The notes under the pieces: model-generated
Database searches by the model: none
What the model was told of the DNA's origin: nothing
Seen by the model: only the letters and a program-made list of their open reading frames with translations
DNA from: a virus
Direction: 5' to 3' (one strand)
DNA: 64,000 bases
IMG/VR virus record: IMGVR_UViG_3300031576_000026
Coordinates: 16,292 to 80,291 of that record
Translations under genes and position numbers: made by a program
Shown here: positions 1 to 64,000 of the stretch, piece by piece
How the letters are laid out: each line of letters starts with the position of its first letter
Position numbering within the stretch: position 1 is the first letter of the stretch

Positions 1-443
1 CTGGTAGAATAAGAGTTGATACTGGCGCGACTATAATTGGTGGTGATCTTGAAGTTGCAATTGATCACACAGAAGACTCCATTCGACTAGGAGATGGAAC
101 TAGTTTTTTCACTTCCACTAGTGGTGGGGGTAAAGTTGGTTTAGATGTTAATGTTTTAGAGGCAAATACACCTCAAATATTTAACGTATCTATTCCTTTA
201 GCAAACACAGAAGTTTCACAGGCATTACCTACTGGAACTAAATATTTTTTAATAAGAGTGAGAGGAAGTTCTTCTCTTTTAAAATTGGCTTTTTCTGCGG
301 GAACTTCAGGAACTACATTTGTTGAAGTTAATAGAGGAACAGTATATTCCTCGCCCGTAGTAACAGCCGGATCAGTGACTTTATATTTTCAGACAACACA
401 AGCCAGTCAAACAGCTGAAATTTTAGTTTGGAAATTAGTTTAA
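1..443 (+). CDS. Virion/fibre-like protein, 3' part only
   Basis: The frame is open from base 3 to the TAA at 441-443, so the true start lies before the window. The visible 146 residues are rich in Ser, Thr, Gly and Val and read like beta-structured phage fibre or appendage sequence. They include an IRLGDGTSFF stretch of the kind common in fibre shafts. The next gene follows after 25 bases with its own AGGAG site, as part of one plus-strand operon. No specific family is recognised. Confidence 0.7.
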   Translation, partial: GRIRVDTGATIIGGDLEVAIDHTEDSIRLGDGTSFFTSTSGGGKVGLDVNVLEANTPQIFNVSIPLANTEVSQALPTGTKYFLIRVRGSSSLLKLAFSAGTSGTTFVEVNRGTVYSSPVVTAGSVTLYFQTTQASQTAEILVWKLV

Positions 444-468
444 CATACAATGAGGAGATAAAATAATA

Positions 469-1398
469 ATGAGTGGTTTAACTAAAGATAAATTAATATT
501 AGATACAAGTAATCTAACAGAAAGCGATAACGTGGGTGCATATGTTAGATCATCTGATGGTACTTTAATTGATCACACCACTCTACTCGGCAAAGATGCT
601 TTAGATGTTCATCCAGTTGCTGATGGAGATAGTGGTGTTTTCACAGAAGATTCTGTTCATTCTTCTGGACACAGAGGTCAATTTGTGCTTTCTGTTCGCC
701 ATGATACTAATACAAGCCTGGTCGATGCTGATGGTGATTATGCACCTTTACAGGTTGATTCTGTCGGTAGACTTAAGGTTTCTGCTGATTTAGATGTCAC
801 AAGTTCATTCGAAAAAATTGAAGATAGTGCTCATGTATCAGGCGATACTGGTGCATATGTTTTAGCCGTTCGTCAAAATACTCTAACTTCTAGTGTTGAT
901 ATGGATGGTGATTATGCCTCCTTCAAATTAAATGATAGGGGAGCTTTATGGACTGTTCCTATTGGAACTGTTGCCGATGATGCTGTTGATACAGAAAATC
1001 CAGTTAAAGTTGGGTCTAGAGCATATTTTGGTGCTCCATTAGCAGCAATTTCAACTTCCGGAGACAGAGCTAACGTTCTTTCTGATAAATATCGAAGATT
1101 ATGGATAAATGATAGTTCTAATGTTCAGCTTAAAAGAGCACCAGTTACTGTCGGAACTTCTGCTGTTAATCTTGTTGCTTCTCCAATAGATAGTCGTAAG
1201 ATCTTTCTTGTACAAAATCTCGGAAATAAAGCAATTTTTATTGGTCATCATGTACCAATTACAGACGAATTAACAACATCTAATGGGTTTAGAATTGCAG
1301 CAGGTGCTACTATATCTTTAGAATTAGGACCAGATGTTTCTGCATACGCGATTTCTTCTGGTGCCGGACAAGATGTTAGATTATTAGAAGTTGGTTAA
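469..1398 (+). CDS. Virion-associated protein with two tandem repeats
   Basis: A 309-residue beta-rich protein with GAGGAG at 452-457 ahead of the ATG. It has two tandem repeats of about 60 residues, roughly 55-105 and 116-165. Each runs from an ED-S-H motif through V-R--T to DGDYA and then a short strand. The last 85 residues or so, from VTVGTSAVNL onward, resemble nearly the whole of the next gene product. The context of fibre-like genes suggests a virion surface or tail-associated role; that is inference, and no enzyme motif is visible. Confidence 0.6.
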   Translation: MSGLTKDKLILDTSNLTESDNVGAYVRSSDGTLIDHTTLLGKDALDVHPVADGDSGVFTEDSVHSSGHRGQFVLSVRHDTNTSLVDADGDYAPLQVDSVGRLKVSADLDVTSSFEKIEDSAHVSGDTGAYVLAVRQNTLTSSVDMDGDYASFKLNDRGALWTVPIGTVADDAVDTENPVKVGSRAYFGAPLAAISTSGDRANVLSDKYRRLWINDSSNVQLKRAPVTVGTSAVNLVASPIDSRKIFLVQNLGNKAIFIGHHVPITDELTTSNGFRIAAGATISLELGPDVSAYAISSGAGQDVRLLEVG

Positions 1399-1414
1399 TT
1401 AAAGGTTATAATTT

Positions 1415-1726
1415 GTGGGCAATCTTTTCGAAAGTCCTGAATTTAGCGATGTTTTAAATGATTCTTATATTACAGGAACAGTCACTGCTACAACATCACA
1501 AATCGAACTTAAAGTTGGAGGAAGCCCCCTAGTGGGAAGAGAACTTTTAATTATTCATAATAATGGTTCTAAAGATATATGGATTGGTCCATCTGGAGTA
1601 ACAACATCCAATGGTATTCCTGTAGAAGATGGTGAAACTATCACTATTTCTGTTGGTCAAAATCTTAGTGTATATGCTATTACATCTAGTGGAACGGCAT
1701 CTGTTGTTGTACAAGAGTTGGGATAA
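1415..1726 (+). CDS. Small virion-associated protein, paralogous to preceding C-terminal domain
   Basis: A 103-residue protein starting with GTG. It aligns by eye with the C-terminal domain of the preceding protein: both have a SNG turn, a gated strand before I-L or I-S, then VYAI or AYAI-SSG, and both end in LEVG or QELG. It is therefore a free-standing copy of that module. Its TAA overlaps the next ATG (TAATG), implying translational coupling. The function is unknown; a small capping or adaptor module of the virion is plausible. Confidence 0.55.
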   Translation: MGNLFESPEFSDVLNDSYITGTVTATTSQIELKVGGSPLVGRELLIIHNNGSKDIWIGPSGVTTSNGIPVEDGETITISVGQNLSVYAITSSGTASVVVQELG

Positions 1727-2292
1727 TGTTTAAAAAATTTATATCCAGATTTCGTATTAAGGGAGCAACGGATGGCACTTTAATAGGTAATGTCACTGAT
1801 CGCCTCAAAGTTGATACTGGATTAACTGGTCCATCTGGAAGTTTAACTTTAGCCACTTCCAAAAAACTCAGATATGTTGATATGAATGCTACCACTGGAG
1901 GTGTAGCCAGAGGTACTATATTAACTACTACAGAAACCACTTTGTTCGAATATATTGGTACTGGATTAGTTTTTGCATTTTTAGTAAATTTAGAAGAAAA
2001 GAAAGACTGGATAATAAGATTTAAAATAGATGGAGAAGCAATATTCACTTCTAGCGGTCTTCTGGTTAGTGATTTAGAAAGCAATAGAGCTTATGACTTA
2101 GATCATAATCATGACGAAGAAGCAGAATTAGTTGGAATAAGATTAGGTAAACACACCAAGTTTATTTGGTCAGGTCCATTGGAATTCCCAATACGATATG
2201 ACCAGTCTGTCAAAATAACTATTCAAAGAGTTTCTGGTAAACCGAATAAGAAATTTACTGGAGGATTTATTATTTTAACTCAGGAAACCTAA
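1726..2292 (+). CDS. Hypothetical virion-region protein
   Basis: A 188-residue protein. It starts with a basic segment (MFKKFISRFRIKGATDG) and then a short strand, RLKVDTG, like the turns in neighbouring fibre proteins. The remainder is mixed beta with charged loops. It is coupled by TAATG on both sides to the flanking genes. No recognised domain; structural by position only. Confidence 0.5.
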   Translation: MFKKFISRFRIKGATDGTLIGNVTDRLKVDTGLTGPSGSLTLATSKKLRYVDMNATTGGVARGTILTTTETTLFEYIGTGLVFAFLVNLEEKKDWIIRFKIDGEAIFTSSGLLVSDLESNRAYDLDHNHDEEAELVGIRLGKHTKFIWSGPLEFPIRYDQSVKITIQRVSGKPNKKFTGGFIILTQET

Positions 2293-3197
2293 TGATTGTA
2301 TCATGGTCACAATTAAAAAGTTTTGTTGATAGTAAAAATCTTTCTATTCAATGGATTGATGTGGATGATTATTATCTTCTTTTGGCTTTTGATGGTATTT
2401 TTACTCTTGAGACAAGACTTGATAAATTTCCCACAGATAATACGAACCTAACTGATTTTGAAACTAATTACAAATCACTTGGTAATAAAAAGATACAAAC
2501 TCAAGATTCATCAATGAGATTTGGATATAAATCCACAACCAGTATTACAAAAACAGCTATTCAAGCAACTGCATATACTGAACAAACTACCAATGGCCGA
2601 CGTTCTTTTAAATCCACTTCAGCCAATGATATAACAGGTGGAACAGGAGCGAGAAACGTAAAACTTACTTATTATGATAGTAATGTTAATGGACCATTTA
2701 CTGAGACTATCACATTAAATGGTCTAACTGCTGTTAATACAGTAGCTACAAATATTTGTTTAATAGAAAAATTAGAAGTATTTGAAGTAGGTTCAACCGG
2801 AGGTAATGCTGGTGCAATTAATCTTTATACCGGAATTAATGGAACAGGAACTATTTTCGTTTCTATCGCTATTCAAGATAATATGACTTATTTTGCTCAT
2901 CACTATATTCCTAAAAATAAAACTATGTATCTCCTAACCATCGCCGGTTCTTCAAAAGGTAATAATTATTTACTGGACGGAGTAAAACGAGAGTTATCAC
3001 AACCAGTAAGTGCGATATCTTATGCATCTTATAATTCAACAGGAACTCTTAGGGTTTATAATACAGCCAGAGCGATGCAATATATATTAATAAATCCATT
3101 TTTAATTGTTGGTCCAGCAAAATTTACATTATTCGTAAAGGCAGATTCGACAACTGCTGGGACTATTCATGGAGATTTTACTTTTTATGAGGTTTAA
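2292..3197 (+). CDS. Virion protein with DFETNYK-type N-terminal module
   Basis: A 301-residue protein. Residues 1-75 form a module that contains SIQW-D/E, a beta segment and TDFETNYK; the same module begins the protein at 3839. Proteins with a TDFE-NYK motif are common among minor tail or appendage proteins of metagenomic phages. The rest is a beta-rich domain with GTGAxNV and LNG motifs. It sits one gene away from its paralogue and is coupled by TAATG to the gene upstream. The role is inferred from context. Confidence 0.55.
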   Translation: MIVSWSQLKSFVDSKNLSIQWIDVDDYYLLLAFDGIFTLETRLDKFPTDNTNLTDFETNYKSLGNKKIQTQDSSMRFGYKSTTSITKTAIQATAYTEQTTNGRRSFKSTSANDITGGTGARNVKLTYYDSNVNGPFTETITLNGLTAVNTVATNICLIEKLEVFEVGSTGGNAGAINLYTGINGTGTIFVSIAIQDNMTYFAHHYIPKNKTMYLLTIAGSSKGNNYLLDGVKRELSQPVSAISYASYNSTGTLRVYNTARAMQYILINPFLIVGPAKFTLFVKADSTTAGTIHGDFTFYEV

Positions 3198-3199
3198 AA

Positions 3200-3835
3200 A
3201 TGGCTAATACATTTACGATGAGATCTGCCTTAGGTAGCGGAAGATATAGATTATATGACGCTATTTTACCTGTAGATACATTGTTAAATGTTTCTGCTAT
3301 TATTTTATCTTGTGGGGGAGCTGATCCTGAATGGGAAATATATTTTGATAAAATTGTAAATGATTTGGCCAAACCAAATCAACCTTCTTTAACTGCGGTA
3401 ACTACGGGTGGGACTATTCCCAGAAGCACGAAATTATTTGTTAGAATAACTACAGTGGATGTGAATGGGGCAGAAGGAATCCCTACTGACGGCCATAAAA
3501 CCATAACCACTGGTGCATCTACTGATACAAACAAAGTTACTGTATCATGGTCTTCTATATCTGGTTCTTCTAGTTATAATGTTTATGCTGGGGGTTTATC
3601 TGGAAGAGAGTCTTTTGTGGGCAATACAGTATCTACATCATTGGTAATAGTTGATATGCCCGGTGAAGCTCTACAGGCTATACCAACCACACCAGATATA
3701 CACATAATTGGTAAAAAGGGAGGGGTAGAGCCCATTCCTTTAAGCGGTTCTGGTCTTACGGTTAGTTCAAGACTGATTGTATATGTCACAATTTCTGCTG
3801 GGGGTGATCCAGCGGTTTCAATTTTGTCGGTATAA
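3200..3835 (+). CDS. Virion protein with fibronectin/Ig-like domain
   Basis: A 211-residue protein. Residues about 55-155 have the character of a fibronectin type III or Ig-like domain: a proline-rich start, a run of alternating hydrophobic strands, TVSWSSISGSSSYNVYAG in the centre, then a VIVDMPG edge. Such domains decorate phage virions and bind weakly to surface carbohydrate in known cases. It lies between the two genes that share the DFETNYK module. Confidence 0.55.
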   Translation: MANTFTMRSALGSGRYRLYDAILPVDTLLNVSAIILSCGGADPEWEIYFDKIVNDLAKPNQPSLTAVTTGGTIPRSTKLFVRITTVDVNGAEGIPTDGHKTITTGASTDTNKVTVSWSSISGSSSYNVYAGGLSGRESFVGNTVSTSLVIVDMPGEALQAIPTTPDIHIIGKKGGVEPIPLSGSGLTVSSRLIVYVTISAGGDPAVSILSV

Positions 3836-3838
3836 CTT

Positions 3839-4447
3839 ATGGTAGTATCTTGGAATGTTATTAAATCTTTCGTGATTAATAGAGCGCTTTCTATTCAATG
3901 GATCGAAATAGAAAATAAATATTGGCTTAAGGTATTCGATGGCCCGTTTTTCCTTGAGTGTATTTTAAATAAGGGTATAGAAGCAGAAAATGTAACTGAT
4001 TTTGAAACCAATTACAAACCATATGGTAACAAATCACCAACCACCAAAGTAATACAGCAATTGGGAAAGGATTCCTATAACTTAAATACAAGAGCATATG
4101 ATTTTATAGCAACAAAACAAACATCTACAACACATTATTTTTTATTAAGTTCTTCACAAACGATTGCAATTAAAGGAGGAGTTTTATTTTCTGATAATAG
4201 CGCCTGGAAAGATTATATTATCGTGGAGATTGAAGATAAGGATGGTGTATATTTTCCGGCAGGTACCGTGATTGCTGGATACATACAGAAATGGTTTGTA
4301 TTTAAAAGTGTGGTTAATGAAGTTGATGATATATCAATTGCTGAGATACCTGCAGGTTTATATTTAAAAGTCATTTATGTGTCTGATAATTCTGCAACAG
4401 AAGATGCTAAAATTTTATTAAATCTATATTCTTATACATTGGGATAA
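3839..4447 (+). CDS. Virion protein with DFETNYK-type N-terminal module (second copy)
   Basis: A 202-residue protein. Its first 70 residues match the start of the protein at 2292: both begin M-VSW, then KSFV, LSIQWI, FDG and TDFETNYK, and they end with GNK. The C-terminal half is a different beta-rich domain. This is a duplicated attachment module with a swapped effector domain, typical of minor tail components. The role is inferred. Confidence 0.55.
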   Translation: MVVSWNVIKSFVINRALSIQWIEIENKYWLKVFDGPFFLECILNKGIEAENVTDFETNYKPYGNKSPTTKVIQQLGKDSYNLNTRAYDFIATKQTSTTHYFLLSSSQTIAIKGGVLFSDNSAWKDYIIVEIEDKDGVYFPAGTVIAGYIQKWFVFKSVVNEVDDISIAEIPAGLYLKVIYVSDNSATEDAKILLNLYSYTLG

Positions 4448-4450
4448 ATT

Positions 4451-5266
4451 ATGAAAACAGCATTGATATTATCTGGGGGTGGTTCTAAGGGTTCTTTCCA
4501 ATTTGGCGTATTAAAATATCTAATAGAACGCGGATTTACTCCAAATGCCGTATATGGTACTTCAGTAGGTGCATTAAATGCTGCTGGATACGGATATCAA
4601 AATATAGGGGGATTAGAAGAGGTTTGGAATAATATTAAGGGGAAATCAGATATTCTTAAATTTAACTGGTCTAGTTTTATTTTACGATCAACTGGTCTTT
4701 ATAATACCAAGCCCCTAAGAAAAATCCTAGAAAAAAATATCATAGGTCAGCCCATTTGTGATGTTTATGCTTGTAAGGTTAATTTATTAACCGGAGATAT
4801 TGTTTACAGTAAACATACGGATTCTGATTTTATCAGTTCTGTTGAAGCTTCTGCTTCCATTCCTGGTATTATGTCACCCGTGGATGATGAATGGGTAGAT
4901 GGTGGGATTAGGGAACAAACACCTTTAAAACAAGCAATATTGGATGGAGCTAAAAAAATCATAGTCGTTCTATGTAATCCTTGGGAATATAATCCAGTAA
5001 AAACTAAGTGTGGTAATTGGTTGCAAAATTCTCTACGGGCTGTTGATATTTTATCACATGAAAATTTTCTTAGTGATATTTCTTTATGTTTAGAAAAAAA
5101 TAAAGATTCGGAATATGAGTATATTAAAATGGAGATTTATGCCCCACTGCAACATTTAAATGACGCTTTAGATTTTTCTCCAGATAAAATCAAAGAAAAC
5201 ATAAAACTCGGTTATGAAACCGCCCAACTTGGACCTCTTAAAACGGATAAAAATTATGCACTATAA
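4451..5266 (+). CDS. Patatin-like phospholipase
   Basis: A 271-residue patatin-fold acyl hydrolase, a family that cleaves acyl chains from membrane phospholipids with a Ser-Asp dyad. The hallmarks are visible: the oxyanion loop GGGSKG at residues 9-14, the nucleophile elbow GTSVG with Ser38, and the catalytic Asp150 in VDGGI. There is no signal peptide. Length fits a single-domain bacterial patatin. It lies between virion genes and a membrane protease gene, so it may act on the host envelope during entry or release, or be carried in the virion. The family call is firm; the role is not. Confidence 0.9.
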   Translation: MKTALILSGGGSKGSFQFGVLKYLIERGFTPNAVYGTSVGALNAAGYGYQNIGGLEEVWNNIKGKSDILKFNWSSFILRSTGLYNTKPLRKILEKNIIGQPICDVYACKVNLLTGDIVYSKHTDSDFISSVEASASIPGIMSPVDDEWVDGGIREQTPLKQAILDGAKKIIVVLCNPWEYNPVKTKCGNWLQNSLRAVDILSHENFLSDISLCLEKNKDSEYEYIKMEIYAPLQHLNDALDFSPDKIKENIKLGYETAQLGPLKTDKNYAL

Positions 5267-5483
5267 TAAACAATCACTAGTTAATGCAGATAATCTTATT
5301 AAAATTATTAAAAGAGCTAAATTTGAATTGACAGGAATAGAAGCACTGGCTTTTGCTGAATCTTGTCGATGGTTTAATGAATTATATAAAGAAATAGAAT
5401 TTGAAGTGAATAAACCTAATTTACAAATGAATGAGGTCAAAGATCCTCTAAGCCAAGACAAAAAATCAAAGAAAAATAAATAG
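5256..5483 (+). CDS. Hypothetical small protein
   Basis: A 75-residue protein if it starts at the ATG at 5256 (MHYNKQSLVNADN). An in-frame ATG at 5214 would need a deep overlap with the patatin gene. It is helical, with a central segment ELTGIEALAFAESCRWF, and has a Lys-rich tail. No known family. Confidence 0.5.
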   Translation: MHYNKQSLVNADNLIKIIKRAKFELTGIEALAFAESCRWFNELYKEIEFEVNKPNLQMNEVKDPLSQDKKSKKNK

Positions 5484-5485
5484 TT

Positions 5486-5611
5486 ATGAAACTAAAATTT
5501 AAACATCAAGAAAAATATAAACCATTCAAAAATACCAAACAACTATTATTGATGAGTAGTATTTTACACATATTATCACTTCTCACAATATTACACGTAT
5601 TTTATGCTTAA
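5486..5611 (+). CDS. Small membrane protein
   Basis: ATG at 5486 opens a 41-residue ORF. It has a basic N-terminal half and one hydrophobic segment (residues about 21-40, LLLMSSILHILSLLTILHVF). Its stop overlaps the start of the protease gene by eight bases, so the two are probably translated together. It may partner the membrane-anchored protease. No family recognised. Confidence 0.5.
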   Translation: MKLKFKHQEKYKPFKNTKQLLLMSSILHILSLLTILHVFYA

Positions 5612-6350
5612 AAAATGGCTAAAACATGGCATATTATACTTAACGATGGGATCTTTCCTATATTTTTATTTTAATCTACATCAATGGAAACACAATACAA
5701 CAAGAAATTATGCAGATAAAAGAATTGTCAAACTTTTATCAAAAAATAGGAACAGGGGCGGAACGGGTGTTCATATAAAATTACCAAGTGGAAAAACAGC
5801 AATTCTAACTAATAGTCATGTATGTGAGAGTTTATTAAAAAATGACGGGATTTTTGTTGAATATAGCCCCGAACGATTACTACCAAAGAGAATTATTGAA
5901 ATTTCCGATGATACCGATTTATGTTTAGTAGAGCCCGTAGAAGGAATTAAAGGTTTAAAATTAGCCTCAAATGCCTATAATGGGGAACTGGTCTCGGCTT
6001 TGGGATTTCCCAATCTAAACCCATTGACAATGGTTGAAGGAGAATTAGTCGAAAAAAAACCCATATTAGTTTTAGATCATATTATTGATGTTGATGACCC
6101 AGATGATACGTGTTCTCTACCCAAGAATAAAAAAGATAAGATAAATTATTGGTTTACGGAAGTAGAAGCGTGTTTTACTAACATAGATGCTTATTGGACA
6201 ACCCTTGTTGTTAGACCTGGTAACTCTGGGAGCCCCGTTTTAAATAAATGGGGAAATGTTGTGGGATTAATTTTTGCTGGAGATCAAAGAACTGGATGGG
6301 GAGCTGCTATTCCATTAGAACAAATAAAAGATTTTATTAAACCCTATTAA
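5604..6350 (+). CDS. Membrane-anchored trypsin-fold serine protease
   Basis: A 248-residue protein with an N-terminal membrane segment (residues 7-25) followed by a chymotrypsin/HtrA-like protease domain. The triad is intact: His72 in LTNSHVC, Asp105 in DDTDLCLVEP, Ser208 in RPGNSGSPV. There is no PDZ domain. The anchor suggests it works at the inner membrane facing the periplasm. It follows the patatin gene and a small membrane protein with overlaps. It may process envelope proteins or protect the infected cell; the substrate is unknown. Confidence 0.85.
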   Translation: MLKKWLKHGILYLTMGSFLYFYFNLHQWKHNTTRNYADKRIVKLLSKNRNRGGTGVHIKLPSGKTAILTNSHVCESLLKNDGIFVEYSPERLLPKRIIEISDDTDLCLVEPVEGIKGLKLASNAYNGELVSALGFPNLNPLTMVEGELVEKKPILVLDHIIDVDDPDDTCSLPKNKKDKINYWFTEVEACFTNIDAYWTTLVVRPGNSGSPVLNKWGNVVGLIFAGDQRTGWGAAIPLEQIKDFIKPY

Positions 6351-6374
6351 GTATGCCTCAAATGGAGATATATA

Positions 6375-6698
6375 ATGGCTGATGAAGATGCTAAATTGAG
6401 AGAAATAATTAGGAAAAGACAAAAGATACAAGACGAACAATTAAGAAGACAAGCCTTAGAAGGATTAATGGATATAAGTGGAGTAACTGGAGAAAAATTA
6501 CCAGATCTCCCCCCTGCACAAGAGTTATATACAGATCCCTATAGGACACCAGATTCAGAATCTAGTGATATAGAAATAAGAAGATTGCGGGCTAGTCCAT
6601 GGAAATTTGTGCAAAAACGTTTAGTAGAGAGTGATGAAGAAAGAATAAAAAGACTGGTAAAACTAAGGGCTTTATTAAGAAAAGCCAGGGAAGAATAA
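6375..6698 (+). CDS. Hypothetical charged protein
   Basis: A 107-residue, highly charged helical protein with Arg/Lys-rich ends and an acidic, proline-containing middle (LPDLPPAQELYTDPYRTPDS). It and the next gene sit where a T7-like map has portal and scaffold genes, but neither resembles a portal. No domain recognised. Confidence 0.5.
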   Translation: MADEDAKLREIIRKRQKIQDEQLRRQALEGLMDISGVTGEKLPDLPPAQELYTDPYRTPDSESSDIEIRRLRASPWKFVQKRLVESDEERIKRLVKLRALLRKAREE

Positions 6699-6714
6699 TA
6701 AATTAACTTTAATT

Positions 6715-7014
6715 ATGCCTGATTTTAATAAAATAAAAAAATTTATAAAGATCCCCGTTCTGGATATACCAGAAACTTATTTAGAAGAGTATCTACAAAC
6801 TCTTTTTGATCCTAGATTAGGTTTCGAAAATGCAGATCCCTTTGTATCTCCTTTACATCTTGAAAAATTAGATAATCAATATATTTCTCCTCTTCCTAGG
6901 GTGTATCAAGAACCTGCAGGACCCGAAGATGAAGGTTATTTAAAATCTTACGAACCTACCCCAGAAGAAATGACTTTATTGCGATTGATAAAACAACGTA
7001 AAATAGAAATATAA
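6715..7014 (+). CDS. Hypothetical protein
   Basis: A 99-residue protein with many prolines and acidic residues and few hydrophobic segments. Like its upstream neighbour it looks partly disordered. The next small gene starts two bases after its stop. Function unknown. Confidence 0.5.
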   Translation: MPDFNKIKKFIKIPVLDIPETYLEEYLQTLFDPRLGFENADPFVSPLHLEKLDNQYISPLPRVYQEPAGPEDEGYLKSYEPTPEEMTLLRLIKQRKIEI

Positions 7015-7015
7015 T

Positions 7016-7144
7016 ATGGCAATTGCTAATATATTCCAATCATTAAAACCACTTTTTAAAGAAACATATTCTAAATCTTTAACTTCTCCTATGAACTCTA
7101 ACTATTGGAAAAAGATAAAACAACTACTAAAACCTAAAAAATAG
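7016..7144 (+). CDS. Small basic peptide
   Basis: ATG at 7016 opens a 42-residue ORF starting MAIANIFQSLKPLFKE and ending in a lysine-rich tail. It begins almost directly after the stop of the preceding gene, which argues for coupled translation, and is followed by a conserved promoter-like motif. Too short for a family call. Confidence 0.4.
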   Translation: MAIANIFQSLKPLFKETYSKSLTSPMNSNYWKKIKQLLKPKK

Positions 7145-7147
7145 AAA

Positions 7148-7169
7148 TTTAACAACTAACTATAGAGGC
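7148..7169 (+). promoter_or_regulatory. Candidate phage late promoter, copy 1
   Basis: TTTAACAACTA followed by ACTATAGAGG, in the spacer before the small basic protein and scaffold genes. The 11-base core recurs in four other intergenic spacers on the same strand. The ACTATAGAGG end looks like the initiation region of T7-type promoters, but no cognate RNA polymerase is seen in the window. Confidence 0.5.
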
Positions 7170-7175
7170 TATTAT

Positions 7176-7346
7176 ATGGCTAAACCAAAATTAGGTTCTG
7201 GTGAGCGCTTTAAAAAGCTTAAAGAGAAGCTAGAAAAACGAGGAGCAAAAAGCCCTGGTGCTTTGGCCTCGTGGCTGGGACGTAAAAAATTTGGAAAGTC
7301 TCGCTTCCAAAAACTAGCAGCCGTTGGGAAAAAAAGAGCCAAATAA
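7176..7346 (+). CDS. Small basic phage protein (ALASWLGRKKFGK type)
   Basis: ATG at 7176 opens a 56-residue very basic protein. Its centre, SPGALASWLGRKKFGKSRF, matches a small protein type often found beside phage structural genes, in which a short helix pair is followed by GRKK-G and a Lys/Arg tail. The function of that type is not known to me. It is the first gene after the candidate promoter at 7148. Confidence 0.6.
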   Translation: MAKPKLGSGERFKKLKEKLEKRGAKSPGALASWLGRKKFGKSRFQKLAAVGKKRAK

Positions 7347-7424
7347 ATTAACCGAAATGATTCTATCCGAAAGGACGAATCACTTTTAATATATCCCTAA
7401 CCGGACTATCTAAAGGAGAAAAAC

Positions 7425-8495
7425 ATGTCTGAAACTAATACCGCACCTTCGACAGTAGTTGAAGAATCTCCCCCTACACAACGAGAATCTCAATCAACAG
7501 AACAAGAATCTAAAGAAAGTTCTTCCACAGAGCAATTATCTCAAAAAATCCAAGATAATTCTAATCATGAACTCAGTACTGAAGAAATTTCTAGGGCTGA
7601 ATCCCTATTAAGCAAAGATGAAAAGGATTTAACATCTTCTGATGTTAAATATTTAGAAGATCTTGAAAAAAGAGTCACTGATACAGAAAAACAACAGAAA
7701 AGGCTTAAAAGGGTTAAGTTAAAAGTAGATCAAAAAGAGTTTGAGGAAGAACTTCCCTTTGAAATACCCGATGATCCAGAATCTTTAGATTACATAACAC
7801 GTAATTTACAACTAGCTAAAATGGGTCAATCTAGGGCACAACAATATAGCCAACTAGAAAAAGAAGTTAAAGCTTTTATAGAGGAATTAAAAAAAGATCC
7901 CGTAAAAATCCTATCAAGTCCTGAATTTGGGGTAGATGTTAAAAAACTAGCAGCTAAAGTTATTGAAGATGAAATCGCTGCTTCTCAAAAATCTCCAGAA
8001 CAATTAGAAAAAGAAAAGATAGAATCCGAATTAAAAGCTCTTAAAGAAGAGAGAGAAAAAGAAAAAAAGGTAAATGAGGAGAGAGATTTTGAACGGGCAA
8101 CAGAAAAAGCATATGAAGAATACGATAAGATGATTACAGACGCTTTGGGTAAATCCGATCTTCCGACTACTCCCTATACAATCAAAAAAATTGCTGATTA
8201 TATGCTTCTAGGACTACAAGAAGGTTATAGCATAGTTCCCGAAGATGTTATTCCTCTGGTTAAAGAAGAAATGCATAAAGATTTAAAGGATATGTTTAAT
8301 GTTATGCCCGATGATGTTATAGAGCAACTAGTTGGAAAAGATGTATTGAGTCGTATTAGGAAGAGGAATGTTGCTAAAGCTAAAGAAGCTCCACCCCAAC
8401 CAGCTAATAAAACTGTTCAAGATGTGGGAAAAGCCTCTGAAAAGAAGGTTGATGATGCCAGTAAAAAATCTTTTAGAGAGTTTTTTGGGGTATAA
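7425..8495 (+). CDS. Probable capsid scaffold protein
   Basis: A 356-residue, highly charged, Glu/Lys-rich protein with long predicted coiled coil (residues about 60-110 and 145-215) and a low-complexity Ser/Gln/Glu N-terminus. The composition and the position, two genes before the major capsid protein, are typical of podoviral scaffolds, which template procapsid assembly and then leave. AAAGGAG lies ahead of the ATG. The alternative of another virion-internal coiled-coil protein cannot be excluded. Confidence 0.7.
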   Translation: MSETNTAPSTVVEESPPTQRESQSTEQESKESSSTEQLSQKIQDNSNHELSTEEISRAESLLSKDEKDLTSSDVKYLEDLEKRVTDTEKQQKRLKRVKLKVDQKEFEEELPFEIPDDPESLDYITRNLQLAKMGQSRAQQYSQLEKEVKAFIEELKKDPVKILSSPEFGVDVKKLAAKVIEDEIAASQKSPEQLEKEKIESELKALKEEREKEKKVNEERDFERATEKAYEEYDKMITDALGKSDLPTTPYTIKKIADYMLLGLQEGYSIVPEDVIPLVKEEMHKDLKDMFNVMPDDVIEQLVGKDVLSRIRKRNVAKAKEAPPQPANKTVQDVGKASEKKVDDASKKSFREFFGV

Positions 8496-8534
8496 GCTTC
8501 TGTATTTATTTTAGATTTTGATAAATAGTTTATT

Positions 8535-8551
8535 TTTAACAACTATTTAAT
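8535..8551 (+). promoter_or_regulatory. Candidate phage late promoter, copy 2
   Basis: TTTAACAACTATTTAAT in the 199-base spacer between the scaffold and decoration genes. It shares the 11-base core TTTAACAACTA with copies at 7148, 10499 and 17804, and TTAACAACTAT with 26830. Confidence 0.5.
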
Positions 8552-8641
8552 GAAAGTTTAGCATTTATTATTCTATTAGACTCGGCATTACCTAAATTAG
8601 GGTGCTGATATCCAAGATAGAAAAGAATAATGCACATGACA

Positions 8642-8664
8642 GTAAGATAAATAGGTTATCTTAC
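8642..8664 (+). promoter_or_regulatory. Perfect 9-bp hairpin in leader of capsid genes
   Basis: GTAAGATAA and TTATCTTAC form a perfect 9-bp stem with loop ATAGG. It lies 31 bases before the start of the decoration/capsid pair and is not followed by a T-run. It is therefore more likely a 5' mRNA stabiliser, processing site or operator than a terminator. Confidence 0.45.
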
Positions 8665-8694
8665 ATTAACAATCTATCTTGAGGATAATTAAAT

Positions 8695-9162
8695 ATGTCA
8701 TCCTACTATGGAAAACAAGAATTGGTAATGGGATCACAGCTTAAGGTTCAATCCCTATCTCTACACTTTTTCATTGATGGTGATGCGGTTGCGGCTAACG
8801 TAAAGCATCGACCTGATGAACCTGCGGTTCTGTTTCTTAAAACAGAGGGTGTAGATGATGTAACTAGCTCTACCGGAGCACTTGATTCTGGTGAAGCTTC
8901 TCCGACTTTTACAGCACCAAGTAATGCTATGGGCAAATTTGGCTGTCTTATTAAAGTTGGTGAAAAAATTAAAAGGGTAGTCTCTGCTATGGCAGTGAGA
9001 CAAGATTCACCTGAGGTGGTATCTTGCACTCTTGCTAATAGTACTGGCTTATCAGCAAATGGCGATAAAATCGTACTAAATGTTGATAGTGCTGCAGATC
9101 TTGCTGCTGGAGATTATCGTGGCGCAATTGAAATCCACTATGTTGTGGATGAACAAGCTTAA
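8695..9162 (+). CDS. Probable capsid decoration/cement protein
   Basis: A 155-residue beta-rich protein with a start site behind TTGAGGATAA. It has balanced acidic surface character and no enzyme motif. It lies 12 bases upstream of the major capsid gene in a shared transcription unit. Position and size fit a head decoration protein. Codon choice in this pair is less AT-extreme than in flanking genes, as expected for highly expressed virion genes. Assignment is by context. Confidence 0.5.
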   Translation: MSSYYGKQELVMGSQLKVQSLSLHFFIDGDAVAANVKHRPDEPAVLFLKTEGVDDVTSSTGALDSGEASPTFTAPSNAMGKFGCLIKVGEKIKRVVSAMAVRQDSPEVVSCTLANSTGLSANGDKIVLNVDSAADLAAGDYRGAIEIHYVVDEQA

Positions 9163-9174
9163 TGAGGGATTAAT

Positions 9175-10413
9175 ATGAGTGCTTCAAATCAATTATCTAC
9201 TCTTAACGGATTTTTTAAGGAAGCCTATGCAGATAAGCTTGGCGAACTTATTCCCGATGGAGTAAAACTTCTTAATAAAATTAAATTCATGTCTAAGGAT
9301 AAACAACCTGGTAATCTTTATCACCAGCCTGTTATTCTTGGAATGGAGCATGGTGTTACATTTGCTTCTTCAGACGAAGATGCATTTAATCTTAATGCTC
9401 CAGTGGCTGGCGTTATCAAAGATGCTCAAATCAAGGGTAATCCTATTCTAATGCGATCACTTCTTGGTTATGTATCTGCGAGCCGTGCAGCTCTTGGTGG
9501 ACAAAAAGCATTTATGGATGCTACTAAGTATTTAGTGGCTAACATGCTTCGATCAATGGCTAAAAAGCTTGAGATTGAATTGCTTTATGGTCAAGTTGGA
9601 TATGCTCGCATTTCAGCTGTGTCTGGTACTCTTTTGACAATTAAAACATCAGAGTGGGCACCCGGAATTTGGGCTGGTGCAGAAGGCATGCCAATTGAAA
9701 TTCGTAATTCAGCTGGAACGACTTCCAGGGGTGAATCTGTTGTTAAAAGTGTTGACATGGATGCTAGAACCGTTACTCTACAAACTGCGGTTCCTGGTAT
9801 TGATGTAACTCTTGGCGCAGAAGATATCATCTGGCATAAAGGGGCTTTCGGAAACGAATTTGCGGGAGTTCATAGAGTTCTCTCTATTTCTTCTGGAACG
9901 CTCTTTAATATCGATGTCGGGGCATTTAACCTCTTTAAGGGCAATGAGTTTAGTGCTGGTAGTGCTGCTCTCAGCTTTACCAAACTCAATCTCGCTGCTG
10001 CACGAGCGGTTGAAAAGGGTCTCGATAATCGAGTAGTTGCCTATGTTAATCCACGAGCTTGGGCAAATATGCTTTCAGATCAAGCTGCTCTTCGCAAGTA
10101 TGATCAAAGCTATAGTTCTAAAAAGGCAGAGAATGGTTCAGAATCTCTTCTTTTCCACTCACAAAATGGGGAAATTGAGATCGTGCCAAGTATCTACGTA
10201 AAAGAAGGTTACGCATATCTTCTTGATGAACAAGCTTGGTCAAGAGTCGGTTCTACCGATATGACCTTTAAGCGTCCAGGACAAGGTGAGGAATTCTTTA
10301 GGGATCTAGAGAATTCAGCTGCTTATGAGCTTCGTCTTTATTCAGACCAGGCTCTATTCTGTTACGCACCAGGTCGAAATACTCTTATCAAAGATATTGT
10401 TAACGTAACATAA
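9175..10413 (+). CDS. Major capsid protein (HK97 fold)
   Basis: A 412-residue protein with the layout of podoviral major capsid proteins. The N-terminal arm and E-loop region occupy roughly 1-100, then comes a long spine-like helix (about 105-140, KAFMDATKYLVANMLRSMAKKLE). A beta-rich insertion follows at about 142-222, then the A-domain with ARAVEKGLDNRVVAYVNPRAWANML and a C-terminal strand set. GAGGGATTA precedes the ATG. It is followed by a strong terminator, and its codons favour CTT and GCT, suggesting heavy expression. Confidence 0.85.
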   Translation: MSASNQLSTLNGFFKEAYADKLGELIPDGVKLLNKIKFMSKDKQPGNLYHQPVILGMEHGVTFASSDEDAFNLNAPVAGVIKDAQIKGNPILMRSLLGYVSASRAALGGQKAFMDATKYLVANMLRSMAKKLEIELLYGQVGYARISAVSGTLLTIKTSEWAPGIWAGAEGMPIEIRNSAGTTSRGESVVKSVDMDARTVTLQTAVPGIDVTLGAEDIIWHKGAFGNEFAGVHRVLSISSGTLFNIDVGAFNLFKGNEFSAGSAALSFTKLNLAAARAVEKGLDNRVVAYVNPRAWANMLSDQAALRKYDQSYSSKKAENGSESLLFHSQNGEIEIVPSIYVKEGYAYLLDEQAWSRVGSTDMTFKRPGQGEEFFRDLENSAAYELRLYSDQALFCYAPGRNTLIKDIVNVT

Positions 10414-10448
10414 TTAATAATATCATATAATTAAAAGTCTATTATATA

Positions 10449-10477
10449 GAGGGAGCCTAAAAACTCCCTCTTTCTTT
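10449..10477 (+). terminator. Rho-independent terminator after major capsid gene
   Basis: GAGGGAG (10449-10455) and CTCCCTC (10464-10470) form a 7-bp GC-rich stem with loop CCTAAAAA, followed by TTTCTTT. It lies 35 bases after the capsid stop and separates the capsid unit from the fibre genes. Confidence 0.85.
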
Positions 10478-10497
10478 ATCTAGACATTCTTCTTTAC

Positions 10498-10515
10498 ATT
10501 TAACAACTATTAATG
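10498..10515 (+). promoter_or_regulatory. Candidate phage late promoter, copy 3
   Basis: ATTTAACAACTATTAATG lies just after the capsid terminator and 30 bases before the next gene. A promoter is needed exactly here to transcribe past the terminator, which strengthens the promoter reading of this repeated motif. Confidence 0.6.
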
Positions 10516-10545
10516 TAATTATAATAACCACTATTTTCGATTTAT

Positions 10546-11034
10546 ATGGCTGTAACCGTTACGATTAGAGGAACCCCGATCCCCTTTCCTACTTCAGGAG
10601 AATCACCTAATTGGGCGGAAGCTGTAACAGAATTTGCTCAGGCCGTCGAGGATGCTCTTATAACGCTTGGATTAGGCATCGGGGATATAACCCCTCAAAT
10701 ATATAACATCGATGCTTTTAATGGCAATGTTATCCCTCAGGATGTGCAGAATCTAGCATTTTCAAATACTTTAGTACGTTCTAGTGTTATTAGATATGCC
10801 GTGACTAGAACAAGTTCCACCGAAACAGCCATTGAGGCCGGTCTTATATTAATAGCATATAATCCAAGTCTATCGGTTGGTAATAAATGGTATATAACCA
10901 CACAGAAAGTGGGGGATGGTAAAATATCATTTTCTATAACAGATGCTGGTCAAATTCAATTCACAACTACGGCATTGGGTGGTATCAATTATAGTGGTGA
11001 AATTAGTTTTGCTGCTGTGAGTTTATTACAATAA
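10546..11034 (+). CDS. Fibre-associated virion protein
   Basis: A 162-residue protein with the layout of a common small phage fibre-region protein: IPFPTSGESPNWAEAVTEF near the start, a helix over AVEDAL, then a beta-rich domain with VRSSVIRYAVTRT. Such proteins sit next to tail fibre genes in podoviruses and siphoviruses. The next gene starts two bases after its stop. Confidence 0.6.
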   Translation: MAVTVTIRGTPIPFPTSGESPNWAEAVTEFAQAVEDALITLGLGIGDITPQIYNIDAFNGNVIPQDVQNLAFSNTLVRSSVIRYAVTRTSSTETAIEAGLILIAYNPSLSVGNKWYITTQKVGDGKISFSITDAGQIQFTTTALGGINYSGEISFAAVSLLQ

Positions 11035-11035
11035 A

Positions 11036-12796
11036 ATGGCTAATAATATCTTCGAATTTTTAAATGGATTAAGGATTAAACCAGTCTCTTCTTCATCATC
11101 TTCAAGAGAAGGAGAATTTGAATTATTATCCACAGATAATAAACTTAGAATATTCGCTGGTGCTTCTAATAGAGCGGTTGTCACAGAAGATCAAACTCAA
11201 ACCTTAACTAATAAAACCCTAAGTGGTTCTTTAAATACCTTCTCAAATCTACCCTCATCTGCTTTCAATATTGATTCCGATATTAACTGGAATCAATTTA
11301 GCATAACTAATTTTAGAAGACTTGAATTTTTTGATCCAGCTGCCGTTATTGTTGGTTCTAATAAATTATATGTGAAAAGTGGCAATCTTTTTTACAATGA
11401 TGGTAGTGGAAATCAAATACAACTAACAATTAGCGGTATTGTTAATGCTAGTGAATCTATTACAGGATTAAGCCCAGATGATACTGTAGTTTTTAATGAT
11501 GCTGATAATACACTCTCTTTTAATGCAGATGGTGGGTCTGATAATATGGTGCTTCAAGCATCAGAATATCAAGCTTTTTCGAAATACACATTTGGTATAG
11601 CCGGAACTCCCAATTTAGATTTTTCGAGTAGTCAATTCAATTTTAATAATGGTGGAACTGGTAATGGTAATCTGAAAGCTGGAACTTATACTGGCACAGC
11701 CAGTATAAATGTTTTAGATATAACCGGAACAGCAGGAGGAGATGCAGTACAACTTATTGGAAGATTGACAACTTCTACTACTACAGATGGTCTAATTATT
11801 AGATCTAATACAGGAGCTGTTAGTAATAGAGTTGCGACTTCAGGTTCTGATACAAATGCAGGAGCAGCAATTAGATTAGTTCCGGATGGAGTTGCGACTA
11901 ATGGTGGAAGTATAGATTATTTTGCTCATTCTACATCAAATTCCATTGATAAAAATAAGCATAGATTCTTTATAAGAACTGGAGTTGGTACTTCTACAGA
12001 AGCTGTTAGAATTAGTAGTGTTGGATTAACTATAAATCCGGGCGCAGGTGGACCACGCTTTAGTGATGATGGTTTCGGTCGATTAGTTATTGAAACACCG
12101 TCTGAACCTGATGGTAGAGTTAGATTAGGACCAGCTGGTGGTGTCAATATATCAAATTCCGCTGGTGCTTTAGAAGTAACACCCGGAAGCGGAATAATAG
12201 GAATAATAGTTGCATCTGGTAGTGTTAGATTGGGATCGGTGTTTAGTGGTGTTAGTTTATCAAATTCCGCTGGTGCTTTAGAAGTAGCCGTTTTAAGTGG
12301 TGCAGTCGGATTAAAAGTAGTTGGAGGGGTTGAATCTCAGTTAGATGGAAGTATAAGATTAGGGGGAAGTGCGGCTCCTACCACATTTCTTGTTAAACAT
12401 CCTTCATCTACTGTCCCTGTTGTAAATGTGTCAGATGGAGCATCCTCTAGTAGAAGTATCGTTGTTGGTCCATTGGATAGTGAGTTATTTAGTAGTCTTA
12501 GAATTATTAGGGGAAGAATTAGTAAAACTGGCACTCTTTTATCTGGAGAAGGATTTACTGCCTCTCAACCAGGAGCAATAAATGGATTAGTGAGGGCCGA
12601 TTTTACAACAGTATTTTCAGCTACTCCTACTGTTGTTGCTTCAGTTGAATTAGTTCTTGAAAATACGGGGGCTCATTTTTCATGTACGCACACTTTAAGC
12701 ACGGGTGGAGTAGAATTTGATATTGTTGATGATACGGGGAGCCGGGACACCACAAACGTTCAAGCGCTTAATTTTATTGCAATTGGACCGAGGTAA
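11036..12796 (+). CDS. Tail fibre protein
   Basis: A 586-residue, Ser/Gly/Asn-rich beta protein. The N-terminus contains TLTNKTLSG, a motif frequent near the start of phage fibre shafts. Residues about 355-440 hold tandem strands: VRLGPAGGVNISNSAGALEV, then VRLGSVFSGVSLSNSAGALEV, then a third degenerate copy. The last 100 residues form a compact beta domain likely to be the receptor-facing tip. It is the first of several fibre genes in this stretch. Confidence 0.75.
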   Translation: MANNIFEFLNGLRIKPVSSSSSSREGEFELLSTDNKLRIFAGASNRAVVTEDQTQTLTNKTLSGSLNTFSNLPSSAFNIDSDINWNQFSITNFRRLEFFDPAAVIVGSNKLYVKSGNLFYNDGSGNQIQLTISGIVNASESITGLSPDDTVVFNDADNTLSFNADGGSDNMVLQASEYQAFSKYTFGIAGTPNLDFSSSQFNFNNGGTGNGNLKAGTYTGTASINVLDITGTAGGDAVQLIGRLTTSTTTDGLIIRSNTGAVSNRVATSGSDTNAGAAIRLVPDGVATNGGSIDYFAHSTSNSIDKNKHRFFIRTGVGTSTEAVRISSVGLTINPGAGGPRFSDDGFGRLVIETPSEPDGRVRLGPAGGVNISNSAGALEVTPGSGIIGIIVASGSVRLGSVFSGVSLSNSAGALEVAVLSGAVGLKVVGGVESQLDGSIRLGGSAAPTTFLVKHPSSTVPVVNVSDGASSSRSIVVGPLDSELFSSLRIIRGRISKTGTLLSGEGFTASQPGAINGLVRADFTTVFSATPTVVASVELVLENTGAHFSCTHTLSTGGVEFDIVDDTGSRDTTNVQALNFIAIGPR

Positions 12797-12801
12797 TTCA
12801 T

Positions 12802-12987
12802 ATGGCTAAATTAAGTTCTAAAGCAAAAAAATGGATAAGTGATAAGATAAGTAAACTGGCTCATGAAGGTTATAAAGATCCCAATCAACGTTCAGCCATT
12901 GCTTATAGCATGGCGCGTAAGAAGAAATATGATGTTCCAGAATCACCTTCAAAATTCAAAAAAATTCGTAAAATGATGAAAAAATAA
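12802..12987 (+). CDS. Small basic phage protein (AIAYSMARKKK type)
   Basis: A 61-residue Lys-rich protein. The centre, EGYKDPNQRSAIAYSMARKK, matches a small protein type widespread in phage structural regions, with a Q-x-AIA-S-AR helix followed by basic residues. Function unknown to me. Its stop overlaps the start of the next gene. Confidence 0.6.
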   Translation: MAKLSSKAKKWISDKISKLAHEGYKDPNQRSAIAYSMARKKKYDVPESPSKFKKIRKMMKK

Positions 12988-13406
12988 TGCAAAGACAAAT
13001 TACACATTTAGATAGTGATCAAATAAATAAAAGAATTTTTGATGAATCACAAGATGCTAATCGTGTGGTTATAGTGGGTGGTGTAGACTTTAATTTTGAA
13101 CATAAAGATCCTAAAGTTATTACTATAAAAGAACCCATCATTATTAGAGAAACAGAAATTAGAGAAATAGAAAAACCTATTATTATAAAAGAATTCGAAT
13201 TAAAGGAAATACATATACCAGTTATTGTGAAGGAATTAGAAATTAAGGAAGTTGAAAGAATTGTTTATAAAGATTCACCAAAAGATATACATTATGTAGA
13301 TAAAATAGTTAAAGAATTTCATACACCTAAAGCATTGCAGTATCTATTACTTTTACAGGGATTATTGATTGTTGGTTTACTAACAACTTTATTTATAAAG
13401 AGTTAA
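12987..13406 (+). CDS. Repeat-rich protein with C-terminal membrane segment
   Basis: A 139-residue protein. The N-terminus has RIFDESQDANRVVIVGG, resembling the N-terminus of the next protein. Residues about 45-100 are an imperfect 10-13-residue repeat alternating Ile/Val/Pro strands with charged pairs (IKEPIIIRETEIREIEKPI and so on). A single transmembrane segment near the C-terminus (YLLLLQGLLIVGLLTTLFI) ends the protein. The pattern suggests a rigid rod with a membrane anchor. The function is unknown. Confidence 0.55.
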   Translation: MQRQITHLDSDQINKRIFDESQDANRVVIVGGVDFNFEHKDPKVITIKEPIIIRETEIREIEKPIIIKEFELKEIHIPVIVKELEIKEVERIVYKDSPKDIHYVDKIVKEFHTPKALQYLLLLQGLLIVGLLTTLFIKS

Positions 13407-13425
13407 GCCAAAAGGATTATAAATT

Positions 13426-14448
13426 ATGGCAACTACATTAGATTTTAGCCAGGTTCTACAAAGAGCTTTTGATGAATCAGCCCAGGCTCTTAAAGTTACA
13501 GTAAGTGGGGCTGTATTAGAGGTTAATCTAGATAATACCGATGATGATGTTTTAGTTTATGGGTTTGATGGAGTAGCGAATAAAAAGATTAAAACCGATG
13601 CAGCTGGAGAATTACAAATTGACGTATTATCTTCAGCACTTCCAGCAGGAGCAGCCACTGAAGCCACATTAGTTGGTATAGCAGTTGGGATTGGCTCTAT
13701 TGATTCAGATATAGATGTCTCTCTTTCTTCAAGAGCTAGTGAATTAACACTTTCATCCATAAACACCAAATTAACCGATGCTTCTCAAAAGACTCAAATC
13801 GTTGATGGTGTTGGTAGCGTTATTGGAAGTACATCCAACGCTTTAGATGTTAATATTAAATCTAGTGCTATAACATTAGAAGTTAATCTAGATAATGCTA
13901 ATGACGATGTTTTAATTTATGGATTTGATGGTGCGGTTAATAGGGCTATAAAAACTGATGCTGCTGGTGAATTACAAATAGATGTTCTATCTTCGGCACT
14001 ACCCGCTGGTGCTGCAACAGAAGCTACCTTATCCTCAATTAATGGTAAATTAAATTCTTTAGGCCAAAAAGTAATGACTGCATCTGTTCCAGTGGTTATT
14101 GCTTCTGATCAATCTACAGTTAAGCAAAGTCAAACTGGTAGAAGTGTTGTAACTACTACAAGAAATGATTACAGTTCTTCTAGTGTAACCACGGCAGCTT
14201 GGAGTCAATTAATTGCTTCTACAGCAGCTGATATTCATGAAATTGAAATTTTTGATAGTTCGGGTCAAACTTTAGAATTAGGAACTGGGGCAGCAGCCGC
14301 TGAAACAAGGTTACTTCTAGTGTTTCCAGGGGGAAATGGTCGTGTTCAATCTTTTGTTGTTTCAGGAACCAGGATTTCTATTAGAGCAGTTTCTGCTAAT
14401 GCCACAGTGGGCGAGAGTTCAATCAACTATTATGGAGCTGGAATCTAA
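13426..14448 (+). CDS. Fibre or appendage protein with two long internal repeats
   Basis: A 340-residue protein. Two copies of a segment of about 53 residues occur, near 28-80 and 146-200. Each runs from LEVNLDN through DDVL-YGFDG, IKTDAAGELQIDV and LSSALPAGAATEATL. The C-terminal 110 residues form a beta domain with a VVTTTRNDYSS start, resembling C-terminal modules of small virion proteins. The N-terminal FSQVLQRAFDESAQALKV resembles the preceding protein's start. Confidence 0.65.
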   Translation: MATTLDFSQVLQRAFDESAQALKVTVSGAVLEVNLDNTDDDVLVYGFDGVANKKIKTDAAGELQIDVLSSALPAGAATEATLVGIAVGIGSIDSDIDVSLSSRASELTLSSINTKLTDASQKTQIVDGVGSVIGSTSNALDVNIKSSAITLEVNLDNANDDVLIYGFDGAVNRAIKTDAAGELQIDVLSSALPAGAATEATLSSINGKLNSLGQKVMTASVPVVIASDQSTVKQSQTGRSVVTTTRNDYSSSSVTTAAWSQLIASTAADIHEIEIFDSSGQTLELGTGAAAAETRLLLVFPGGNGRVQSFVVSGTRISIRAVSANATVGESSINYYGAGI

Positions 14449-14463
14449 TTAACTATTATATAC

Positions 14464-14481
14464 TGTCTAATTAAATAGACA
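14464..14481 (+). promoter_or_regulatory. Hairpin before fibre gene
   Basis: TGTCTA and TAGACA form a 6-bp perfect stem with loop ATTAAA in the 49-base spacer between two fibre genes. The sequence just before it, TTAACTATTATATACTG, looks like a degenerate version of the TTTAACAACTAT motif. No T-run follows, so termination is unlikely. Confidence 0.3.
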
Positions 14482-14497
14482 CTTAATTGGGATAATC

Positions 14498-16297
14498 ATG
14501 TCATCACCTTTTATATGGAATGGAAATTTTGCTAAATCATTAAAACAAAGATTAAATCTTAATGATAAAGCATATATTCTTCCGGAAACTACTGATCCTA
14601 CCGTATCAGCAACCGATGCACCTAGAAGTTCACTTGTTTTACAAGATACGGGCTCTGGTGGTAAATTATTCATAAAACAAGATACAGGTTCTTCTACTAA
14701 CTGGAATCAGTTATTAGATTCATCAGCTAGTGATGCTTTATATCTTCGTTTAAATGGATCTAATTCAATAACTTCTTTTATTGATTATACCCAAACTGCT
14801 ACACCAGCTAGTCCTGCAGCGTCCCACAATCGATACTATTTTAAGAGTAACAATCGTCCAGCTACTTTAGATAGCACGGGCCAAGAAGTTTTTCAAGTTT
14901 GGCAAAATACTGCTTTTAGTACATTTATTGGAACTGCAGCAACTACTACAACAGCAGTTGCAAATACGGCTGCCGGTTTTGATGCTGGACTTTCCCTAAC
15001 TACAGGAGCTGTAAATGCTTTATTTGGGACGAATGCAGGAAAAGCATTAACAACAGGATCTGCAAATGCTTATTTTGGAGTAGCAGCAGGAGAATTTACT
15101 ACAACAGGAGGGAACAATACATGTGTTGGAAGGAGTGCTGGAAATTCCCTTACTACGGCGGGGGATTGTACTTATGTTGGATCAGAAGCAGGAAAACTCG
15201 CTACAATAGGAACGAGAAATACATGTATTGGAATGAAAGCTGGAACTTCCCTTGTTACTGCGGAAGATTGTACTTATGTTGGCGGTTTTGCGGGTATATT
15301 CGCTACGGGAAGTCATAATACTGTTGTAGGATCATTAGCTTTTAATGGTCTTGCATCTACTGGCAGTTTTAACACAGCTATTGGTCGTGCTGCTATGAGC
15401 ACTGGCACTATAACAGGAACTCAAAATACTGCACTTGGGTACAACGCACTTCTGGAACTAACTACAGGAATTCAAAATACAGCTTGTGGTGCAGCAGCTT
15501 TACGTCAAGTTACGACTGGAAGCAACAATTCTGCTCTTGGTTTAGCTGCTGGTGTAAATGTGACCACAGGTAGCGATAACATCTTTCTTGGAGCTAACAA
15601 CCTTTCAGGTTCAGCTGTAACAGCTTCAAATGAATGGGTTGTTGGTAGTCAACTTAATCCAATTAATAATGCATATTTTGGTCGTGGATTTTCGTCTCCA
15701 ACTTTAGCTGACTTTACCATGGGAGTTGCTGGGGCAACAGGAACTGATATCTCGGCTAATGCTTCAGGCTTCAAAATAGCTGGCGCAAGAGGAACAGGAA
15801 CTGGCGCTGGTGGGCACATCTTTTTTCAGACTGCTCCTGCGGGTGCTACGGGATCTACACAAAATGCCCTTGTTAGCCGATGGGAGATCGAAGATGTTAG
15901 CGGACATCTTTTAGCTTCTACGGACAATGTCTCAGACATTGGCGGAGTTACCAGGCCAAGAGATTTATTTTTAGGACGGCATTTTTCTTTCGAAGGGAAA
16001 TTAAAAGGCCATAGAACTGCAGTAGCGGATGCAAATTATACTACAGTTGAAGGAGACTATATTGTTGCCTTTTCCTCTCTAACTCTTCCTAGGACTGTTA
16101 ACTTAGTTGCAGCTGCAACAGCGGGTAGTGGCACAGTTCTTTACATAAAAGACGAAGCTGGAACTGCAGGAACAAACAACATCACAGTTGATCCAGCAGG
16201 TGCAGAAACCGTAGACGGATCTACTACGATTCTTATTAGTGCAAATTTTGGAGTTGCAAGACTTTACTCAAATGGAGCTAATTGGTTTACTTTTTAA
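14498..16297 (+). CDS. Tail fibre with YadA-head-like repeats
   Basis: A 599-residue fibre. Residues about 155-370 contain at least ten short repeats of the form N-t-x-[VIL]G-x-A-[GA] (for example NTCVGRSAGNSLTTAGD, NTAIGRAAMSTG, NTALGYNALLELTTG), the left-handed beta-roll pattern of trimeric YadA and Hep/Hag proteins. The C-terminal 100 residues form a small beta tip beginning HRTAVADANYTTVEGDYIV. A trimeric receptor-binding fibre is the natural reading. Confidence 0.8.
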   Translation: MSSPFIWNGNFAKSLKQRLNLNDKAYILPETTDPTVSATDAPRSSLVLQDTGSGGKLFIKQDTGSSTNWNQLLDSSASDALYLRLNGSNSITSFIDYTQTATPASPAASHNRYYFKSNNRPATLDSTGQEVFQVWQNTAFSTFIGTAATTTTAVANTAAGFDAGLSLTTGAVNALFGTNAGKALTTGSANAYFGVAAGEFTTTGGNNTCVGRSAGNSLTTAGDCTYVGSEAGKLATIGTRNTCIGMKAGTSLVTAEDCTYVGGFAGIFATGSHNTVVGSLAFNGLASTGSFNTAIGRAAMSTGTITGTQNTALGYNALLELTTGIQNTACGAAALRQVTTGSNNSALGLAAGVNVTTGSDNIFLGANNLSGSAVTASNEWVVGSQLNPINNAYFGRGFSSPTLADFTMGVAGATGTDISANASGFKIAGARGTGTGAGGHIFFQTAPAGATGSTQNALVSRWEIEDVSGHLLASTDNVSDIGGVTRPRDLFLGRHFSFEGKLKGHRTAVADANYTTVEGDYIVAFSSLTLPRTVNLVAAATAGSGTVLYIKDEAGTAGTNNITVDPAGAETVDGSTTILISANFGVARLYSNGANWFTF

Positions 16298-16306
16298 GGA
16301 CTAAAT

Positions 16307-17533
16307 ATGTCTGACGTCAATTTTAATTCAAGCACTAAAAAGGCAGCAGTCTCAGGGGATGCGGGATCTTTTACCGATCTTTCTTTGACAAGCTTTACAG
16401 ATTTTACACAAATTGCAACTCCGGCTAATCCCACTGCTCTGCATGATCGTCTCTACTTTAAAAGTGATGACAAACTTTATAAGAAAACAAGTGCTGGAGT
16501 AGAATCAGAAGTAGGGGGCGCAGGAACTCCTGCGGGGGCAGATACTCAAATACAGTTTAACGATGCTGGGGCTTTCGGTGGAGATGCTGATTTCATTTGG
16601 AATAAAACAACTAATCTGTTAACAATAACAGGCAGGACAACTATTTCAGCGGGTACTTTAGCTAGTGCTACTTCTGCACTTCGCGCAACAGGTACTTTAG
16701 ACACAACTGGATTTGAAGTGCTAATCGATTCTTCGGCTACTTCTTCTGGCTCTGCCGCATCTCAAGAGCAGTTCTCTGTGTTCGGATCAATGGGAGCTGG
16801 TCATACCGGCGCTGGGCTTTTAGTTGGTGTGTTTGGAGGGAATACCGCGCTTGGAACCGGCAATTTGTTGTCTCTTGCTGGCAATTTTGGCGGAGTATTC
16901 AGCGCTGAAGTGGGAGCACCCACGGGAGTAAGAGTAGGAGCCTTAGGAAAAGCAACGGGCTCATCTAAGAATTATGGTTTAATAGGATTTGGTCTTGGTG
17001 GGACAATAGAAACTGTTGGTGTTTATGGATCAGCTAATGCTTTTGCTGGGAATGGCGCTGGTGGGTATTTTATATTTGACACTGATGGCAATCCTGGAGT
17101 TCGTCCAAATACCACAGGTGCTTTAATAGCAAACAATAATACTGCTGCTTTTTCTATTTTTAAAGCTCAAGATAATGGGAGCACCATCTTTGAAATTAAA
17201 GACGGGGGTGACGTTGTCATTTCCAAAGCTAATGTTCTCGGATCATCTTCAACTAGTTTAACGGCAGACAATCAAGTAGTTTCTCCTGCGAACACAAGCT
17301 ATATTCGTCTTAGCTCTGATAATGCAGTTGCAACGAATCGAACTTTCACTTTATCTGCTGGAACAGCAGGGCAGCAACTCCTTTTAGAATGGACTGGAAC
17401 AAATGCTGCTGAACTCCTAGCAGACGCAAATACGAAACTCTCGGTTACATGGCTTCCGACAGAATTTGATACTTTGTCTTTAATTTATAATGGAGCCGCT
17501 TGGCTCGAAGTTGCTAGGAGTACAAATGCCTAA
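16307..17533 (+). CDS. Tail fibre protein
   Basis: A 408-residue Gly/Ser/Thr-rich beta protein. The first 65 residues (FTDFTQIATPANPTALHDRLYFKSDDKLY) closely resemble residues 90-125 of the preceding fibre, so the two share a shaft-entry module. A central glycine-rich region follows. The C-terminus, TADNQVVSPANTSYIRLSSD onward, is a compact domain often seen at the tips of fibre proteins. The stop overlaps the next start by eight bases. Confidence 0.7.
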   Translation: MSDVNFNSSTKKAAVSGDAGSFTDLSLTSFTDFTQIATPANPTALHDRLYFKSDDKLYKKTSAGVESEVGGAGTPAGADTQIQFNDAGAFGGDADFIWNKTTNLLTITGRTTISAGTLASATSALRATGTLDTTGFEVLIDSSATSSGSAASQEQFSVFGSMGAGHTGAGLLVGVFGGNTALGTGNLLSLAGNFGGVFSAEVGAPTGVRVGALGKATGSSKNYGLIGFGLGGTIETVGVYGSANAFAGNGAGGYFIFDTDGNPGVRPNTTGALIANNNTAAFSIFKAQDNGSTIFEIKDGGDVVISKANVLGSSSTSLTADNQVVSPANTSYIRLSSDNAVATNRTFTLSAGTAGQQLLLEWTGTNAAELLADANTKLSVTWLPTEFDTLSLIYNGAAWLEVARSTNA

Positions 17534-17744
17534 AAATTTAAAACGCATCCGTGAAATTAAATTAGTTCCGGATTCCTCGGGACTATCCTTTAGTCATATA
17601 CTAGTTGAATATGAATCTGGAGCATCAGAATATGCTGATGTTAGCATTTCAAAAAATTTAAAAGATGATCCCTCTGGACTGGATTTGACTAAAGCCCAAG
17701 ACGTGTTCAACTACGCTAAAGGGAAAGCTGAAGGTAATTTATAA
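17526..17744 (+). CDS. Hypothetical small protein
   Basis: A 72-residue protein starting at the ATG at 17526, chosen because TAGGAG lies five bases ahead and it gives only a short overlap with the fibre gene. Two beta strands (REIKLVPDSS, SHILVEYESGASEYADV) precede a C-terminal helix. It may be a fibre-associated chaperone or accessory by position; no family is recognised. Confidence 0.5.
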   Translation: MPKNLKRIREIKLVPDSSGLSFSHILVEYESGASEYADVSISKNLKDDPSGLDLTKAQDVFNYAKGKAEGNL

Positions 17745-17803
17745 CTTATTAGATTCTTTGAGAGATTCTATATATCATAGTGAGAATATTCTATAATATA
17801 TAA

Positions 17804-17821
17804 TTTAACAACTATATATAG
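17804..17821 (+). promoter_or_regulatory. Candidate phage late promoter, copy 4
   Basis: TTTAACAACTATATATAG in the 111-base spacer ahead of the fibre gene at 17856. The TATATAG end aligns with the ACTATAG end of copy 1 at the same distance from the core. Confidence 0.5.
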
Positions 17822-17855
17822 ATTTAATTCTTCTGTATAATTAAGGAGATAATCA

Positions 17856-19451
17856 ATGTCACAATTAGCATGGCGCAATCCGGCCAGAATGATGGATTCT
17901 GCATCTACGGTATTGCCTAGTGGTTCTGGTCCGGTTGTTGTTGATAGTGTTGTTGTTCAAAATCATGACCGTATTCTTTTTACACAATTAAGTGATCCGT
18001 TAAAAAATAATAGGATATTTAAACCCAATAATATTGGTGTTAGTGTTAACTGGGTCTTAGAAAAAGATGGATATGATGCTGTAAAAGCTGAATTTCATGG
18101 AGACCCTTCAGATGGTGAAATTCTTTATGTAAGAGAAGGGGCAATTCATAAAGACAAAATTTTTGCGTTTAGATCTGAATCTAATACATGGGATAATATT
18201 CTTCAAGGTGCTTCTGATATCGTAGCTATCCACAGGGATAATTCTCAACCTCCTAGTACAAATATTAGCTGGAATAATTTTAAATTAATGGATTTGGCTA
18301 ATGCAACTTTAGCAAATGATGCTATTAATAAAGGCCAATTAGATGCAGCAATTGCTAGTGTTTCTATGGCGGCAGATCCAAACGCCATTCGTAAAAATAA
18401 TACAAATCCTCCAATCACTGATATTTCTTGGGCTGGATTTCGTTTAATTAATTTGGGTAATGGTCTTGTTGCCGGTGATGCTGTTAATAAATCACAATTA
18501 GATCTTAAAGCTGATCTTAGTTATGTTAATTCGCAAAATGCTGCTCAGGATTTAGTAATAGCTGCTAAGGCAAATACAAGCTATGTTGATTCACAAAATG
18601 CTGCTCAAGATGCAGTAATCGCTCTTAAGGCTGATAAAACATATGTTGATTCACAAAATGCTGCTCAAGATGCAGTAATCGCTCTTAAGGCTGATAAAAC
18701 TTATGTAGATGCACAGGACACTCTTAAAGCTAATATTACATATGTTGATTCACAAAATGCTGCTCAAGATGCAGTAATCGCTCTTAAGGCTGATAAAACA
18801 TATGTTGATTTTCAAAATGCTGCTCAAGATGCACAAATTGCTATTAGATTAAGAACAGACGGTGGCAATCAAATGGCTGGTGATCTAAAATGGTCATCTG
18901 ATAATTTATTTGACATTGGAGCCTCTGGAGTTAACCGTCCAAGAAGTGGTTATTTTGGAACTTCTCTTGTTGTTGGCAATTCTTTCACTATTACATCTAA
19001 TAGTGTTGCTGGAGATGAGACTAGTCATCTTACTATTAAATCAAAGCCCTCTTCTACAGCACCTTATTTCTTTAAAGTACTTCCCTCTGATACCACAGGT
19101 AGATCAGAAAGAATAAGGGTTGGAAAAATAGATTTAGTGTATGGCGAAGCTGGAACCGGTGGATTTTTCGACAATGACGGCTTTGGTATAATGAATAACG
19201 TTAATGGTCAACCTATAGCAGAATTAACAATAGGTGGTGGAACTATTAGATTTAGAGGATCTGATGTTCTAATTCATGAAGGACTTAGGGTTATAGGTTT
19301 TGTTAATCTTTCTGGTGGTCATATGAATTTAGCCCCCAAAACCACAGCACAAAGAGATGCATTTGGTGCTACGGCTGGGGCCATTGTGTTTAATTCAACC
19401 GTTGGTAAACATCAAGGATTTGATGGAACTAACTGGAATGATATGTATTAA
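17856..19451 (+). CDS. Tail fibre with tandem TYVDSQNAAQDA repeats
   Basis: A 531-residue fibre starting behind AAGGAG. Residues about 1-110 look like a phage-particle docking domain. Residues 220-330 hold at least five copies of a 20-residue unit, TYVDSQNAAQDAVIALKADK, with helical coiled-coil character. The rest is beta-rich and ends in a collar/tip segment (TTAQRDAFGATAGAIVFNST followed by FDGTNWNDMY) typical of fibre C-termini. Confidence 0.75.
   Translation: MSQLAWRNPARMMDSASTVLPSGSGPVVVDSVVVQNHDRILFTQLSDPLKNNRIFKPNNIGVSVNWVLEKDGYDAVKAEFHGDPSDGEILYVREGAIHKDKIFAFRSESNTWDNILQGASDIVAIHRDNSQPPSTNISWNNFKLMDLANATLANDAINKGQLDAAIASVSMAADPNAIRKNNTNPPITDISWAGFRLINLGNGLVAGDAVNKSQLDLKADLSYVNSQNAAQDLVIAAKANTSYVDSQNAAQDAVIALKADKTYVDSQNAAQDAVIALKADKTYVDAQDTLKANITYVDSQNAAQDAVIALKADKTYVDFQNAAQDAQIAIRLRTDGGNQMAGDLKWSSDNLFDIGASGVNRPRSGYFGTSLVVGNSFTITSNSVAGDETSHLTIKSKPSSTAPYFFKVLPSDTTGRSERIRVGKIDLVYGEAGTGGFFDNDGFGIMNNVNGQPIAELTIGGGTIRFRGSDVLIHEGLRVIGFVNLSGGHMNLAPKTTAQRDAFGATAGAIVFNSTVGKHQGFDGTNWNDMY
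18522..18840. repeat. 60-nt tandem repeats inside fibre gene
   Basis: Copies beginning near 18582, 18642 and 18740 are almost identical over about 55-60 bases, and earlier and later copies at 18522 and 18800 are more diverged. The period is a multiple of three, so copy number can change without breaking the frame. This marks recent unequal recombination in the fibre shaft. Confidence 0.85.
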
Positions 19452-19462
19452 TAGGAGATAAA

Positions 19463-19699
19463 ATGGCAAGGATTGTATTAGTGATTAATAGTAGTAAAGA
19501 ATCTATAAATCAGTTAAACGAGAAGGTTATCAACGCTAGTGGTAATCCACACGAAGGTATTGTAAAATGTCGTAATTATTTAGATTCTCTTCTAGCTGGT
19601 GCTGTGGATGCTAGCGTTCAAGCAACGACTCGGGACACAGATCCAGCAGTTGCTACTTCTGGTTCGGGATCAGCTCAGAGAACATACGATTTATCATAA
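19463..19699 (+). CDS. Small virion-region protein
   Basis: A 78-residue protein behind TAGGAGATAAA. Layout: a beta strand (RIVLVINSS), a helix with NQLNEKV, then a SLLAGAVDASVQA strand and a Ser/Gly tail. It is placed between a fibre gene and the head-tail adaptor. No family recognised. Confidence 0.45.
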   Translation: MARIVLVINSSKESINQLNEKVINASGNPHEGIVKCRNYLDSLLAGAVDASVQATTRDTDPAVATSGSGSAQRTYDLS

Positions 19700-19711
19700 T
19701 AAGAGGTAAGT

Positions 19712-20131
19712 ATGCCACATATGTATGAAAAAATGGCTAGAATGGCCTCTAAGAAAAAAAATAAAGAACCCATGTCTGATATGGAAAAGAAGGCTAAAAT
19801 GGGAGTTCTTGGTTCTCTTAGAGATGAAATGTCTGGCATGATGAGCGATAAACTTAAATCTCTAAAAAAGGTTAGTGTTGCTTCTGATACTAAAGAAGGA
19901 CTCAAAAAAGGTTTAGAAAAAGCAGAAGAGATGGTTGAAAGGGCTCCCGGTGATGAAGAAACAAAAGAAGAAGTGCCGATGGGTGAAGCGGGAGAATCAG
20001 AAGAAGAATATGAAGCCATGTCTAAAGAAGAGTTAGATTCTGAAATTAAAGAGATGGAAGCACACCTCGAAGGATTAAAAAAGCTAAGAGAGAAAAAATC
20101 CGATAATTCATCTCCTAAGATGAACTATTAA
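19712..20131 (+). CDS. Hypothetical charged coiled-coil protein
   Basis: A 139-residue, Met/Lys/Glu-rich protein. A basic N-terminal half is followed by an acidic linker and a C-terminal heptad-like helix (SKEELDSEIKEMEAHLEGL). No hydrophobic core is evident. It sits directly upstream of the head-tail adaptor gene. The role is unknown; an assembly factor is possible. Confidence 0.5.
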   Translation: MPHMYEKMARMASKKKNKEPMSDMEKKAKMGVLGSLRDEMSGMMSDKLKSLKKVSVASDTKEGLKKGLEKAEEMVERAPGDEETKEEVPMGEAGESEEEYEAMSKEELDSEIKEMEAHLEGLKKLREKKSDNSSPKMNY

Positions 20132-20154
20132 AATTGCCATAGAAGGAGATTTTT

Positions 20155-21369
20155 ATGGCAACGCCTTGGATGACTAGTGATGATTTAGTCGCTGCAGTCA
20201 AAAGAAAAATATCATTTCCCTCATCTCAAAGTACCTTCACTGATACTGAAATATTAGCATTTGCTAATGAAGAAATGGCTATATCCCAAGTTCCTGCAGT
20301 AATGTCTTTTCATGAAGAATACTTCGTCACAACAACAAAAGTTACTATAGAATCCAATAAAAATCGATATCCCATCCCAGAAAGAGCTATTGGGATGAAG
20401 TTAAGAGACTTATTCTGGGAAGATGATAATGGCAATATATTCGAAATGACTAAAGTCTCTGAAGAAGATAGAGCATTTTTTCAAAGAAATATCGGTGCAA
20501 ATCAAGCCATTCATAAATATCTTATGGAAGGCAATGATATTATTTTAACTCCTCTTGTCCTATCTCAACCAACCGGCAAATTATTATTTGTTTATTTTTT
20601 GAGACCAAACCAATTAGTATCGAATAACAAAGCGGCTATTATATCTTCTTTTGGAAGAACTATAACCGTTGATAATACATCTTTAGTGGCTGGTAATACT
20701 GTAACTATAAATTCTACAGTTTTTACTGCTGTTGGTGCTGCTCCAACCGGGAATCAATTTTTAATAGGCGGGACTTCGGCGATTACAGCAACCAATTTAA
20801 ACACTGTAATTAATGTTAGTGGAGTGGTTGCCTCTGCTATTTCTGGTACAGTCCTTACCCTAACCTTTAGCAATAGAAACTTAGAGACAACTACTACTAA
20901 TAGTTCTGCTTTTGTAATATCTTCTCTGAAGATAAATTTTTCCAGCATTCCGATTAATATTACAAATGGATCAATAATTGACTTTCTACAAACTAGGCCG
21001 GGTCATAAAACCATGGCATTTTCGGTCTCTATCCCTAGTTCTGGAGTTTCTGGCAATACTATATCTTTCACAGAAAGTGATATACCAGCAGATTTAATAG
21101 TTGGTGATTACATTGCTTCAGAGAATGAATGTATTATACCACAAATTCCCAGTGATTTACACAATGGTCTTGCAGAAAGATCATCTGCTCGAATATTAGC
21201 TGCGTTAGGTGATAGAGAAGGGCTTCAAGTCAGTATAGCGAAAATACAGGAGATCGCTGCAGCAGAAGGACCATTGTTAGATAATAGAGTTGAAGGATCT
21301 CCTATTAAAATTACGAGTAGACATTCTCTATTGAGATATAATAAAAGTTCGGTTAAAAGACGTATATAA
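20155..21369 (+). CDS. Head-tail adaptor (T7 gp11-like) with inserted domain
   Basis: A 404-residue protein. Residues 1-150 carry the helical layout of podoviral tail tube A/adaptor proteins: DDLVAAVKRKISFPSSQSTFTDTEILAFANEE, then FHEEYF and a run to LLFVYFLRPNQLV. Residues about 160-325 are a Ser/Thr-rich beta insertion not found in the 196-residue T7 protein. The C-terminus returns to helix (LAERSSARILAALGDREGLQ). It adjoins the nozzle gene as gp11 adjoins gp12 in T7. The call rests on pattern and synteny. Confidence 0.7.
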   Translation: MATPWMTSDDLVAAVKRKISFPSSQSTFTDTEILAFANEEMAISQVPAVMSFHEEYFVTTTKVTIESNKNRYPIPERAIGMKLRDLFWEDDNGNIFEMTKVSEEDRAFFQRNIGANQAIHKYLMEGNDIILTPLVLSQPTGKLLFVYFLRPNQLVSNNKAAIISSFGRTITVDNTSLVAGNTVTINSTVFTAVGAAPTGNQFLIGGTSAITATNLNTVINVSGVVASAISGTVLTLTFSNRNLETTTTNSSAFVISSLKINFSSIPINITNGSIIDFLQTRPGHKTMAFSVSIPSSGVSGNTISFTESDIPADLIVGDYIASENECIIPQIPSDLHNGLAERSSARILAALGDREGLQVSIAKIQEIAAAEGPLLDNRVEGSPIKITSRHSLLRYNKSSVKRRI

Positions 21370-21391
21370 TGTATGTATTTGAGAGAACTTA

Positions 21392-24300
21392 ATGCCTTCT
21401 TCAATTCTAATAAAAGCTGCCGGATTAGACACATCGTCCAATTCTTTAAGCACCCCAGATGGAAGTCTATCTAAAGCTTCCAATGTTATTATTTTCAGAG
21501 ATAATGTAGTCGAATCTCGCAGGGGATTCAAAATTTACGGAAATAACTTCGGCACATCTACAGATAGAGCCAAGCAATTAGTCGTATATCGCGATAGAAT
21601 ATTAAGACATTATACTAATAAACTACAATTTGATAATGGTGGTGTTTTTACTGATTTTAGTGGAACCTTTAATGAAACTGAAACTGGGTTAAGAATAAAA
21701 AGTATACAAGCCAATGGTAATTTTTATTTCACAACAGATGAGGGAATTAAAAAAATATCAGCCACATCTGGATCTGAATTAACATCAAGTTCTGGGTATA
21801 TCATTGCTTCTGGTGGTGTAAAGGCTATTGATTTTCAAGCTAGAGTAAAAACCACTAGTGGTACACAGAGTGCTTTTTTTACACAAGATAGTACAGTGGC
21901 TTATAGGCATGTTTGGGGAATAATTGATGCCAATTCTAACCTTATATTAGGCTCTCCCAGTCAAAGAGTTGAAGTATTTAATACTCTATTAAATCTAATG
22001 CTCCGGGATCATATGAGGCTTTTGGGAGCTTTAGATGATATATCTGTTCAATCTGGAAGTATCATAAATGATGCAAATTATATAAGTTCTTTGGGATTAT
22101 CCAATACGGCATCTGCTTCTGATTTAAGAAGTAAATTAATAAGTTTAGCTGAGAAATTAGATAAAGAAAGGGGTACATTAGCTGGAACGGCTGATATAGA
22201 TACAGCAACTATTGCGAGTGGGGTTTGCACTATTGATTTCGCTGCGGCATTTTTTCCAAATAGACAATTTGAAGTTGGAGATAAAATATTTTTAAGTGGA
22301 TTTACTCCAGCTAGTGGTACTTTGGATGGAGTACAAACTGTTATTTCAGTGGATTTAGGATCGGGTGCTTCCGTCATCAAATTCAATACTACAGCTAGTG
22401 GTGCAGTAACTTTAAGTAGTGAAAGTATTGAATCTGGTTGGTTTAGATCAATAACTCAACCTTCAATTCCTAGTACAGTTCCCACAGATCAAGAATTAGT
22501 TTCACTACAAACTTATATTAGCAATATCATAATAGAACTACAATCTTCTCGACACTTGAGAAGAATAGCTAAAAATGATGGGTCTGCTACCGCTTCTCCT
22601 TTAGAATTAGATGAAGCCGGATCAAGTATTGCTGCAGCTAATGCTGTTACAATAGCTATTGTTGCTCCGGGTGATGTTGGAAATTTTTTATCCACTGGTG
22701 ATAAAATATTTTTAAGTGGAACCTGGAAAGACTCATTAGCTGTTTCATTTGCTGGAGTTCAAACTATAACCGGAACTACAGCAACAACATTTTCTTTTAC
22801 GCATCCAGGGTCTGCATTAGCTATAGGAGCAGTAGATTTAGATACTGATTCTACTACAGATCGTATATTACGTTTCACTTCTGCAACTAAATCTACTTAC
22901 ATCGATCCATTAGAAATTACAACAACAACAACTGTTCTATTAGATATTGCCATTCCTCAAGACATAACAACTAGTCATTTTCTTCAAATATATAGAACTG
23001 TAGTTAGCTCTGCTACTGGAGCTGTTATTTTATCAGATTTAAATGCTGGTGATGAAATGCGGCTCGTATATGAAGCATTTCCCACTCAAACGGAAATAGA
23101 TACTAAGTTAATGATAGTTGAGGATATTGTACCAGATACACTTCGTGATGGTGGAACTAATCTTTATACTAACTCTATTAGTGGAGAAGGCATTCTACAG
23201 GCTAATGATATACCACCTTTCGCTAAAGATATCAATCGTTTTAAAAATGTTTTATTCTATGCTAATACAAGAACAAGACATCGAAGAGATTTAGCACTAT
23301 TAGGCGTTTCCACTATGATTGATCTTTTTACTAGTGGAACTACGCCAAAAATTAATATAACGGATGGCTCTAATCATCATACTTATGATTTTGTAACTGG
23401 GATTAAAGAAGTTACATCATTAGCTTGTGGTGATTCTTCTATGTTATCAGGAGCGGGAGCTTCTTCATATTTTTTAATTAATTCAGCAAATAATATTAAT
23501 AAATATTACGTCTGGTATAAAAAAGATAGTTCAACAGATCCAGGAGTGGCTGGTAGAACAGGAATTCTAGTCGATTTAACCGATATTGATGGTAGTGGTA
23601 CGGCGTCTGCTTCAGTAATAGCCTCTAGAACGAGAGATAAAATCAATTCATTGGCTTTATTTGATTTCACTGCAACATCCAGTGGTTCTAATGTGACCAT
23701 TACAAATGTAGATGTTGGTTATACAGATGATTCTAATATAGGAACACTTCCAGGTTCTTTCACAATAACGACAACTACTCAAGGGAGAGGAGAAAGATCT
23801 ACACAGGAAATAACTAGTATTACCTGTGTAGCGGATGTTGCGGATAGCTTAAATGGTAAATATTTTAATATTAATACCGCATTCAATAGGGATTTATTTT
23901 ATGTCTTCTATAAGACAAGCGCCGCTTTAAGTGATCCAGCTCCAGCTGGAAGAACAGGCATACAAGTTAATATTGCAACAGGGGCTTCTGCAACTGCAGT
24001 CGCCACAGCCACAAAAGATGCTTTAAATGCATTATCTAATAAATTTATTGCTAGTAGTGTCGGAGCTATATTAACCGTAAAAAATTTCGACTTTGGGCCA
24101 GCAATTGATGCAACCCCTGAAACTAGCGGATTTACTATTTCTATTACTCAACAGGGAGCCTTAGAAGTTTTATTATCTTCTTTAGTATCCATAGCTCAAG
24201 CCATAGATGAAACAGCCAGAAGTCTTGTACGAATAGTAAATAGGAACGAACGTGAAGTATCTTATGGATTTTACTTATCTGGCCCTGCCGATACTCCAGG

Positions 24301-26398
24301 TAAAATGCTTCTAGAAAGAAAAACTCTTAGTTCTACACCTTTCTATCTTTTAGCTAATCATGCCACAACAGGATTTGCCTTTAGCCCAGATTTATCTCCA
24401 GAATCAGGTAAAACTATAACAGCCATCAGTGTTGCTAATCCTACTATGGTAACAATAGCTACTGTCCATGGCTTATTAGATGGTGATCAAGTAGTTATTA
24501 GTGGAAGTGACTCATTACCGAATATCGATGGCTTATATATAATATCTGAAGTCACACCCACAACTTTTAAAATTCAAGTAAATGTTAGAGTCGCTGGAAC
24601 TACGGGGGCAATTAGAAAAGCAACCTTAGCTGAAGTTTCAAATAATGAAATAAAGGTGAATAGAATATACTTTTCTAAATTCCAGCAACCAGAAGCAGTT
24701 CCTGTTGTAAATACTATGGATGTGGGTTCGGAAAATAAAGCAATTCTGCGCATATTTCCGTTAAGAGATAGTTTATTCGTTTTCAAAGAGGATGGGTTAT
24801 TTAGAATTTCGGGTGAAATTTCACCTTTTATAACTTCTTTATTTGATAGTTCTTATACTTTAATAGCATCAGATTCGGTTGATGTCTCAAATAATCAAGT
24901 ATATGGATGGACAGATCAAGGAATTAGTATGGTTTCCGAAGCAGGAACTAATATTATCTCAAGATCCATTGATGTTGATGTTCTTCCAAAGGCTCTTTTC
25001 CCCAATTTTGAAACAGCTACTTGGGGCGTGGGATATGAATCTGATAATGCTTATATCGTTTGGACTTTAGAAAAATCAACTGATACTGTGGCTAAATTTG
25101 GTTTTCGTTATAATACTTTAACAAATACTTGGACGACAATAGATAAAAGTAATACATGTGGGGTTGTAAATCTTACGGATGGTAAATTATATCTAGGGGC
25201 TGGTGATATTAATTTTATCGAACAAGAAAGAAAAGATTTTTTAAGAAGTGATTATGCAGATAGAGAATTCTCTTCTTCATTACTATCCAGTGGACACTAT
25301 ATTTCTGGGGGAGAAAAAATCCTATTAACAGATGTATCTAATTTTCAAAAAGGTGACGTATTATTCCAGGAGCAATTTTTAACAGTTTTTGAATTTAACT
25401 TACTTTTAAAGAAATTGGATTTGGATAGTTTGGGAGATAGTGATTATTTTAGTCTTTTGCAGGCATCGGGTGGTAGTGACTTGAGGGATAAATTAGCAAA
25501 TACCGATCCGACAAAAGGATTGGCTAAAAAGTTAGATGCTGATTCAGTTGTTTTCGATACAGATTATTTCTCTAAAATCGACACAAAGACAGGAATAGTC
25601 TCCAGTAATACCGCTACTAATCCAACAGTTATTACAACTGGTGCTCCACATGGGTTAATAAGTGATCGAATTGTTACTATTTCAGGAACGAACGCTGTTC
25701 CCTCTATTGATGGGACACATGTTGTGACGGTTATTAGTCCCACAACTTTTTCTATTCCAGTTAGCGTTTTGACACCTACATCTGTTGTGGGGGCATTTAC
25801 TACTATAGATAGTGATTTTAGGGATATAAAGGCTTGTTATAATTTCATAGCATCAAAACTTAATGGCGATACGGGTGTTACTTTTAGTAATTATTCTCAG
25901 GTTGATACCGTATCCATTCAAGAAGCAGTGATTACGAATGTGAATAAAAATACCAAAGAAATCACATTAGATGTAAAACTTCCATACATCGTTGGCCCAT
26001 TAACCATTTTTAAAGCCATAAAAACAGAGATTATTTATAATCCAAATACAATGGGAGATCCATTAGGATTAAAGCATTTAAGAGAAGCAACCTTAATGTT
26101 TGAAGATAGAACCTTTACTAATGCCACAATTAGCTTTGCCACAGATTTGTTTCCCTCTTTCGTTGATGTCGCTATAAATGGCCTTGGTGGGGGTTTATTT
26201 GGTCACCAGTCGTTTGGTGATAATTTTTTCGGTGGAAGGGGTAACTCAGCACCCTTTCGTACCTATATACCAAGAAATTGCCAAAGATGCCGATTTCTAT
26301 TAGTAAAATTCGTACATATGATAGCCAGAGAGAAATATTCTATTTTAGCACATTCTATTACGGGGGAGATTGGACAAAGTTCAAGAGCTTATCGCTAA
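21392..26398 (+). CDS. Giant tail nozzle (T7 gp12-like) protein
   Basis: A 1668-residue protein. Its first 60 residues (AGLDTSSNSLSTPDGSLSKASNVIIFRDNVVESRRGFK) follow the start pattern of podoviral nozzle proteins, which close the short tail. The family is usually near 800 residues. The excess here consists of repeated beta domains: two GDKIFLSG modules (about 290 and 435), two YYVWYKK/LFYVFYK modules (about 690-925) and two PHGL/VHGL-type Ig-like modules (about 1010-1080 and 1405-1470). The C-terminus has RNCQRCRF and VKFVHMIAREKYSI. Confidence 0.7.
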   Translation: MPSSILIKAAGLDTSSNSLSTPDGSLSKASNVIIFRDNVVESRRGFKIYGNNFGTSTDRAKQLVVYRDRILRHYTNKLQFDNGGVFTDFSGTFNETETGLRIKSIQANGNFYFTTDEGIKKISATSGSELTSSSGYIIASGGVKAIDFQARVKTTSGTQSAFFTQDSTVAYRHVWGIIDANSNLILGSPSQRVEVFNTLLNLMLRDHMRLLGALDDISVQSGSIINDANYISSLGLSNTASASDLRSKLISLAEKLDKERGTLAGTADIDTATIASGVCTIDFAAAFFPNRQFEVGDKIFLSGFTPASGTLDGVQTVISVDLGSGASVIKFNTTASGAVTLSSESIESGWFRSITQPSIPSTVPTDQELVSLQTYISNIIIELQSSRHLRRIAKNDGSATASPLELDEAGSSIAAANAVTIAIVAPGDVGNFLSTGDKIFLSGTWKDSLAVSFAGVQTITGTTATTFSFTHPGSALAIGAVDLDTDSTTDRILRFTSATKSTYIDPLEITTTTTVLLDIAIPQDITTSHFLQIYRTVVSSATGAVILSDLNAGDEMRLVYEAFPTQTEIDTKLMIVEDIVPDTLRDGGTNLYTNSISGEGILQANDIPPFAKDINRFKNVLFYANTRTRHRRDLALLGVSTMIDLFTSGTTPKINITDGSNHHTYDFVTGIKEVTSLACGDSSMLSGAGASSYFLINSANNINKYYVWYKKDSSTDPGVAGRTGILVDLTDIDGSGTASASVIASRTRDKINSLALFDFTATSSGSNVTITNVDVGYTDDSNIGTLPGSFTITTTTQGRGERSTQEITSITCVADVADSLNGKYFNINTAFNRDLFYVFYKTSAALSDPAPAGRTGIQVNIATGASATAVATATKDALNALSNKFIASSVGAILTVKNFDFGPAIDATPETSGFTISITQQGALEVLLSSLVSIAQAIDETARSLVRIVNRNEREVSYGFYLSGPADTPGKMLLERKTLSSTPFYLLANHATTGFAFSPDLSPESGKTITAISVANPTMVTIATVHGLLDGDQVVISGSDSLPNIDGLYIISEVTPTTFKIQVNVRVAGTTGAIRKATLAEVSNNEIKVNRIYFSKFQQPEAVPVVNTMDVGSENKAILRIFPLRDSLFVFKEDGLFRISGEISPFITSLFDSSYTLIASDSVDVSNNQVYGWTDQGISMVSEAGTNIISRSIDVDVLPKALFPNFETATWGVGYESDNAYIVWTLEKSTDTVAKFGFRYNTLTNTWTTIDKSNTCGVVNLTDGKLYLGAGDINFIEQERKDFLRSDYADREFSSSLLSSGHYISGGEKILLTDVSNFQKGDVLFQEQFLTVFEFNLLLKKLDLDSLGDSDYFSLLQASGGSDLRDKLANTDPTKGLAKKLDADSVVFDTDYFSKIDTKTGIVSSNTATNPTVITTGAPHGLISDRIVTISGTNAVPSIDGTHVVTVISPTTFSIPVSVLTPTSVVGAFTTIDSDFRDIKACYNFIASKLNGDTGVTFSNYSQVDTVSIQEAVITNVNKNTKEITLDVKLPYIVGPLTIFKAIKTEIIYNPNTMGDPLGLKHLREATLMFEDRTFTNATISFATDLFPSFVDVAINGLGGGLFGHQSFGDNFFGGRGNSAPFRTYIPRNCQRCRFLLVKFVHMIAREKYSILAHSITGEIGQSSRAYR

Positions 26399-26413
26399 TA
26401 ATACCAATTATTT

Positions 26414-26827
26414 ATGTCTAAACTTCCCTCATTTAGAAGAATATTTAAAACAGACTTTCAGGCAGAATTTCAGAATATGATAGAAACCCTATCAAATAAT
26501 CTAAATAATGGTATAGAAGTCTTATATGATGCCCTTAATAAAAAGATTTCTTTAAGAGATAATATTCAGTGTGACGTTAAAGATATCGAAGTTACTGTTA
26601 GTAGTACGGGTATTCCGAAAATCGCAACGAGTTTTTTATTAACTAATATAACTAAAGCTGAAGGCTTATCGGTTATTAGAGCTATGAATTTAGATAATTC
26701 ATCCGGTTTTCCGACGAATGGTGTTTTTATCACGTTTACACAAAGCACAAATAATATAATTATTAATCATATTACAGGTTTAGTTTCTGATAATCGATAT
26801 AGCCTTAGGGTAGTGGCTTTTGGTTAA
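26414..26827 (+). CDS. Virion-region protein
   Basis: A 137-residue protein. Helices occupy residues 1-55 (FRRIFKTDFQAEFQNMIETLSNNLNNGIEVLYDAL), followed by a beta domain ending in SLRVVAFG. Small proteins with this helix-beta layout often lie next to podoviral nozzle genes. No function assigned. Confidence 0.5.
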   Translation: MSKLPSFRRIFKTDFQAEFQNMIETLSNNLNNGIEVLYDALNKKISLRDNIQCDVKDIEVTVSSTGIPKIATSFLLTNITKAEGLSVIRAMNLDNSSGFPTNGVFITFTQSTNNIIINHITGLVSDNRYSLRVVAFG

Positions 26828-26828
26828 T

Positions 26829-26846
26829 ATTAACAACTATTAATGA
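26829..26846 (+). promoter_or_regulatory. Candidate phage late promoter, copy 5
   Basis: ATTAACAACTATTAATGA fills the 25-base gap between the previous gene and the ejection-protein block. It matches copies at 8535 and 10498 over TTAACAACTATT. Confidence 0.5.
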
Positions 26847-26852
26847 ATTATT

Positions 26853-28163
26853 ATGCCTAATGGACAAAAACAAGTAGTTGCTCCTCCAATTTTAAGGACC
26901 AGACCACGTACCACTGGCTATGTTCCACTTCAGAGATTATTACAGGTTTCTCAACCCGGTAGATTGGGAGCTGAACTTGGTGGAAGAGTTATAGGTGAAG
27001 CTGCTCAAGAAAGAGAAAGATTAGGTGAGGAAGAGAGAAAATTTAGAGAAAGTCTTGAAAAAGAAAGACTGGGAACTGGGGCACAAGTAGCTGAAAGAGA
27101 AAGAATAATCGGAACTGCATTACAACGTCCTGGTGAAGTTGGAGAAGAACAGCAAAAATTATTTGAAAGATTTCGTGGTGGTGAATATAAAGGTCCGACT
27201 GAGTTAGCTGGAAGTGAGGAAGCTAGATCTAGAGCACAAGCATTAGAAAGATTGGGTGGTGGAATCGGAACTGAAGCAGGCAGAAGAGGACTATTAGAAA
27301 GATATGCTGCTAGACCAGGATATACATCAGGTCAAAAAGCATTGGATGTATTATTGCTAGGCCAAGCTCCTGAATTAGCTAAAGCTAGAGAAGCCACACG
27401 TGGATTAGCCGGAGAGGTTGGAAGGGGCACAGAACTTGCTAGGGGTCAAGCGGGACTAGCGACTAGACAAGCTCAAGAATTTGGCGGGGAGACTGGAAGA
27501 TTATTAGGAGAAAGAATATCTCAAATTAGGGGTGGTGTTGGACAAAGATTAACTGAAGCACAAAAAGAACGATCAGAGTTTGAAGCACTTAAAGGAGCTT
27601 TGGGACAAAAACAATTAACTGCCGAACAGGCTCGAAGGTTAGGATTATCTCCAGAAGGGCCTATTTATACTTGGGGATTAAGACCAGAAGAATTAATTCC
27701 TACTGTAGGAGCACCGCCAACAGAAGCTGCTGTTACAACAAGAGAAGAAGCAGCTCGTTTGGGTGCATTGGGAAAATTGACAGGAAGAGAGTTGGCTATA
27801 CCGACTGAGGGGTTAGAAACCTATCAAAGGGCTGAAATTCCAAAAGATATACTAAGTAGAATAGAGGCAGCGCGTCAAAGAGAGACTTCTAATATAACAG
27901 AGGCATTTAGACCTCCTCAGGAAATGACAAATTTACTGGATAGTATTGATCGTGATCTTCGGCAGGCCATACCTTATGGTACAGATTCTATTCAAAAAGC
28001 AGTTGATTATGTAAATAGTAGAGCGGCTACATGGGCTCAATTAGATCCGGGTGGTAGACAAGCATTAAGATATGCAGATTTAGCCCAAAAATTAAAAGGT
28101 GGTCTTGCTGGTTTAATAGAGCAAAGACGAGCAGCTGGTGGTGGAATAACAGTGAGAGGATAA
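26853..28163 (+). CDS. Probable internal virion (ejection) protein
   Basis: A 436-residue, strongly helical protein rich in Arg, Glu, Gly and Ala, with long charged coiled-coil runs (residues about 45-150 and 190-260). It is the first of four large helical genes that end the plus-strand block, in the position of T7 genes 14-16, whose products leave the head and build a DNA conduit through the envelope. No catalytic motif is visible. Assignment by composition and position. Confidence 0.55.
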   Translation: MPNGQKQVVAPPILRTRPRTTGYVPLQRLLQVSQPGRLGAELGGRVIGEAAQERERLGEEERKFRESLEKERLGTGAQVAERERIIGTALQRPGEVGEEQQKLFERFRGGEYKGPTELAGSEEARSRAQALERLGGGIGTEAGRRGLLERYAARPGYTSGQKALDVLLLGQAPELAKAREATRGLAGEVGRGTELARGQAGLATRQAQEFGGETGRLLGERISQIRGGVGQRLTEAQKERSEFEALKGALGQKQLTAEQARRLGLSPEGPIYTWGLRPEELIPTVGAPPTEAAVTTREEAARLGALGKLTGRELAIPTEGLETYQRAEIPKDILSRIEAARQRETSNITEAFRPPQEMTNLLDSIDRDLRQAIPYGTDSIQKAVDYVNSRAATWAQLDPGGRQALRYADLAQKLKGGLAGLIEQRRAAGGGITVRG

Positions 28164-28164
28164 T

Positions 28165-29397
28165 GTGGAATTAACAAATCAAATATTAAATTTCTTTCAT
28201 ACATTTAATAATTTAGATATTCAGTTTGCTATCGTTCCATGGATTATAGCAGGAGGAATAGCTGCTAATCTAGCTGGTAGTTTGATTGGTCATTTTGCTT
28301 CTGCTGGAGATAAAAGAAAAGCCGAACAAGCAATGGAAGAGGCTTTTAAAGAAATTGAAAATATTCAAGCTCCTCCCGATGAGTCCAAAGAAATTATATT
28401 AGAAAAATTTAGACAAATAGGTCTTTATACTCCAAAATTAGAAGCAGAAGTTGAAAAACAAGTCTCTAGAGTAGCTACAATACCAGAAGACACAAAGCTA
28501 CAAGAAGCTCGAAGAGAAGCATTAGAAGCATTAAGAGAAAGAGCAGTCACGGGTATAACTCCAGAAGAAAGAGCCCAACTAGGTCAATTAAGAAGGGAAG
28601 CTGCAGGTGCTGCACAAGCTAGGCGTCAACAAATTCTACAACAATTTGCCATGAGAGGGGCTGCTACTCCCGGACTAGAATTAGCTACACAACTACAAGC
28701 TGCTCAAGCTGGTGCAGAGCAAGAAGCTCAAGCAGGTGAAAGATTGGGTGCAATGGCTTCACAAAGAGCATTAGAAGCAATTTTAGGAAGAAGTCAATTA
28801 GCAGGTCAAATAGCTGGAGAAGAATTTGGTAGGGAGAGAACTAGACGTGGAGCACAGGAAGAAATAGAAAGATTTAATATTCAACAACAAATAGAAAGAC
28901 AAAGAAGAAATGTTGAAAGAGAAAATCAAGCAGCCGCTGCTAATTTAACTGAAGCTCAAAGAGTCCTTGATGCTAATGTTAATATGGGTAATGCTGAAAA
29001 AATTAGACAATCTCAAGAAAGAGTTAATTTTTGGAAAAACCAATTAACACAAACACAGGCTAAAGTGGCTGGGTTACAAGCCAAAGGGGCAGAATATTCT
29101 AAAAGGACAGGAGAAACTGCACAATTTTATGGGAAATTGGGAACATCAGTTGGAGCAGGAGCAGGACAGGTAGCTGGATATTTAGGCGACCAGCAATTAT
29201 TACAATCTTTAGGTTCAAAGACAGTAGCTCCTCAAACACGAGCACAAATACCCCCAACAAGAGAAATTCTCCCAGCCCCTAGAGGGATGGGTGGAATTAA
29301 ATTACCAGGCGCCGAAGAACCAATTCCAGAAGAAGTTAGTGGTTATGAGCCTTATAGTGGAATTCCTTTGGCACCAAGATTTCTTCCAAGAAGGTAA
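28165..29397 (+). CDS. Probable internal virion protein with membrane segment
   Basis: A 410-residue protein with a GTG start overlapping the end of the previous gene. Residues about 19-48 (IVPWIIAGGIAANLAGSLIG) form a hydrophobic glycine-rich segment resembling the membrane-active part of gp14-type ejection proteins. The rest is Ala/Gln/Arg-rich coiled coil to about residue 320, then a Pro-rich tail. It probably helps breach the inner membrane. Confidence 0.6.
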   Translation: MELTNQILNFFHTFNNLDIQFAIVPWIIAGGIAANLAGSLIGHFASAGDKRKAEQAMEEAFKEIENIQAPPDESKEIILEKFRQIGLYTPKLEAEVEKQVSRVATIPEDTKLQEARREALEALRERAVTGITPEERAQLGQLRREAAGAAQARRQQILQQFAMRGAATPGLELATQLQAAQAGAEQEAQAGERLGAMASQRALEAILGRSQLAGQIAGEEFGRERTRRGAQEEIERFNIQQQIERQRRNVERENQAAAANLTEAQRVLDANVNMGNAEKIRQSQERVNFWKNQLTQTQAKVAGLQAKGAEYSKRTGETAQFYGKLGTSVGAGAGQVAGYLGDQQLLQSLGSKTVAPQTRAQIPPTREILPAPRGMGGIKLPGAEEPIPEEVSGYEPYSGIPLAPRFLPRR

Positions 29398-29402
29398 ATT
29401 AC

Positions 29403-30749
29403 ATGGCTTTTTTTGATTTCCCAGAACAACTTCGCAAATTAGAAGAAGAAAAGGCTAAACAAGAGATTACACCACAGCCTTCTGTTGAATCTCAAATTCT
29501 TCCACAGGGTAGTATTCTAAGGGCTTTGACAATGGGAAGATCGGTTGGTCCTTTAGCTCCAGAAGCATTAGGATTATCTCCATTACCACCTCTAGAACCA
29601 ACAAGAACTGTGGATGAAATAGCATCAGCTGAAATCCCCCCAAAACCATCAAGGGAATTAAAAGAGCCTTCTGCTCCTATCACTCTACCAGAATTAGAAA
29701 TGGCAGAAGCTGGAATTCCAACTGAAGGAACTGTTGAGAATTTAAGAAAAGCACAGCAAGCTAGAAATCTTTTAAAATTAGGTGCTGGTCTTCAACAAGC
29801 AGTTGAATTAGCTGGAGAAGCATTAACTGGAAAAAAACCTCAATTAGAAATCTTTCAAAAACAGGCACAACAAGCTGAACAATTAGTTGAGGATTTTAAA
29901 GAAAGAGTTAAGCAAGAAAAGTTTGATCCACAAAGTGATGTGTCTAAACAACTTCGAGCATTCGCTAAAAGATTTAATATTACTATCCCAGACACTATGC
30001 CAGCTTCTACAGTAGAAACTATAATGCCTTCTATTTTAAGGGCATTCGAGGCAGAAGAATCCCGTAAACAACAGAAAGAATTACAAAAAGAAAGATTGGA
30101 AACCCAAAAAGAAATAAAAAGAGACACGGTACAAGCTAAACAAGAAGCTAATAAAGAAAAAGAAGAGATAAATAAAGAAAAAGATGACAATAGATGGGTT
30201 GAAAAAACTTCTGCGTTTTTAACAAAATCTAAACAATCCGATGCTTTATCAACAGTTAGAAAGGCTAAATCTCTAGTTGATCGTATAGATGCTAGCTCCC
30301 CAAATGCTATTAATGATATAACTGCACTTTATTCATTAATTAGAGCACTAGATCCTGGGTCTGTGGTAAGAGAAGGAGAAATAGCCTTAGCTCAAAGAGC
30401 CAGAGGACTATGGGGAACAGTAGACACTCAACTATCGCAATTAGGCAAAAATCCTCGTTTATTAAATAAAAAAGTTCTAATTGATATTAAAAATACGTTG
30501 ACTCAATTACATGATATAGGAGAAAAGGAATATAAATCCATGGTTGAGCCTTTTGCTAATCAGGCTAAAAGAAGATTTAAAGAGGGTTGGGAAGAACGGT
30601 GGATAGAAGTTGATCCTTTAAGTGCAAAAATGATAGAACAACCCAAAGAAATGAAAACTATTGTTAAAAGAGGATATAATCCAAAAACCAATCAAACTGA
30701 ATTGGTTTATTCTGATGGATCTAGAGAGCTTGTATCTGGAAGACAATAA
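29403..30749 (+). CDS. Probable internal virion protein
   Basis: A 448-residue helical protein. A proline-rich region (residues 20-105) is followed by coiled coil with a Gln/Lys/Glu-rich centre (about 215-265). A folded helical domain at about 280-395 has LVDRIDASSPNAINDITALYSLIRALDPGSVVREGEIAL, a layout found in large phage ejection proteins. Its stop overlaps the next ATG (TAATG). Confidence 0.6.
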   Translation: MAFFDFPEQLRKLEEEKAKQEITPQPSVESQILPQGSILRALTMGRSVGPLAPEALGLSPLPPLEPTRTVDEIASAEIPPKPSRELKEPSAPITLPELEMAEAGIPTEGTVENLRKAQQARNLLKLGAGLQQAVELAGEALTGKKPQLEIFQKQAQQAEQLVEDFKERVKQEKFDPQSDVSKQLRAFAKRFNITIPDTMPASTVETIMPSILRAFEAEESRKQQKELQKERLETQKEIKRDTVQAKQEANKEKEEINKEKDDNRWVEKTSAFLTKSKQSDALSTVRKAKSLVDRIDASSPNAINDITALYSLIRALDPGSVVREGEIALAQRARGLWGTVDTQLSQLGKNPRLLNKKVLIDIKNTLTQLHDIGEKEYKSMVEPFANQAKRRFKEGWEERWIEVDPLSAKMIEQPKEMKTIVKRGYNPKTNQTELVYSDGSRELVSGRQ

Positions 30750-32731
30750 TGGCAGATAATAAAAAATTTGATTTGTCTCCGGGATTCGAGGAAATTCCAT
30801 TGGACACAGAATTATCCCCTGGATTTGAAGCAATTCCTTCTGTAAAACCACCCACAACAATCCCCCAATTATTAGAAAAAAAAGCAGCTGGGGTCACTGA
30901 GACTATTTCCGAGCAAATTCCTGGGGCTATTCAAACTGGGAAAGATATTGCTAAGGCTGTTGCTGAGGAAGCTTTACTTGGTGGTGGAGCCGAAGCTTAT
31001 GGAGCTTTAGCTGCCACAGGTGAAAAATTAAAATCTTATCTTGCCGGTCAACCAGGAAGAGATTGGTTAGAAATTTACAGACAATCTCAACAAGCTGCTG
31101 AAAAAGAATTAGAAGAAGCCAAAGAGCGAACACCAATTGGCTATCGAGTAGGTCAAGTGGCCGGTACTATCCTACCAGCTTTACTTACAGCCGGAGCTGG
31201 ATTAGGGGCTAAAGCAGCAGCCAGAGTCACACTTCCAGCATTGGAAAAAGCAATAGCAACTAAAACAATATCTTCTTTAGGAAAGGCAGCCACAACTAGC
31301 GCAGCTTTAGGAGCAACAGAGGCAACATTAAGATCTAAAGGTGAATTAGAAACTAGTCAAGGAAGACAAAAAATATTAGCCGATGCTATAGGTGGTGCTT
31401 TAATGGGAGGAGCAGTTGGCACGGCTTTTGCTGCAGCTGCCCCTAAATTGCGCGATATTTATGATTCTGCAAGACAAAGCGTTAGTTCTTACATAGCAGA
31501 TTCGCCAAAATTAAGACAATCTGTTTTAGCCTTTAAACAAGGTAAAGCTGGAACTCCAGTGACGGAAGGATTACGAGATACTATAAGAATAGGTCAACAA
31601 CAAACAAAAGATATAGCAGATGTAACTAATAGAATCTTAGATGCTGAAAGTGCTGTGGGAAGTAAAATTAGTAATACTATAAAAAGAGCAACGGATGAGG
31701 GGGTGCAAATTGGTGTAACTCCCGATATGCTTAAAGCAGCTAGAGATGCAAACAGATTCTTTAAACAAAATCCCCATTTTTTGAAAACAGATGATGCGGC
31801 TAGACTTAGAACTATGTTTCAAAAGATTCAAACTAACACAATGACTCCCCTAGAAGCCAATCAATGGAAAAAAGAGTTAGTTGAATTGGCTGGAAGAACT
31901 AATACACCAGAAATTGAATCCATTGCCAATAATTTTTATGGCGCTACCCGTAAAGCATTAACCGATCAAATTCCCGATTTAAATCCTTTATATAGTCAAT
32001 TTTATGATTTAAGAAAAGCAGTTAGTGAAACTATTGTTTCTAGAGGACTCCCAGTTGAATTGTCCGAAGTTTGGATGGGAGATATGATCAAAGGTCGTAG
32101 AAAGTTAACAGAAGGAGTTAGAGATTTATTGACATCAGCTACTACTCCAGGTGCTAAAAAACTACCCGCTGCCGGTGGATCATTTCCACAATTAATTACT
32201 AATTTAAATGAATTTGATGTTAAACATCCAGGTGTTCTAAAAGAAATAGGATTAGATTCAAAGGAATTTTTTGAGGATATTATATCTAAAGGTGATGAAT
32301 TTGCAATTGCAAAACAGAAATTAGGATTTGAGCCTCAAGCTGGGATAGGCAGAGAATTAAAAGCTATTCCTATTGGTGGGGCTACCACTGGTAAGGGAAG
32401 ATTGTTAAGCGTGGCTACTGTGGCGGGACAGGGAGTAAGAGCTATAAAACCTGTTGCTGGAAAAGTGGCTAATTTGAGTAGAAAACTTTATGATGCTCCA
32501 GCTCAACAACTTGGGGAATTATCCAAAGATTTATATGAATCTGGTGTTCCTGGTTTAGTTTCTTTAGGTAAGGCATTAGAAAAAGGATTAGCAGATAAAA
32601 ATACTGCAGCCAAGAATGCTGCATTATTTGCTATCCTACAAAATCCAAAATCTAGATTATTTATTTCTGGTGAAGAGGTAGAAGAAGAAACTCCAATAGA
32701 AAACGGGGAGGTTCCATCTTATGGACAATAA
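30749..32731 (+). CDS. Large internal virion protein
   Basis: A 660-residue protein. The start is acidic and repetitive (SPGFEEIP then SPGFEAIP). Alanine/glycine-rich hydrophobic stretches at about residues 135-160 and 208-232 could insert into membranes. A long helical region follows, with a second low-hydrophobicity patch near 540-580. It is the longest of the ejection-type genes and probably the gp16-like component, but no transglycosylase motif was found. Its end overlaps the next start by 11 bases. Confidence 0.6.
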   Translation: MADNKKFDLSPGFEEIPLDTELSPGFEAIPSVKPPTTIPQLLEKKAAGVTETISEQIPGAIQTGKDIAKAVAEEALLGGGAEAYGALAATGEKLKSYLAGQPGRDWLEIYRQSQQAAEKELEEAKERTPIGYRVGQVAGTILPALLTAGAGLGAKAAARVTLPALEKAIATKTISSLGKAATTSAALGATEATLRSKGELETSQGRQKILADAIGGALMGGAVGTAFAAAAPKLRDIYDSARQSVSSYIADSPKLRQSVLAFKQGKAGTPVTEGLRDTIRIGQQQTKDIADVTNRILDAESAVGSKISNTIKRATDEGVQIGVTPDMLKAARDANRFFKQNPHFLKTDDAARLRTMFQKIQTNTMTPLEANQWKKELVELAGRTNTPEIESIANNFYGATRKALTDQIPDLNPLYSQFYDLRKAVSETIVSRGLPVELSEVWMGDMIKGRRKLTEGVRDLLTSATTPGAKKLPAAGGSFPQLITNLNEFDVKHPGVLKEIGLDSKEFFEDIISKGDEFAIAKQKLGFEPQAGIGRELKAIPIGGATTGKGRLLSVATVAGQGVRAIKPVAGKVANLSRKLYDAPAQQLGELSKDLYESGVPGLVSLGKALEKGLADKNTAAKNAALFAILQNPKSRLFISGEEVEEETPIENGEVPSYGQ

Positions 32732-32987
32732 TTGGGGAGAACAATTCGATAAGTTAGATATGCGTTTAGATTCCATAGATAAAACTCTTTGTAGGCAAGA
32801 GATTAGTCTTTCTGAACATCAAAGAAGAACCGAATTATTAGAAAAACAAAACGAGAAATGTTTTGAGGAATTAAAACCAATTCAAAGGCATATCTCCATG
32901 ATGGATGGAGCTATTAGATTCTTAGGACTTAGTAGCGTTGGTTTATCTTTGATTGCTGGATTATTAAAATTATTTGGGGTTTTATAA
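32721..32987 (+). CDS. Holin-like protein with C-terminal membrane segment
   Basis: An 88-residue protein. A charged coiled-coil N-terminal part (DKLDMRLDSIDKTL, HQRRTELLEKQNEK) is followed by one hydrophobic C-terminal segment (IRFLGLSSVGLSLIAGLLKLFGVL). This layout resembles XhlA-type haemolysin/holin accessory proteins. It is the last gene of the plus-strand block; the stop overlaps the stop of the convergent minus-strand gene. Confidence 0.55.
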   Translation: MDNNWGEQFDKLDMRLDSIDKTLCRQEISLSEHQRRTELLEKQNEKCFEELKPIQRHISMMDGAIRFLGLSSVGLSLIAGLLKLFGVL

Positions 32988-33410
32988 TTTTTTATCGAAC
33001 TTTTTAATAAGGCCCTCTTCCCCATTAAATACTAATTCATCCTGTCTAGTATCCTCAAAATGAACCTGTTTACCACAAGCCTTTGCTCTAGTTAATATAT
33101 CTCTGTTTCTAGCATTATTCCTAGAATAGATTTCTCTTCTTTGTTGTTTTGTTTTATGTATTTTTTTGCCAGGATGATTAAAATTAGCATGGGTATACTC
33201 TTCGGTAAACCGTGCTAGCCAATCTTTTTCTTCATCAGTCAACTTATCTAAATAATCATAATCTAATTCTTCATATCTAGTTTTCAGATTATAATGTGGT
33301 TTTAAAGCAGAGAATTTATCCTGATTCCTTCTATTAATTTTTGCTCTATGTTTTTTCTTATTATTCTTTACTTTCTTGTTTTTTCTGGTAATTTTTACTG
33401 CCTTTTTCAT
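32982..33410 (-). CDS. Conserved-type basic phage protein
   Basis: A 142-residue, Lys/Arg/Asn-rich protein. The centre, YLDKLTDEEKDWLARFTEEY, followed by the motif K-HKTKQQRREIYSRNNARNRD, matches a phage protein type I have seen near phage lysis or packaging genes; its function is not known to me. The start overlaps the preceding gene by 50 bases. It ends the minus-strand block. Confidence 0.6.
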   Translation of the reverse strand: MKKAVKITRKNKKVKNNKKKHRAKINRRNQDKFSALKPHYNLKTRYEELDYDYLDKLTDEEKDWLARFTEEYTHANFNHPGKKIHKTKQQRREIYSRNNARNRDILTRAKACGKQVHFEDTRQDELVFNGEEGLIKKFDKKL

Positions 33411-34053
33411 AGCGTGCTTCTCTTAGTTGTTGAATCTCAGTTGTTGTTATATGTTGTGTGATATTCTTAGACACTCTAAAAAACATTACACGACTAACCG
33501 ATTTTCGTTTGTAATCAAAATATAGTTTACAGAAATTAAAAAATTGTATTTCTCCTAATGGATTGTTCTTTCGTATCTTATAAGACCACATATCGTAGAT
33601 ATAATATAATCCATATGAAGGAATCCAATAATTTCCACTAGTTATATTATAATATTTCAAAAAATTCTCAAAATGTTGCTTATATCTAGGGGATTTAGTC
33701 TTATCCATAGAAGATTGCTGAATTAGTTTTAATGCCTCCTCTTTTAGCTTAAAAGCCTTTATATTGAGTCGGTAGTATTGGACTGGACCCTTCTGGTGGA
33801 CTAGGAGGTACTGGCTCAACTCACGCGAAAATTGACGACTTAGGAGGGGATTAGGGGACCATTTGGAGTATAGATTATAGACCAATCGTCTAGTTATTAG
33901 ATTTTTGCCTGGTTTAATGTTATAAATAGAAAGAAAGGGAATAATATCGTTATTAGTTAATGCATAAGCTTGTAATGCATCAGGGGCAGTTTGTAGAAGT
34001 TCTATTAATTGTTCATTAGATAGGCTATTTGGTAGTGATTTCTTTAACGGCAT
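33361..34053 (-). CDS. Hypothetical protein with possible DNA-binding fold
   Basis: A 230-residue protein if it starts at the ATG at 34053 (MPLKKSLPNSLSNEQL); an earlier in-frame start at 34098 would lie deeper in the upstream gene. Helical N-terminal half with LTNNDIIPFLSIYNIKPGKNLITRRLVYNLYSKWS, which could be a winged-helix-like segment, and a Lys/Tyr-rich C-terminal half. Terminase small subunits and replication regulators can look like this; I cannot decide. Confidence 0.5.
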   Translation of the reverse strand: MPLKKSLPNSLSNEQLIELLQTAPDALQAYALTNNDIIPFLSIYNIKPGKNLITRRLVYNLYSKWSPNPLLSRQFSRELSQYLLVHQKGPVQYYRLNIKAFKLKEEALKLIQQSSMDKTKSPRYKQHFENFLKYYNITSGNYWIPSYGLYYIYDMWSYKIRKNNPLGEIQFFNFCKLYFDYKRKSVSRVMFFRVSKNITQHITTTEIQQLREARYEKGSKNYQKKQESKE

Positions 34054-34426
34054 AGATGGCGAATCCAGTTGCAATAATACCCAATGTAAACCAACCAACT
34101 CGTTCCCAATTGGTCATTGTGCGTTCATCGTAAAGTGATTTAGCGAGTTTTTCGTTTTGTCCAATTAATAAATTAACCTTATTATCCTGAGAATTTATAA
34201 TATTCTCTTGTAATTTGAGGCTATTCTGAAAAGAATCATTAAGTAATTTATATCCATCTCTTTCTTGGGCTAATACTTTAATATTATTGGCATGTTGTTG
34301 TGTAATAACAAACCCATCTATTGGAGATGGATCATTCTTTTTAATAGGTACTACTTCATCAGCCAGTACCCAATTATTAGATATTGAACTAGTTAAGAAT
34401 AGTATTAAGATCTTCCGCAGTAGCAT
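34025..34426 (-). CDS. Exported protein with C-terminal membrane anchor, lysis-type
   Basis: A 133-residue protein. An N-terminal signal-like segment (residues 2-20, ending VLADE), a periplasm-sized helical region with QNSLKLQENIINSQDNKV, and a C-terminal transmembrane segment (VGWFTLGIIATGFAIYAV) are seen. There is no lipobox cysteine. The layout suggests a spanin-like bridge made at the end of infection, but the family is not recognised. Confidence 0.5.
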   Translation of the reverse strand: MLLRKILILFLTSSISNNWVLADEVVPIKKNDPSPIDGFVITQQHANNIKVLAQERDGYKLLNDSFQNSLKLQENIINSQDNKVNLLIGQNEKLAKSLYDERTMTNWERVGWFTLGIIATGFAIYAVKEITTK

Positions 34427-34640
34427 CTTTGCCTTTCTTTTTCATCTCTTCCTCTATTTGTTTTCTCTTAGCTTCTTCTGCTTGAAGTAGTCCACTATCT
34501 CTTGCAATCGCTTTATCTTGTTCGTTAAGTTTTTTATTGGTCTCATTATTTTCCAATAAAGCTTCGGCTGAACGTCTCTTAACAAAATTATATCCAAGAA
34601 GTCCTAACAAAATACCAATAACACTTAATATTAATTCCAT
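34389..34640 (-). CDS. Inner-membrane spanin-like protein
   Basis: An 83-residue protein with an N-terminal transmembrane segment (LILSVIGILLGLLGYNFV) followed by a charged coiled coil. This is the layout of Rz-type inner-membrane spanins, though it is short. Its 3' end overlaps the next gene by 38 bases in another frame, as spanin pairs often do. Confidence 0.5.
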   Translation of the reverse strand: MELILSVIGILLGLLGYNFVKRRSAEALLENNETNKKLNEQDKAIARDSGLLQAEEAKRKQIEEEMKKKGKDATAEDLNTILN

Positions 34641-34825
34641 AAATTTGTTCCAAATAAATAAATCAAACCAGTTGCCACGATTAGACTAAACAAACTAAAA
34701 AGAATACCAGAGACAACCATACCTAAAAACAAAGCAACTCCGAACTTAAATGATTGCACAAAATTCATATTAACATTGACCAATTCTCGTTCTTCTGGTA
34801 ATGTTACTGCATTTCTCATACTCAT
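34631..34825 (-). CDS. Small membrane protein of lysis cassette
   Basis: A 64-residue protein with one long hydrophobic region (residues about 29-58, FGVALFLGMVVSGILFSLFSLIVATGLIYLFG), enough for one bent or two short membrane passes. It overlaps both neighbours by a few bases. Possible holin or antiholin. Confidence 0.5.
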   Translation of the reverse strand: MSMRNAVTLPEERELVNVNMNFVQSFKFGVALFLGMVVSGILFSLFSLIVATGLIYLFGTNLWN

Positions 34826-35121
34826 TCATTCTCCTTTTTAGGTTCACTTAATGAATCTTTATTAGATTCCTTGAGTGTATCTGTGTTAATTAAACTTCCC
34901 ATAGTTTTTGATTTCTTATTAGTAGTGAATTTTCTACCCCAATATAAACTAGCCGAGAGACCAAAGTATTCAACCGCTAGGCTTGTATCTTTTGTTAGAC
35001 CACCCAAATATAAACCTCCGGCAATGAGCAGAAATAATACCGACAATACAAAATTGGTTAAACTAACACTGGCTTCTCTACTTTTCGGATCAACTACCCA
35101 TGGTAAATTAAGTCTTGGCAT
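34822..35121 (-). CDS. Putative holin
   Basis: A 99-residue protein with two hydrophobic segments (about 22-41, LTNFVLSVLFLLIAGGLYLG, and 50-64, VEYFGLSASLYWGRKF) and a charged C-terminal tail. The SLYWGRKF motif after a second membrane helix is common in a type of small phage membrane protein annotated as holin-like. It is the first gene of a four-gene membrane cluster. Confidence 0.55.
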   Translation of the reverse strand: MPRLNLPWVVDPKSREASVSLTNFVLSVLFLLIAGGLYLGGLTKDTSLAVEYFGLSASLYWGRKFTTNKKSKTMGSLINTDTLKESNKDSLSEPKKENE

Positions 35122-35123
35122 AT

Positions 35124-35501
35124 CTAAATACCTCTTTTCTTTCTTTTCTTCCTATAAAATTTTCTCATACTATTTTCCAATTCTGTTTTATTCGAATGAC
35201 ATTGCTGACATAAAATCTGCAGCCCACTAACATCAACAAACAATCTTTTAATATATTCATCCCAATTTGTAAAATAGCCAGACATTGGAATCACTGCTTC
35301 AATATGATCAACATGAACTTGATTAGCTTTAAATTTTCCTTTACATGTAGAACATTGATAAATTCCACGTTCTATTCTACTTTTCCTCAATGCTTCGGTT
35401 CTAGCTGGCCACTGAAGTGATATTCTTCTTAATTTAATTCTAAGCCAAGATTCTATTTTAGGAAGTTTAAACTCCTTCTTTATTTTTCCATCTTTTTCCA
35501 T
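35124..35501 (-). CDS. HNH endonuclease
   Basis: A 125-residue HNH nuclease. It has CSTC, then VDHIEAVIP (first His), then LCQQCHSNKTELEN (second zinc pair and final His). The basic N-terminal region likely binds DNA. Such enzymes may be homing nucleases or packaging nicking partners. It is placed between a putative holin and a zinc-ribbon gene. Confidence 0.85.
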   Translation of the reverse strand: MEKDGKIKKEFKLPKIESWLRIKLRRISLQWPARTEALRKSRIERGIYQCSTCKGKFKANQVHVDHIEAVIPMSGYFTNWDEYIKRLFVDVSGLQILCQQCHSNKTELENSMRKFYRKKRKKRGI

Positions 35502-35815
35502 GTTCCGTCAAGTTGTAGTATTTTAACCTTTGTTCTATTATTGCAAACATTGCATTCTCTAAATCTTCTGTTTAAGATGAGCTTTAATTCTAGAACTCCA
35601 CGTTCACACTCAAAGCAAACCTTTTCAGGTTCTTTTTTTACTTTTGGATCTTTTATTTCATCAATAGGTTCTGAATCTAGATAATGCCTATATCCTTTAG
35701 TAATTCTCTTTAACCTTTTATGTAGATGCCTATTCTCCGATTTAAGTCTTCTTACTTGCTCTTCCAAACGTTCTTGATCATTGGCTTTACGCTCAAAATG
35801 AGTTCTTCTTGGCAT
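35480..35815 (-). CDS. Coiled-coil zinc-ribbon protein
   Basis: A 111-residue protein. A basic coiled coil (residues 10-45, ERLEEQVRRLKSENRHLHKRL) precedes a four-cysteine zinc ribbon (CFEC at about 68 and CNVC at about 90). A DNA- or RNA-binding regulator is plausible. It overlaps the HNH gene by 22 bases. Confidence 0.6.
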   Translation of the reverse strand: MPRRTHFERKANDQERLEEQVRRLKSENRHLHKRLKRITKGYRHYLDSEPIDEIKDPKVKKEPEKVCFECERGVLELKLILNRRFRECNVCNNRTKVKILQLDGTWKKMEK

Positions 35816-35819
35816 TTAT

Positions 35820-36167
35820 TCATACTTCTCGATTAATAGATCTATCTTCACTAAACCCATCCGGATATCTTTTGCGAAGTTTTTCTACATTAGCTTTCTT
35901 AATGTCATCCTCCTCAAATCCAAACATTTCGGAAAGAACTTCAAGATACCAGTAGCAATCTCCCATTTCACCCATCAATTGTTCTTTCATTTTATCATTA
36001 ACATCATGGCCGTGAAACATAATTTTTTTAATCACGTTTGCCAGTTCCCCTGCTTCGCCTGTTAATCCTAGAGTTGCGTTTACTACTATTTCGTCTGGGT
36101 TTAGTTTTTGATTTAGAGTTCTTAGAACTTCGTCTCGGTAATTCATCATGTCCTTTCCATAGGTCAT
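35820..36167 (-). CDS. MazG-like nucleotide pyrophosphohydrolase
   Basis: A 115-residue all-alpha NTP pyrophosphohydrolase. The motifs GLTGEAGELANVIKK, EMGDCYWYLEVL and KLRKRYPDGF are those of the MazG-like family, which hydrolyses NTPs or dNTPs to monophosphates with magnesium. The first 140 bases overlap the upstream gene. GGAAAGG just before the ATGs at 36149 and 36146 suggests these may be the true start rather than 36167. Confidence 0.85.
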   Translation of the reverse strand: MTYGKDMMNYRDEVLRTLNQKLNPDEIVVNATLGLTGEAGELANVIKKIMFHGHDVNDKMKEQLMGEMGDCYWYLEVLSEMFGFEEDDIKKANVEKLRKRYPDGFSEDRSINREV

Positions 36168-36459
36168 CTTTCCCTATATTATTTTTTTCAAACTCCAGTA
36201 AAAAAAGCAAATTACATGCCGCATGCGCTAAGTGTGTTAAACCAGATTCCTTATCTATTCTGGTCATCCCACTAGAATTATATTTATAGAGGTGCCTAAA
36301 TGTTGCATCTAAAATGCGACTCCAATCAAATCCTTCTCTCCAATTTTGCGCTGTATATTTACTTTCACCGTAGGTTAGAACTTCGGCTACTAATAATAAT
36401 GCATCAGAAGGTAGAAGAGAACATCTGGGTTTTCCCTTATCAAACTTTACCCCACCCAT
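36028..36459 (-). CDS. dATP/dGTP pyrophosphohydrolase-like protein
   Basis: A 143-residue protein. Residues 1-95 show the phage dATP/dGTP diphosphohydrolase pattern: KFDKGKPRCSLLPSDAL, VLTYGESKYTAQNW, RHLYKY, ESGLTHLAHAACNLLFLLEF. The remaining 45 residues are a Ser/Arg/Lys tail produced by reading the start of the MazG gene in another frame. The conserved core is complete, so the protein should be active. Together with MazG it would trim specific dNTPs. Confidence 0.8.
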   Translation of the reverse strand: MGGVKFDKGKPRCSLLPSDALLLVAEVLTYGESKYTAQNWREGFDWSRILDATFRHLYKYNSSGMTRIDKESGLTHLAHAACNLLFLLEFEKNNIGKDDLWKGHDELPRRSSKNSKSKTKPRRNSSKRNSRINRRSRGTGKRD

Positions 36460-36472
36460 ATTTCACACGATA

Positions 36473-36721
36473 TTAAGCTGCTGTTGGTTCTGCACTTTCT
36501 TCACTAACCGAAACTACTTCAGATTCTGTGTTTTCTTCTTTTACCGGAACGTCTGGGGTGGTTTGTGCATTAAGAGCCCTAACAGCAGAAAACTTCTGTA
36601 ACAGTGGATAAACTTCTTTAGCTGGCCTATTCCCAAGATATGCTAAAATCTCATTCAATAAACCTTCCTCCATTACAAATTGTTGGCTTGGTTTTGTTTC
36701 TTGTGTATTAGTTGTTGACAT
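36473..36721 (-). CDS. Hypothetical small acidic protein
   Basis: An 82-residue protein: a helical middle (LNEILAYLGNRPAKEVYPLLQKFSAV) and a Glu/Ser/Val-rich disordered tail. Proteins with this NRP-KEVYPLL pattern occur in other phages without known function. GAGTAAAAA precedes the ATG. Confidence 0.55.
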   Translation of the reverse strand: MSTTNTQETKPSQQFVMEEGLLNEILAYLGNRPAKEVYPLLQKFSAVRALNAQTTPDVPVKEENTESEVVSVSEESAEPTAA

Positions 36722-36730
36722 TTTTTACTC

Positions 36731-36940
36731 CTATTTTAAGTTTAAGGTTGAAGCAGAAACATATGTACTATTATTCAAACTATTAAATAATCCTGATGTA
36801 GAAAGATTTGTAGTACTATCGGTAGTATATGTTGCGTATACTGGTTGCTGACTACCCAGTGAGTTAATGGAAATAGATTTGGGCTTATTATACTCTTTTG
36901 AAGGAGAGGAAACTCGCTCCTCGTTAACTCTCCCTCTTAA
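36731..36940 (-). other. Open frame without start codon, candidate -1 frameshift extension
   Basis: After the stop of the next upstream gene, the -1 frame stays open for about 66 residues of Ser/Thr/Asn-rich, coding-like sequence ending STLNLK. No ATG, GTG or TTG lies near its beginning. The upstream gene ends on T-TTT-TAA, where a slip of one base would turn the stop into Leu and enter this frame. Alternatives are an unusual start codon or a sequencing error. Confidence 0.35.
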
Positions 36941-37137
36941 AAAGGACGAACTGCAACTTCTACTTGATCTAGTCGATTTAGAAAATTCTCTGGGATTTCT
37001 CTTCCAGCGATTAACATAGCCGTCTTCTCATCGTTTGTTAAAATTGTCTTTGGACCCACTAAAATTTTAGCAGATTCACTTTGTTTCTTTACATCGGTTT
37101 TTGGATTAAAAAAAACAACATATTCATATAGTCTCAT
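36937..37137 (-). CDS. Small conserved-type phage protein (EYVV...VAVRPF)
   Basis: A 66-residue protein starting at the ATG at 37137, preceded by AAAGG; an earlier in-frame ATG at 37152 lacks a good site. Pattern: LYEYVVFFNPK, LTNDEKTAMLIAGREIP, LDQVEVAVRPF. This type is common in podoviruses and siphoviruses; function unknown. It is the first gene after a consensus promoter and a 5' hairpin. Confidence 0.65.
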   Translation of the reverse strand: MRLYEYVVFFNPKTDVKKQSESAKILVGPKTILTNDEKTAMLIAGREIPENFLNRLDQVEVAVRPF

Positions 37138-37150
37138 TATTTTCCTTTCC

Positions 37151-37175
37151 AACTATCCGGAATTTCCAGATAGTT
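37151..37175 (-). promoter_or_regulatory. 5' mRNA hairpin
   Basis: AACTATC and GATAGTT form a 7-bp stem that continues inward through GGAA/TTCC, a near-perfect 25-base palindrome. It would be at the very 5' end of the transcript from the promoter at 37192-37220, and its 3' edge is just ahead of the ribosome site. Likely an mRNA stabiliser or an operator. Confidence 0.5.
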
Positions 37176-37191
37176 CCAATTTATAGACATA

Positions 37192-37220
37192 ATTATATCA
37201 AACTTGATAAATTTTGTCAA
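37192..37220 (-). promoter_or_regulatory. Consensus sigma70 promoter
   Basis: On the minus strand: TTGACA (37220-37215), 17-base spacer, TATAAT (37197-37192). Both boxes are perfect. It overlaps the end of the metallophosphoesterase gene and should drive the genes from 37137 downwards. Confidence 0.85.
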
Positions 37221-37969
37221 TCTATTTTATAAAGTTTTCCAGAAACAACACAAGTTCCATTAACGATAGGAACGGGTTGAAGATAAACACAGCCCGTTTT
37301 AGAATCTAGAAATCCAATTCCAAAACCAAGACTCCAGTCTCGTAAAGCTTTGATTCTGTGCATATAATCAATTTCATTAATATCACCAAGCCAACCGAAG
37401 CTTGCTCCAACGTGTGTATCACCATGGGCACTTCCTTGGACTACATAAGATGTTCGGTGTATATGTCCTATGACAATATTCTTTTGGAATGTATCTAATG
37501 CTTTATAAACAGCATATTGACCAGCATTGCCAGTGTCATGAGTTATATAAAGTTTACCCAATTTATAATGTTTCTTGTAAGGTACATATTTAAAGCCAAA
37601 TTTCTCAAGTTCTAGAATTTTTTCAGTTGATATGAAATTAAACAACTCTGGAGCATGATCCTGTAAGTATCGTTCCAATCTATCGCAATGATTACCTGAG
37701 ATAAAGACTTTATTCTTAGCTCCAAGATCACTTAATTGCTTCAATAGCTTCTTGGCCTCTTCAACTTCATAATCCAACTTTAACGCTCTGTTTGGATCTT
37801 TGCTATGGGAACTAACTGAGAAATTATCAATAAAATCTCCCATGATTATGACATGATCTGGCTTAAAATCCTTCATGACTTTTAGCATTAAATTAAATGC
37901 TTTTTTATCATGATATGGTATGTGTGCATCAGAGACAAAAAGAATTTTTTCTAGTTTATGATTTTTCAT
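37217..37969 (-). CDS. Calcineurin-like metallophosphoesterase
   Basis: A 250-residue enzyme with the full dinuclear-metal set: Asp14 and His16 in VSDAHIPYH, Asp45 in MGDFID, Asn93-His94 in SGNHCD, and His169/His171 in GHIHR. Phage members may act on nucleotide or RNA ends; the RNA ligase encoded nearby makes an end-healing role possible but unproven. Confidence 0.85.
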   Translation of the reverse strand: MKNHKLEKILFVSDAHIPYHDKKAFNLMLKVMKDFKPDHVIIMGDFIDNFSVSSHSKDPNRALKLDYEVEEAKKLLKQLSDLGAKNKVFISGNHCDRLERYLQDHAPELFNFISTEKILELEKFGFKYVPYKKHYKLGKLYITHDTGNAGQYAVYKALDTFQKNIVIGHIHRTSYVVQGSAHGDTHVGASFGWLGDINEIDYMHRIKALRDWSLGFGIGFLDSKTGCVYLQPVPIVNGTCVVSGKLYKID

Positions 37970-38423
37970 AATTAATACCTGCTACTTTGTAGATGATTTG
38001 TTTTTCCTTGTTTTTATTTTTCCTGGTAATACCAGAAAGAGAACAATTTATGGAATTTGTAACCCATTCCATATTATCTAAAGTATATCCTTCTTTAGGA
38101 TTAATTCTATTAATAGATGGAGTTAATTTAATATCATAGTTATTTATAACCCAGTGCTTATATAATCTAAGAAAATCCTCATTTGTTTTAGACCATGTAT
38201 AAAAATCTTCTTTTTTTAATAAAGATTTACCCTTATATAGATGTGGGCTCCTGGTTGCTTTACCTTTGGTTCTTCTTTTCATGCCTCTATAACATATCAT
38301 TATAAACCCATTTATTGTTTTTTTATATATTTTTCGTCTGATATACTCACAATCAGAACAATAATTTGCAAGATTTACAACACAAGGATGCATCCGATGT
38401 TTACAATTTATACATTCTTTCAT
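37956..38423 (-). CDS. HNH-type (homing-like) endonuclease
   Basis: A 155-residue protein. Four N-terminal cysteines (CINC near the start, then CSDC) may bind zinc. The C-terminal half has TPSINRINPKEGYTLDNMEWVT, the signature stretch of a phage HNH-like family in which D/N-R-I-x-P-x-x-GY leads to N-x-x-WV. It sits between two housekeeping genes, as mobile nucleases do. Confidence 0.7.
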   Translation of the reverse strand: MKECINCKHRMHPCVVNLANYCSDCEYIRRKIYKKTINGFIMICYRGMKRRTKGKATRSPHLYKGKSLLKKEDFYTWSKTNEDFLRLYKHWVINNYDIKLTPSINRINPKEGYTLDNMEWVTNSINCSLSGITRKNKNKEKQIIYKVAGINYEKS

Positions 38424-38749
38424 TTAAATAAATTTCTATGTTTTAAAATATAATAAAATCCTGCCTCGCTAGACAAAATTTGTCTTTCTGTTAATCCCAT
38501 TGAATATTCATTAGAAAAAGCATGCATACATTCATGTAGAAATGTTGTAACTGTTTCTTTATCAGACATATCTAATCTCAATAATATTTGTCTATTTTGA
38601 AAATCGGTTTCTCCAAATCTATCATTAGGATAAAACTCTCTAACCCAAACAACTTTATAGAAAACACTAGAAGCTATTTGTACTCGTGATGGAATCTTAT
38701 TTCTTAATTTCCTCCAGTTCACTTTCACTAATATTCCCTCTATTTTCAA
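38420..38749 (-). CDS. Small putative zinc metallopeptidase
   Basis: A 109-residue protein with HECMH (residues about 70-74) inside TTFLHECMHAFS, the zinc-binding HExxH of small phage metallopeptidase-like proteins. A downstream acid (SSEAGFYY) could be the third ligand. It may be a SprT/ImmA-like protease fragment or domain. It overlaps the next gene at both ends. Confidence 0.6.
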   Translation of the reverse strand: MKIEGILVKVNWRKLRNKIPSRVQIASSVFYKVVWVREFYPNDRFGETDFQNRQILLRLDMSDKETVTTFLHECMHAFSNEYSMGLTERQILSSEAGFYYILKHRNLFK

Positions 38750-38960
38750 TAATTCTTTTGTATTTTTCTAAATGAATTTCTAGTATTGATTGATTATTAA
38801 TTATGCATTTATAAACGTCTTTTACCGGCACATACTTAAAATAACCAATCAACGCTTTTTTATTGGCATTGAATACATCTAAAATCTTTTCTAGATCTCT
38901 AACAATTATTTTAGCTTTCTTATAATTTTTTAGGTCAAAAATCATCATCATCCACATCAA
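38697..38960 (-). CDS. Hypothetical helical protein
   Basis: Up to 87 residues; the start could be any of several Met codons between 38960 and 38945 because the start overlaps the end of the ATPase gene. It is helical and Lys/Ile-rich, with no recognised domain. It overlaps the metallopeptidase gene by 53 bases. Confidence 0.5.
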   Translation of the reverse strand: MMWMMMIFDLKNYKKAKIIVRDLEKILDVFNANKKALIGYFKYVPVKDVYKCIINNQSILEIHLEKYKRIIENRGNISESELEEIKK

Positions 38961-39933
38961 ATCCTTGTTTAATACCTAATTGTTGCTTTTTTGTTTGAAA
39001 TTCCTTTTTGAAATATGATATTTCTTTCATAATACTATCTATTGCTTCTTGTGGAGTTATTTCATAAATTGCAGATCTAATTACAATCTCATGTAGATGG
39101 GCTGCTGTCAATTCACTATATTTTTTTTGCTTAATAATCTGTAAAGTTTCGTCTGGTATTTCTCCTTTACTGAAAAATTTAAAAAGTTCGTATCTGGCAT
39201 TGGAATCCGGATAGTCCATTTTTATCTTATCATCAAATCTTCCCGGTCTATTGGTTATATTAGCCAAAAGATTTTCTGGGAAATTAGTAGTTGCTATGAT
39301 GAATATTGGAATTTGGAATATTTTTTCTTTATTGTCTAATAAAGATAAAAGACTGCTCGTACTTTTTATTTTAGCATTTTCAGCTTCAACACCACCTATG
39401 TCTTCAGCCACTAAGATAATTTTTTTAACTCCTTCCACATATTGAAAGCTCTTAAAGAAGTCTTTAACTTCAGACGGATCAATTTTATCAGTTGACCATA
39501 AAATAATAGCAGTTTTATTGTCTTTTGAATATTGTTGACAAACTTTAATTAAAGCTGTGGTTTTCCCCGTACCTGCGCTACCCCATAATAATACAGCCCG
39601 CCTTGGAATTTCTATCCCTAATCTCTTATAAACATGAAGATTACGGAAAAAGCAATCTATTTTTTTAGTTAATTCTGTTACATTTACGAAATTTTCTAAA
39701 ATAGAATCTGTAACAAACGAAGTAGATTCTAATTTTAAACCCTTTAACGTTTTTTGGATTGACCATACTCCAGGTTTAACCTGATATGGTTCTGGTTTAT
39801 ATTCCTCTTCGTGATAAATAAATTGAACAAAATCTCCTTCTGGTGTGACTGTACAAAAATCGCTTTCTTCAATCTTTTCATTTTCCTTTATGTCTAGTAA
39901 TTTTTGTTTTCTGAGTAAAGTGAAATAACCCAT
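38935..39933 (-). CDS. AAA+ ATPase
   Basis: A 332-residue AAA+ protein: Walker A GSAGTGKT (118-125), Walker B LVAEDIG (to 180), sensor-1 ATTN (214-217), and an arginine finger region NRPGRFD (228-234). The last motif is typical of the classic AAA clade. The N-terminal 100 residues are unlike clamp loaders. It probably remodels a protein complex; the partner is unknown. Confidence 0.85.
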   Translation of the reverse strand: MGYFTLLRKQKLLDIKENEKIEESDFCTVTPEGDFVQFIYHEEEYKPEPYQVKPGVWSIQKTLKGLKLESTSFVTDSILENFVNVTELTKKIDCFFRNLHVYKRLGIEIPRRAVLLWGSAGTGKTTALIKVCQQYSKDNKTAIILWSTDKIDPSEVKDFFKSFQYVEGVKKIILVAEDIGGVEAENAKIKSTSSLLSLLDNKEKIFQIPIFIIATTNFPENLLANITNRPGRFDDKIKMDYPDSNARYELFKFFSKGEIPDETLQIIKQKKYSELTAAHLHEIVIRSAIYEITPQEAIDSIMKEISYFKKEFQTKKQQLGIKQGFDVDDDDF

Positions 39934-39935
39934 TA

Positions 39936-40112
39936 TTATTCTCTTCGATATTCTAGATATAGGTTAGCATCAATCACAACTTCTTCTCCGGTATCTTCTG
40001 ATGTAAACTTAATCCATATACATTCTTTATCATGGTATAATACCAACATTCCTCCCCAACCAAATCCTGGCCATTGGCCATATAGATCATAATATCGTTT
40101 CTGGACTTCCAT
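39936..40112 (-). CDS. Small protein
   Basis: ATG at 40112 opens a 58-residue ORF (MEVQKRYYDLYGQWP start, then FGWGGMLVLYHDKECIWIKF). Its ATG overlaps the stop of the RNA ligase gene (TAATG) and its stop lies two bases before the ATPase start. Codon use and tight coupling support it as real. Function unknown. Confidence 0.6.
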   Translation of the reverse strand: MEVQKRYYDLYGQWPGFGWGGMLVLYHDKECIWIKFTSEDTGEEVVIDANLYLEYRRE

Positions 40113-41224
40113 TAATGAAATTCCGTTCCATTTTTTAATAAATAATAATCGGGATTTATCATCTTAACGATTTTTCTTCCTATTGGAGATATCTTCTCAT
40201 TAATAGATTTAATAACTAATCCTTCATTCGTTTCATTTGATAATGGGTTTTGTCCAACTAAAATATTAGCCTGATTAATGTTAAAAGGCCCCACATATAC
40301 AATTGGAACTACGGGTAATTCCATGCGTTCTGCCATATCAATAAAATCCCAATGATCTAAATATTTATGTGTTCCATCTTCATCCACAAACATTATATCA
40401 AAGATATATAATTTGTATTCTCCTCTAGCACATCCATAATTAAAATTCTTCTGTATTCCGTCTCCGACTATTTCTCCATATACCACATATCCTTCTGGGA
40501 TTTTAGCATCAAGATTATACTGTCTAAATATTTTACTATATACATCCTCTTCATAAAATCCCTTATGTTCTGATTTATCATGTATTTGAACATTATGGCT
40601 ACCCCAAACAAATTGCCATTTAGGTAAAAAACCAAAGAACTTTAGGATTTTTCTATATAGGGTATTTGCATCAAAAGGAACCCAGCCATATCTGGCATTG
40701 GTACCATGTAGTTTAGTAGTCATGACTACTGGTTCATTCTCAGTGAATAGATTGTTATACCACTTAATATTTTCTATATCGGTATATTTGCAAAAATATC
40801 TATTTGATTGTTTTTTAGATTTTTTTACATTGAGTTTACTTGGTAAGGATTCTTTAGCTGGTTCATATTTTTTTACTTGAAGAATTGAGGATACATCTTC
40901 TTCTAATTTACAATTTTTATCGATAACTAATCCGGTATGATGCAAATCAACAATCATTCCTTGTGAGATAGCCCCTCTTATTTTTATTGATTTTACTCTA
41001 GATTTGGTTAATTTGATTTTAGAATCCGGAGGAAATAGTTTTTCTTCTAGATCCACAGGTAGAATAGAATCCACTGGAATATAGATAATAGGTTGACCCA
41101 CCTTGTATAAATCCTTCTGTATTACTACCATCCAATCATATATTTTGGCAACAGATAAACGATCTGCATTTGGATGTGGTAAGATATCCTGAATTGTGGT
41201 TACTGGTACTTTAAACGTACTCAC
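40112..41224 (-). CDS. RNA ligase (Rnl5/DraRnl-like)
   Basis: A 370-residue ATP-dependent RNA ligase. The N-terminal 110 residues form an OB-like domain (HPNADRL, YIPVDSILP, IRGAISQGM) as in the Deinococcus DraRnl group. The nucleotidyltransferase motifs follow: Lys171 in TTKLHGTN (motif I), FVWGSHN (III), YVVYGEIVG (IV), EGLVIKS and KIVKMINP (V). It seals nicked or broken RNA, possibly repairing host tRNA cleaved in defence. Confidence 0.85.
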   Translation of the reverse strand: MSTFKVPVTTIQDILPHPNADRLSVAKIYDWMVVIQKDLYKVGQPIIYIPVDSILPVDLEEKLFPPDSKIKLTKSRVKSIKIRGAISQGMIVDLHHTGLVIDKNCKLEEDVSSILQVKKYEPAKESLPSKLNVKKSKKQSNRYFCKYTDIENIKWYNNLFTENEPVVMTTKLHGTNARYGWVPFDANTLYRKILKFFGFLPKWQFVWGSHNVQIHDKSEHKGFYEEDVYSKIFRQYNLDAKIPEGYVVYGEIVGDGIQKNFNYGCARGEYKLYIFDIMFVDEDGTHKYLDHWDFIDMAERMELPVVPIVYVGPFNINQANILVGQNPLSNETNEGLVIKSINEKISPIGRKIVKMINPDYYLLKNGTEFH

Positions 41225-41589
41225 GCAGTCTCCTTATTGAAACCATTGGAATTTGAGTAATAAATATTCTTAATGCCGACATCTTTTATGAGCTGAAAAC
41301 AAAAGGAGCAAGGCTTAGCTAAAGCCATCTGACTTGTTTTAGTTTCTCGGTAAACATATATATCACATCCATTCAGATCTTCTCTTCCAGCATTAAGAAT
41401 TGCGTCTAATTCAGCATGCAGCGTTTTCCATTTATTATTACTGCGCCTGTGTGTTCTATTCTTATTGAACCCCATTCCTATGATCTTATTCCCTTTAACT
41501 ATAATAGCCCCCAATTTATGGGGTTTATAATTGCTCTTATAACTTAATTTTCTGGCTACATCAAAAAATCTAACCTTCATAATATCCAA
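41221..41589 (-). CDS. Deoxycytidylate deaminase family protein
   Basis: A 122-residue zinc deaminase: HAELDAIL with the catalytic Glu, and PCSFC for zinc. Size and context fit conversion of dCMP to dUMP, which the ThyX encoded nearby would methylate to dTMP. A different cytidine-type substrate is possible. It overlaps the polymerase gene by 13 bases. Confidence 0.8.
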   Translation of the reverse strand: MDIMKVRFFDVARKLSYKSNYKPHKLGAIIVKGNKIIGMGFNKNRTHRRSNNKWKTLHAELDAILNAGREDLNGCDIYVYRETKTSQMALAKPCSFCFQLIKDVGIKNIYYSNSNGFNKETA

Positions 41590-44345
41590 TCAATCGGTTT
41601 TACTTTATGCTTTGCAAGCCAATCATTGGTTTTTGAGAAATACTTTCCGCCTAGAAATCCTCCAGATTGATTTAAAGGAGAAGGATGATTTCCAGTTAAT
41701 ACCATTATTTTATCATGAATGGCTAATTTTGTCAATTTATCTTTAGCATATTTTCCCCAACATATAATAACTATAGGTTTTTTCAAGTTAACTAATTTCT
41801 TTAAAACACAATCAGTGTATTGTTCCCAACCAATATTTGAATGTGACAAAGACTTTTCCTCTTCTATAGTTAAAATACTATTTAATAATAATACTCCTTG
41901 ACTTGCCCATGGACTAAGATCTCCACTAGAAGGAAAATTAATGTTTAGATCGGCTTGAAGTTCTTTAAATACATTTTTTAATGAGGCTGGAATTTTAGAA
42001 TGACTAACAGAAAATGCTAACCCACAAGCATCTTTCTTGTTGGGATAAGGATCTTGACCTATAATAACCACTTTGGTTTTATCTGGGTTAAAATACTCAA
42101 ATGCTTTAAAAATTTTATCCTTTCCCGGTAATATTGATTTTCCTGAAGATTCTTCTTTTTGAATAAAATCCAATGCTTTGGTTTTATACAAGCTCATTTC
42201 AAATTTAAGTAATTGATTTTGATGTTTTTTTAATGAATAATTAGGAAAAATTTTAGTGTCTAAAATAGTTGAAAATCTTTGTGCTGTTTTATGAAGCTTT
42301 TCCAAGAATTTAGATTTACTATGATCACCATCGAAATCTTCTATTAGTGCTAAACTATTATCTGTTTTAAAATAACAATAAATCCTATCTCCTTCCACAT
42401 AATCTGTTTCTTCTATTGCATCTCTAACTTTTGACTCATTGGTTCTTTCGGATGTTAAAGTTTTATCTGAAATAGTCATCCGTTTAACCCAGCGCTTAAT
42501 ATCTTTAATATCAAGTATTTCTTTAACATAATCTTCATAAATTTTCAAATAGCCATGTGTTTCTTTTATAATACCACCAACGATTTTCTCTAGAAATTCT
42601 CTGAGGGCTGGTTCTAGAGTGGGGCTTTTTAAAGCAGATCCTTTATATTTAATATCTCCATTTTCTTTATGAAGAACATAATTTTTACTTTTGATAACAA
42701 TAAATTTCGGATAAAATCCATCATCGTCCCATCTAATTGTCTGAGGAAAATTCCCAGATAGTTCATCTTTTAATAATATTCTTTGTTCCTTATGTATAAA
42801 AGATCCATCCATATGGCCAAAAGATATACTATCTGTATCAACATTTGCTATGAGCATATTTCTAGAATTTACCCAGTCAATTCCCCTTTGTAATATCTCT
42901 CTGCCGTAACGAGTAACCGTGGCTGCTCCTTCTCCATAATTAAAAGCCAATCCCGGAGCACCCATAAATCCATATAAAGAATTAATAAATATCTTTTCAG
43001 ATTGCTCTAGATGTTTATAATAATCTTCTCCGGTATCTTGGGCAAGCCCTTTGTTTTTTAATCTCTCAGTTCTAAAATATTCTACTAAGTTTAAAAAATA
43101 TTTATCGGGATCTTTTTTCTCCGGATAGATTTTATATTCCATCATAATAGACGGATAAAGAGAAGCTATGTCAAGTTTTAAAATATTATTAAATATTCCC
43201 GGATTACCCCAAGAAATTGCTCCTTCAAATTCTGGTATAATATCAGCTTTGGGAATAGAGTGATCTTTCTGTAAATAAGATCTTAACATTATAGAATTTA
43301 ATTGACTTCCGCTCGCACTCTGCATTGTGGCTTGGAAAGATTTGGGTATACTTTGAGCCATATAGAAATATGGAGGTATAAATTTATCAAAAAGAGTAAG
43401 AGAATCATCTGCATCGTGTATACAATAATCTTTAATTTTATCCCATTCTTGGGTTATTTTATAATTATCCCTTATTCGGGATGCATCATAAAAGACACGA
43501 TCTTTATTTTCCCAGCCTTCTTGTTTAATAATTGCTTTTAATCCATAACTATCATATTTTTTTTCAACACTGTCGGCTTTGATAGCCAAAAACATTGTAT
43601 CTATTATATTTCTGCCATATATATAACAATCATGATAATGTAAATCTCTATTTCCGTCTACACGAAAATCTGATTGATATTTATCATTTATTTTCAGGCT
43701 GCTGCCATCCCTACCTATATCTAAACTTATATCGTATTTAGAAGCTATATAATTTAAATAAGGTAAATCATATCCAAAACAATTATGACCGAGAAGAATC
43801 GAAGGATCTATTTTTCTAACCCAGGAGCACCAATCCTGTATCATGACTCCTTCATCTTCATAATCATCATATGCAAATAGTTTTCTGGTTATTGTATTAC
43901 ATCTCCTGAATGTATTTGAAATTAATAGAAGTTTTGCGTCTTCAGTGTGTTTTAATGTCGTTGCTTCAATGTCAAAGGCCAATACGCCTATATCTGAAGG
44001 CTTCATATCTTTAAAATAACCGTAGCCTTCCTTAATCATTAAAGATTCTTTTGAATTATATATAGAAAAAGTATCTTGGCCTTTGTAGTGACGACGACAA
44101 TCTAGAAATTTTCTTTTATTATCATAGTATTGGATAAATCCATAATGTAAATCTCCATTTAATCTTTTCCATTTACCCTCTAATGACTTTGAGGACAATA
44201 TCCAATATGTATTAGGAAAAAATTCACTGGTTACGGAACCATCCGGATTTTCTCTAAAAATTTCTACGCTATTATCTTTTGGTTCAATGGCCACGATATA
44301 GTTTATTGGTGATTTGCCAAAGATTAATGAATTGATATTATTCAT
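41577..44345 (-). CDS. Family B DNA polymerase fused to uracil-DNA glycosylase
   Basis: A 922-residue single frame. Exonuclease motifs: FDIEATTL (near 120), GHNCFGYDLPYL, YCIHDADD. Polymerase motifs: A LDIASLYPSIM, B INSLYGFMGAP, C NVDTDSISF. After about residue 730 comes a complete family 1 UDG: GQDPYP with Asp765, GLAFSV, LLLNS, and HPSPL with His887. Fusion is direct, without a stop or frameshift. The UDG could clear uracil at the fork or serve as a processivity element, as poxviral D4 does for its family B polymerase. Family calls are firm; the role of the fusion is inference. Confidence 0.92.
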   Translation of the reverse strand: MNNINSLIFGKSPINYIVAIEPKDNSVEIFRENPDGSVTSEFFPNTYWILSSKSLEGKWKRLNGDLHYGFIQYYDNKRKFLDCRRHYKGQDTFSIYNSKESLMIKEGYGYFKDMKPSDIGVLAFDIEATTLKHTEDAKLLLISNTFRRCNTITRKLFAYDDYEDEGVMIQDWCSWVRKIDPSILLGHNCFGYDLPYLNYIASKYDISLDIGRDGSSLKINDKYQSDFRVDGNRDLHYHDCYIYGRNIIDTMFLAIKADSVEKKYDSYGLKAIIKQEGWENKDRVFYDASRIRDNYKITQEWDKIKDYCIHDADDSLTLFDKFIPPYFYMAQSIPKSFQATMQSASGSQLNSIMLRSYLQKDHSIPKADIIPEFEGAISWGNPGIFNNILKLDIASLYPSIMMEYKIYPEKKDPDKYFLNLVEYFRTERLKNKGLAQDTGEDYYKHLEQSEKIFINSLYGFMGAPGLAFNYGEGAATVTRYGREILQRGIDWVNSRNMLIANVDTDSISFGHMDGSFIHKEQRILLKDELSGNFPQTIRWDDDGFYPKFIVIKSKNYVLHKENGDIKYKGSALKSPTLEPALREFLEKIVGGIIKETHGYLKIYEDYVKEILDIKDIKRWVKRMTISDKTLTSERTNESKVRDAIEETDYVEGDRIYCYFKTDNSLALIEDFDGDHSKSKFLEKLHKTAQRFSTILDTKIFPNYSLKKHQNQLLKFEMSLYKTKALDFIQKEESSGKSILPGKDKIFKAFEYFNPDKTKVVIIGQDPYPNKKDACGLAFSVSHSKIPASLKNVFKELQADLNINFPSSGDLSPWASQGVLLLNSILTIEEEKSLSHSNIGWEQYTDCVLKKLVNLKKPIVIICWGKYAKDKLTKLAIHDKIMVLTGNHPSPLNQSGGFLGGKYFSKTNDWLAKHKVKPIDWIL

Positions 44346-46321
44346 TAACTACTCCAATGACTATCTGTGTTATTTTTATTTTCTGATTCCTTTTTTCTTC
44401 TTTTCAAGTCGTCTAATTTCTTTCTTTGTTCTTCCGTTTCAATGCTACTTATAATACCTCTAACTCCATCCCATAAAAAATCACCTTGCCATAAAGATCC
44501 AAATCTATTTTTAACAACAGAGATAGAAGCGAATTTGTCTTCACGGACCGTTGCTGGATTATATCCTTCTCTCCATAATCCTAAAATTAGAGAACAGCTT
44601 TGTTCTATTAAACTAGATCCTTTAACTGCTCTTAGAGTTAAGATTGGATCTGAGATATTGGGAGTAGCATGCTTCTGGGTTTGTAATAACAGTAAAACAC
44701 AGGCAGACATTTCATTAGCTAAATCTTTTAATTGGTTAGCAATAATCCCAGTATTTGCGATTGGATCACTATATGGTCCAGCTATGCATTCTAGATAGTC
44801 TACTATGATTAATTTTACCTTTTGACTTGTACTTTCCTCGTGTTTTAAAATAATATTTCTCATGTCTGGTATAGTTAATCCAGATTTAAAGTTAAATCCA
44901 ACATTTTTATATTCTTCCTGGATTTGTTTAATAATTTTCTCTTTCTCTTTGGTATTATTCTTAAATACATCTAATACATGTTTAAAACTATGTCCGGTTA
45001 ATTTTTGAACTAACTTTGCGTAAATAATAGGAAGCCCCATATCTAAGCTAAAAAATACAGAACTTATACCGGATAGTGAAGCATTTCTTAAATAATTAAG
45101 AGATAGTGATGTTTTACCACTTCCCGGAGCACCGACTAGTCCTACTAGGTTATACGCTAATAGCATTGCATTATCATCAAGTTCTTTAAGTCCAGTTTTA
45201 ATTATATTTTGCTCATGGTTAACTGCAAAATTCGCAAACTGTTGATTAAATCTATCGAATGTAACACAAGGAGTTTCTTCCTCTTCGTCTGGACATTTAT
45301 GATTGTCCAAGCTCTGGCAGTAATCTTTTAACCATCTATTAGATGGTGTATCATCTTTTTTACAACTATGTTGCCCTCCTCTCCAAGTATCTTTAAAGAC
45401 GGCCCCTTCGATAATATTATTCCACAGTTCTTCTTTCGAGAACTTATTCTCTCCAGTTCTTTCAACATGTCTTTCAATAGCATCTTTACATAATCTATAA
45501 GTTGCGGTATTAGAAAACCCCATAGTCCGATAGGTAGATGCTAAAATCATTAAAGCTATATCTCTGCTACCTTCTTGAAAGTAACCTTGCGATAAAGCCC
45601 ACTTACAGCTTCTCCAATGCTTAGGTTTTTGTAACCAATCAAGCCCTTCAGTTTTTAGTTGGATGGATCGAACCACGGGAACTATTTGCCCATGTTCAAG
45701 CAAAGCTTTATTAATTATAAAAGGATGGTACCATTTAATAATATCATCTATTTCTACATCACAATTAGTTTTAGCCAATTCTCTAACTTGATTTGCATCC
45801 CAACTATTTAATTCTGTTAATGTTATTGGAATTTTGTAAAGACCCGAAGCGGCGTGTTTAGAAAATGGAATGCGGAATACTCTTTGATTATCATAAATTT
45901 TACTATCAAATGTTCGTAACTCTTTCCCTAAATTAGTACAAATTAATCCTACAATATTAACAGGAAGATCTTTATTAAGATCAACCATGACACTGATGCC
46001 TTTATGTCCCGAAAAACATATTTGAATATTCTGTTCTATCATTCCCAAATCAAGCAATTTTTTACAGAGTAGTCTAGCATCATCTATTGCATTTTGAAGA
46101 TTATCAACACTATCAAAATCAAACCAAAGTCTATCTGTTTTACTATCGGTTATTCCAGATAAAGTATGTGTTTTTTGCCATTGCTCATATTGTTCTTGGG
46201 TATATTTAGCCATGGAGATAAACCATGGGTTATTTAGATCTTTAATATGCTTATATGGAGATTCATCGGTGGGAATAAGCCAGTGATATTTTAAATCGGA
46301 TGTAAGCTTTCGGTATTCCAT
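44345..46321 (-). CDS. Primase-helicase (archaeo-eukaryotic primase plus DnaB-like helicase)
   Basis: A 658-residue protein starting MEYRKLTSDL; an in-frame ATG seven codons earlier is less likely. The N-terminal prim-pol type domain has WFDFD (metal acids), SGHKGISV and RVFRIPFSKH. A middle region with four spaced cysteines (about 239, 320, 335, 343 from this start) resembles the iron-sulfur domain of primase large subunits. The C-terminal RecA-like motor has Walker A GAPGSGKTS, LIIVDYLE and LLLQTQKH. It should unwind the fork and prime synthesis. Confidence 0.85.
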   Translation of the reverse strand: MEYRKLTSDLKYHWLIPTDESPYKHIKDLNNPWFISMAKYTQEQYEQWQKTHTLSGITDSKTDRLWFDFDSVDNLQNAIDDARLLCKKLLDLGMIEQNIQICFSGHKGISVMVDLNKDLPVNIVGLICTNLGKELRTFDSKIYDNQRVFRIPFSKHAASGLYKIPITLTELNSWDANQVRELAKTNCDVEIDDIIKWYHPFIINKALLEHGQIVPVVRSIQLKTEGLDWLQKPKHWRSCKWALSQGYFQEGSRDIALMILASTYRTMGFSNTATYRLCKDAIERHVERTGENKFSKEELWNNIIEGAVFKDTWRGGQHSCKKDDTPSNRWLKDYCQSLDNHKCPDEEEETPCVTFDRFNQQFANFAVNHEQNIIKTGLKELDDNAMLLAYNLVGLVGAPGSGKTSLSLNYLRNASLSGISSVFFSLDMGLPIIYAKLVQKLTGHSFKHVLDVFKNNTKEKEKIIKQIQEEYKNVGFNFKSGLTIPDMRNIILKHEESTSQKVKLIIVDYLECIAGPYSDPIANTGIIANQLKDLANEMSACVLLLLQTQKHATPNISDPILTLRAVKGSSLIEQSCSLILGLWREGYNPATVREDKFASISVVKNRFGSLWQGDFLWDGVRGIISSIETEEQRKKLDDLKRRKKESENKNNTDSHWSS

Positions 46322-46342
46322 AATATATATACATATATACAA

Positions 46343-46375
46343 GGGACTGGTGGAGGAATTAAATATACCAGCCCC
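46343..46375 (-). promoter_or_regulatory. Stem-loop ahead of primase-helicase
   Basis: On the minus strand GGGGCTGGT pairs with ACCAGTCCC (9 bp with one G-U), with a 15-base loop. It lies in the only spacer of this stretch, just ahead of the primase-helicase start. No T-run follows; translational control or RNA processing is likelier than termination. Confidence 0.45.
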
Positions 46376-46396
46376 GACTACTGAAAAGTTTAGTTA

Positions 46397-46723
46397 CTAT
46401 GGATTAGGAAGAACTATTTCAAATCTTACGAATTCTGGTAGATTATTAACTCTTTCTTTTTGTTTAATTACATAATCTTCGGTTAGTGTTCCTTGAGAAA
46501 GATTATAATCTAGTTTAGCTAATTGTGTTTCTCTGGTTTCCAAACGTAGAAGAAGACCGTTTTCATCCATATTCTGAATGGCTGTTAATAGGAATGCCTG
46601 TGTCTGCTTATCACCCTTTAGACGTATATAATCCATTTTTTTAAATGAATCTGAATTAGTCCCGTTTTTGTCTTTAGGTGGTTTTAGAATACTCCCCACT
46701 GTCCATTGCTTTAGTTTCGACAT
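46397..46723 (-). CDS. Hypothetical replication-region protein
   Basis: A 108-residue protein starting behind AAGGAGATAAACA. It has a basic N-terminus, then mixed beta and helix ending VRFEIVLPNP. It has no known domain. Placed between a possible annealing protein and primase-helicase, it may be an accessory factor. Confidence 0.5.
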   Translation of the reverse strand: MSKLKQWTVGSILKPPKDKNGTNSDSFKKMDYIRLKGDKQTQAFLLTAIQNMDENGLLLRLETRETQLAKLDYNLSQGTLTEDYVIKQKERVNNLPEFVRFEIVLPNP

Positions 46724-47078
46724 TGTTTATCTCCTTATTTTTTTCATTCGAATCAAGTTTTTGAATTTCTTCTTGTTTACTATATAATAGATGTAAAACT
46801 AAGGTTGTTTTAGCTTCATATAAATGTTGCCCTAATATATAAGCATTTTTTTCATTTTCCGATTTAAGATTCGGAAAATATTCTTCTAACGGATTTGCTA
46901 TCAAAGCTCTAATTAATCTTCTTAATGCTTTATTAGACAACTTATCAACTGCCACACAAAATTTGGGAAAAAGATGACCGAATATTCCGCTTGCCGATGT
47001 TACTGGATCAAATTCTGGTGTTGGATTAACTTGAGAATCTACTGTGTTTAATTTTGCTGTTGTTTCTTCAGAAGTCAT
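46674..47078 (-). CDS. Hypothetical helical protein
   Basis: A 134-residue protein with a polar start and helices over FPKFCVAVDKLSNKALRRLIRALIANPLEEYF, ending in an acidic polar tail. Its last 50 bases overlap the next gene. It starts one base after the stop of the gene upstream. Function unknown. Confidence 0.5.
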   Translation of the reverse strand: MTSEETTAKLNTVDSQVNPTPEFDPVTSASGIFGHLFPKFCVAVDKLSNKALRRLIRALIANPLEEYFPNLKSENEKNAYILGQHLYEAKTTLVLHLLYSKQEEIQKLDSNEKNKEINNVETKAMDSGEYSKTT

Positions 47079-47615
47079 TTAATCATCCCACCCATTATTA
47101 GAGGCTGAAGCAACATCAGCCACTACGGGCACTTCCGGTGTTGGGGCAGTGACTGACTTTCTTTTTCTAAAAGAAGTTTCTATTGTGGTTGTTTTATTTT
47201 CTGGAGAACTTTTGGGAACTGGGGATGCTGATTTTGTATTAGTTACGGGACTGTCTGCCAATCTTTCTCCTTCTTCCAAGTCGCTTATCGCAAATTGAGT
47301 ACCATATCCAAGTAAAGCCAAAGCTCTTCCAATAGCTGAAGTTTCTGCCTTTTCAGTGTGATCCGGAAAATCCTTCAGTGTTTCTCGTTTAGTTGCTGTT
47401 GCTTTTTTCACAACTTTACCTTCATCATTATAAACCGTTACTGTGGCTTTAGCAACGGTTTGTTCATTATCTAATGATAGAAATTCAGTTGCAATATCAA
47501 ATCTGGTTTCTTTCTCATTAAACCAAACAAGGCGATGAGCAACTTGAAGATAGTCCTTACCTCTTAGAGAAAGAAGTGGTAGTACTGTCCCTTTTTCTGT
47601 TTTAACTGTGTTCAT
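47079..47615 (-). CDS. Putative single-strand annealing/DNA-binding protein
   Basis: A 178-residue protein. The folded part (1-115) has LRGKDYLQVAHRLVWF, a beta sheet, then KAETSAIGRALALLGYGTQFA, a motif seen in phage proteins annotated as Rad52-like annealing proteins. A Ser/Thr/Pro-rich linker follows and ends in NNGWDD, like the acidic tips of single-strand DNA-binding proteins. A partner of the RecA-like and RecB-like enzymes is plausible. Confidence 0.55.
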   Translation of the reverse strand: MNTVKTEKGTVLPLLSLRGKDYLQVAHRLVWFNEKETRFDIATEFLSLDNEQTVAKATVTVYNDEGKVVKKATATKRETLKDFPDHTEKAETSAIGRALALLGYGTQFAISDLEEGERLADSPVTNTKSASPVPKSSPENKTTTIETSFRKRKSVTAPTPEVPVVADVASASNNGWDD

Positions 47616-47646
47616 TTAATACCTCTTATTTCTTACCCATATTTAA

Positions 47647-47919
47647 TCACCCAAACAAAATATTACCAACTTCGATGCGAAAAGCTTCCATTGCAAATTC
47701 TTTATGTGATCCGATGTATTTTTTTTGAATCTGACCACTTTCTCCTGTTTTAGCATTAAAGCCAATTTCTACTAAATACCATCCCGCTTCATCCTGATAA
47801 ATACTATATGCTTTATGTGTATATGGAATGGTGACATCAGATCTCACATTTTCTTTTACGGTTTCTTGCATAGAGTTACTCTCTTGTTTATTTGTTTCTT
47901 TTTTATACCTTCTGGGCAT
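47647..47919 (-). CDS. Hypothetical protein
   Basis: A 90-residue protein starting at ATG 47919 behind AGGAAAAATTT; an earlier in-frame ATG would overlap the promoter. Basic N-terminus, then a small beta-alpha domain (YSIYQDEAGWYLVEIGFNAKT). First gene after a sigma70 promoter. Confidence 0.55.
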   Translation of the reverse strand: MPRRYKKETNKQESNSMQETVKENVRSDVTIPYTHKAYSIYQDEAGWYLVEIGFNAKTGESGQIQKKYIGSHKEFAMEAFRIEVGNILFG

Positions 47920-47942
47920 AAATTTTTCCTTTATTCTGCTTA

Positions 47943-47971
47943 ATAATAACATAATTCAGGATAAAAGTCAA
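47943..47971 (-). promoter_or_regulatory. Sigma70-type promoter
   Basis: Minus strand: TTGACT (47971-47966), 17-base spacer, TATTAT (47948-47943). It lies in the gap after ThyX and should drive the annealing protein and primase-helicase genes. Confidence 0.65.
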
Positions 47972-47981
47972 CAATGAATTT

Positions 47982-48668
47982 TTAAATTACCCAATTATTT
48001 CTTTCCAACGCATTAATAGATACAGGAGCGATTTTTGCTTTCTTTACCTCTTGAAGCATTAATTGAGCAACTCGTCTAATTTCAATTTGAGCTTGATTGG
48101 AATTGCGCAATTTTTGATAATTTGCAAAAGAGCGTAAATTAAATATAGATGTTCTTTCAACCATATTAGCCAATGGTAATTGTGCTCTTAATATTTCTCT
48201 AATTCTTTTAAATTCCATATTAGTTATTTTATTTTCTTTTTCTGCTTGCTTAATAACTGCCATTGATATTGAATAATTATTATTAGCTATTTCACAAGAT
48301 TCTAGATATTTTTCAATGAGTAAAAAATCTCCAACTTTATCTTCTAATAACATATGAACATCATCTGGCAAATCAAAATAATCTCTAGACATAGTTCGAT
48401 ATCTAGATGATGAACCGTTGTGTGAAGCAATTCTATGTGTCATATGTTGTCTATCAATAAAAATTGGCATCCTTATCCAAAATCTAAAAATAACAGATTC
48501 AAATGGAGTTGAGTGTTTTAGATCAGCAAGTATATTAACAATTCTTTCAACATCCATATCAGATCTAAGTTTCTTTTTAGCTAAATCTAGGGAGCTAGTC
48601 CAAGCAGATTCGGCTATACTACGATCTGAACCCATCCATTCTTGTAGTTCTACTTTAATTTGATCCAT
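47982..48668 (-). CDS. thyX: Flavin-dependent thymidylate synthase ThyX
   Basis: A 228-residue ThyX. The diagnostic RHRxxSxNxxSxRY motif appears as THRIASHNGSSSRY. The enzyme makes dTMP from dUMP using FAD and methylene-tetrahydrofolate. It is common in AT-rich phages. It overlaps the nuclease gene by 14 bases. Confidence 0.9.
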   Translation of the reverse strand: MDQIKVELQEWMGSDRSIAESAWTSSLDLAKKKLRSDMDVERIVNILADLKHSTPFESVIFRFWIRMPIFIDRQHMTHRIASHNGSSSRYRTMSRDYFDLPDDVHMLLEDKVGDFLLIEKYLESCEIANNNYSISMAVIKQAEKENKITNMEFKRIREILRAQLPLANMVERTSIFNLRSFANYQKLRNSNQAQIEIRRVAQLMLQEVKKAKIAPVSINALERNNWVI

Positions 48669-49758
48669 CAGTTATTACCAATTTAGTTAAATCTTCAAGA
48701 TTATTAAAATAACACAAATTATAATACGGACATTTACCATAAGGTTTAACACAAGAACTGAAGTTTCTATGGAATATACCATTTTTAATGGATTGGTTTA
48801 TATAATCATAGTTTTGTATAACTATGTTTTCTGTTTGCTGGGGTATATCATCAACAATTATTTGTTTATACACCTCTTTATCAATCTTCACTTTCCATTC
48901 TCCATTGCATCTTTTACCGTTAATTTCAACATCACATGTTTTGTGTCTTTTACCACTTCCATCATTATTACACACAACACATATCTTTGTTTTATTTTTC
49001 CTAATATGTTTATTTAATACAATAAATCCAGCTTTCCTTGTATTGAATTGATCTCCTAAATCATAAACATAAAGAGTTAATTGAGGTGAAGTTAAAACAC
49101 TATCTTTTTGGTATTCTCTACTCGATGTTTTCCAATCAAAAATAATAGGAGAATCATATCCTTTATATTTACAAACTAAATCTGCATAACCAATGATAAC
49201 ATCACCGGAGCCATTGGTTAATTTTACTTGGACCTGAACTCCTAAAACTTCTTCTATATTAGGCAATATATCACTTTGAATTGTCTGTAGCATTAATAAG
49301 CCTTTTCTATAAAGGCAATGCCAATTAAGAACATTTAAAAGTTCTTTTTTATCTTTCGATAAATTATTAAACCCCTTTTCTTCTTTCTCCTCATATAGGT
49401 TATCTATTACTGTCTTTAAATCTTCTATTTGATATTTCGTATTTATACTGGTAATATCCTCATCTTCTAATAGGTCTATATCAAAATCAGCATTGGCATA
49501 AACAATATCCGTGCTATTTGTTAAATAAGTACTTACACCATTGATATCTTGAAATCTCCAAAAGTAAGAGAAAATTTCTTTTGGATCTTTATCTTTATTC
49601 TTTAACATAGATGTTATAGAATGATCAAGAGCTGATCCAAATAATAAAGCTGCTGATTGAAATCTGGGTCTTAATTTATCTTTATAATGATAAACCCATG
49701 CCTGAGGGCATTCTTGGAATTTGGAGCAAGATGAATGGCTTAACCTATTATTCATCAT
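48655..49758 (-). CDS. PD-(D/E)XK exonuclease, RecB/Cas4-like
   Basis: A 367-residue nuclease. N-terminal SHSSCSKFQECPQAWVYHY, then GYADLV and IIFDWKTS (the D and D-x-K of the catalytic core) and QLTLYVYDL. Cysteines at C-VVC, KTC, KRC and, near the end, SCVKPYGKCPYYNLC could hold an iron-sulfur cluster or zinc, as in Cas4/AddB relatives. It probably resects ends for recombination. Confidence 0.85.
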   Translation of the reverse strand: MMNNRLSHSSCSKFQECPQAWVYHYKDKLRPRFQSAALLFGSALDHSITSMLKNKDKDPKEIFSYFWRFQDINGVSTYLTNSTDIVYANADFDIDLLEDEDITSINTKYQIEDLKTVIDNLYEEKEEKGFNNLSKDKKELLNVLNWHCLYRKGLLMLQTIQSDILPNIEEVLGVQVQVKLTNGSGDVIIGYADLVCKYKGYDSPIIFDWKTSSREYQKDSVLTSPQLTLYVYDLGDQFNTRKAGFIVLNKHIRKNKTKICVVCNNDGSGKRHKTCDVEINGKRCNGEWKVKIDKEVYKQIIVDDIPQQTENIVIQNYDYINQSIKNGIFHRNFSSCVKPYGKCPYYNLCYFNNLEDLTKLVITDGSN

Positions 49759-50015
49759 TATTTAAGACCATCATATATGATTTGTGTGGATTTAGAACAA
49801 TATTCACATTCATATCTATCACCCAAATTATTCCAAGTATGACCATTTTGAGAACATCTATCCTCAGTCGATCTTGTTTTATTAGATTTAGAAATGAAAT
49901 TTTCTAGAAAATCGACTCTTTCCTTTAGTTGAAGAACAGTCTGCTGTAGTACTTCTACATCTATTTGTAAATCCTCGATTTTTTCTATACTATTAGGATT
50001 CTCCTTATAGTTCAT
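49758..50015 (-). CDS. Small coiled-coil zinc-binding protein
   Basis: An 85-residue protein: coiled coil (IDVEVLQQTVLQLKERVDFLENF) followed by a C-H-C-C type zinc site (RCSQNGHTW, CEYC). First gene after the promoter at 50036. The last base is shared with the nuclease start. Function unknown. Confidence 0.55.
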   Translation of the reverse strand: MNYKENPNSIEKIEDLQIDVEVLQQTVLQLKERVDFLENFISKSNKTRSTEDRCSQNGHTWNNLGDRYECEYCSKSTQIIYDGLK

Positions 50016-50035
50016 AGTATTCTCCTTATGGACTT

Positions 50036-50064
50036 AGTATATCAATTTTCACTTTCTTTGTCAA
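50036..50064 (-). promoter_or_regulatory. Sigma70-type promoter
   Basis: Minus strand: TTGACA (50064-50059), 17-base spacer, TATACT (50041-50036). It overlaps the end of the gene at 50042-50275 and should drive the zinc protein, nuclease and ThyX. Confidence 0.8.
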
Positions 50065-50275
50065 TTAGATCTTCAAATATCCATTTAGAATCAGATCTAT
50101 ATTCTTTAGAAGATTTATATTTACCTATTCTATCAGCAACTTTTCTTAAAAAATCAGCTATTTCTGATGGATGTTCGAATGCTATTAATCCGGTTGTTTC
50201 CCATTTATCCTCATTACCAAAATCAATAGAAACCCAATTATTTCCAATCTTTTTTATCTTATTTTGATCTGACAT
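50042..50275 (-). CDS. Hypothetical protein
   Basis: A 77-residue protein starting MSDQNKIKKIG at ATG 50275 behind AAGGAG; an in-frame ATG at 50296 is less likely. Layout is beta strands then a helix (EIADFLRKVADRI). It directly follows the ribonucleotide reductase gene. Function unknown. Confidence 0.55.
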   Translation of the reverse strand: MSDQNKIKKIGNNWVSIDFGNEDKWETTGLIAFEHPSEIADFLRKVADRIGKYKSSKEYRSDSKWIFEDLIDKESEN

Positions 50276-50285
50276 AGATTCTCCT

Positions 50286-52055
50286 TTAAACTTCACAAAT
50301 TCCTGTTATACAATCATTTATTGATTCTGCTCCTTCTTTTGAATTACTTTTGAATAGTTTTTTTGCGTCTTTCAACGATATTGAAACTAGTGGGGGTTCT
50401 TTAATATTACCCTCTTCATCAGCATATCCTCTTGTATTTTCTCTAAAGAAAGTAGTTCCTTTTAATACAGGAAGATAATCTAACCATATTTGTGACATTT
50501 TATCAAGTTCATATTTTTCTGGTAAATTTATGGTTTTAGATACGGCATTGTCTATGTGTTTTTGTACTATTCTTTGCACTTCTAAGTGTTGTTCTACTGT
50601 CAACTCATGGGAACCGATAAAATGATTTACATCTTTTCCCTCTTTCATATATTTAGCAAATAGCGGATGAAATACTAATTCGGTCTTCCTAGTATTCTTA
50701 TCCCAGTATCGGCGTTCATAAGCAGGAGCAAACATAGGTTCAATTCCAGAAGAACAATTTCCTGATAATATGGAAACCGTGCCGGTTGGGGCTTGGGTTA
50801 ATAATGCACAATTTCTTATTCCGTGTTCTTCTATAAGTGATTTTATCTTATCTGGCATTCTTTTTATAAATCCAGATTCTATGTGTCTAGAAGGATTACA
50901 TAAAGGAAATGGTCCCTTTTCTATGGCTAGCATAATAGAAGCTTCGTATGCTTGTTTACTTATGAATCTAAATAATTTATCAATAAATTTATTCCCATCT
51001 TCTGAACCATATTTATAATTTAATAAAGCTAGTATATCGCCCAATCCAGTAGTTCCTAAACCTATTCTTCTAAGTTTTGAAGATGTTTCCTTCATCTCAA
51101 GTAAAGGATAATGGTTAACTGTTAATACATTATCAAGAAATCTCACTCCCAATCTAATAACATCCCCCAATCTTGCCCAATTAATATCATCATTCTCTAC
51201 AAATCGAGGCAAAACTAAATGCCCCAAACAACAACAATCATAAGAAGACAATGCTATTTCACCACAGGGATTTGTGGTAGTCAGATCACTTATATACCAA
51301 ATATTACTTTCTGAAAGTGCGAGTTCCCAATTTAGGAAACCCGGTTCAGCACTATTGTAAGCATTTTTTACTATTTTATTCCATATTTCACTAGCATTGA
51401 TAAATTTTTTATATTTATTCTTCCAACTTAATTCCCAATCAAGATTTTTTTTGACGGCATTTATAAAATCAAAAACATTTTTACATCTAACAGAAACATT
51501 GGCATGTGTCAATTCACCCTTTGTTAATTTTGCATCTAGAAATTCTTCTAGATCTGGATGATTTAGATCCAACGAAAACATTAATGCAACTCTTCTTTGA
51601 CCTCCGGCTTTAACTGGTTTTGCATTTCCATCTATCAATCTCATTAAATCAACTGCCCCTGGACATTCTCCCCTTTGACTATTAATTGAAGCTCCCCTAG
51701 GTCTAACATCTGAAAAATCTATACCACATCCTCCTCCAGTCATAGATGTAATTATCATTTCTTTAGAAATATTACCCCAACCCTCTTTTGAGTCTAATTG
51801 ATTCGACAATACAAAGCAATTCAATAATTGTGGATTATTCCTTCCGGAATTATACCAAATTCTTCCCCCAGGAACAAATAAATTTTCTAGTAAAATATTA
51901 TAGAACTTCTCATTATATATTTTAAATTTATCGGGTAATTCAGCTAATGAAACTTGATTAGCCACTCTCGAACATGCTTCTTGCCAAGTTTCCTCGGGAG
52001 TAAAAGCGTATCTAGATTTGAATATTAGTTCAGAAAAGCCCTTTGGAATGTACAT
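50286..52055 (-). CDS. nrdJ: Class II (B12-dependent) ribonucleotide reductase
   Basis: A 589-residue single-subunit reductase. LLNCFVLS and a second cysteine segment supply the redox pair, TTNPCGEIAL supplies the thiyl cysteine and glutamate, and the C-terminus CITGICEV is the shuttle pair. No small subunit gene is present, and AGECP/NAKPVKAGGQRR-type loops fit the adenosylcobalamin class. It makes deoxynucleotides for the phage. It would depend on host cobalamin. Its own ribosome site is weak and a leader ORF ends seven bases ahead. Confidence 0.9.
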   Translation of the reverse strand: MYIPKGFSELIFKSRYAFTPEETWQEACSRVANQVSLAELPDKFKIYNEKFYNILLENLFVPGGRIWYNSGRNNPQLLNCFVLSNQLDSKEGWGNISKEMIITSMTGGGCGIDFSDVRPRGASINSQRGECPGAVDLMRLIDGNAKPVKAGGQRRVALMFSLDLNHPDLEEFLDAKLTKGELTHANVSVRCKNVFDFINAVKKNLDWELSWKNKYKKFINASEIWNKIVKNAYNSAEPGFLNWELALSESNIWYISDLTTTNPCGEIALSSYDCCCLGHLVLPRFVENDDINWARLGDVIRLGVRFLDNVLTVNHYPLLEMKETSSKLRRIGLGTTGLGDILALLNYKYGSEDGNKFIDKLFRFISKQAYEASIMLAIEKGPFPLCNPSRHIESGFIKRMPDKIKSLIEEHGIRNCALLTQAPTGTVSILSGNCSSGIEPMFAPAYERRYWDKNTRKTELVFHPLFAKYMKEGKDVNHFIGSHELTVEQHLEVQRIVQKHIDNAVSKTINLPEKYELDKMSQIWLDYLPVLKGTTFFRENTRGYADEEGNIKEPPLVSISLKDAKKLFKSNSKEGAESINDCITGICEV

Positions 52056-52062
52056 TTTGTTC

Positions 52063-52140
52063 TTATTTTATAATTGGTTGTTGGAGGAGGGGGAGAAGGA
52101 GTGAATAAAAATGGGGATCTAAATAATACTTATAGATCAT
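52063..52140 (-). CDS. 25-residue leader ORF ahead of nrdJ
   Basis: ATG at 52140 behind a near-perfect AAAGGAGGAG (52156-52147, six-base spacing) opens MIYKYYLDPHFYSLLLPLLQ and ends seven bases before the nrdJ start, which lacks a comparable site. The ORF's own CACTCC/CTCCTCC bases can pair back to its ribosome site. A translational-coupling or regulatory leader peptide is inferred. Confidence 0.5.
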   Translation of the reverse strand: MIYKYYLDPHFYSLLLPLLQQPIIK

Positions 52141-52223
52141 AATCCACTCCTCCTTTAACATACAATCAAGAGTTATGGTCAATGATGAATTATCAAGATG
52201 ATATAATCATAACTACTTAGCTA

Positions 52224-52252
52224 AGTATAACACAATAAAATCAATATGTCAA
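52224..52252 (-). promoter_or_regulatory. Sigma70-type promoter for nrdJ
   Basis: Minus strand: TTGACA (52252-52247), 17-base spacer, TATACT (52229-52224). It sits in the 293-base gap between the recombinase and reductase genes, about 85 bases ahead of the leader ORF. Confidence 0.8.
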
Positions 52253-52348
52253 TTATCTTTTTTTTTCTTCTGCAATCATGACAAAGAGTTCTGTTCCGAA
52301 TAGAAAGAAAAATCTTTTGACACTCTCTACATATCCTCCAAATAAACA

Positions 52349-53275
52349 TTAAGATTCTTCATTCTCATGAATCTCCATTCCATCATGCCAAGAATTCTTA
52401 TGTGCTTCTTTATAATCATCTAAAGCTTCTTTATCATTGGGAATTATGCTATCAGAAACTATAATAAATTCACCCGAATTTGAAATATTGGTTATATGAT
52501 TCTTATCAACACTTAACTTCGATACTATACCAAATCCAAACTGACTACCCTTAGATATAGCCTTTAACGTCCTAGCTTTCTTTGTACGGATCACTAATGA
52601 AGATGCGAGATAGATACCATCTCCTCCATAAGGAACGAGCGTTGTGGGGGCTCCTGGGAACTGTGGGGGTTGTCTGTAAGCATGGTTAACAAATGTTAAT
52701 CCCACATAATAAGGACTTGATACCTTCCTTGTATTATTAATCTTATGGCTAAATATTCTCATATTTTCTCTAATAACCCTAGCCGCCTTCATCATAGCAC
52801 TCCCAACTTCAAACGTGCCATCCTTATTTTCCTTTACAGAATCAACACTTACAGCATTACCAATAGAATCAACAAATATCATAACATTGGTTGGAAGTCT
52901 TCCACTATTAACATCTGACACTATTCTATCGATTTTCTTGAATATTTCTTCTAAATATGATACATATTCAACAATACAATCATTCTCATCAATTCCCATC
53001 ATCTTAGCTCTATCCCAAGATATCTTACCTTCACTAATAATAAATACTGGTAATATGTCTTGTTTCTGGGCTTGGGCTGCTGCGTGAAATAATATGCTGG
53101 TTTTACCGCTATCACTTAATCCAAAAATCTGTGTTACATGGCCTAGGGGTAGTCCTGGGAGTCCTAAAACGGCTTGTATGGCATCATTAAGAGCAATGAA
53201 TTTATCTTCCTTTAAGGGAGTATCAGATGATTTTATTGTCTTTTTATATTCTTGTAGATTGAATTTACGAGTCAT
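52349..53275 (-). CDS. RecA/UvsX-like recombinase
   Basis: A 308-residue RecA-fold ATPase: Walker A GLSDSGKT (52-59), Walker B VMIFVDSIG with Asp136, and an ISEGKISWDRAKMMGI segment like the L-strand of UvsX-type proteins. It lacks the long C-terminal domain of bacterial RecA. Together with the nuclease and the putative annealing protein it forms a phage recombination set. Confidence 0.85.
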   Translation of the reverse strand: MTRKFNLQEYKKTIKSSDTPLKEDKFIALNDAIQAVLGLPGLPLGHVTQIFGLSDSGKTSILFHAAAQAQKQDILPVFIISEGKISWDRAKMMGIDENDCIVEYVSYLEEIFKKIDRIVSDVNSGRLPTNVMIFVDSIGNAVSVDSVKENKDGTFEVGSAMMKAARVIRENMRIFSHKINNTRKVSSPYYVGLTFVNHAYRQPPQFPGAPTTLVPYGGDGIYLASSLVIRTKKARTLKAISKGSQFGFGIVSKLSVDKNHITNISNSGEFIIVSDSIIPNDKEALDDYKEAHKNSWHDGMEIHENEES

Positions 53276-53399
53276 GCTTATCCTTTAAATATTCTAATCT
53301 GGAAATTCTATAAATCATCATAGTTCTATCTTTTAAGATTATATCTACTTGTTCTTCCACTCGAAAAATCCAATTAATAATTAGGTTGAATAGAACCAT
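53265..53399 (-). CDS. Possible small protein upstream of recombinase
   Basis: ATG at 53399 opens a 44-residue ORF (MVLFNLIINWIFRVEEQVDI start, LEYLKDKHDS end) that runs 11 bases into the recombinase gene in another frame. The ribosome site is poor. The ORF fills an otherwise empty spacer and reads like protein, so a small helical partner is possible. Confidence 0.4.
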   Translation of the reverse strand: MVLFNLIINWIFRVEEQVDIILKDRTMMIYRISRLEYLKDKHDS

Positions 53400-53432
53400 A
53401 AAAAAATGCTTGAAATTATATATAATAACATA

Positions 53433-54095
53433 TTAATCCTTTTTTACTTGATTCTCCACTTGATTTCTCACTTGATTCCTCACTTGATTCCATACTTGAT
53501 TTCTCACTTGATTCCCCACTTGATCCCCTACTTGATTCCACACTTGATCCCTCACTTGATTCTCCACTTGCTTATACACTTGATCCCTCACTTGATCCCT
53601 CACTTGATTCCACACTTGATTCCCCACTTGATTCGACACTTGATTCCACACTTGATTCTTCACTTGATTCCCCACTTGATCCCACACTTGATTCCCCACT
53701 TGATTCTTCACTTGATTCCCCACTTGATCCCACACTTGATTCCCCACTTGATCCCACACTTGATTCCCCACTTGATTCCCCACTTGATTCGACACTTGAT
53801 CCCTCACTTGATTATATACTTGCTCCTTCACTTGATTCCACACTTGATCCCTCACTTGATCCCTCACTTGATCCCTCACTTGATTCCACACTTGATTCCC
53901 CACTTGATTCGACACTTGATTCCACACTTGATTCCACACTTGATCCCTCACTTGATTCCTCACTTGATTCCACACTTGATTCCCCACTTGATTCCTCACT
54001 TGATTCCCCACTTGATTCCACACTTGATTCCACACTTGATTCCTCATTACTTTATTTAACACTTTATTCAATACTGGTTGTTTTTCTAATTTCAT
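53433..54095 (-). CDS. QV tetrapeptide-repeat protein
   Basis: A 220-residue protein. After MKLEKQPVLNKVLNKVMR it consists of about 50 uninterrupted copies of [N/D]-Q-V-x, where x is mostly Trp, Gly or Arg, with some Lys, Glu, Ser or Tyr, and it ends QVKKD. The ATG overlaps the upstream stop by four bases (ATGA). This phase coupling selects this frame over the open frames on the other phases. It has no signal peptide. A regular four-residue repeat suggests a solenoid or fibrous fold; the function is unknown. Confidence 0.75.
   Translation of the reverse strand: MKLEKQPVLNKVLNKVMRNQVWNQVWNQVGNQVRNQVGNQVWNQVRNQVRDQVWNQVWNQVSNQVGNQVWNQVRDQVRDQVRDQVWNQVKEQVYNQVRDQVSNQVGNQVGNQVWDQVGNQVWDQVGNQVKNQVGNQVWDQVGNQVKNQVWNQVSNQVGNQVWNQVRDQVRDQVYKQVENQVRDQVWNQVGDQVGNQVRNQVWNQVRNQVRNQVENQVKKD
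53449..54048. repeat. 12-bp tandem repeat array 1
   Basis: About fifty units of a 12-base repeat, CACTTGATyCCn on the plus strand. The seven bases CACTTGA are nearly invariant and most changes fall on the remaining positions. It codes for the QV repeats on the minus strand. Confidence 0.95.
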
Positions 54096-54400
54096 TCAAA
54101 TAATCCGAAATCTGTGCTAAAAAATAATAGGCTGGGCATTCCCATGCCTATCATATTATAGCCAAAATTTTCTTCATTAAAATCATGATAAAGCAATGTT
54201 TGAGCAAAAGTTGATGCAACTATAGTCATGGCCCAACTAAACGCTAAAGATTGTGCTGGAGAAGCATTAGCTTGATATCTAGCTATTAAATATGTATGAC
54301 TCTGCACATAGGCCGCTCCCATTATATTTAATGTATGGTCTATTGCAAAAATCTTACTGGTGAAAAATAATATAAACAGAACTATTAATAGTCTTTTCAT
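54092..54400 (-). CDS. Exported hypothetical protein
   Basis: A 102-residue protein with a clear signal peptide (KRLLIVLFILFFTSKIFA, cut before ID). The mature part is small and amphipathic with several glycine-rich hydrophobic stretches, possibly membrane-associated. It is coupled by ATGA to the QV-repeat gene, so the pair may act together. Confidence 0.55.
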   Translation of the reverse strand: MKRLLIVLFILFFTSKIFAIDHTLNIMGAAYVQSHTYLIARYQANASPAQSLAFSWAMTIVASTFAQTLLYHDFNEENFGYNMIGMGMPSLLFFSTDFGLFE

Positions 54401-54607
54401 TTATTTACCCCCACATTTACATCCTGCTTGCAACAATAAGTTAATATCACAATGACACTTCCTTTCTAATTCTGGCATAGCTAATTTTTTCAATTCTTCT
54501 TGATGTTTATCATAAGTTGATTTGCATTTTTCACTACAAAAATTAAAAGATCCAGGTTTTCCACACCATATACAATCTCGTATACAGTATTCATTTTCTA
54601 AATTCAT
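54401..54607 (-). CDS. Small double zinc-cluster protein
   Basis: A 68-residue protein. It has two cysteine groups: CIRDCIWCGKPGSFNFCSEKC (residues 8-28) and CHCDINLLLQAGCKC near the end. The first resembles treble-clef or FCS-like zinc fingers. Function unknown. Confidence 0.55.
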   Translation of the reverse strand: MNLENEYCIRDCIWCGKPGSFNFCSEKCKSTYDKHQEELKKLAMPELERKCHCDINLLLQAGCKCGGK

Positions 54608-54848
54608 AGTCTACACAAAAAGAAAAGCTTTTATTTAAATTAACAAATGAACTTCTAATTTTATGGTCTTTCCTTTTATTATTTACTTTGATCCAATAAG
54701 ACTTTAATCTTTTGGATTCTTTTAATAAGTTTTCAATTTCGCTTATTTTAATGTGTAAAAAACTATATTGCTCAGTTTGATGTAATCTACTTACATCTTT
54801 AGTCAGTACGTAAGTTCCAGAATCATCAATTGTGACTCTTTTTTTCAT
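54591..54848 (-). CDS. Hypothetical protein
   Basis: An 85-residue protein behind AAGGAGATTTCA. Two strands (VTIDDSGTYVLT) then a helix and a basic end. It overlaps the zinc-cluster gene by 17 bases. Confidence 0.5.
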   Translation of the reverse strand: MKKRVTIDDSGTYVLTKDVSRLHQTEQYSFLHIKISEIENLLKESKRLKSYWIKVNNKRKDHKIRSSFVNLNKSFSFCVDYEFRK

Positions 54849-54923
54849 TGAAATCTCCTTCCATTCATTAGTAAAAATATTTTAAAATTGAAAATTTATT
54901 CTTTCTAATCATCTTGCGCTTTA

Positions 54924-55115
54924 TTACTTATTTCTTCTCCTTATATTGGGGATGGGCGAATAATAATTCGCACAGAACTCTTTGTAGATTCTATATATAT
55001 TTTTCTCTGTTTTAAGAAAGAGATATTCGTTCGAGAGTCCGACAACTCGGCCAGTCATTACAGGACCGTCAAACTCAATAGCACAGACCAAAAGCATGCC
55101 AATTGTAAAAGTCAT
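54924..55115 (-). CDS. Small protein, paralogue of 58983-59138
   Basis: A 63-residue protein: IGMLLVCAIEFDGPVMTGRV, then GLSNEYLFLKTEKNIYRI, a beta-barrel-like pattern. A second copy at 58983-59138 shares most of it. It overlaps the upstream gene by four bases (ATGA). Confidence 0.6.
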   Translation of the reverse strand: MTFTIGMLLVCAIEFDGPVMTGRVVGLSNEYLFLKTEKNIYRIYKEFCANYYSPIPNIRRRNK

Positions 55116-55387
55116 TTTTTTTCCTCCGTTGGCTCAATTGATTGTATATCAACTATTCTAGCTACGTGAGTGTGTGTCATAGTAGGCATGCCATACCATT
55201 CCATTTCATAAGACCAATGAGGATGGTCTGGACATAAACCTGATATACGGGGCTGTTCGGCAAGCCAAGCATTAAAAAGTTCTTGGGCTTTTTTAGCCGT
55301 CCTCTCAGCAGCTATCCAAGCAACGCTATATTCTAAATCTGAAGTATTCAAAAAATCTTCGGTCTTAAATTTTAAAAGTTTGTACAT
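55112..55387 (-). CDS. Hypothetical protein of duplicated pair
   Basis: A 91-residue protein. RTAKKAQELFNAWLAEQPRI then SGLCPDHPHW resembles the middle of the protein at 59153. In both places the partner of the GMLLVCAIE gene lies directly upstream. Function unknown. Confidence 0.55.
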   Translation of the reverse strand: MYKLLKFKTEDFLNTSDLEYSVAWIAAERTAKKAQELFNAWLAEQPRISGLCPDHPHWSYEMEWYGMPTMTHTHVARIVDIQSIEPTEEKK

Positions 55388-55590
55388 TAATCAACCTCTT
55401 CTATAATTTTAAAAAAAGGATGGTAAATACCAGTTAACTCAAAAACTTCTCCTTCTGGATATGACATAGCAGCCATTTGGCTATCAAAAAATACTTCTGT
55501 GGGAATATGGCCATTCTCTTCGCTGCCTACAATTAGAGGAATATAAACCATAAATATTCTAAATTTGCTTTCTTCTTGTTTATATTCCAT
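55387..55590 (-). CDS. Hypothetical protein
   Basis: A 67-residue protein with alternating beta strands (FRIFMVYIPLIVGSEENG, VFELTGIYHPFF). It shares its last base with the next start. No family recognised. Confidence 0.5.
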   Translation of the reverse strand: MEYKQEESKFRIFMVYIPLIVGSEENGHIPTEVFFDSQMAAMSYPEGEVFELTGIYHPFFKIIEEVD

Positions 55591-55614
55591 GATTTAGCTC
55601 TTTTTTCGGGAAAT

Positions 55615-55830
55615 CTATTTCGTAACTTTTTGTTCTCCACAATAAATAAATTTCCTTAAAGTTTCCCAAGTAATTTCGGGGAAACAGGGCATTTGAAATT
55701 TTCCTTTATAAAATTCCTCTACAATCCAAATACCTTTTTTATTTTTTTCACTTGGTTGTTTCCTTTCTTGAATTCTAATTAATCCGGGTTTTCCACAGTT
55801 TATGTAATAAGTAAAATATTTATATCCCAT
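55615..55830 (-). CDS. Hypothetical protein
   Basis: A 71-residue protein starting MGYKYFTYYINCG at ATG 55830 behind AAAGGAAATAAT; an earlier in-frame start lies inside the upstream gene. Beta-rich with two cysteines. It probably folds as a small sheet domain. Confidence 0.5.
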   Translation of the reverse strand: MGYKYFTYYINCGKPGLIRIQERKQPSEKNKKGIWIVEEFYKGKFQMPCFPEITWETLRKFIYCGEQKVTK

Positions 55831-55831
55831 A

Positions 55832-56233
55832 TTATTTCCTTTTTTGGAAATCACACCAAGAACTATGAGTTCCTGCTTTAATTGCATTAGATCCACAAGT
55901 ACATTTAGCTTTAGAAATCATGTCGATATTTGTAGTATTTTCTTTCATAATTGGGGCTGCACAAATATGTATTGTGTTTGCTTGTCCAACTCTATTACAA
56001 AAGCAGCATTTCTCTTCAACAGTTTCTTTTTTTATAGCATCCCAATCAGGTTCTTCTTTACCATCTTCTACTTCAAAACGCTCCGCTGCACAATTATCAC
56101 AGAAGCCGAATGCCTGATGTGTGTCCTGAACGACAATGTTATGCTTTTCGCAAAGAAGCACTTCCCAATTTTCAGCTACCATATCCTTCGGACTTGCCCG
56201 TAAAATATTTCCAAGTAAACGTCCAGCTCCCAC
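55832..56233 (-). CDS. Zinc-binding protein with decayed N-terminal module
   Basis: A 133-residue reading that begins with GTG at 56233. Residues about 18-27 (MVAENWEV) look like the end of the common phage KIQEAIKSG...DWEV module, whose start lies upstream in another frame. The remainder holds CEKH, CDNC, CCFC and CTC plus CDF, a double zinc binder. The actual start may be ATG 56182. Confidence 0.55.
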   Translation of the reverse strand: MGAGRLLGNILRASPKDMVAENWEVLLCEKHNIVVQDTHQAFGFCDNCAAERFEVEDGKEEPDWDAIKKETVEEKCCFCNRVGQANTIHICAAPIMKENTTNIDMISKAKCTCGSNAIKAGTHSSWCDFQKRK

Positions 56234-56258
56234 TTTTGATTGCTTCTTGAATTTTCAC
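56172..56258 (-). pseudogene. Frame-disrupted start of the 55832 gene
   Basis: GTG at 56258 behind AAAGGGAG opens VKIQEAIKSGSWTFTWKYF and stops after 28 residues. Its start matches the KIQEAIKSG beginning of a well-known small phage protein, while the matching end (DMVAENWEV) is in the adjacent frame. A frameshift near 56230 would explain this. Confidence 0.45.
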
Positions 56259-56315
56259 ATTACTCCCTTTCTAGACCTCTTTCTATTCTTTAATATATTC
56301 CATACTTTTGCTAGT

Positions 56316-56534
56316 TTAATTCCACGGTTCTTCATTAGGATTTTCATCAAAAAGTAAAGCTACTCTATCGCAAAGCATTTTAGCAAATATTGGCCCAGCA
56401 TTTTTCAAATTAAAAGCTTTTCCGTAAATTTCCCCAATTCTTCCCCAAGTACAGCCAGCAGAAACACGCATCATACGAACAATCATAGCTCTTGCTTCAT
56501 ATTTATCTTTAAGTTTATTGTAAAATTTGCTCAT
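56316..56534 (-). CDS. Hypothetical protein, possible HTH
   Basis: A 72-residue helical protein; MIVRMMRVSAGCTWGRIGEIYG has the spacing of a helix-turn-helix. It may bind DNA; no family recognised. It overlaps the upstream gene by four bases. Confidence 0.5.
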   Translation of the reverse strand: MSKFYNKLKDKYEARAMIVRMMRVSAGCTWGRIGEIYGKAFNLKNAGPIFAKMLCDRVALLFDENPNEEPWN

Positions 56535-56749
56535 CTAACTTCTCTCCATTCCTTAGTATACTCTAAAGTCCACTCATCTTCAATAGGATTTGAAAGAAAA
56601 AGTCTTTTTTGAGAGATTAAGTTCACCCACATAAAGCGTACTTTCACAGGTTTTTTGCTCTTTGGAAAATATCGGCACCCTAAAACATAGATGCCTGCAT
56701 CTCTTCCTCGTGAGTGTTTATAAATTTTATATATATTTAATAGGGCCAT
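56531..56749 (-). CDS. Hypothetical protein
   Basis: A 72-residue basic beta-rich protein (GIYVLGCRYFPKSKKPVKVRF). Its stop overlaps the next ATG (ATGA). No family recognised. Confidence 0.45.
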   Translation of the reverse strand: MALLNIYKIYKHSRGRDAGIYVLGCRYFPKSKKPVKVRFMWVNLISQKRLFLSNPIEDEWTLEYTKEWREVR

Positions 56750-56820
56750 TTGTTCTCATAGTTAAACATAGTTGCCCATCAATCTCACAGTAATAATTTA
56801 AGCAATAATATATCATATAT

Positions 56821-57204
56821 TTAAGTCTGCTCTAGTTCATTAAATTTATCCATAATAATTTTATATTTTTTTATTTCTGCAAAATCTTTCTGTAGTTTTT
56901 TGTGTGCTGTTAAAAGATTGGCAAAAGCTTTTTCTAGACGTAGGGCTTTGCTAAATTTTTCTTGTCTACCATCACATGAAATATCAAATGATGCGTCTTG
57001 GCCATTGGGGGAGCGCCACGTCCAATTTTCCTTATTTCTAGAATCAATCCAAATAACTCTATCATTTGTAACCGCGATTATTGTTCCTACAATTAAACCA
57101 TCATAGAAATCACTAAAAACAAATTTCTTGCCAATTAAGCTCTTGTCAAAAGGGCGAATAAAAACTTTGCGATGTTTTAGCCAATTTTTCTTTTTTATAT
57201 TCAT
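56821..57204 (-). CDS. Hypothetical protein
   Basis: A 127-residue protein. The first 80 residues are beta-rich (KFVFSDFYDGLIVGTIIAVTNDRVIWIDS), the last 45 a Lys-rich coiled coil. It may bind nucleic acid. Confidence 0.5.
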   Translation of the reverse strand: MNIKKKNWLKHRKVFIRPFDKSLIGKKFVFSDFYDGLIVGTIIAVTNDRVIWIDSRNKENWTWRSPNGQDASFDISCDGRQEKFSKALRLEKAFANLLTAHKKLQKDFAEIKKYKIIMDKFNELEQT

Positions 57205-57211
57205 AATTCCT

Positions 57212-57511
57212 CTATTTTTTATCCAATAATTCTATTAATACATCCCCATGACAACTTAATGGTTTACAGTAACATCCTAAAACTTTATCCTTTAGTTCGG
57301 GTAACTTTTTTAACAAATCTTCGTTGGTTAATATCCATTTTTTATAGTTAGTTATTGCTTCTTCTCTGGTTGTGACTTTATATTCAGCTAAAGTGTTAGC
57401 CAGATGACTATAGGGATTACCCCAAATACTCGGTCTACCAATGTAAATGTCATAATTTTTCGTTACTTTAATATTAACTATTGTCGTTTTCTGTATTTGT
57501 ATCTTGCTCAT
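57212..57511 (-). CDS. DUF4326 protein
   Basis: A 99-residue protein from ATG 57511. It has IYIGRPSIWGNPY and VLGCYCKPLSCHGDVLIELL, the diagnostic ends of DUF4326, common in phages and thought to be nucleotide- or base-related. The zinc-like CYC-C-H pattern is intact. Confidence 0.85.
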   Translation of the reverse strand: MSKIQIQKTTIVNIKVTKNYDIYIGRPSIWGNPYSHLANTLAEYKVTTREEAITNYKKWILTNEDLLKKLPELKDKVLGCYCKPLSCHGDVLIELLDKK

Positions 57512-57746
57512 TCTCAATACTCATTCTTTCGCGAATAACCCTAAACAAGTTTTTTAGATCTTCCCTATTACTTCCTTCTGGCGTCACATAAATCGCCACC
57601 AATGGATTCTTAGAGTTCTCAGAGTAAATAATTTCTTGGGCATTCCTATGATGTTTTAAAAATGCATTGTTGAATGCTGCCTCTTTCCATCGCTCTGGGA
57701 TGTCCTTTGCAAATCTAGCAAACTTTGTCCACGATTGCTTACTCAT
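57474..57746 (-). CDS. Hypothetical protein
   Basis: A 90-residue protein: helical start (WTKFARFAKDIPERWKEAAFNNA), then a beta segment LVAIYVTPEG and an acidic tail. It overlaps the DUF4326 gene by 38 bases. Confidence 0.5.
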   Translation of the reverse strand: MSKQSWTKFARFAKDIPERWKEAAFNNAFLKHHRNAQEIIYSENSKNPLVAIYVTPEGSNREDLKNLFRVIRERMSIENEQDTNTENDNS

Positions 57747-58134
57747 TCGAATCCTCTATTACTATATGTAATCGCCTTAAAGCTTGTTGCAAATAAACCT
57801 CACCAGCGGTTAACAAATTGGCTTTATCTTCCGGTGCATCCACACACCACAAAGCCTCATCTTCGGCTTGCTCATCTACGACCTTCTGAATTTTTGTAAG
57901 CTTTAGCATTAGTTTCCCATAAGCAATACGAAGTTTTGTATTTTCTGACTCGTGATCTATGAAGTTTGAAGAAATTATGGGCACGCAATTGGGTTTATCA
58001 AGTTCTATTAACCTTAATATTTGATTATGATGTTTCTCACATGAATATCTCACGTATTTTTCATCTGTAAATTTTCTATCGGCAAGCGCATCACACCATT
58101 CACACTTTTCTGCAGTTGTTCTGGATTTATTCAT
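57739..58134 (-). CDS. Hypothetical zinc-binding protein
   Basis: A 131-residue protein. CEWCDALADRKF and YSCEKHHNQIL form a four-ligand zinc site (residues 11-38), followed by a helical C-terminal region. Function unknown. Confidence 0.55.
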   Translation of the reverse strand: MNKSRTTAEKCEWCDALADRKFTDEKYVRYSCEKHHNQILRLIELDKPNCVPIISSNFIDHESENTKLRIAYGKLMLKLTKIQKVVDEQAEDEALWCVDAPEDKANLLTAGEVYLQQALRRLHIVIEDSNE

Positions 58135-58235
58135 TCAGAATCCTTTCGATTTCAACAAACGCCTCGTTGGCTTTTTGAGGAACATCCTGGACATATTTGT
58201 CACTCCATTTGCTTTGCTATGTCTTCGTCTTTCAT
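58127..58235 (-). pseudogene. Probable frame-disrupted small gene
   Basis: ATG 58235 starts MKDEDIAKQME and stops at once, while another frame continues in the same style as KWSDKYVQDVPQKANEAFVE and ends at 58127 overlapping the next gene. Joined, they would make a helical protein of about 37 residues. A frameshift near 58200 or an assembly error is implied. Confidence 0.35.
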
Positions 58236-58292
58236 TCTCACTCATCCGTCATACACCTAGGACATTCCTGGGGTGATAATTGGCAATCAGCT

Positions 58293-58538
58293 TTATCGGT
58301 CCCATCTCCATTTTCCCTCATCCCATCTTGTGCCACATTTACAGCTTCCATCTGATAAATACCATAGATAGACGTGACCAAAGAAGAATCCATGAAGGAA
58401 AATGCATATTTTTTTCATTATCCATTTTTTTTGTTTCTCTTTGGCTTCACTTATCTTTATCCAAATCCAACCGATCAACAACCCGAGGGCAAAGCCTAAA
58501 ATATGAAGCGATAGCCAGTCCTGAAGACTCAAGTTCAT
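58293..58538 (-). CDS. Membrane protein with terminal cysteines
   Basis: An 81-residue protein with one transmembrane segment (LSLHILGFALGLLIGWIWI) and a second hydrophobic stretch, then GSCKCGTRW. Function unknown. Confidence 0.5.
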   Translation of the reverse strand: MNLSLQDWLSLHILGFALGLLIGWIWIKISEAKEKQKKWIMKKICIFLHGFFFGHVYLWYLSDGSCKCGTRWDEGKWRWDR

Positions 58539-58600
58539 TTCCTTCCCTCCGTAAAAGCCAGTGCATCTAAGTCATCTTTATTCAACTCTTTCCGAATCCT

Positions 58601-58813
58601 CTACTCTCTCCACATTGAAGTTTCATAATTACTACGTTTACAAATTGAACAGGTCACTGAACCTCCCTGCCAGCCACGAGGCCAATCGGATAACTTCATT
58701 GCTTCGCTTTCAAGCATCATTTCTCCATTAGTTTTAAAGACGATACTAGGTCCATCACTATTACATTTATGGTCTTTTGGTAGTCCACATATTAATAATT
58801 GTACATCAGCCAT
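58601..58813 (-). CDS. Hypothetical cysteine-pair protein
   Basis: A 70-residue protein with ICGLPKDHKC at the start and TCSICKRSN near the end, so a single zinc site could join both ends. Its start overlaps the upstream gene by 22 bases. Confidence 0.5.
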   Translation of the reverse strand: MADVQLLICGLPKDHKCNSDGPSIVFKTNGEMMLESEAMKLSDWPRGWQGGSVTCSICKRSNYETSMWRE

Positions 58814-58986
58814 TTTAACTTCAATTCCTCATAACGCTGCTTTAAGGGACCGAGAACCAAACCGAGAACTTCATTAAGCTCTTTTTGATGTTCTTGTGTT
58901 AACTTAACAGGAAAACTAAAATCTGGAGAAGACAAGATTATTTCCATGTAAGTAGTGTATATTCTTTCAGCATATTCTTGGGTCAC
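58792..58986 (-). CDS. Hypothetical protein, GTG start
   Basis: A 64-residue protein. The GTG at 58986 (VTQEYAERIYTTYMEI) overlaps the upstream TGA as GTGA and has AAAGGAG five bases ahead, so it is preferred over the longer reading from 59016. Helical. Confidence 0.55.
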   Translation of the reverse strand: MTQEYAERIYTTYMEIILSSPDFSFPVKLTQEHQKELNEVLGLVLGPLKQRYEELKLKWLMYNY

Positions 58987-59138
58987 TTCATCTCCTTTGG
59001 CTTGTACTCTACACAAAGTTCCTTCCAGATCCTATAGATCTTTTTCTCTGTTTTAAGAAAAAGCCATTCTTCAGAGAGCCCAACAACTCGGCCAGTTACC
59101 ACAAGGCTATCAAGTTCAATCGCACAGACTAGAAGCAT
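58983..59138 (-). CDS. Second copy of the GMLLVCAIE protein
   Basis: A 51-residue protein from ATG 59138, MLLVCAIELDSLVVTGRVVG and so on, clearly related to the product of 54924-55115. The original start codon has become ATA, so translation may begin at an internal Met or not at all. It is coupled by GTGA to the next gene. Confidence 0.5.
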   Translation of the reverse strand: MLLVCAIELDSLVVTGRVVGLSEEWLFLKTEKKIYRIWKELCVEYKPKEMK

Positions 59139-59152
59139 ACCAATTACAAAGT

Positions 59153-59503
59153 TTATGTATGGCTCTCTAAGAAATTACCTTCGATCAAATATGCTTTCCA
59201 TTCTATGCTTTCAATAAATGCTTTAGCCTCTTCTTCTGAGCCAAAAGATTCACGTCTTAAATCATTTTCATCTAGATAGACAACTAAATAATTTGTCTTT
59301 TGCATATCGGGAGGTGATTTAAGTGAATACGCCTCATCATACCAATTTGAATTAGAAAATATACCAGAAACTTTATGTTGCTTTAAAAGCCACTCATTAA
59401 ATTTCTGATTAGACCAGCGAGCCATGATTTCTGTCTCGGGAATATTCTCTTCAATGGCTTGTTCATAATAGCCCATAAAGTCTTTTGATTCAAATATATT
59501 CAT
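59153..59503 (-). CDS. Hypothetical protein of duplicated pair
   Basis: A 116-residue protein. NQKFNEWLLKQHKVSGIFSN matches the FNAWLAEQPRISG segment of the protein at 55112. The rest is a beta-alpha domain with FGSEEEAKAFIES, an SPOR-like or double-psi-like strand-helix. Confidence 0.5.
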   Translation of the reverse strand: MNIFESKDFMGYYEQAIEENIPETEIMARWSNQKFNEWLLKQHKVSGIFSNSNWYDEAYSLKSPPDMQKTNYLVVYLDENDLRRESFGSEEEAKAFIESIEWKAYLIEGNFLESHT

Positions 59504-59799
59504 TCATCTATACTTGTTTGATTGGGACAAGGACACCTCCCATAATCATGCCTATCCCATGATACTCTAATCCACCCACAGTCAAGACAGACAACTCCCA
59601 TTCGTTTATCTTTTAAACTTTTAAGGTTATATAGCAGGTATCTAGATTTCTGGCTTGCTTTAGCTTTAGCTAATTCTTTTTCTAATTTTTCGATTTTTTG
59701 CCATTGTCTTTTAGATTTAGCCTTCATTTGCCTATATCTTTCTCGTGTTATAGGAAATCCCAATTTATCCAATGCTCCTTTTTTGGGAAATTTTATCAT
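59500..59799 (-). CDS. Zinc-ribbon protein with coiled coil
   Basis: A 99-residue basic protein: coiled coil (QKIEKLEKELAKAKAS) followed by VCLDCGWIRVSWDRHDYGRC and PC, a small zinc ribbon. Probably binds nucleic acid. Confidence 0.55.
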   Translation of the reverse strand: MIKFPKKGALDKLGFPITRERYRQMKAKSKRQWQKIEKLEKELAKAKASQKSRYLLYNLKSLKDKRMGVVCLDCGWIRVSWDRHDYGRCPCPNQTSIDE

Positions 59800-59804
59800 A
59801 GTCC

Positions 59805-60017
59805 TTACCCCCTTAAAAGTTTGTGTATTTCTTCGGGGTTCTCTTTAACAACATAAACTGTTTTATTAATATCATCTCTAACTTCAGTTTTACTTCCTTC
59901 TACTTCATAGAAAGAAGAAATACTATTTGCTTTAATATAAATAGGAAATCCATTATTATAAAGAGTTAATTTAATATATGGATTCGATATATTCATTAGT
60001 TTCCGAATCATCCTCAT
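59805..60017 (-). CDS. Hypothetical protein
   Basis: A 70-residue protein with a small beta-sheet domain (IKLTLYNNGFPIYIKANSISSFYE, then VYVVKENPEEIHKLL), the layout of a flagellar FlbD-like or host-nuclease-inhibitor-like fold. No firm call. Confidence 0.5.
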   Translation of the reverse strand: MRMIRKLMNISNPYIKLTLYNNGFPIYIKANSISSFYEVEGSKTEVRDDINKTVYVVKENPEEIHKLLRG

Positions 60018-60088
60018 CTAACCATTCCCAATCTTTTATATCTTCTATAATTATAATTTTAGTTGGAGATGCTTTTGGCTCATTATCC

Positions 60089-60397
60089 CTAATCTGATTT
60101 TTTTTTTATTTGAACTCCAATAATATATAAACCATTTCTTTCATTCGTAGAGAATATTTCTACTCCTCTGAGAGAAACATGAGATTTAGTTTTAATATCT
60201 TCACTGAATGATATTTTTTTATTCCTTCTCTTAATTAGGGAATTAGAATCAACATCTACTTTAATTGATTTGCCTAGGTTAGCTAAAGCATTATTATAAG
60301 CGTCCTGATATGTTTCACCTTTACCGAATTCTTTATGATATTCTATAGATGCTGCATTAATGCAGCAAAATAAAATTATATGAATGGTTAGTTTCAT
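60089..60397 (-). CDS. LPP20-like exported protein with A10 end
   Basis: A 102-residue protein with a signal peptide (LTIHIILFCCINAASIEY) and an LPP20-like domain: GETYQDAYNNALANLGKSIKVDV then a beta sheet. It ends at KKKSD after a run of ten A. If one A is lost the frame continues for 41 more coding-like residues to 59971 (IIIIEDIKDWEWLDEDD). Both end points may be used. Confidence 0.55.
   Translation of the reverse strand: MKLTIHIILFCCINAASIEYHKEFGKGETYQDAYNNALANLGKSIKVDVDSNSLIKRRNKKISFSEDIKTKSHVSLRGVEIFSTNERNGLYIIGVQIKKKSD
60098..60107 (-). repeat. A10 homopolymer, possible slippage site
   Basis: Ten consecutive A on the minus strand near the 3' end of the LPP20-like gene. A +1 slip, or loss of one A, joins the gene to the downstream open frame. 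Runs of nine or more A can cause polymerase slippage in AT-rich hosts. Confidence 0.6.
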
Positions 60398-60398
60398 A

Positions 60399-60965
60399 TT
60401 ACTTTCTATTAAAAAATTTAGGCATCGCCTGATCTTTTAGAAACATATTCAGATTATCTCTATCTAAGAATTTTCTATATTCTTGCACGTAGGATTTATC
60501 AATTGCTACTTTAACTAAACAAAAGAGTTTGAGCGAATAATCATCTCTTTTATCAAAAACTTGCTGTTTTTCCCAATATCTTTCAATGACCTTTACCGAA
60601 GATAAAGCCCCAAATGAAGTCAGCATTAGTTTATGCTCAATTTCAACTGGACTATTTTTATTATTTCTTTGAATATATTTTTCTGAAATCAGAACATCAT
60701 TTAAATATTTAACTATCTGTTCTCTTGCCTTGCTTTCTGTGATATCGAAGCATACATCAATACCTAGCTCAAATGGAATTACCTGGGATTCAACAAACAA
60801 AATAGATGACTCATTTTCAGTAAAAGGGGAGCTTTGAGATTGTGATTTTATAGAATCATCATCTTTACTTCTATCTAAAATATTAGTTCTACTTAAATCA
60901 GATGATGCACATTTAATCAATATAAAAATTGCGAGTAGTCTTAAAAATCTAGCTATCATATCCAA
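60399..60965 (-). CDS. Putative lipoprotein
   Basis: A 188-residue protein with a hydrophobic start ending LIKCASS (a poor lipobox, Lys before Cys), a Ser/Glu-rich linker, and a mixed domain with DITESKAREQIVKYLNDVL and then LKLFCLVKVAIDKS. This resembles LPP20-type envelope lipoproteins. Confidence 0.55.
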   Translation of the reverse strand: MDMIARFLRLLAIFILIKCASSDLSRTNILDRSKDDDSIKSQSQSSPFTENESSILFVESQVIPFELGIDVCFDITESKAREQIVKYLNDVLISEKYIQRNNKNSPVEIEHKLMLTSFGALSSVKVIERYWEKQQVFDKRDDYSLKLFCLVKVAIDKSYVQEYRKFLDRDNLNMFLKDQAMPKFFNRK

Positions 60966-61254
60966 ACCTTTTACTTAGAGAATCTATTATATCTAAAGCA
61001 TGCTTAAAAGCAAGATGGCAATATTTTTGTTCAGAGAAAATTATATTATTGGTATACTTATTACATAAATTATAATGTAACTCATTAATTTCATTCTTTA
61101 TTTCTACTAATGGGATTTTTTCTTGCATTAAAAGAGTGATTTGATTTAGGGTATCAATATAAACGATACGATGTTTAAGATTTTGTATCCTAGAACCTAC
61201 ATATCGATTTGTAGATTCTAGTAATGTTTTAACCAGATCATGCATCAAAATCAT
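60949..61254 (-). CDS. Hypothetical helical protein
   Basis: A 101-residue all-helix protein (LVKTLLESTNRYVGSRIQNLKH, VEIKNEINELHYNLC). It overlaps both neighbours. No family recognised. Confidence 0.5.
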   Translation of the reverse strand: MILMHDLVKTLLESTNRYVGSRIQNLKHRIVYIDTLNQITLLMQEKIPLVEIKNEINELHYNLCNKYTNNIIFSEQKYCHLAFKHALDIIDSLSKRFGYDS

Positions 61255-61423
61255 TCCTGTTTTCGTTGATCTCGAATGGTTCTACTTCCACTACAAATTC
61301 TTCTCCTAGCTGTTCGTTTAGCTCTTCACAGTGAAGAAGAGCTGATTCTTTATGCGCAAAAATCGAATCAATATACTCAGAATTAAAAACCTTTTTAATT
61401 ATTACAACCGCATATACAGTCAT
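61238..61423 (-). CDS. Hypothetical protein
   Basis: A 61-residue protein, beta-alpha-beta (YAVVIIKKVFNSEYIDSIFAHKESALLHCEELN, FVVEVEPFEI). First gene downstream of the promoter at 61460. Confidence 0.5.
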   Translation of the reverse strand: MTVYAVVIIKKVFNSEYIDSIFAHKESALLHCEELNEQLGEEFVVEVEPFEINENRNDFDA

Positions 61424-61704
61424 ACAAAAAAGCTTTCTAAATTCAAATTTTCAATAGTCATTATAACACAATCAACAGGCAAAGTCAATTCTTTAGAAAT
61501 TTCTTCTATTAATACTTTCCTTACTAAATCATCATATTGCTTGTTGATATCATCTTTAAAAGTCCTCACATACTCACTGTCTTGATTAAAAAGATTCTCC
61601 TTTTGTTCTCTTAAAGGTTTTATTAATTCCTTAAGTTTCCATTGATTATGAATTAAATAGAGAAAAATAGCTTCTTCTATCATAGATTGATTATAAAAGT
61701 CCAT
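61420..61704 (-). CDS. Hypothetical helical protein
   Basis: A 94-residue helical protein. It shares ATGA-type overlaps on both sides. The 3' end contains a sigma70 promoter for the next genes. Confidence 0.5.
   Translation of the reverse strand: MDFYNQSMIEEAIFLYLIHNQWKLKELIKPLREQKENLFNQDSEYVRTFKDDINKQYDDLVRKVLIEEISKELTLPVDCVIMTIENLNLESFFV
61460..61488 (-). promoter_or_regulatory. Sigma70-type promoter
   Basis: Minus strand: TTGACT (61488-61483), 17-base spacer, TATAAT (61465-61460). It lies inside the end of the upstream gene and would drive the genes from 61423 downwards. Confidence 0.65.
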
Positions 61705-61792
61705 TATATCTTCCTAATACCATTAAAAACACTACAAAGAAAATAAAAATTGCATATTCTAATTGATAAAGTTTTCTGGGGATTTTTTTCAT
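61691..61792 (-). CDS. 33-residue membrane peptide
   Basis: ATG at 61792 opens MKKIPRKLYQLEYAIFIFFV and ends GRYNGLL. One transmembrane segment. The ATG overlaps the upstream stop (ATGA), and its own last codons overlap the next start. Tight coupling supports it. Confidence 0.5.
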   Translation of the reverse strand: MKKIPRKLYQLEYAIFIFFVVFLMVLGRYNGLL

Positions 61793-62028
61793 AGTTTTTT
61801 AGTTTCGGTCATTGTTGGGGCTTTATATAAGGATATATTATTATCATTACTCCAATCTAAATACAAGGTAATTGACATTAGGTTAGATGGAGATAACTTG
61901 ATAGACTTATAGAATTCCCCTCCTGGTAGAGAAACTTCATCACTAGCTGAGATAGAGATATGTGTGACATTTTTTAACTTCAACTCATTTAAAGCTTTTT
62001 CCATGTCTATTATTTTAAATCCAACCAT
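61789..62028 (-). CDS. Hypothetical protein
   Basis: A 79-residue protein with small beta strands (LKNVTHISISASDEVSLPGG). Shares its first base with the end of the subtilase gene. Function unknown. Confidence 0.5.
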   Translation of the reverse strand: MVGFKIIDMEKALNELKLKNVTHISISASDEVSLPGGEFYKSIKLSPSNLMSITLYLDWSNDNNISLYKAPTMTETKKL

Positions 62029-62765
62029 TATTTTATACTCTGTAAAAGTTTACCAGTCCAAATAGCTGTAGAAACAGAAGTTCCAGATAAAATTGAATTA
62101 CTTACTTTAATATTACATCCCGGTTCATATAGATCAACTGGGCCATTTCTATTAGAAAAATAAGCAATTTTTTTATCCCTACATAAAGAACCGACTACGT
62201 AAAAATTAGGATTAGTTAAAGCATAGCAAGCTGGATAATAATTACAAGAAGTCTTTGAAAAATCCTTACTTTCATTTCCCGCTGAAACATTAACAATTAT
62301 ACCATGATTAAGAGCTTTAATAAGTAAATCTTTTTCCCATAAAGAGAATGTCGGACCTCCTGCACTAATGTTGATAATATAAGAATTTAATTCTATGGCC
62401 CTCTCAATGCCTTTACCATAATTACTTATACTACCTTTACCATTACTAGTAACTTTTATTATTAGTATACATTGTTTTTTATGATTCATATAAGCTGAAA
62501 TCAGATTGGCTAGATGCGTTCCATGTCCTAAAGAATCGTGATGGTTAGTATTGGTTAAATCTAGTATTGGATTTTTACATATAAATTTTTCGATTCCATT
62601 TGGGTTTACTCCAGTATCTAACAAAGCTACTTTAGTTCTAGTCTCATCATTTGTTATTGCAATTTCTCTCTCATTAGCAAAACATAAAGCAATATTAATA
62701 ATAAATAAAAGAGCAAAAAAGAATATAAACACTGTTAAAAATTTCTTGTAGTCAGAATCACTCAT
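62028..62765 (-). CDS. Subtilisin-like serine protease
   Basis: A 245-residue subtilase with a hydrophobic signal/anchor (residues 9-29). The triad is complete: Asp50 in LLDTGVN, His81 in GHGTHLA, Ser230 in SGTSVSTA; Asn164 in SAGN is the oxyanion residue. Cysteine pairs suggest an oxidising location such as the periplasm. There is no propeptide of usual length. Substrate unknown. Confidence 0.88.
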   Translation of the reverse strand: MSDSDYKKFLTVFIFFFALLFIINIALCFANEREIAITNDETRTKVALLDTGVNPNGIEKFICKNPILDLTNTNHHDSLGHGTHLANLISAYMNHKKQCILIIKVTSNGKGSISNYGKGIERAIELNSYIINISAGGPTFSLWEKDLLIKALNHGIIVNVSAGNESKDFSKTSCNYYPACYALTNPNFYVVGSLCRDKKIAYFSNRNGPVDLYEPGCNIKVSNSILSGTSVSTAIWTGKLLQSIK

Positions 62766-62956
62766 TTTTTTACCTTACATACAAACATTGGATTAATTGA
62801 TTTTCCTACTGTTCTGATGTAGGATTCATGAAATGATCGCATGGCTTCGTAGTTATTTTTATAAAGATGTAAGTCTATTATGAGATTAACTATACAATAA
62901 ATTAAAAATCCAGTCAAGACAAAATATAACAGATGAAGTAATTTTAATAGATTCAT
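62762..62956 (-). CDS. Small membrane protein
   Basis: A 64-residue protein with one transmembrane segment (LLYFVLTGFLIYCIVNLIIDL). It overlaps both protease genes by four bases, so it could couple or anchor them. Confidence 0.5.
   Translation of the reverse strand: MNLLKLLHLLYFVLTGFLIYCIVNLIIDLHLYKNNYEAMRSFHESYIRTVGKSINPMFVCKVKK
62889..62917 (-). promoter_or_regulatory. Sigma70-type promoter
   Basis: Minus strand: TTGACT (62917-62912), 17-base spacer, TATAGT (62894-62889). It lies inside the small membrane gene, upstream of the subtilase. Weaker than the others. Confidence 0.5.
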
Positions 62957-63675
62957 ATATTTATATCCAAATTAAATCGCCATTTGAGATCTTTGAGAAA
63001 AAGTAAATTCTTTTCTTCACCTAAATTCACATAATAAGAAAGTTGTTCTTTAGTTGTTTGGCTGCCAGCGTGAGTTATTCCTATTACTTCCTCTTTGTCA
63101 TTAAAAAGTGGTCCTCCGCTGTCACCAAAACAAGAAGCTGCTCTATTGTAAGGACCAAAAATAGAACGCAAAGGAGTTGATAAAACTATATATCCATCGT
63201 TATCGATATCTAAAATAACATTTGTTCCTGTTCTTTTTATATTTGAACCTTGGCGAGTATTAATATCATTGCATCCATATCCAACCAACCTAACGTTAAA
63301 GGTTAAATCAAATCCTATTTTAGAAATATGGTCAGATATGTCATAATTGAATATGAGCATAGCTAAATCATTCGGGCTAAAAAGTATATCTGTGTTAGTA
63401 TAAATTTTATTAGTTACATAACTATTAGCTAAATAATGGACAACCGCCGCAATATTCTTATTAACACAATGAGCTGCAGTTAGAATTGAGTTAGGACTTA
63501 TGAATACACCGCTGCATAATCCACCGGAAGAACTTTTAACTCGAATCACAGAAAGGTAATCAGTTGTTTGTATTACTTTTTCAGATGATGGGTTTGGTGG
63601 GCTGGGTACGGTAGAGCCGCAGCTAATAACTAATGTTATTAGTATAATTTCTCCTGTTACACATAGAAAATTCAT
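62953..63675 (-). CDS. Trypsin-like serine protease, lipoprotein
   Basis: A 240-residue S1-family protease. Signal peptide with lipobox VISC (Cys19) predicts lipidation. Triad: His69 in TAAHCV, Asp103 in NDLAML, Ser186 in GDSGGPL. Disulfide-type cysteines are present. Phage trypsins of this class are unusual; bacterial homologues abound in Bdellovibrionota. It follows the second QV-repeat gene with a TAATG overlap. Confidence 0.88.
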   Translation of the reverse strand: MNFLCVTGEIILITLVISCGSTVPSPPNPSSEKVIQTTDYLSVIRVKSSSGGLCSGVFISPNSILTAAHCVNKNIAAVVHYLANSYVTNKIYTNTDILFSPNDLAMLIFNYDISDHISKIGFDLTFNVRLVGYGCNDINTRQGSNIKRTGTNVILDIDNDGYIVLSTPLRSIFGPYNRAASCFGDSGGPLFNDKEEVIGITHAGSQTTKEQLSYYVNLGEEKNLLFLKDLKWRFNLDINI

Positions 63676-64000
63676 TAAACTTTACCCACTTTTGCTATTT
63701 GATTTAATACTTTCCCCACTTGATTCCTCACTTGATCCCACACTTGATCCCTCACTTGATCCTCCACTTGATTATACACTTGATCCCCCACTTGATTCCA
63801 CACTTGATTATACACTTGATTCAATACTTGATTCCCCACTTGATTCCACACTTGATCCCTCACTTGATCCCTCACTTGATCCCTCACTTGATTCCCCACT
63901 TGATCCCCCACTTGATCCCCCACTTGATCCCTCACTTGATCCTCCACTTGATTATACACTTGATCCCCCACTTGATTCCACACTTGATCCCCCACTTGAT
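63675..64000 (-). CDS. QV tetrapeptide-repeat protein, second copy (partial)
   Basis: Open to the window edge; at least 108 residues of [N/D]-Q-V-x repeats ending in NQVGKVLNQIAKVGKV. A GTG at 63995 is just an in-repeat valine, so the true start is beyond the window. Its stop overlaps the trypsin-like gene start. Same composition as the copy at 53433. Confidence 0.7.
   Translation of the reverse strand, partial: QVGDQVWNQVGDQVYNQVEDQVRDQVGDQVGDQVGNQVRDQVRDQVRDQVWNQVGNQVLNQVYNQVWNQVGDQVYNQVEDQVRDQVWDQVRNQVGKVLNQIAKVGKV
63716..64000. repeat. 12-bp tandem repeat array 2
   Basis: At least 23 units of the same 12-base repeat as at 53449-54048, in the same orientation, reaching the window edge. 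Confidence 0.95.

Follow-up and report, generated by a model that had tools for sequence, protein, structure and literature searches.

A stand-alone tetrapeptide-array gene

The window analysed here is a stretch of 64,000 nucleotides (positions 16,292 to 80,291) of an 80,291-base contig, the virus record IMGVR_UViG_3300031576_000026. Positions 53433-54095 of the window, on the minus strand, hold a stand-alone tetrapeptide-array gene, an ORF running from ATG to stop whose product of 220 aa consists of an 18-residue leader, MKLEKQPVLNKVLNKVMR (54042-54095, minus strand), exactly 50 [N/D]QVx units of 12 bp each (53442-54041, minus strand) and the residues KD. A preliminary description of this DNA had put the array at about 50 such units after an 18-residue leader, and the ORF and the unit table confirmed this with an exact count of 50; TRF reported a period of 12 and 49.8 copies with a score of 762. 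The ATG of the array gene overlaps the stop codon of the upstream gene 54092-54400 (ATGA; 54095/54092).

The same description had noted a near-invariant DNA core with variable bases at two codons, which the unit-by-unit comparison bore out. The sequence CAAGT is invariant, being present in all 50 units, and the Val codon is GTG in 46 of the 50 (third base G 46, A 4); apart from the Val third base in those 4/50 units, base changes are confined to codons 1 and 4. Codon 1 begins with A in 37 units and with G in 13. Codon 4, which encodes the variable residue x, is TGG, AGG, GGG or a close neighbour of these, with T 19, A 17 and G 14 at the first base and G 39, A 8 and C 3 at the second, thus departing from the commonest base in 31/50 and 11/50 units, respectively.

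Seventeen distinct 12-mers occur among the 50 units, and the array contains an internal duplication in which an identical run of six units (72 bp; copy 1 at 53862-53933 and copy 2 at 53586-53657, both on the minus strand) recurs at a lag of 23 units. An identical run of this length was reached in none of 500 shuffles of the unit order. Together with the unit-level differences between near-identical loci described below, this duplication supports the earlier suggestion of recent expansion or homogenisation.

The window contig and its other arrays

The contig derives from a tailed phage, in which a major head protein, a family B DNA polymerase, a DnaB-like helicase, a UvsX-like recombinase and a ribonucleotide reductase were recognised. 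Five arrays lie on the 80-kb contig, including 53433-54095. Three precede the window, at contig positions 422-586 (minus strand), 4943-5197 (plus strand) and 5729-6046 (plus strand). The second array of the window (63675-64000, minus strand) is cut by the contig end; its stop codon TAA and the ATG of the gene directly downstream, which encodes a trypsin-like protease (62953-63675, minus strand; PHROG protease match, E 2.8e-8), overlap. The position of arrays close to both contig ends suggests that the assembly broke inside an array region.

The next gene downstream of 53433-54095 encodes a UvsX/RecA-like recombinase (52349-53275, minus strand; RecA E 3.5e-14, UvsX-like E 1.6e-25), which places the array in the DNA-metabolism strand; the array adjoins the UvsX and ribonucleotide reductase genes, and the structural genes lie on the opposite strand. 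The upstream gene (54092-54400, minus strand) encodes 102 aa with a signal-peptide-like N-terminus. The preliminary description had coupled the array to an exported-protein gene, and the signal-peptide-like start and the stop codon overlapping the array ATG agree with that claim. As a conserved partnership the coupling did not hold up: a family search with 54092-54400 gave no convincing match and a search for its relatives came back empty. The conserved-partner test of the window neighbours likewise found no relatives of 62953-63675 or of one left-end gene.

Several other features of this phage were recorded. The DNA polymerase B ORF (41577-44345, minus strand) has a C-terminal part (residues about 714-920) with a match to a different PHROG, one of unknown function. 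This part contains IIGQDPYP, similar to the family 1 uracil-DNA glycosylase motif, and by its sequence the ORF is apparently a polymerase-glycosylase fusion. Tandem repeats are found in probable tail or fibre-like proteins at 17856-19451 (60 and 99 bp) and 14498-16297 (102 bp). A subtilase-like protease is encoded at 62028-62765 and a patatin-like protein, recognised by eye, at 4451-5266, in addition to the trypsin-like protease of 62953-63675.

The repeat frame is coding

An open frame is weak evidence for translation, because a 12-bp repeat can be open in all frames. We therefore compared the three frames of 246 free-standing arrays, most of them on viral contigs. In the NQV frame, 94% of these arrays have an ATG at most 90 nt upstream and 84% have an ATG that overlaps a stop codon, and the corresponding figures are 14 and 11% for the second frame and 11 and 6% for the third; the arrays were chosen by the openness of the NQV frame, which biases the openness column of this test and leaves the start-codon columns unselected. 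The window gene follows the same pattern, as it has its own start and stop, is overlap-coupled to its neighbour as in the 84% of the 246 arrays, and carries a run of [N/D/S/A/G]QVx in its coding frame.

Codon usage points the same way. Gln is encoded by CAA or CAG and Val by GTA, GTC, GTG or GTT, near-uniformly within a locus and differently between loci, so that it is the peptide, and not the DNA, that is conserved. Lastly, the array lies in frame within a longer protein in 23 distinct DUF6745 genes. As the start and stop signals, the codon differences and the in-frame fusions all agree, the NQV reading frame is coding, and translation of the array frame, on which the preliminary description depended, is supported. 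The reversed repeat pattern, used as a control, gave almost no matches in array contigs.

Variation is concentrated at amino-acid-changing sites

Across 84 loci, the mean within-locus entropies at the three codon positions were 1.05/0.87/0.37 bits for the first codon, 0.01/0.09/0.09 for Gln, 0.24/0.00/0.30 for Val and 1.51/1.00/0.70 for x. The silent sites Q3 (0.09 bits) and V3 (0.30 bits) thus vary little compared with x1 (1.51) and x2 (1.00), and most variation changes the amino acid. The view that one or two sites per unit carry amino-acid-changing variation while silent sites are near-fixed accordingly extends well beyond the window gene. The simplest reading of this distribution is recurrent homogenisation combined with selection that keeps different x residues. 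Selection for combinatorial variation seems likely on these grounds.

In genomes of 28-71% G+C, most x codons are TGG or codons one or two steps away from it (AGG, GGG, CGG, GAG, TTG and TCG). Arg is mostly AGG or CGG and Gly mostly GGG, and AGG and GGG are usually rare codons. This set fits descent from a Trp-type unit, and an unrecognised mutation bias could also account for it. No clear signal of charge balance emerged between x and the residue that follows it.

Comparisons of close relatives show how arrays change. Over 8.5 kb (3.8 kb upstream, the gene and 3.3 kb downstream), contigs L170 and L171 differ by exactly one 12-bp array unit and are otherwise identical. An identical 867-nt DUF6745 gene is shared by five contigs, whose array genes differ in number and include chimeras. 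Between L164 and L165 the DUF6745 gene is unchanged and the upstream region differs by 0.1%, and the array cluster has many differences of 12 bp and larger. Such change is not universal, since the arrays are identical in the pairs L057/L127 and L128/L129 despite 6 and 19 differing sites, respectively, in their DUF6745 genes. Whole-unit changes in repeat number and order can therefore outpace change in the flanking DNA, although differences between metagenome contigs may partly be assembly artefacts.

Arrays are widespread in phages and mostly linked to DUF6745

The array is not the isolated oddity that it had first appeared to be. The array protein matches 75 viral loci, mostly linked or fused to DUF6745. 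The species-level genome collection yielded just two matching loci, of which one, in a Dojkabacteria assembly, encodes a fused protein and the other, in a Flavobacteriaceae assembly, a free array. Pfam identifies DUF6745 (PF20530) in the fused array proteins, in which the QVxx array lies between an N-terminal helical region and the DUF6745 domain, and of 43 contigs picked for free arrays, 26 have a DUF6745 match that exceeds the curated cut-off.

Searching from the DUF6745 side, we found 223 stretches in viral contigs, of which 80 were examined; after removal of duplicates, 86 distinct genes were classified. An array is fused to the gene in 23, a free array lies nearby in 42, and 21 have neither in the fetched flank, fractions that are enriched and do not amount to a census because the queries and alignment came from array-bearing loci. 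The free arrays are on the same strand as DUF6745 in all 42 cases and within 150 nt of it in 24. A tree of 81 DUF6745 domains implies at least three changes of fusion state on well supported branches and seven by parsimony, a count that is approximate because several of the fused rows are long branches. Copy number in DUF6745 proteins ranges from none to about 61 units, with, for example, 3 units in L163 vs more than 50 in its relative L010. The DUF6745 protein gp174 of phage Ma-LMM01 has no array; a uracil-DNA glycosylase gene follows gp174 in that phage.

Repeats with related scaffolds were also found, namely SSLx in the circular phage genome cta39025, xSVx in L167, QLx in a Mycobacterium prophage and xRVx in L151. 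In L164 (5862-10858), about fifteen array genes stand behind DUF6745; their repeat is rearranged, with Trp often before Gln rather than at x, and with x mostly Ser, Tyr, Phe or Arg. The C-terminal part of DUF6745 is joined to another short repeat (GNGDGYGDGYG...) in L037 (2476-3300), which indicates that DUF6745 can carry other repeat types.

DUF6745 has no assigned function and is present in phages and on actinobacterial, cyanobacterial and Deinococcus plasmids. Its neighbours in phages are replication, recombination, nucleotide and DUF932 genes, and virion families are absent from its most frequent neighbours. In bacteria, DUF6745 adjoins the uncharacterised STM4011-STM4015 cluster (radical SAM proteins, a hydrolase and STM4015) on Deinococcus and Streptomyces plasmids (L179, 5368-12360; L182, 1-4828). 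One neighbour protein of DUF6745 in a viral contig matches AmoC, the ammonia/methane monooxygenase subunit C (E 7.5e-109).

No DUF6745 was found in the 80-kb window contig, nor among the Pfam matches listed for the window protein, and the three closest relatives of the window phage by UvsX have neither arrays nor DUF6745; a pattern match in the UvsX-related contigs was a short unrelated SKFV repeat. The DUF6745 link of the window gene is consequently drawn from the shared array and not from its own neighbourhood. The DUF6745 partner of the window arrays may lie in an unassembled part of the genome, or these arrays may be orphans.

Sequence matches and predicted structure

Database matches of the array itself were discarded. 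The Pfam matches fell in 37 unrelated families, were mostly weak and covered short stretches, and we read them as low-complexity artefacts, including those to YpjP, EnY2 and Trigger_C, which exceed the curated cut-offs. The NCBIfam, PHROG, PADLOC and PDB sequence matches likewise comprised many unrelated families and were read as composition artefacts. Matches to a Blattabacterium plasmid (runs of RTQV) and to Aeromonas and Enterococcus plasmids represent other low-complexity repeats. In the first of these, the 3-kb plasmid pMADAR_001, an unannotated ACGTACGCAGGT repeat that reads as RTQV (L174, 63-380) is probably unrelated low complexity.

AlphaFold2 modelled the N-terminal region and the DUF6745 domain of the fused L018 protein with high confidence, and the array as a long helix of low confidence. 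The prediction for arrays is weak, with a pLDDT of about 69 alone and 44-63 within the fused protein. For the window protein, two long helices (residues 6-132 and 135-219) were predicted to form nearly one continuous rod (pLDDT about 69, pTM 0.33), which gives a hint that the window array may be a helical rod. A PDB fold search with the fused model returned nothing below E 0.4, and its best match in a viral structure library was the DUF6745 protein of Microcystis phage LMM01.

Proposed function

Our data are consistent with a model, held tentatively and at somewhat less than even odds, where the window gene is a stand-alone array of a phage repeat family that acts with DUF6745 as an early protein with a re-tunable binding surface. 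In this [N/D/S/A/G]-Q-V-x family, Gln and Val would form the constant scaffold, and x and the residue after it the variable face. The array protein would act with DUF6745 in trans when the two are split and in cis when they are fused. The pair would be early and intracellular rather than part of the virion, since DUF6745 is found next to genes for replication, recombination and DUF932, and the window array has recombinase and ribonucleotide reductase genes as neighbours. From the anatomy and the variation of the arrays, we infer a variable binding surface, and its repeat face would bind a partner that changes fast, most probably a factor of the host or of a competitor. Homogenisation would erase silent variation, with selection keeping different x residues in play. 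As the unit is only 12 bp, length and order could be changed in a single recombination event.

A more far-reaching form of this proposal, which we consider possible but doubtful, is an undescribed two-part phage system, with DUF6745 as the common body and hypervariable arrays as arms that recombination reshuffles to track a target in the host or a rival phage. The arms would be fused to the body or encoded by up to about fifteen tandem translation-coupled genes.

Passive expansion of low-complexity DNA, in which a 12-bp unit slips or recombines and is tolerated and the array is only a flexible or helical spacer, would account for the wide range of copy number in DUF6745 proteins, for the difference between L163 and L010, and for the single-unit indel that alone separates L170 from L171. 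We regard this explanation as rather unlikely, because hundreds of stand-alone arrays have retained a start and a stop of their own in the same frame, different genomes preserve the Q-V core with different codons, and the variation is almost only amino-acid-changing; nor does it predict clusters of many array genes beside DUF6745. Codon differences (CAA/CAG; GTA, GTC, GTG, GTT) also bear on the idea that the 12-bp repeats are DNA-level elements, such as iterons, recombination sites or a partition site, with translation incidental. The DNA core is indeed very uniform inside one genome, but it differs among genomes while the peptide is kept, arrays lie within long fused ORFs, and start and stop signals mark one frame only; we therefore rejected this very improbable alternative. 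The predicted long helix and a repeat number that varies in the manner of a ruler would suit a structural role in the virion, in which the array would serve the particle as a rod or fibre or set its length. This is improbable given that DUF6745 adjoins replication, recombination and nucleotide genes and not head or tail genes, and that the window array neighbours UvsX and ribonucleotide reductase, on the strand opposite to the structural genes.

Two further explanations concern how the variable residue arises or is used. Targeted hypermutation of the x codon, similar to that of a diversity-generating retroelement, could explain why x codons cluster around TGG in genomes of such different G+C content. 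Against it, no reverse transcriptase (RVT_1) was found in the window contig, itself a fragment, the changes are not adenine-directed, and near-identical loci differ mostly by gains, losses and chimeras of whole units, all of which make this mechanism quite improbable. Least plausible is an array that serves as a RiPP-like substrate peptide for a radical-SAM enzyme: the repeat contains W-N-Q and W-D-Q motifs and DUF6745 adjoins the STM4011-STM4015 radical-SAM cluster on Deinococcus and Streptomyces plasmids, but only 9 of 30 array contigs have radical-SAM genes, the window contig has none, and in the contigs where positions were compared these genes stand apart from the arrays.

If the proposed role is true, these arrays represent a widespread way for phages to vary a protein surface without a retroelement and without a large repeat scaffold. 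They also offer a first handle on DUF6745.

Comparison with known systems

In the literature searched, we found nothing on DUF6745, PF20530 or the repeat motifs. The earlier statement that no characterised family resembles the array thus stands in a narrow sense. The array and its DUF6745 partnership are new to the literature and family collections that were searched, and the ingredients, a domain of unknown function and a short repeat, are of familiar sorts.

Pentapeptide repeats (PF00805) share a very short repeat with constant and variable positions, but the window array has a period of four and not five, lacks A(D/N)LXX, and has no PF00805 among its listed Pfam matches. A heptad coiled coil was also rejected, as the array has a strict four-residue period and no seven-residue periodicity. 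Diversity-generating retroelements similarly focus amino-acid-changing variation on a few codons; here, in contrast, we found no reverse transcriptase in the window contig and no adenine-specific pattern, and change is mainly by whole units. TAL effectors and similar proteins combine a constant scaffold with one or two variable residues per repeat and change fast through repeat shuffling. The likeness of TAL effectors to the array is one of working principle only, with repeats of 34 residues vs 4 here and no sequence relation. The window protein is array only, and the DUF6745 domain is missing from both it and its contig; DUF6745 proteins themselves carry the same QVxx array, either fused to the domain or encoded by stand-alone array genes directly adjacent.
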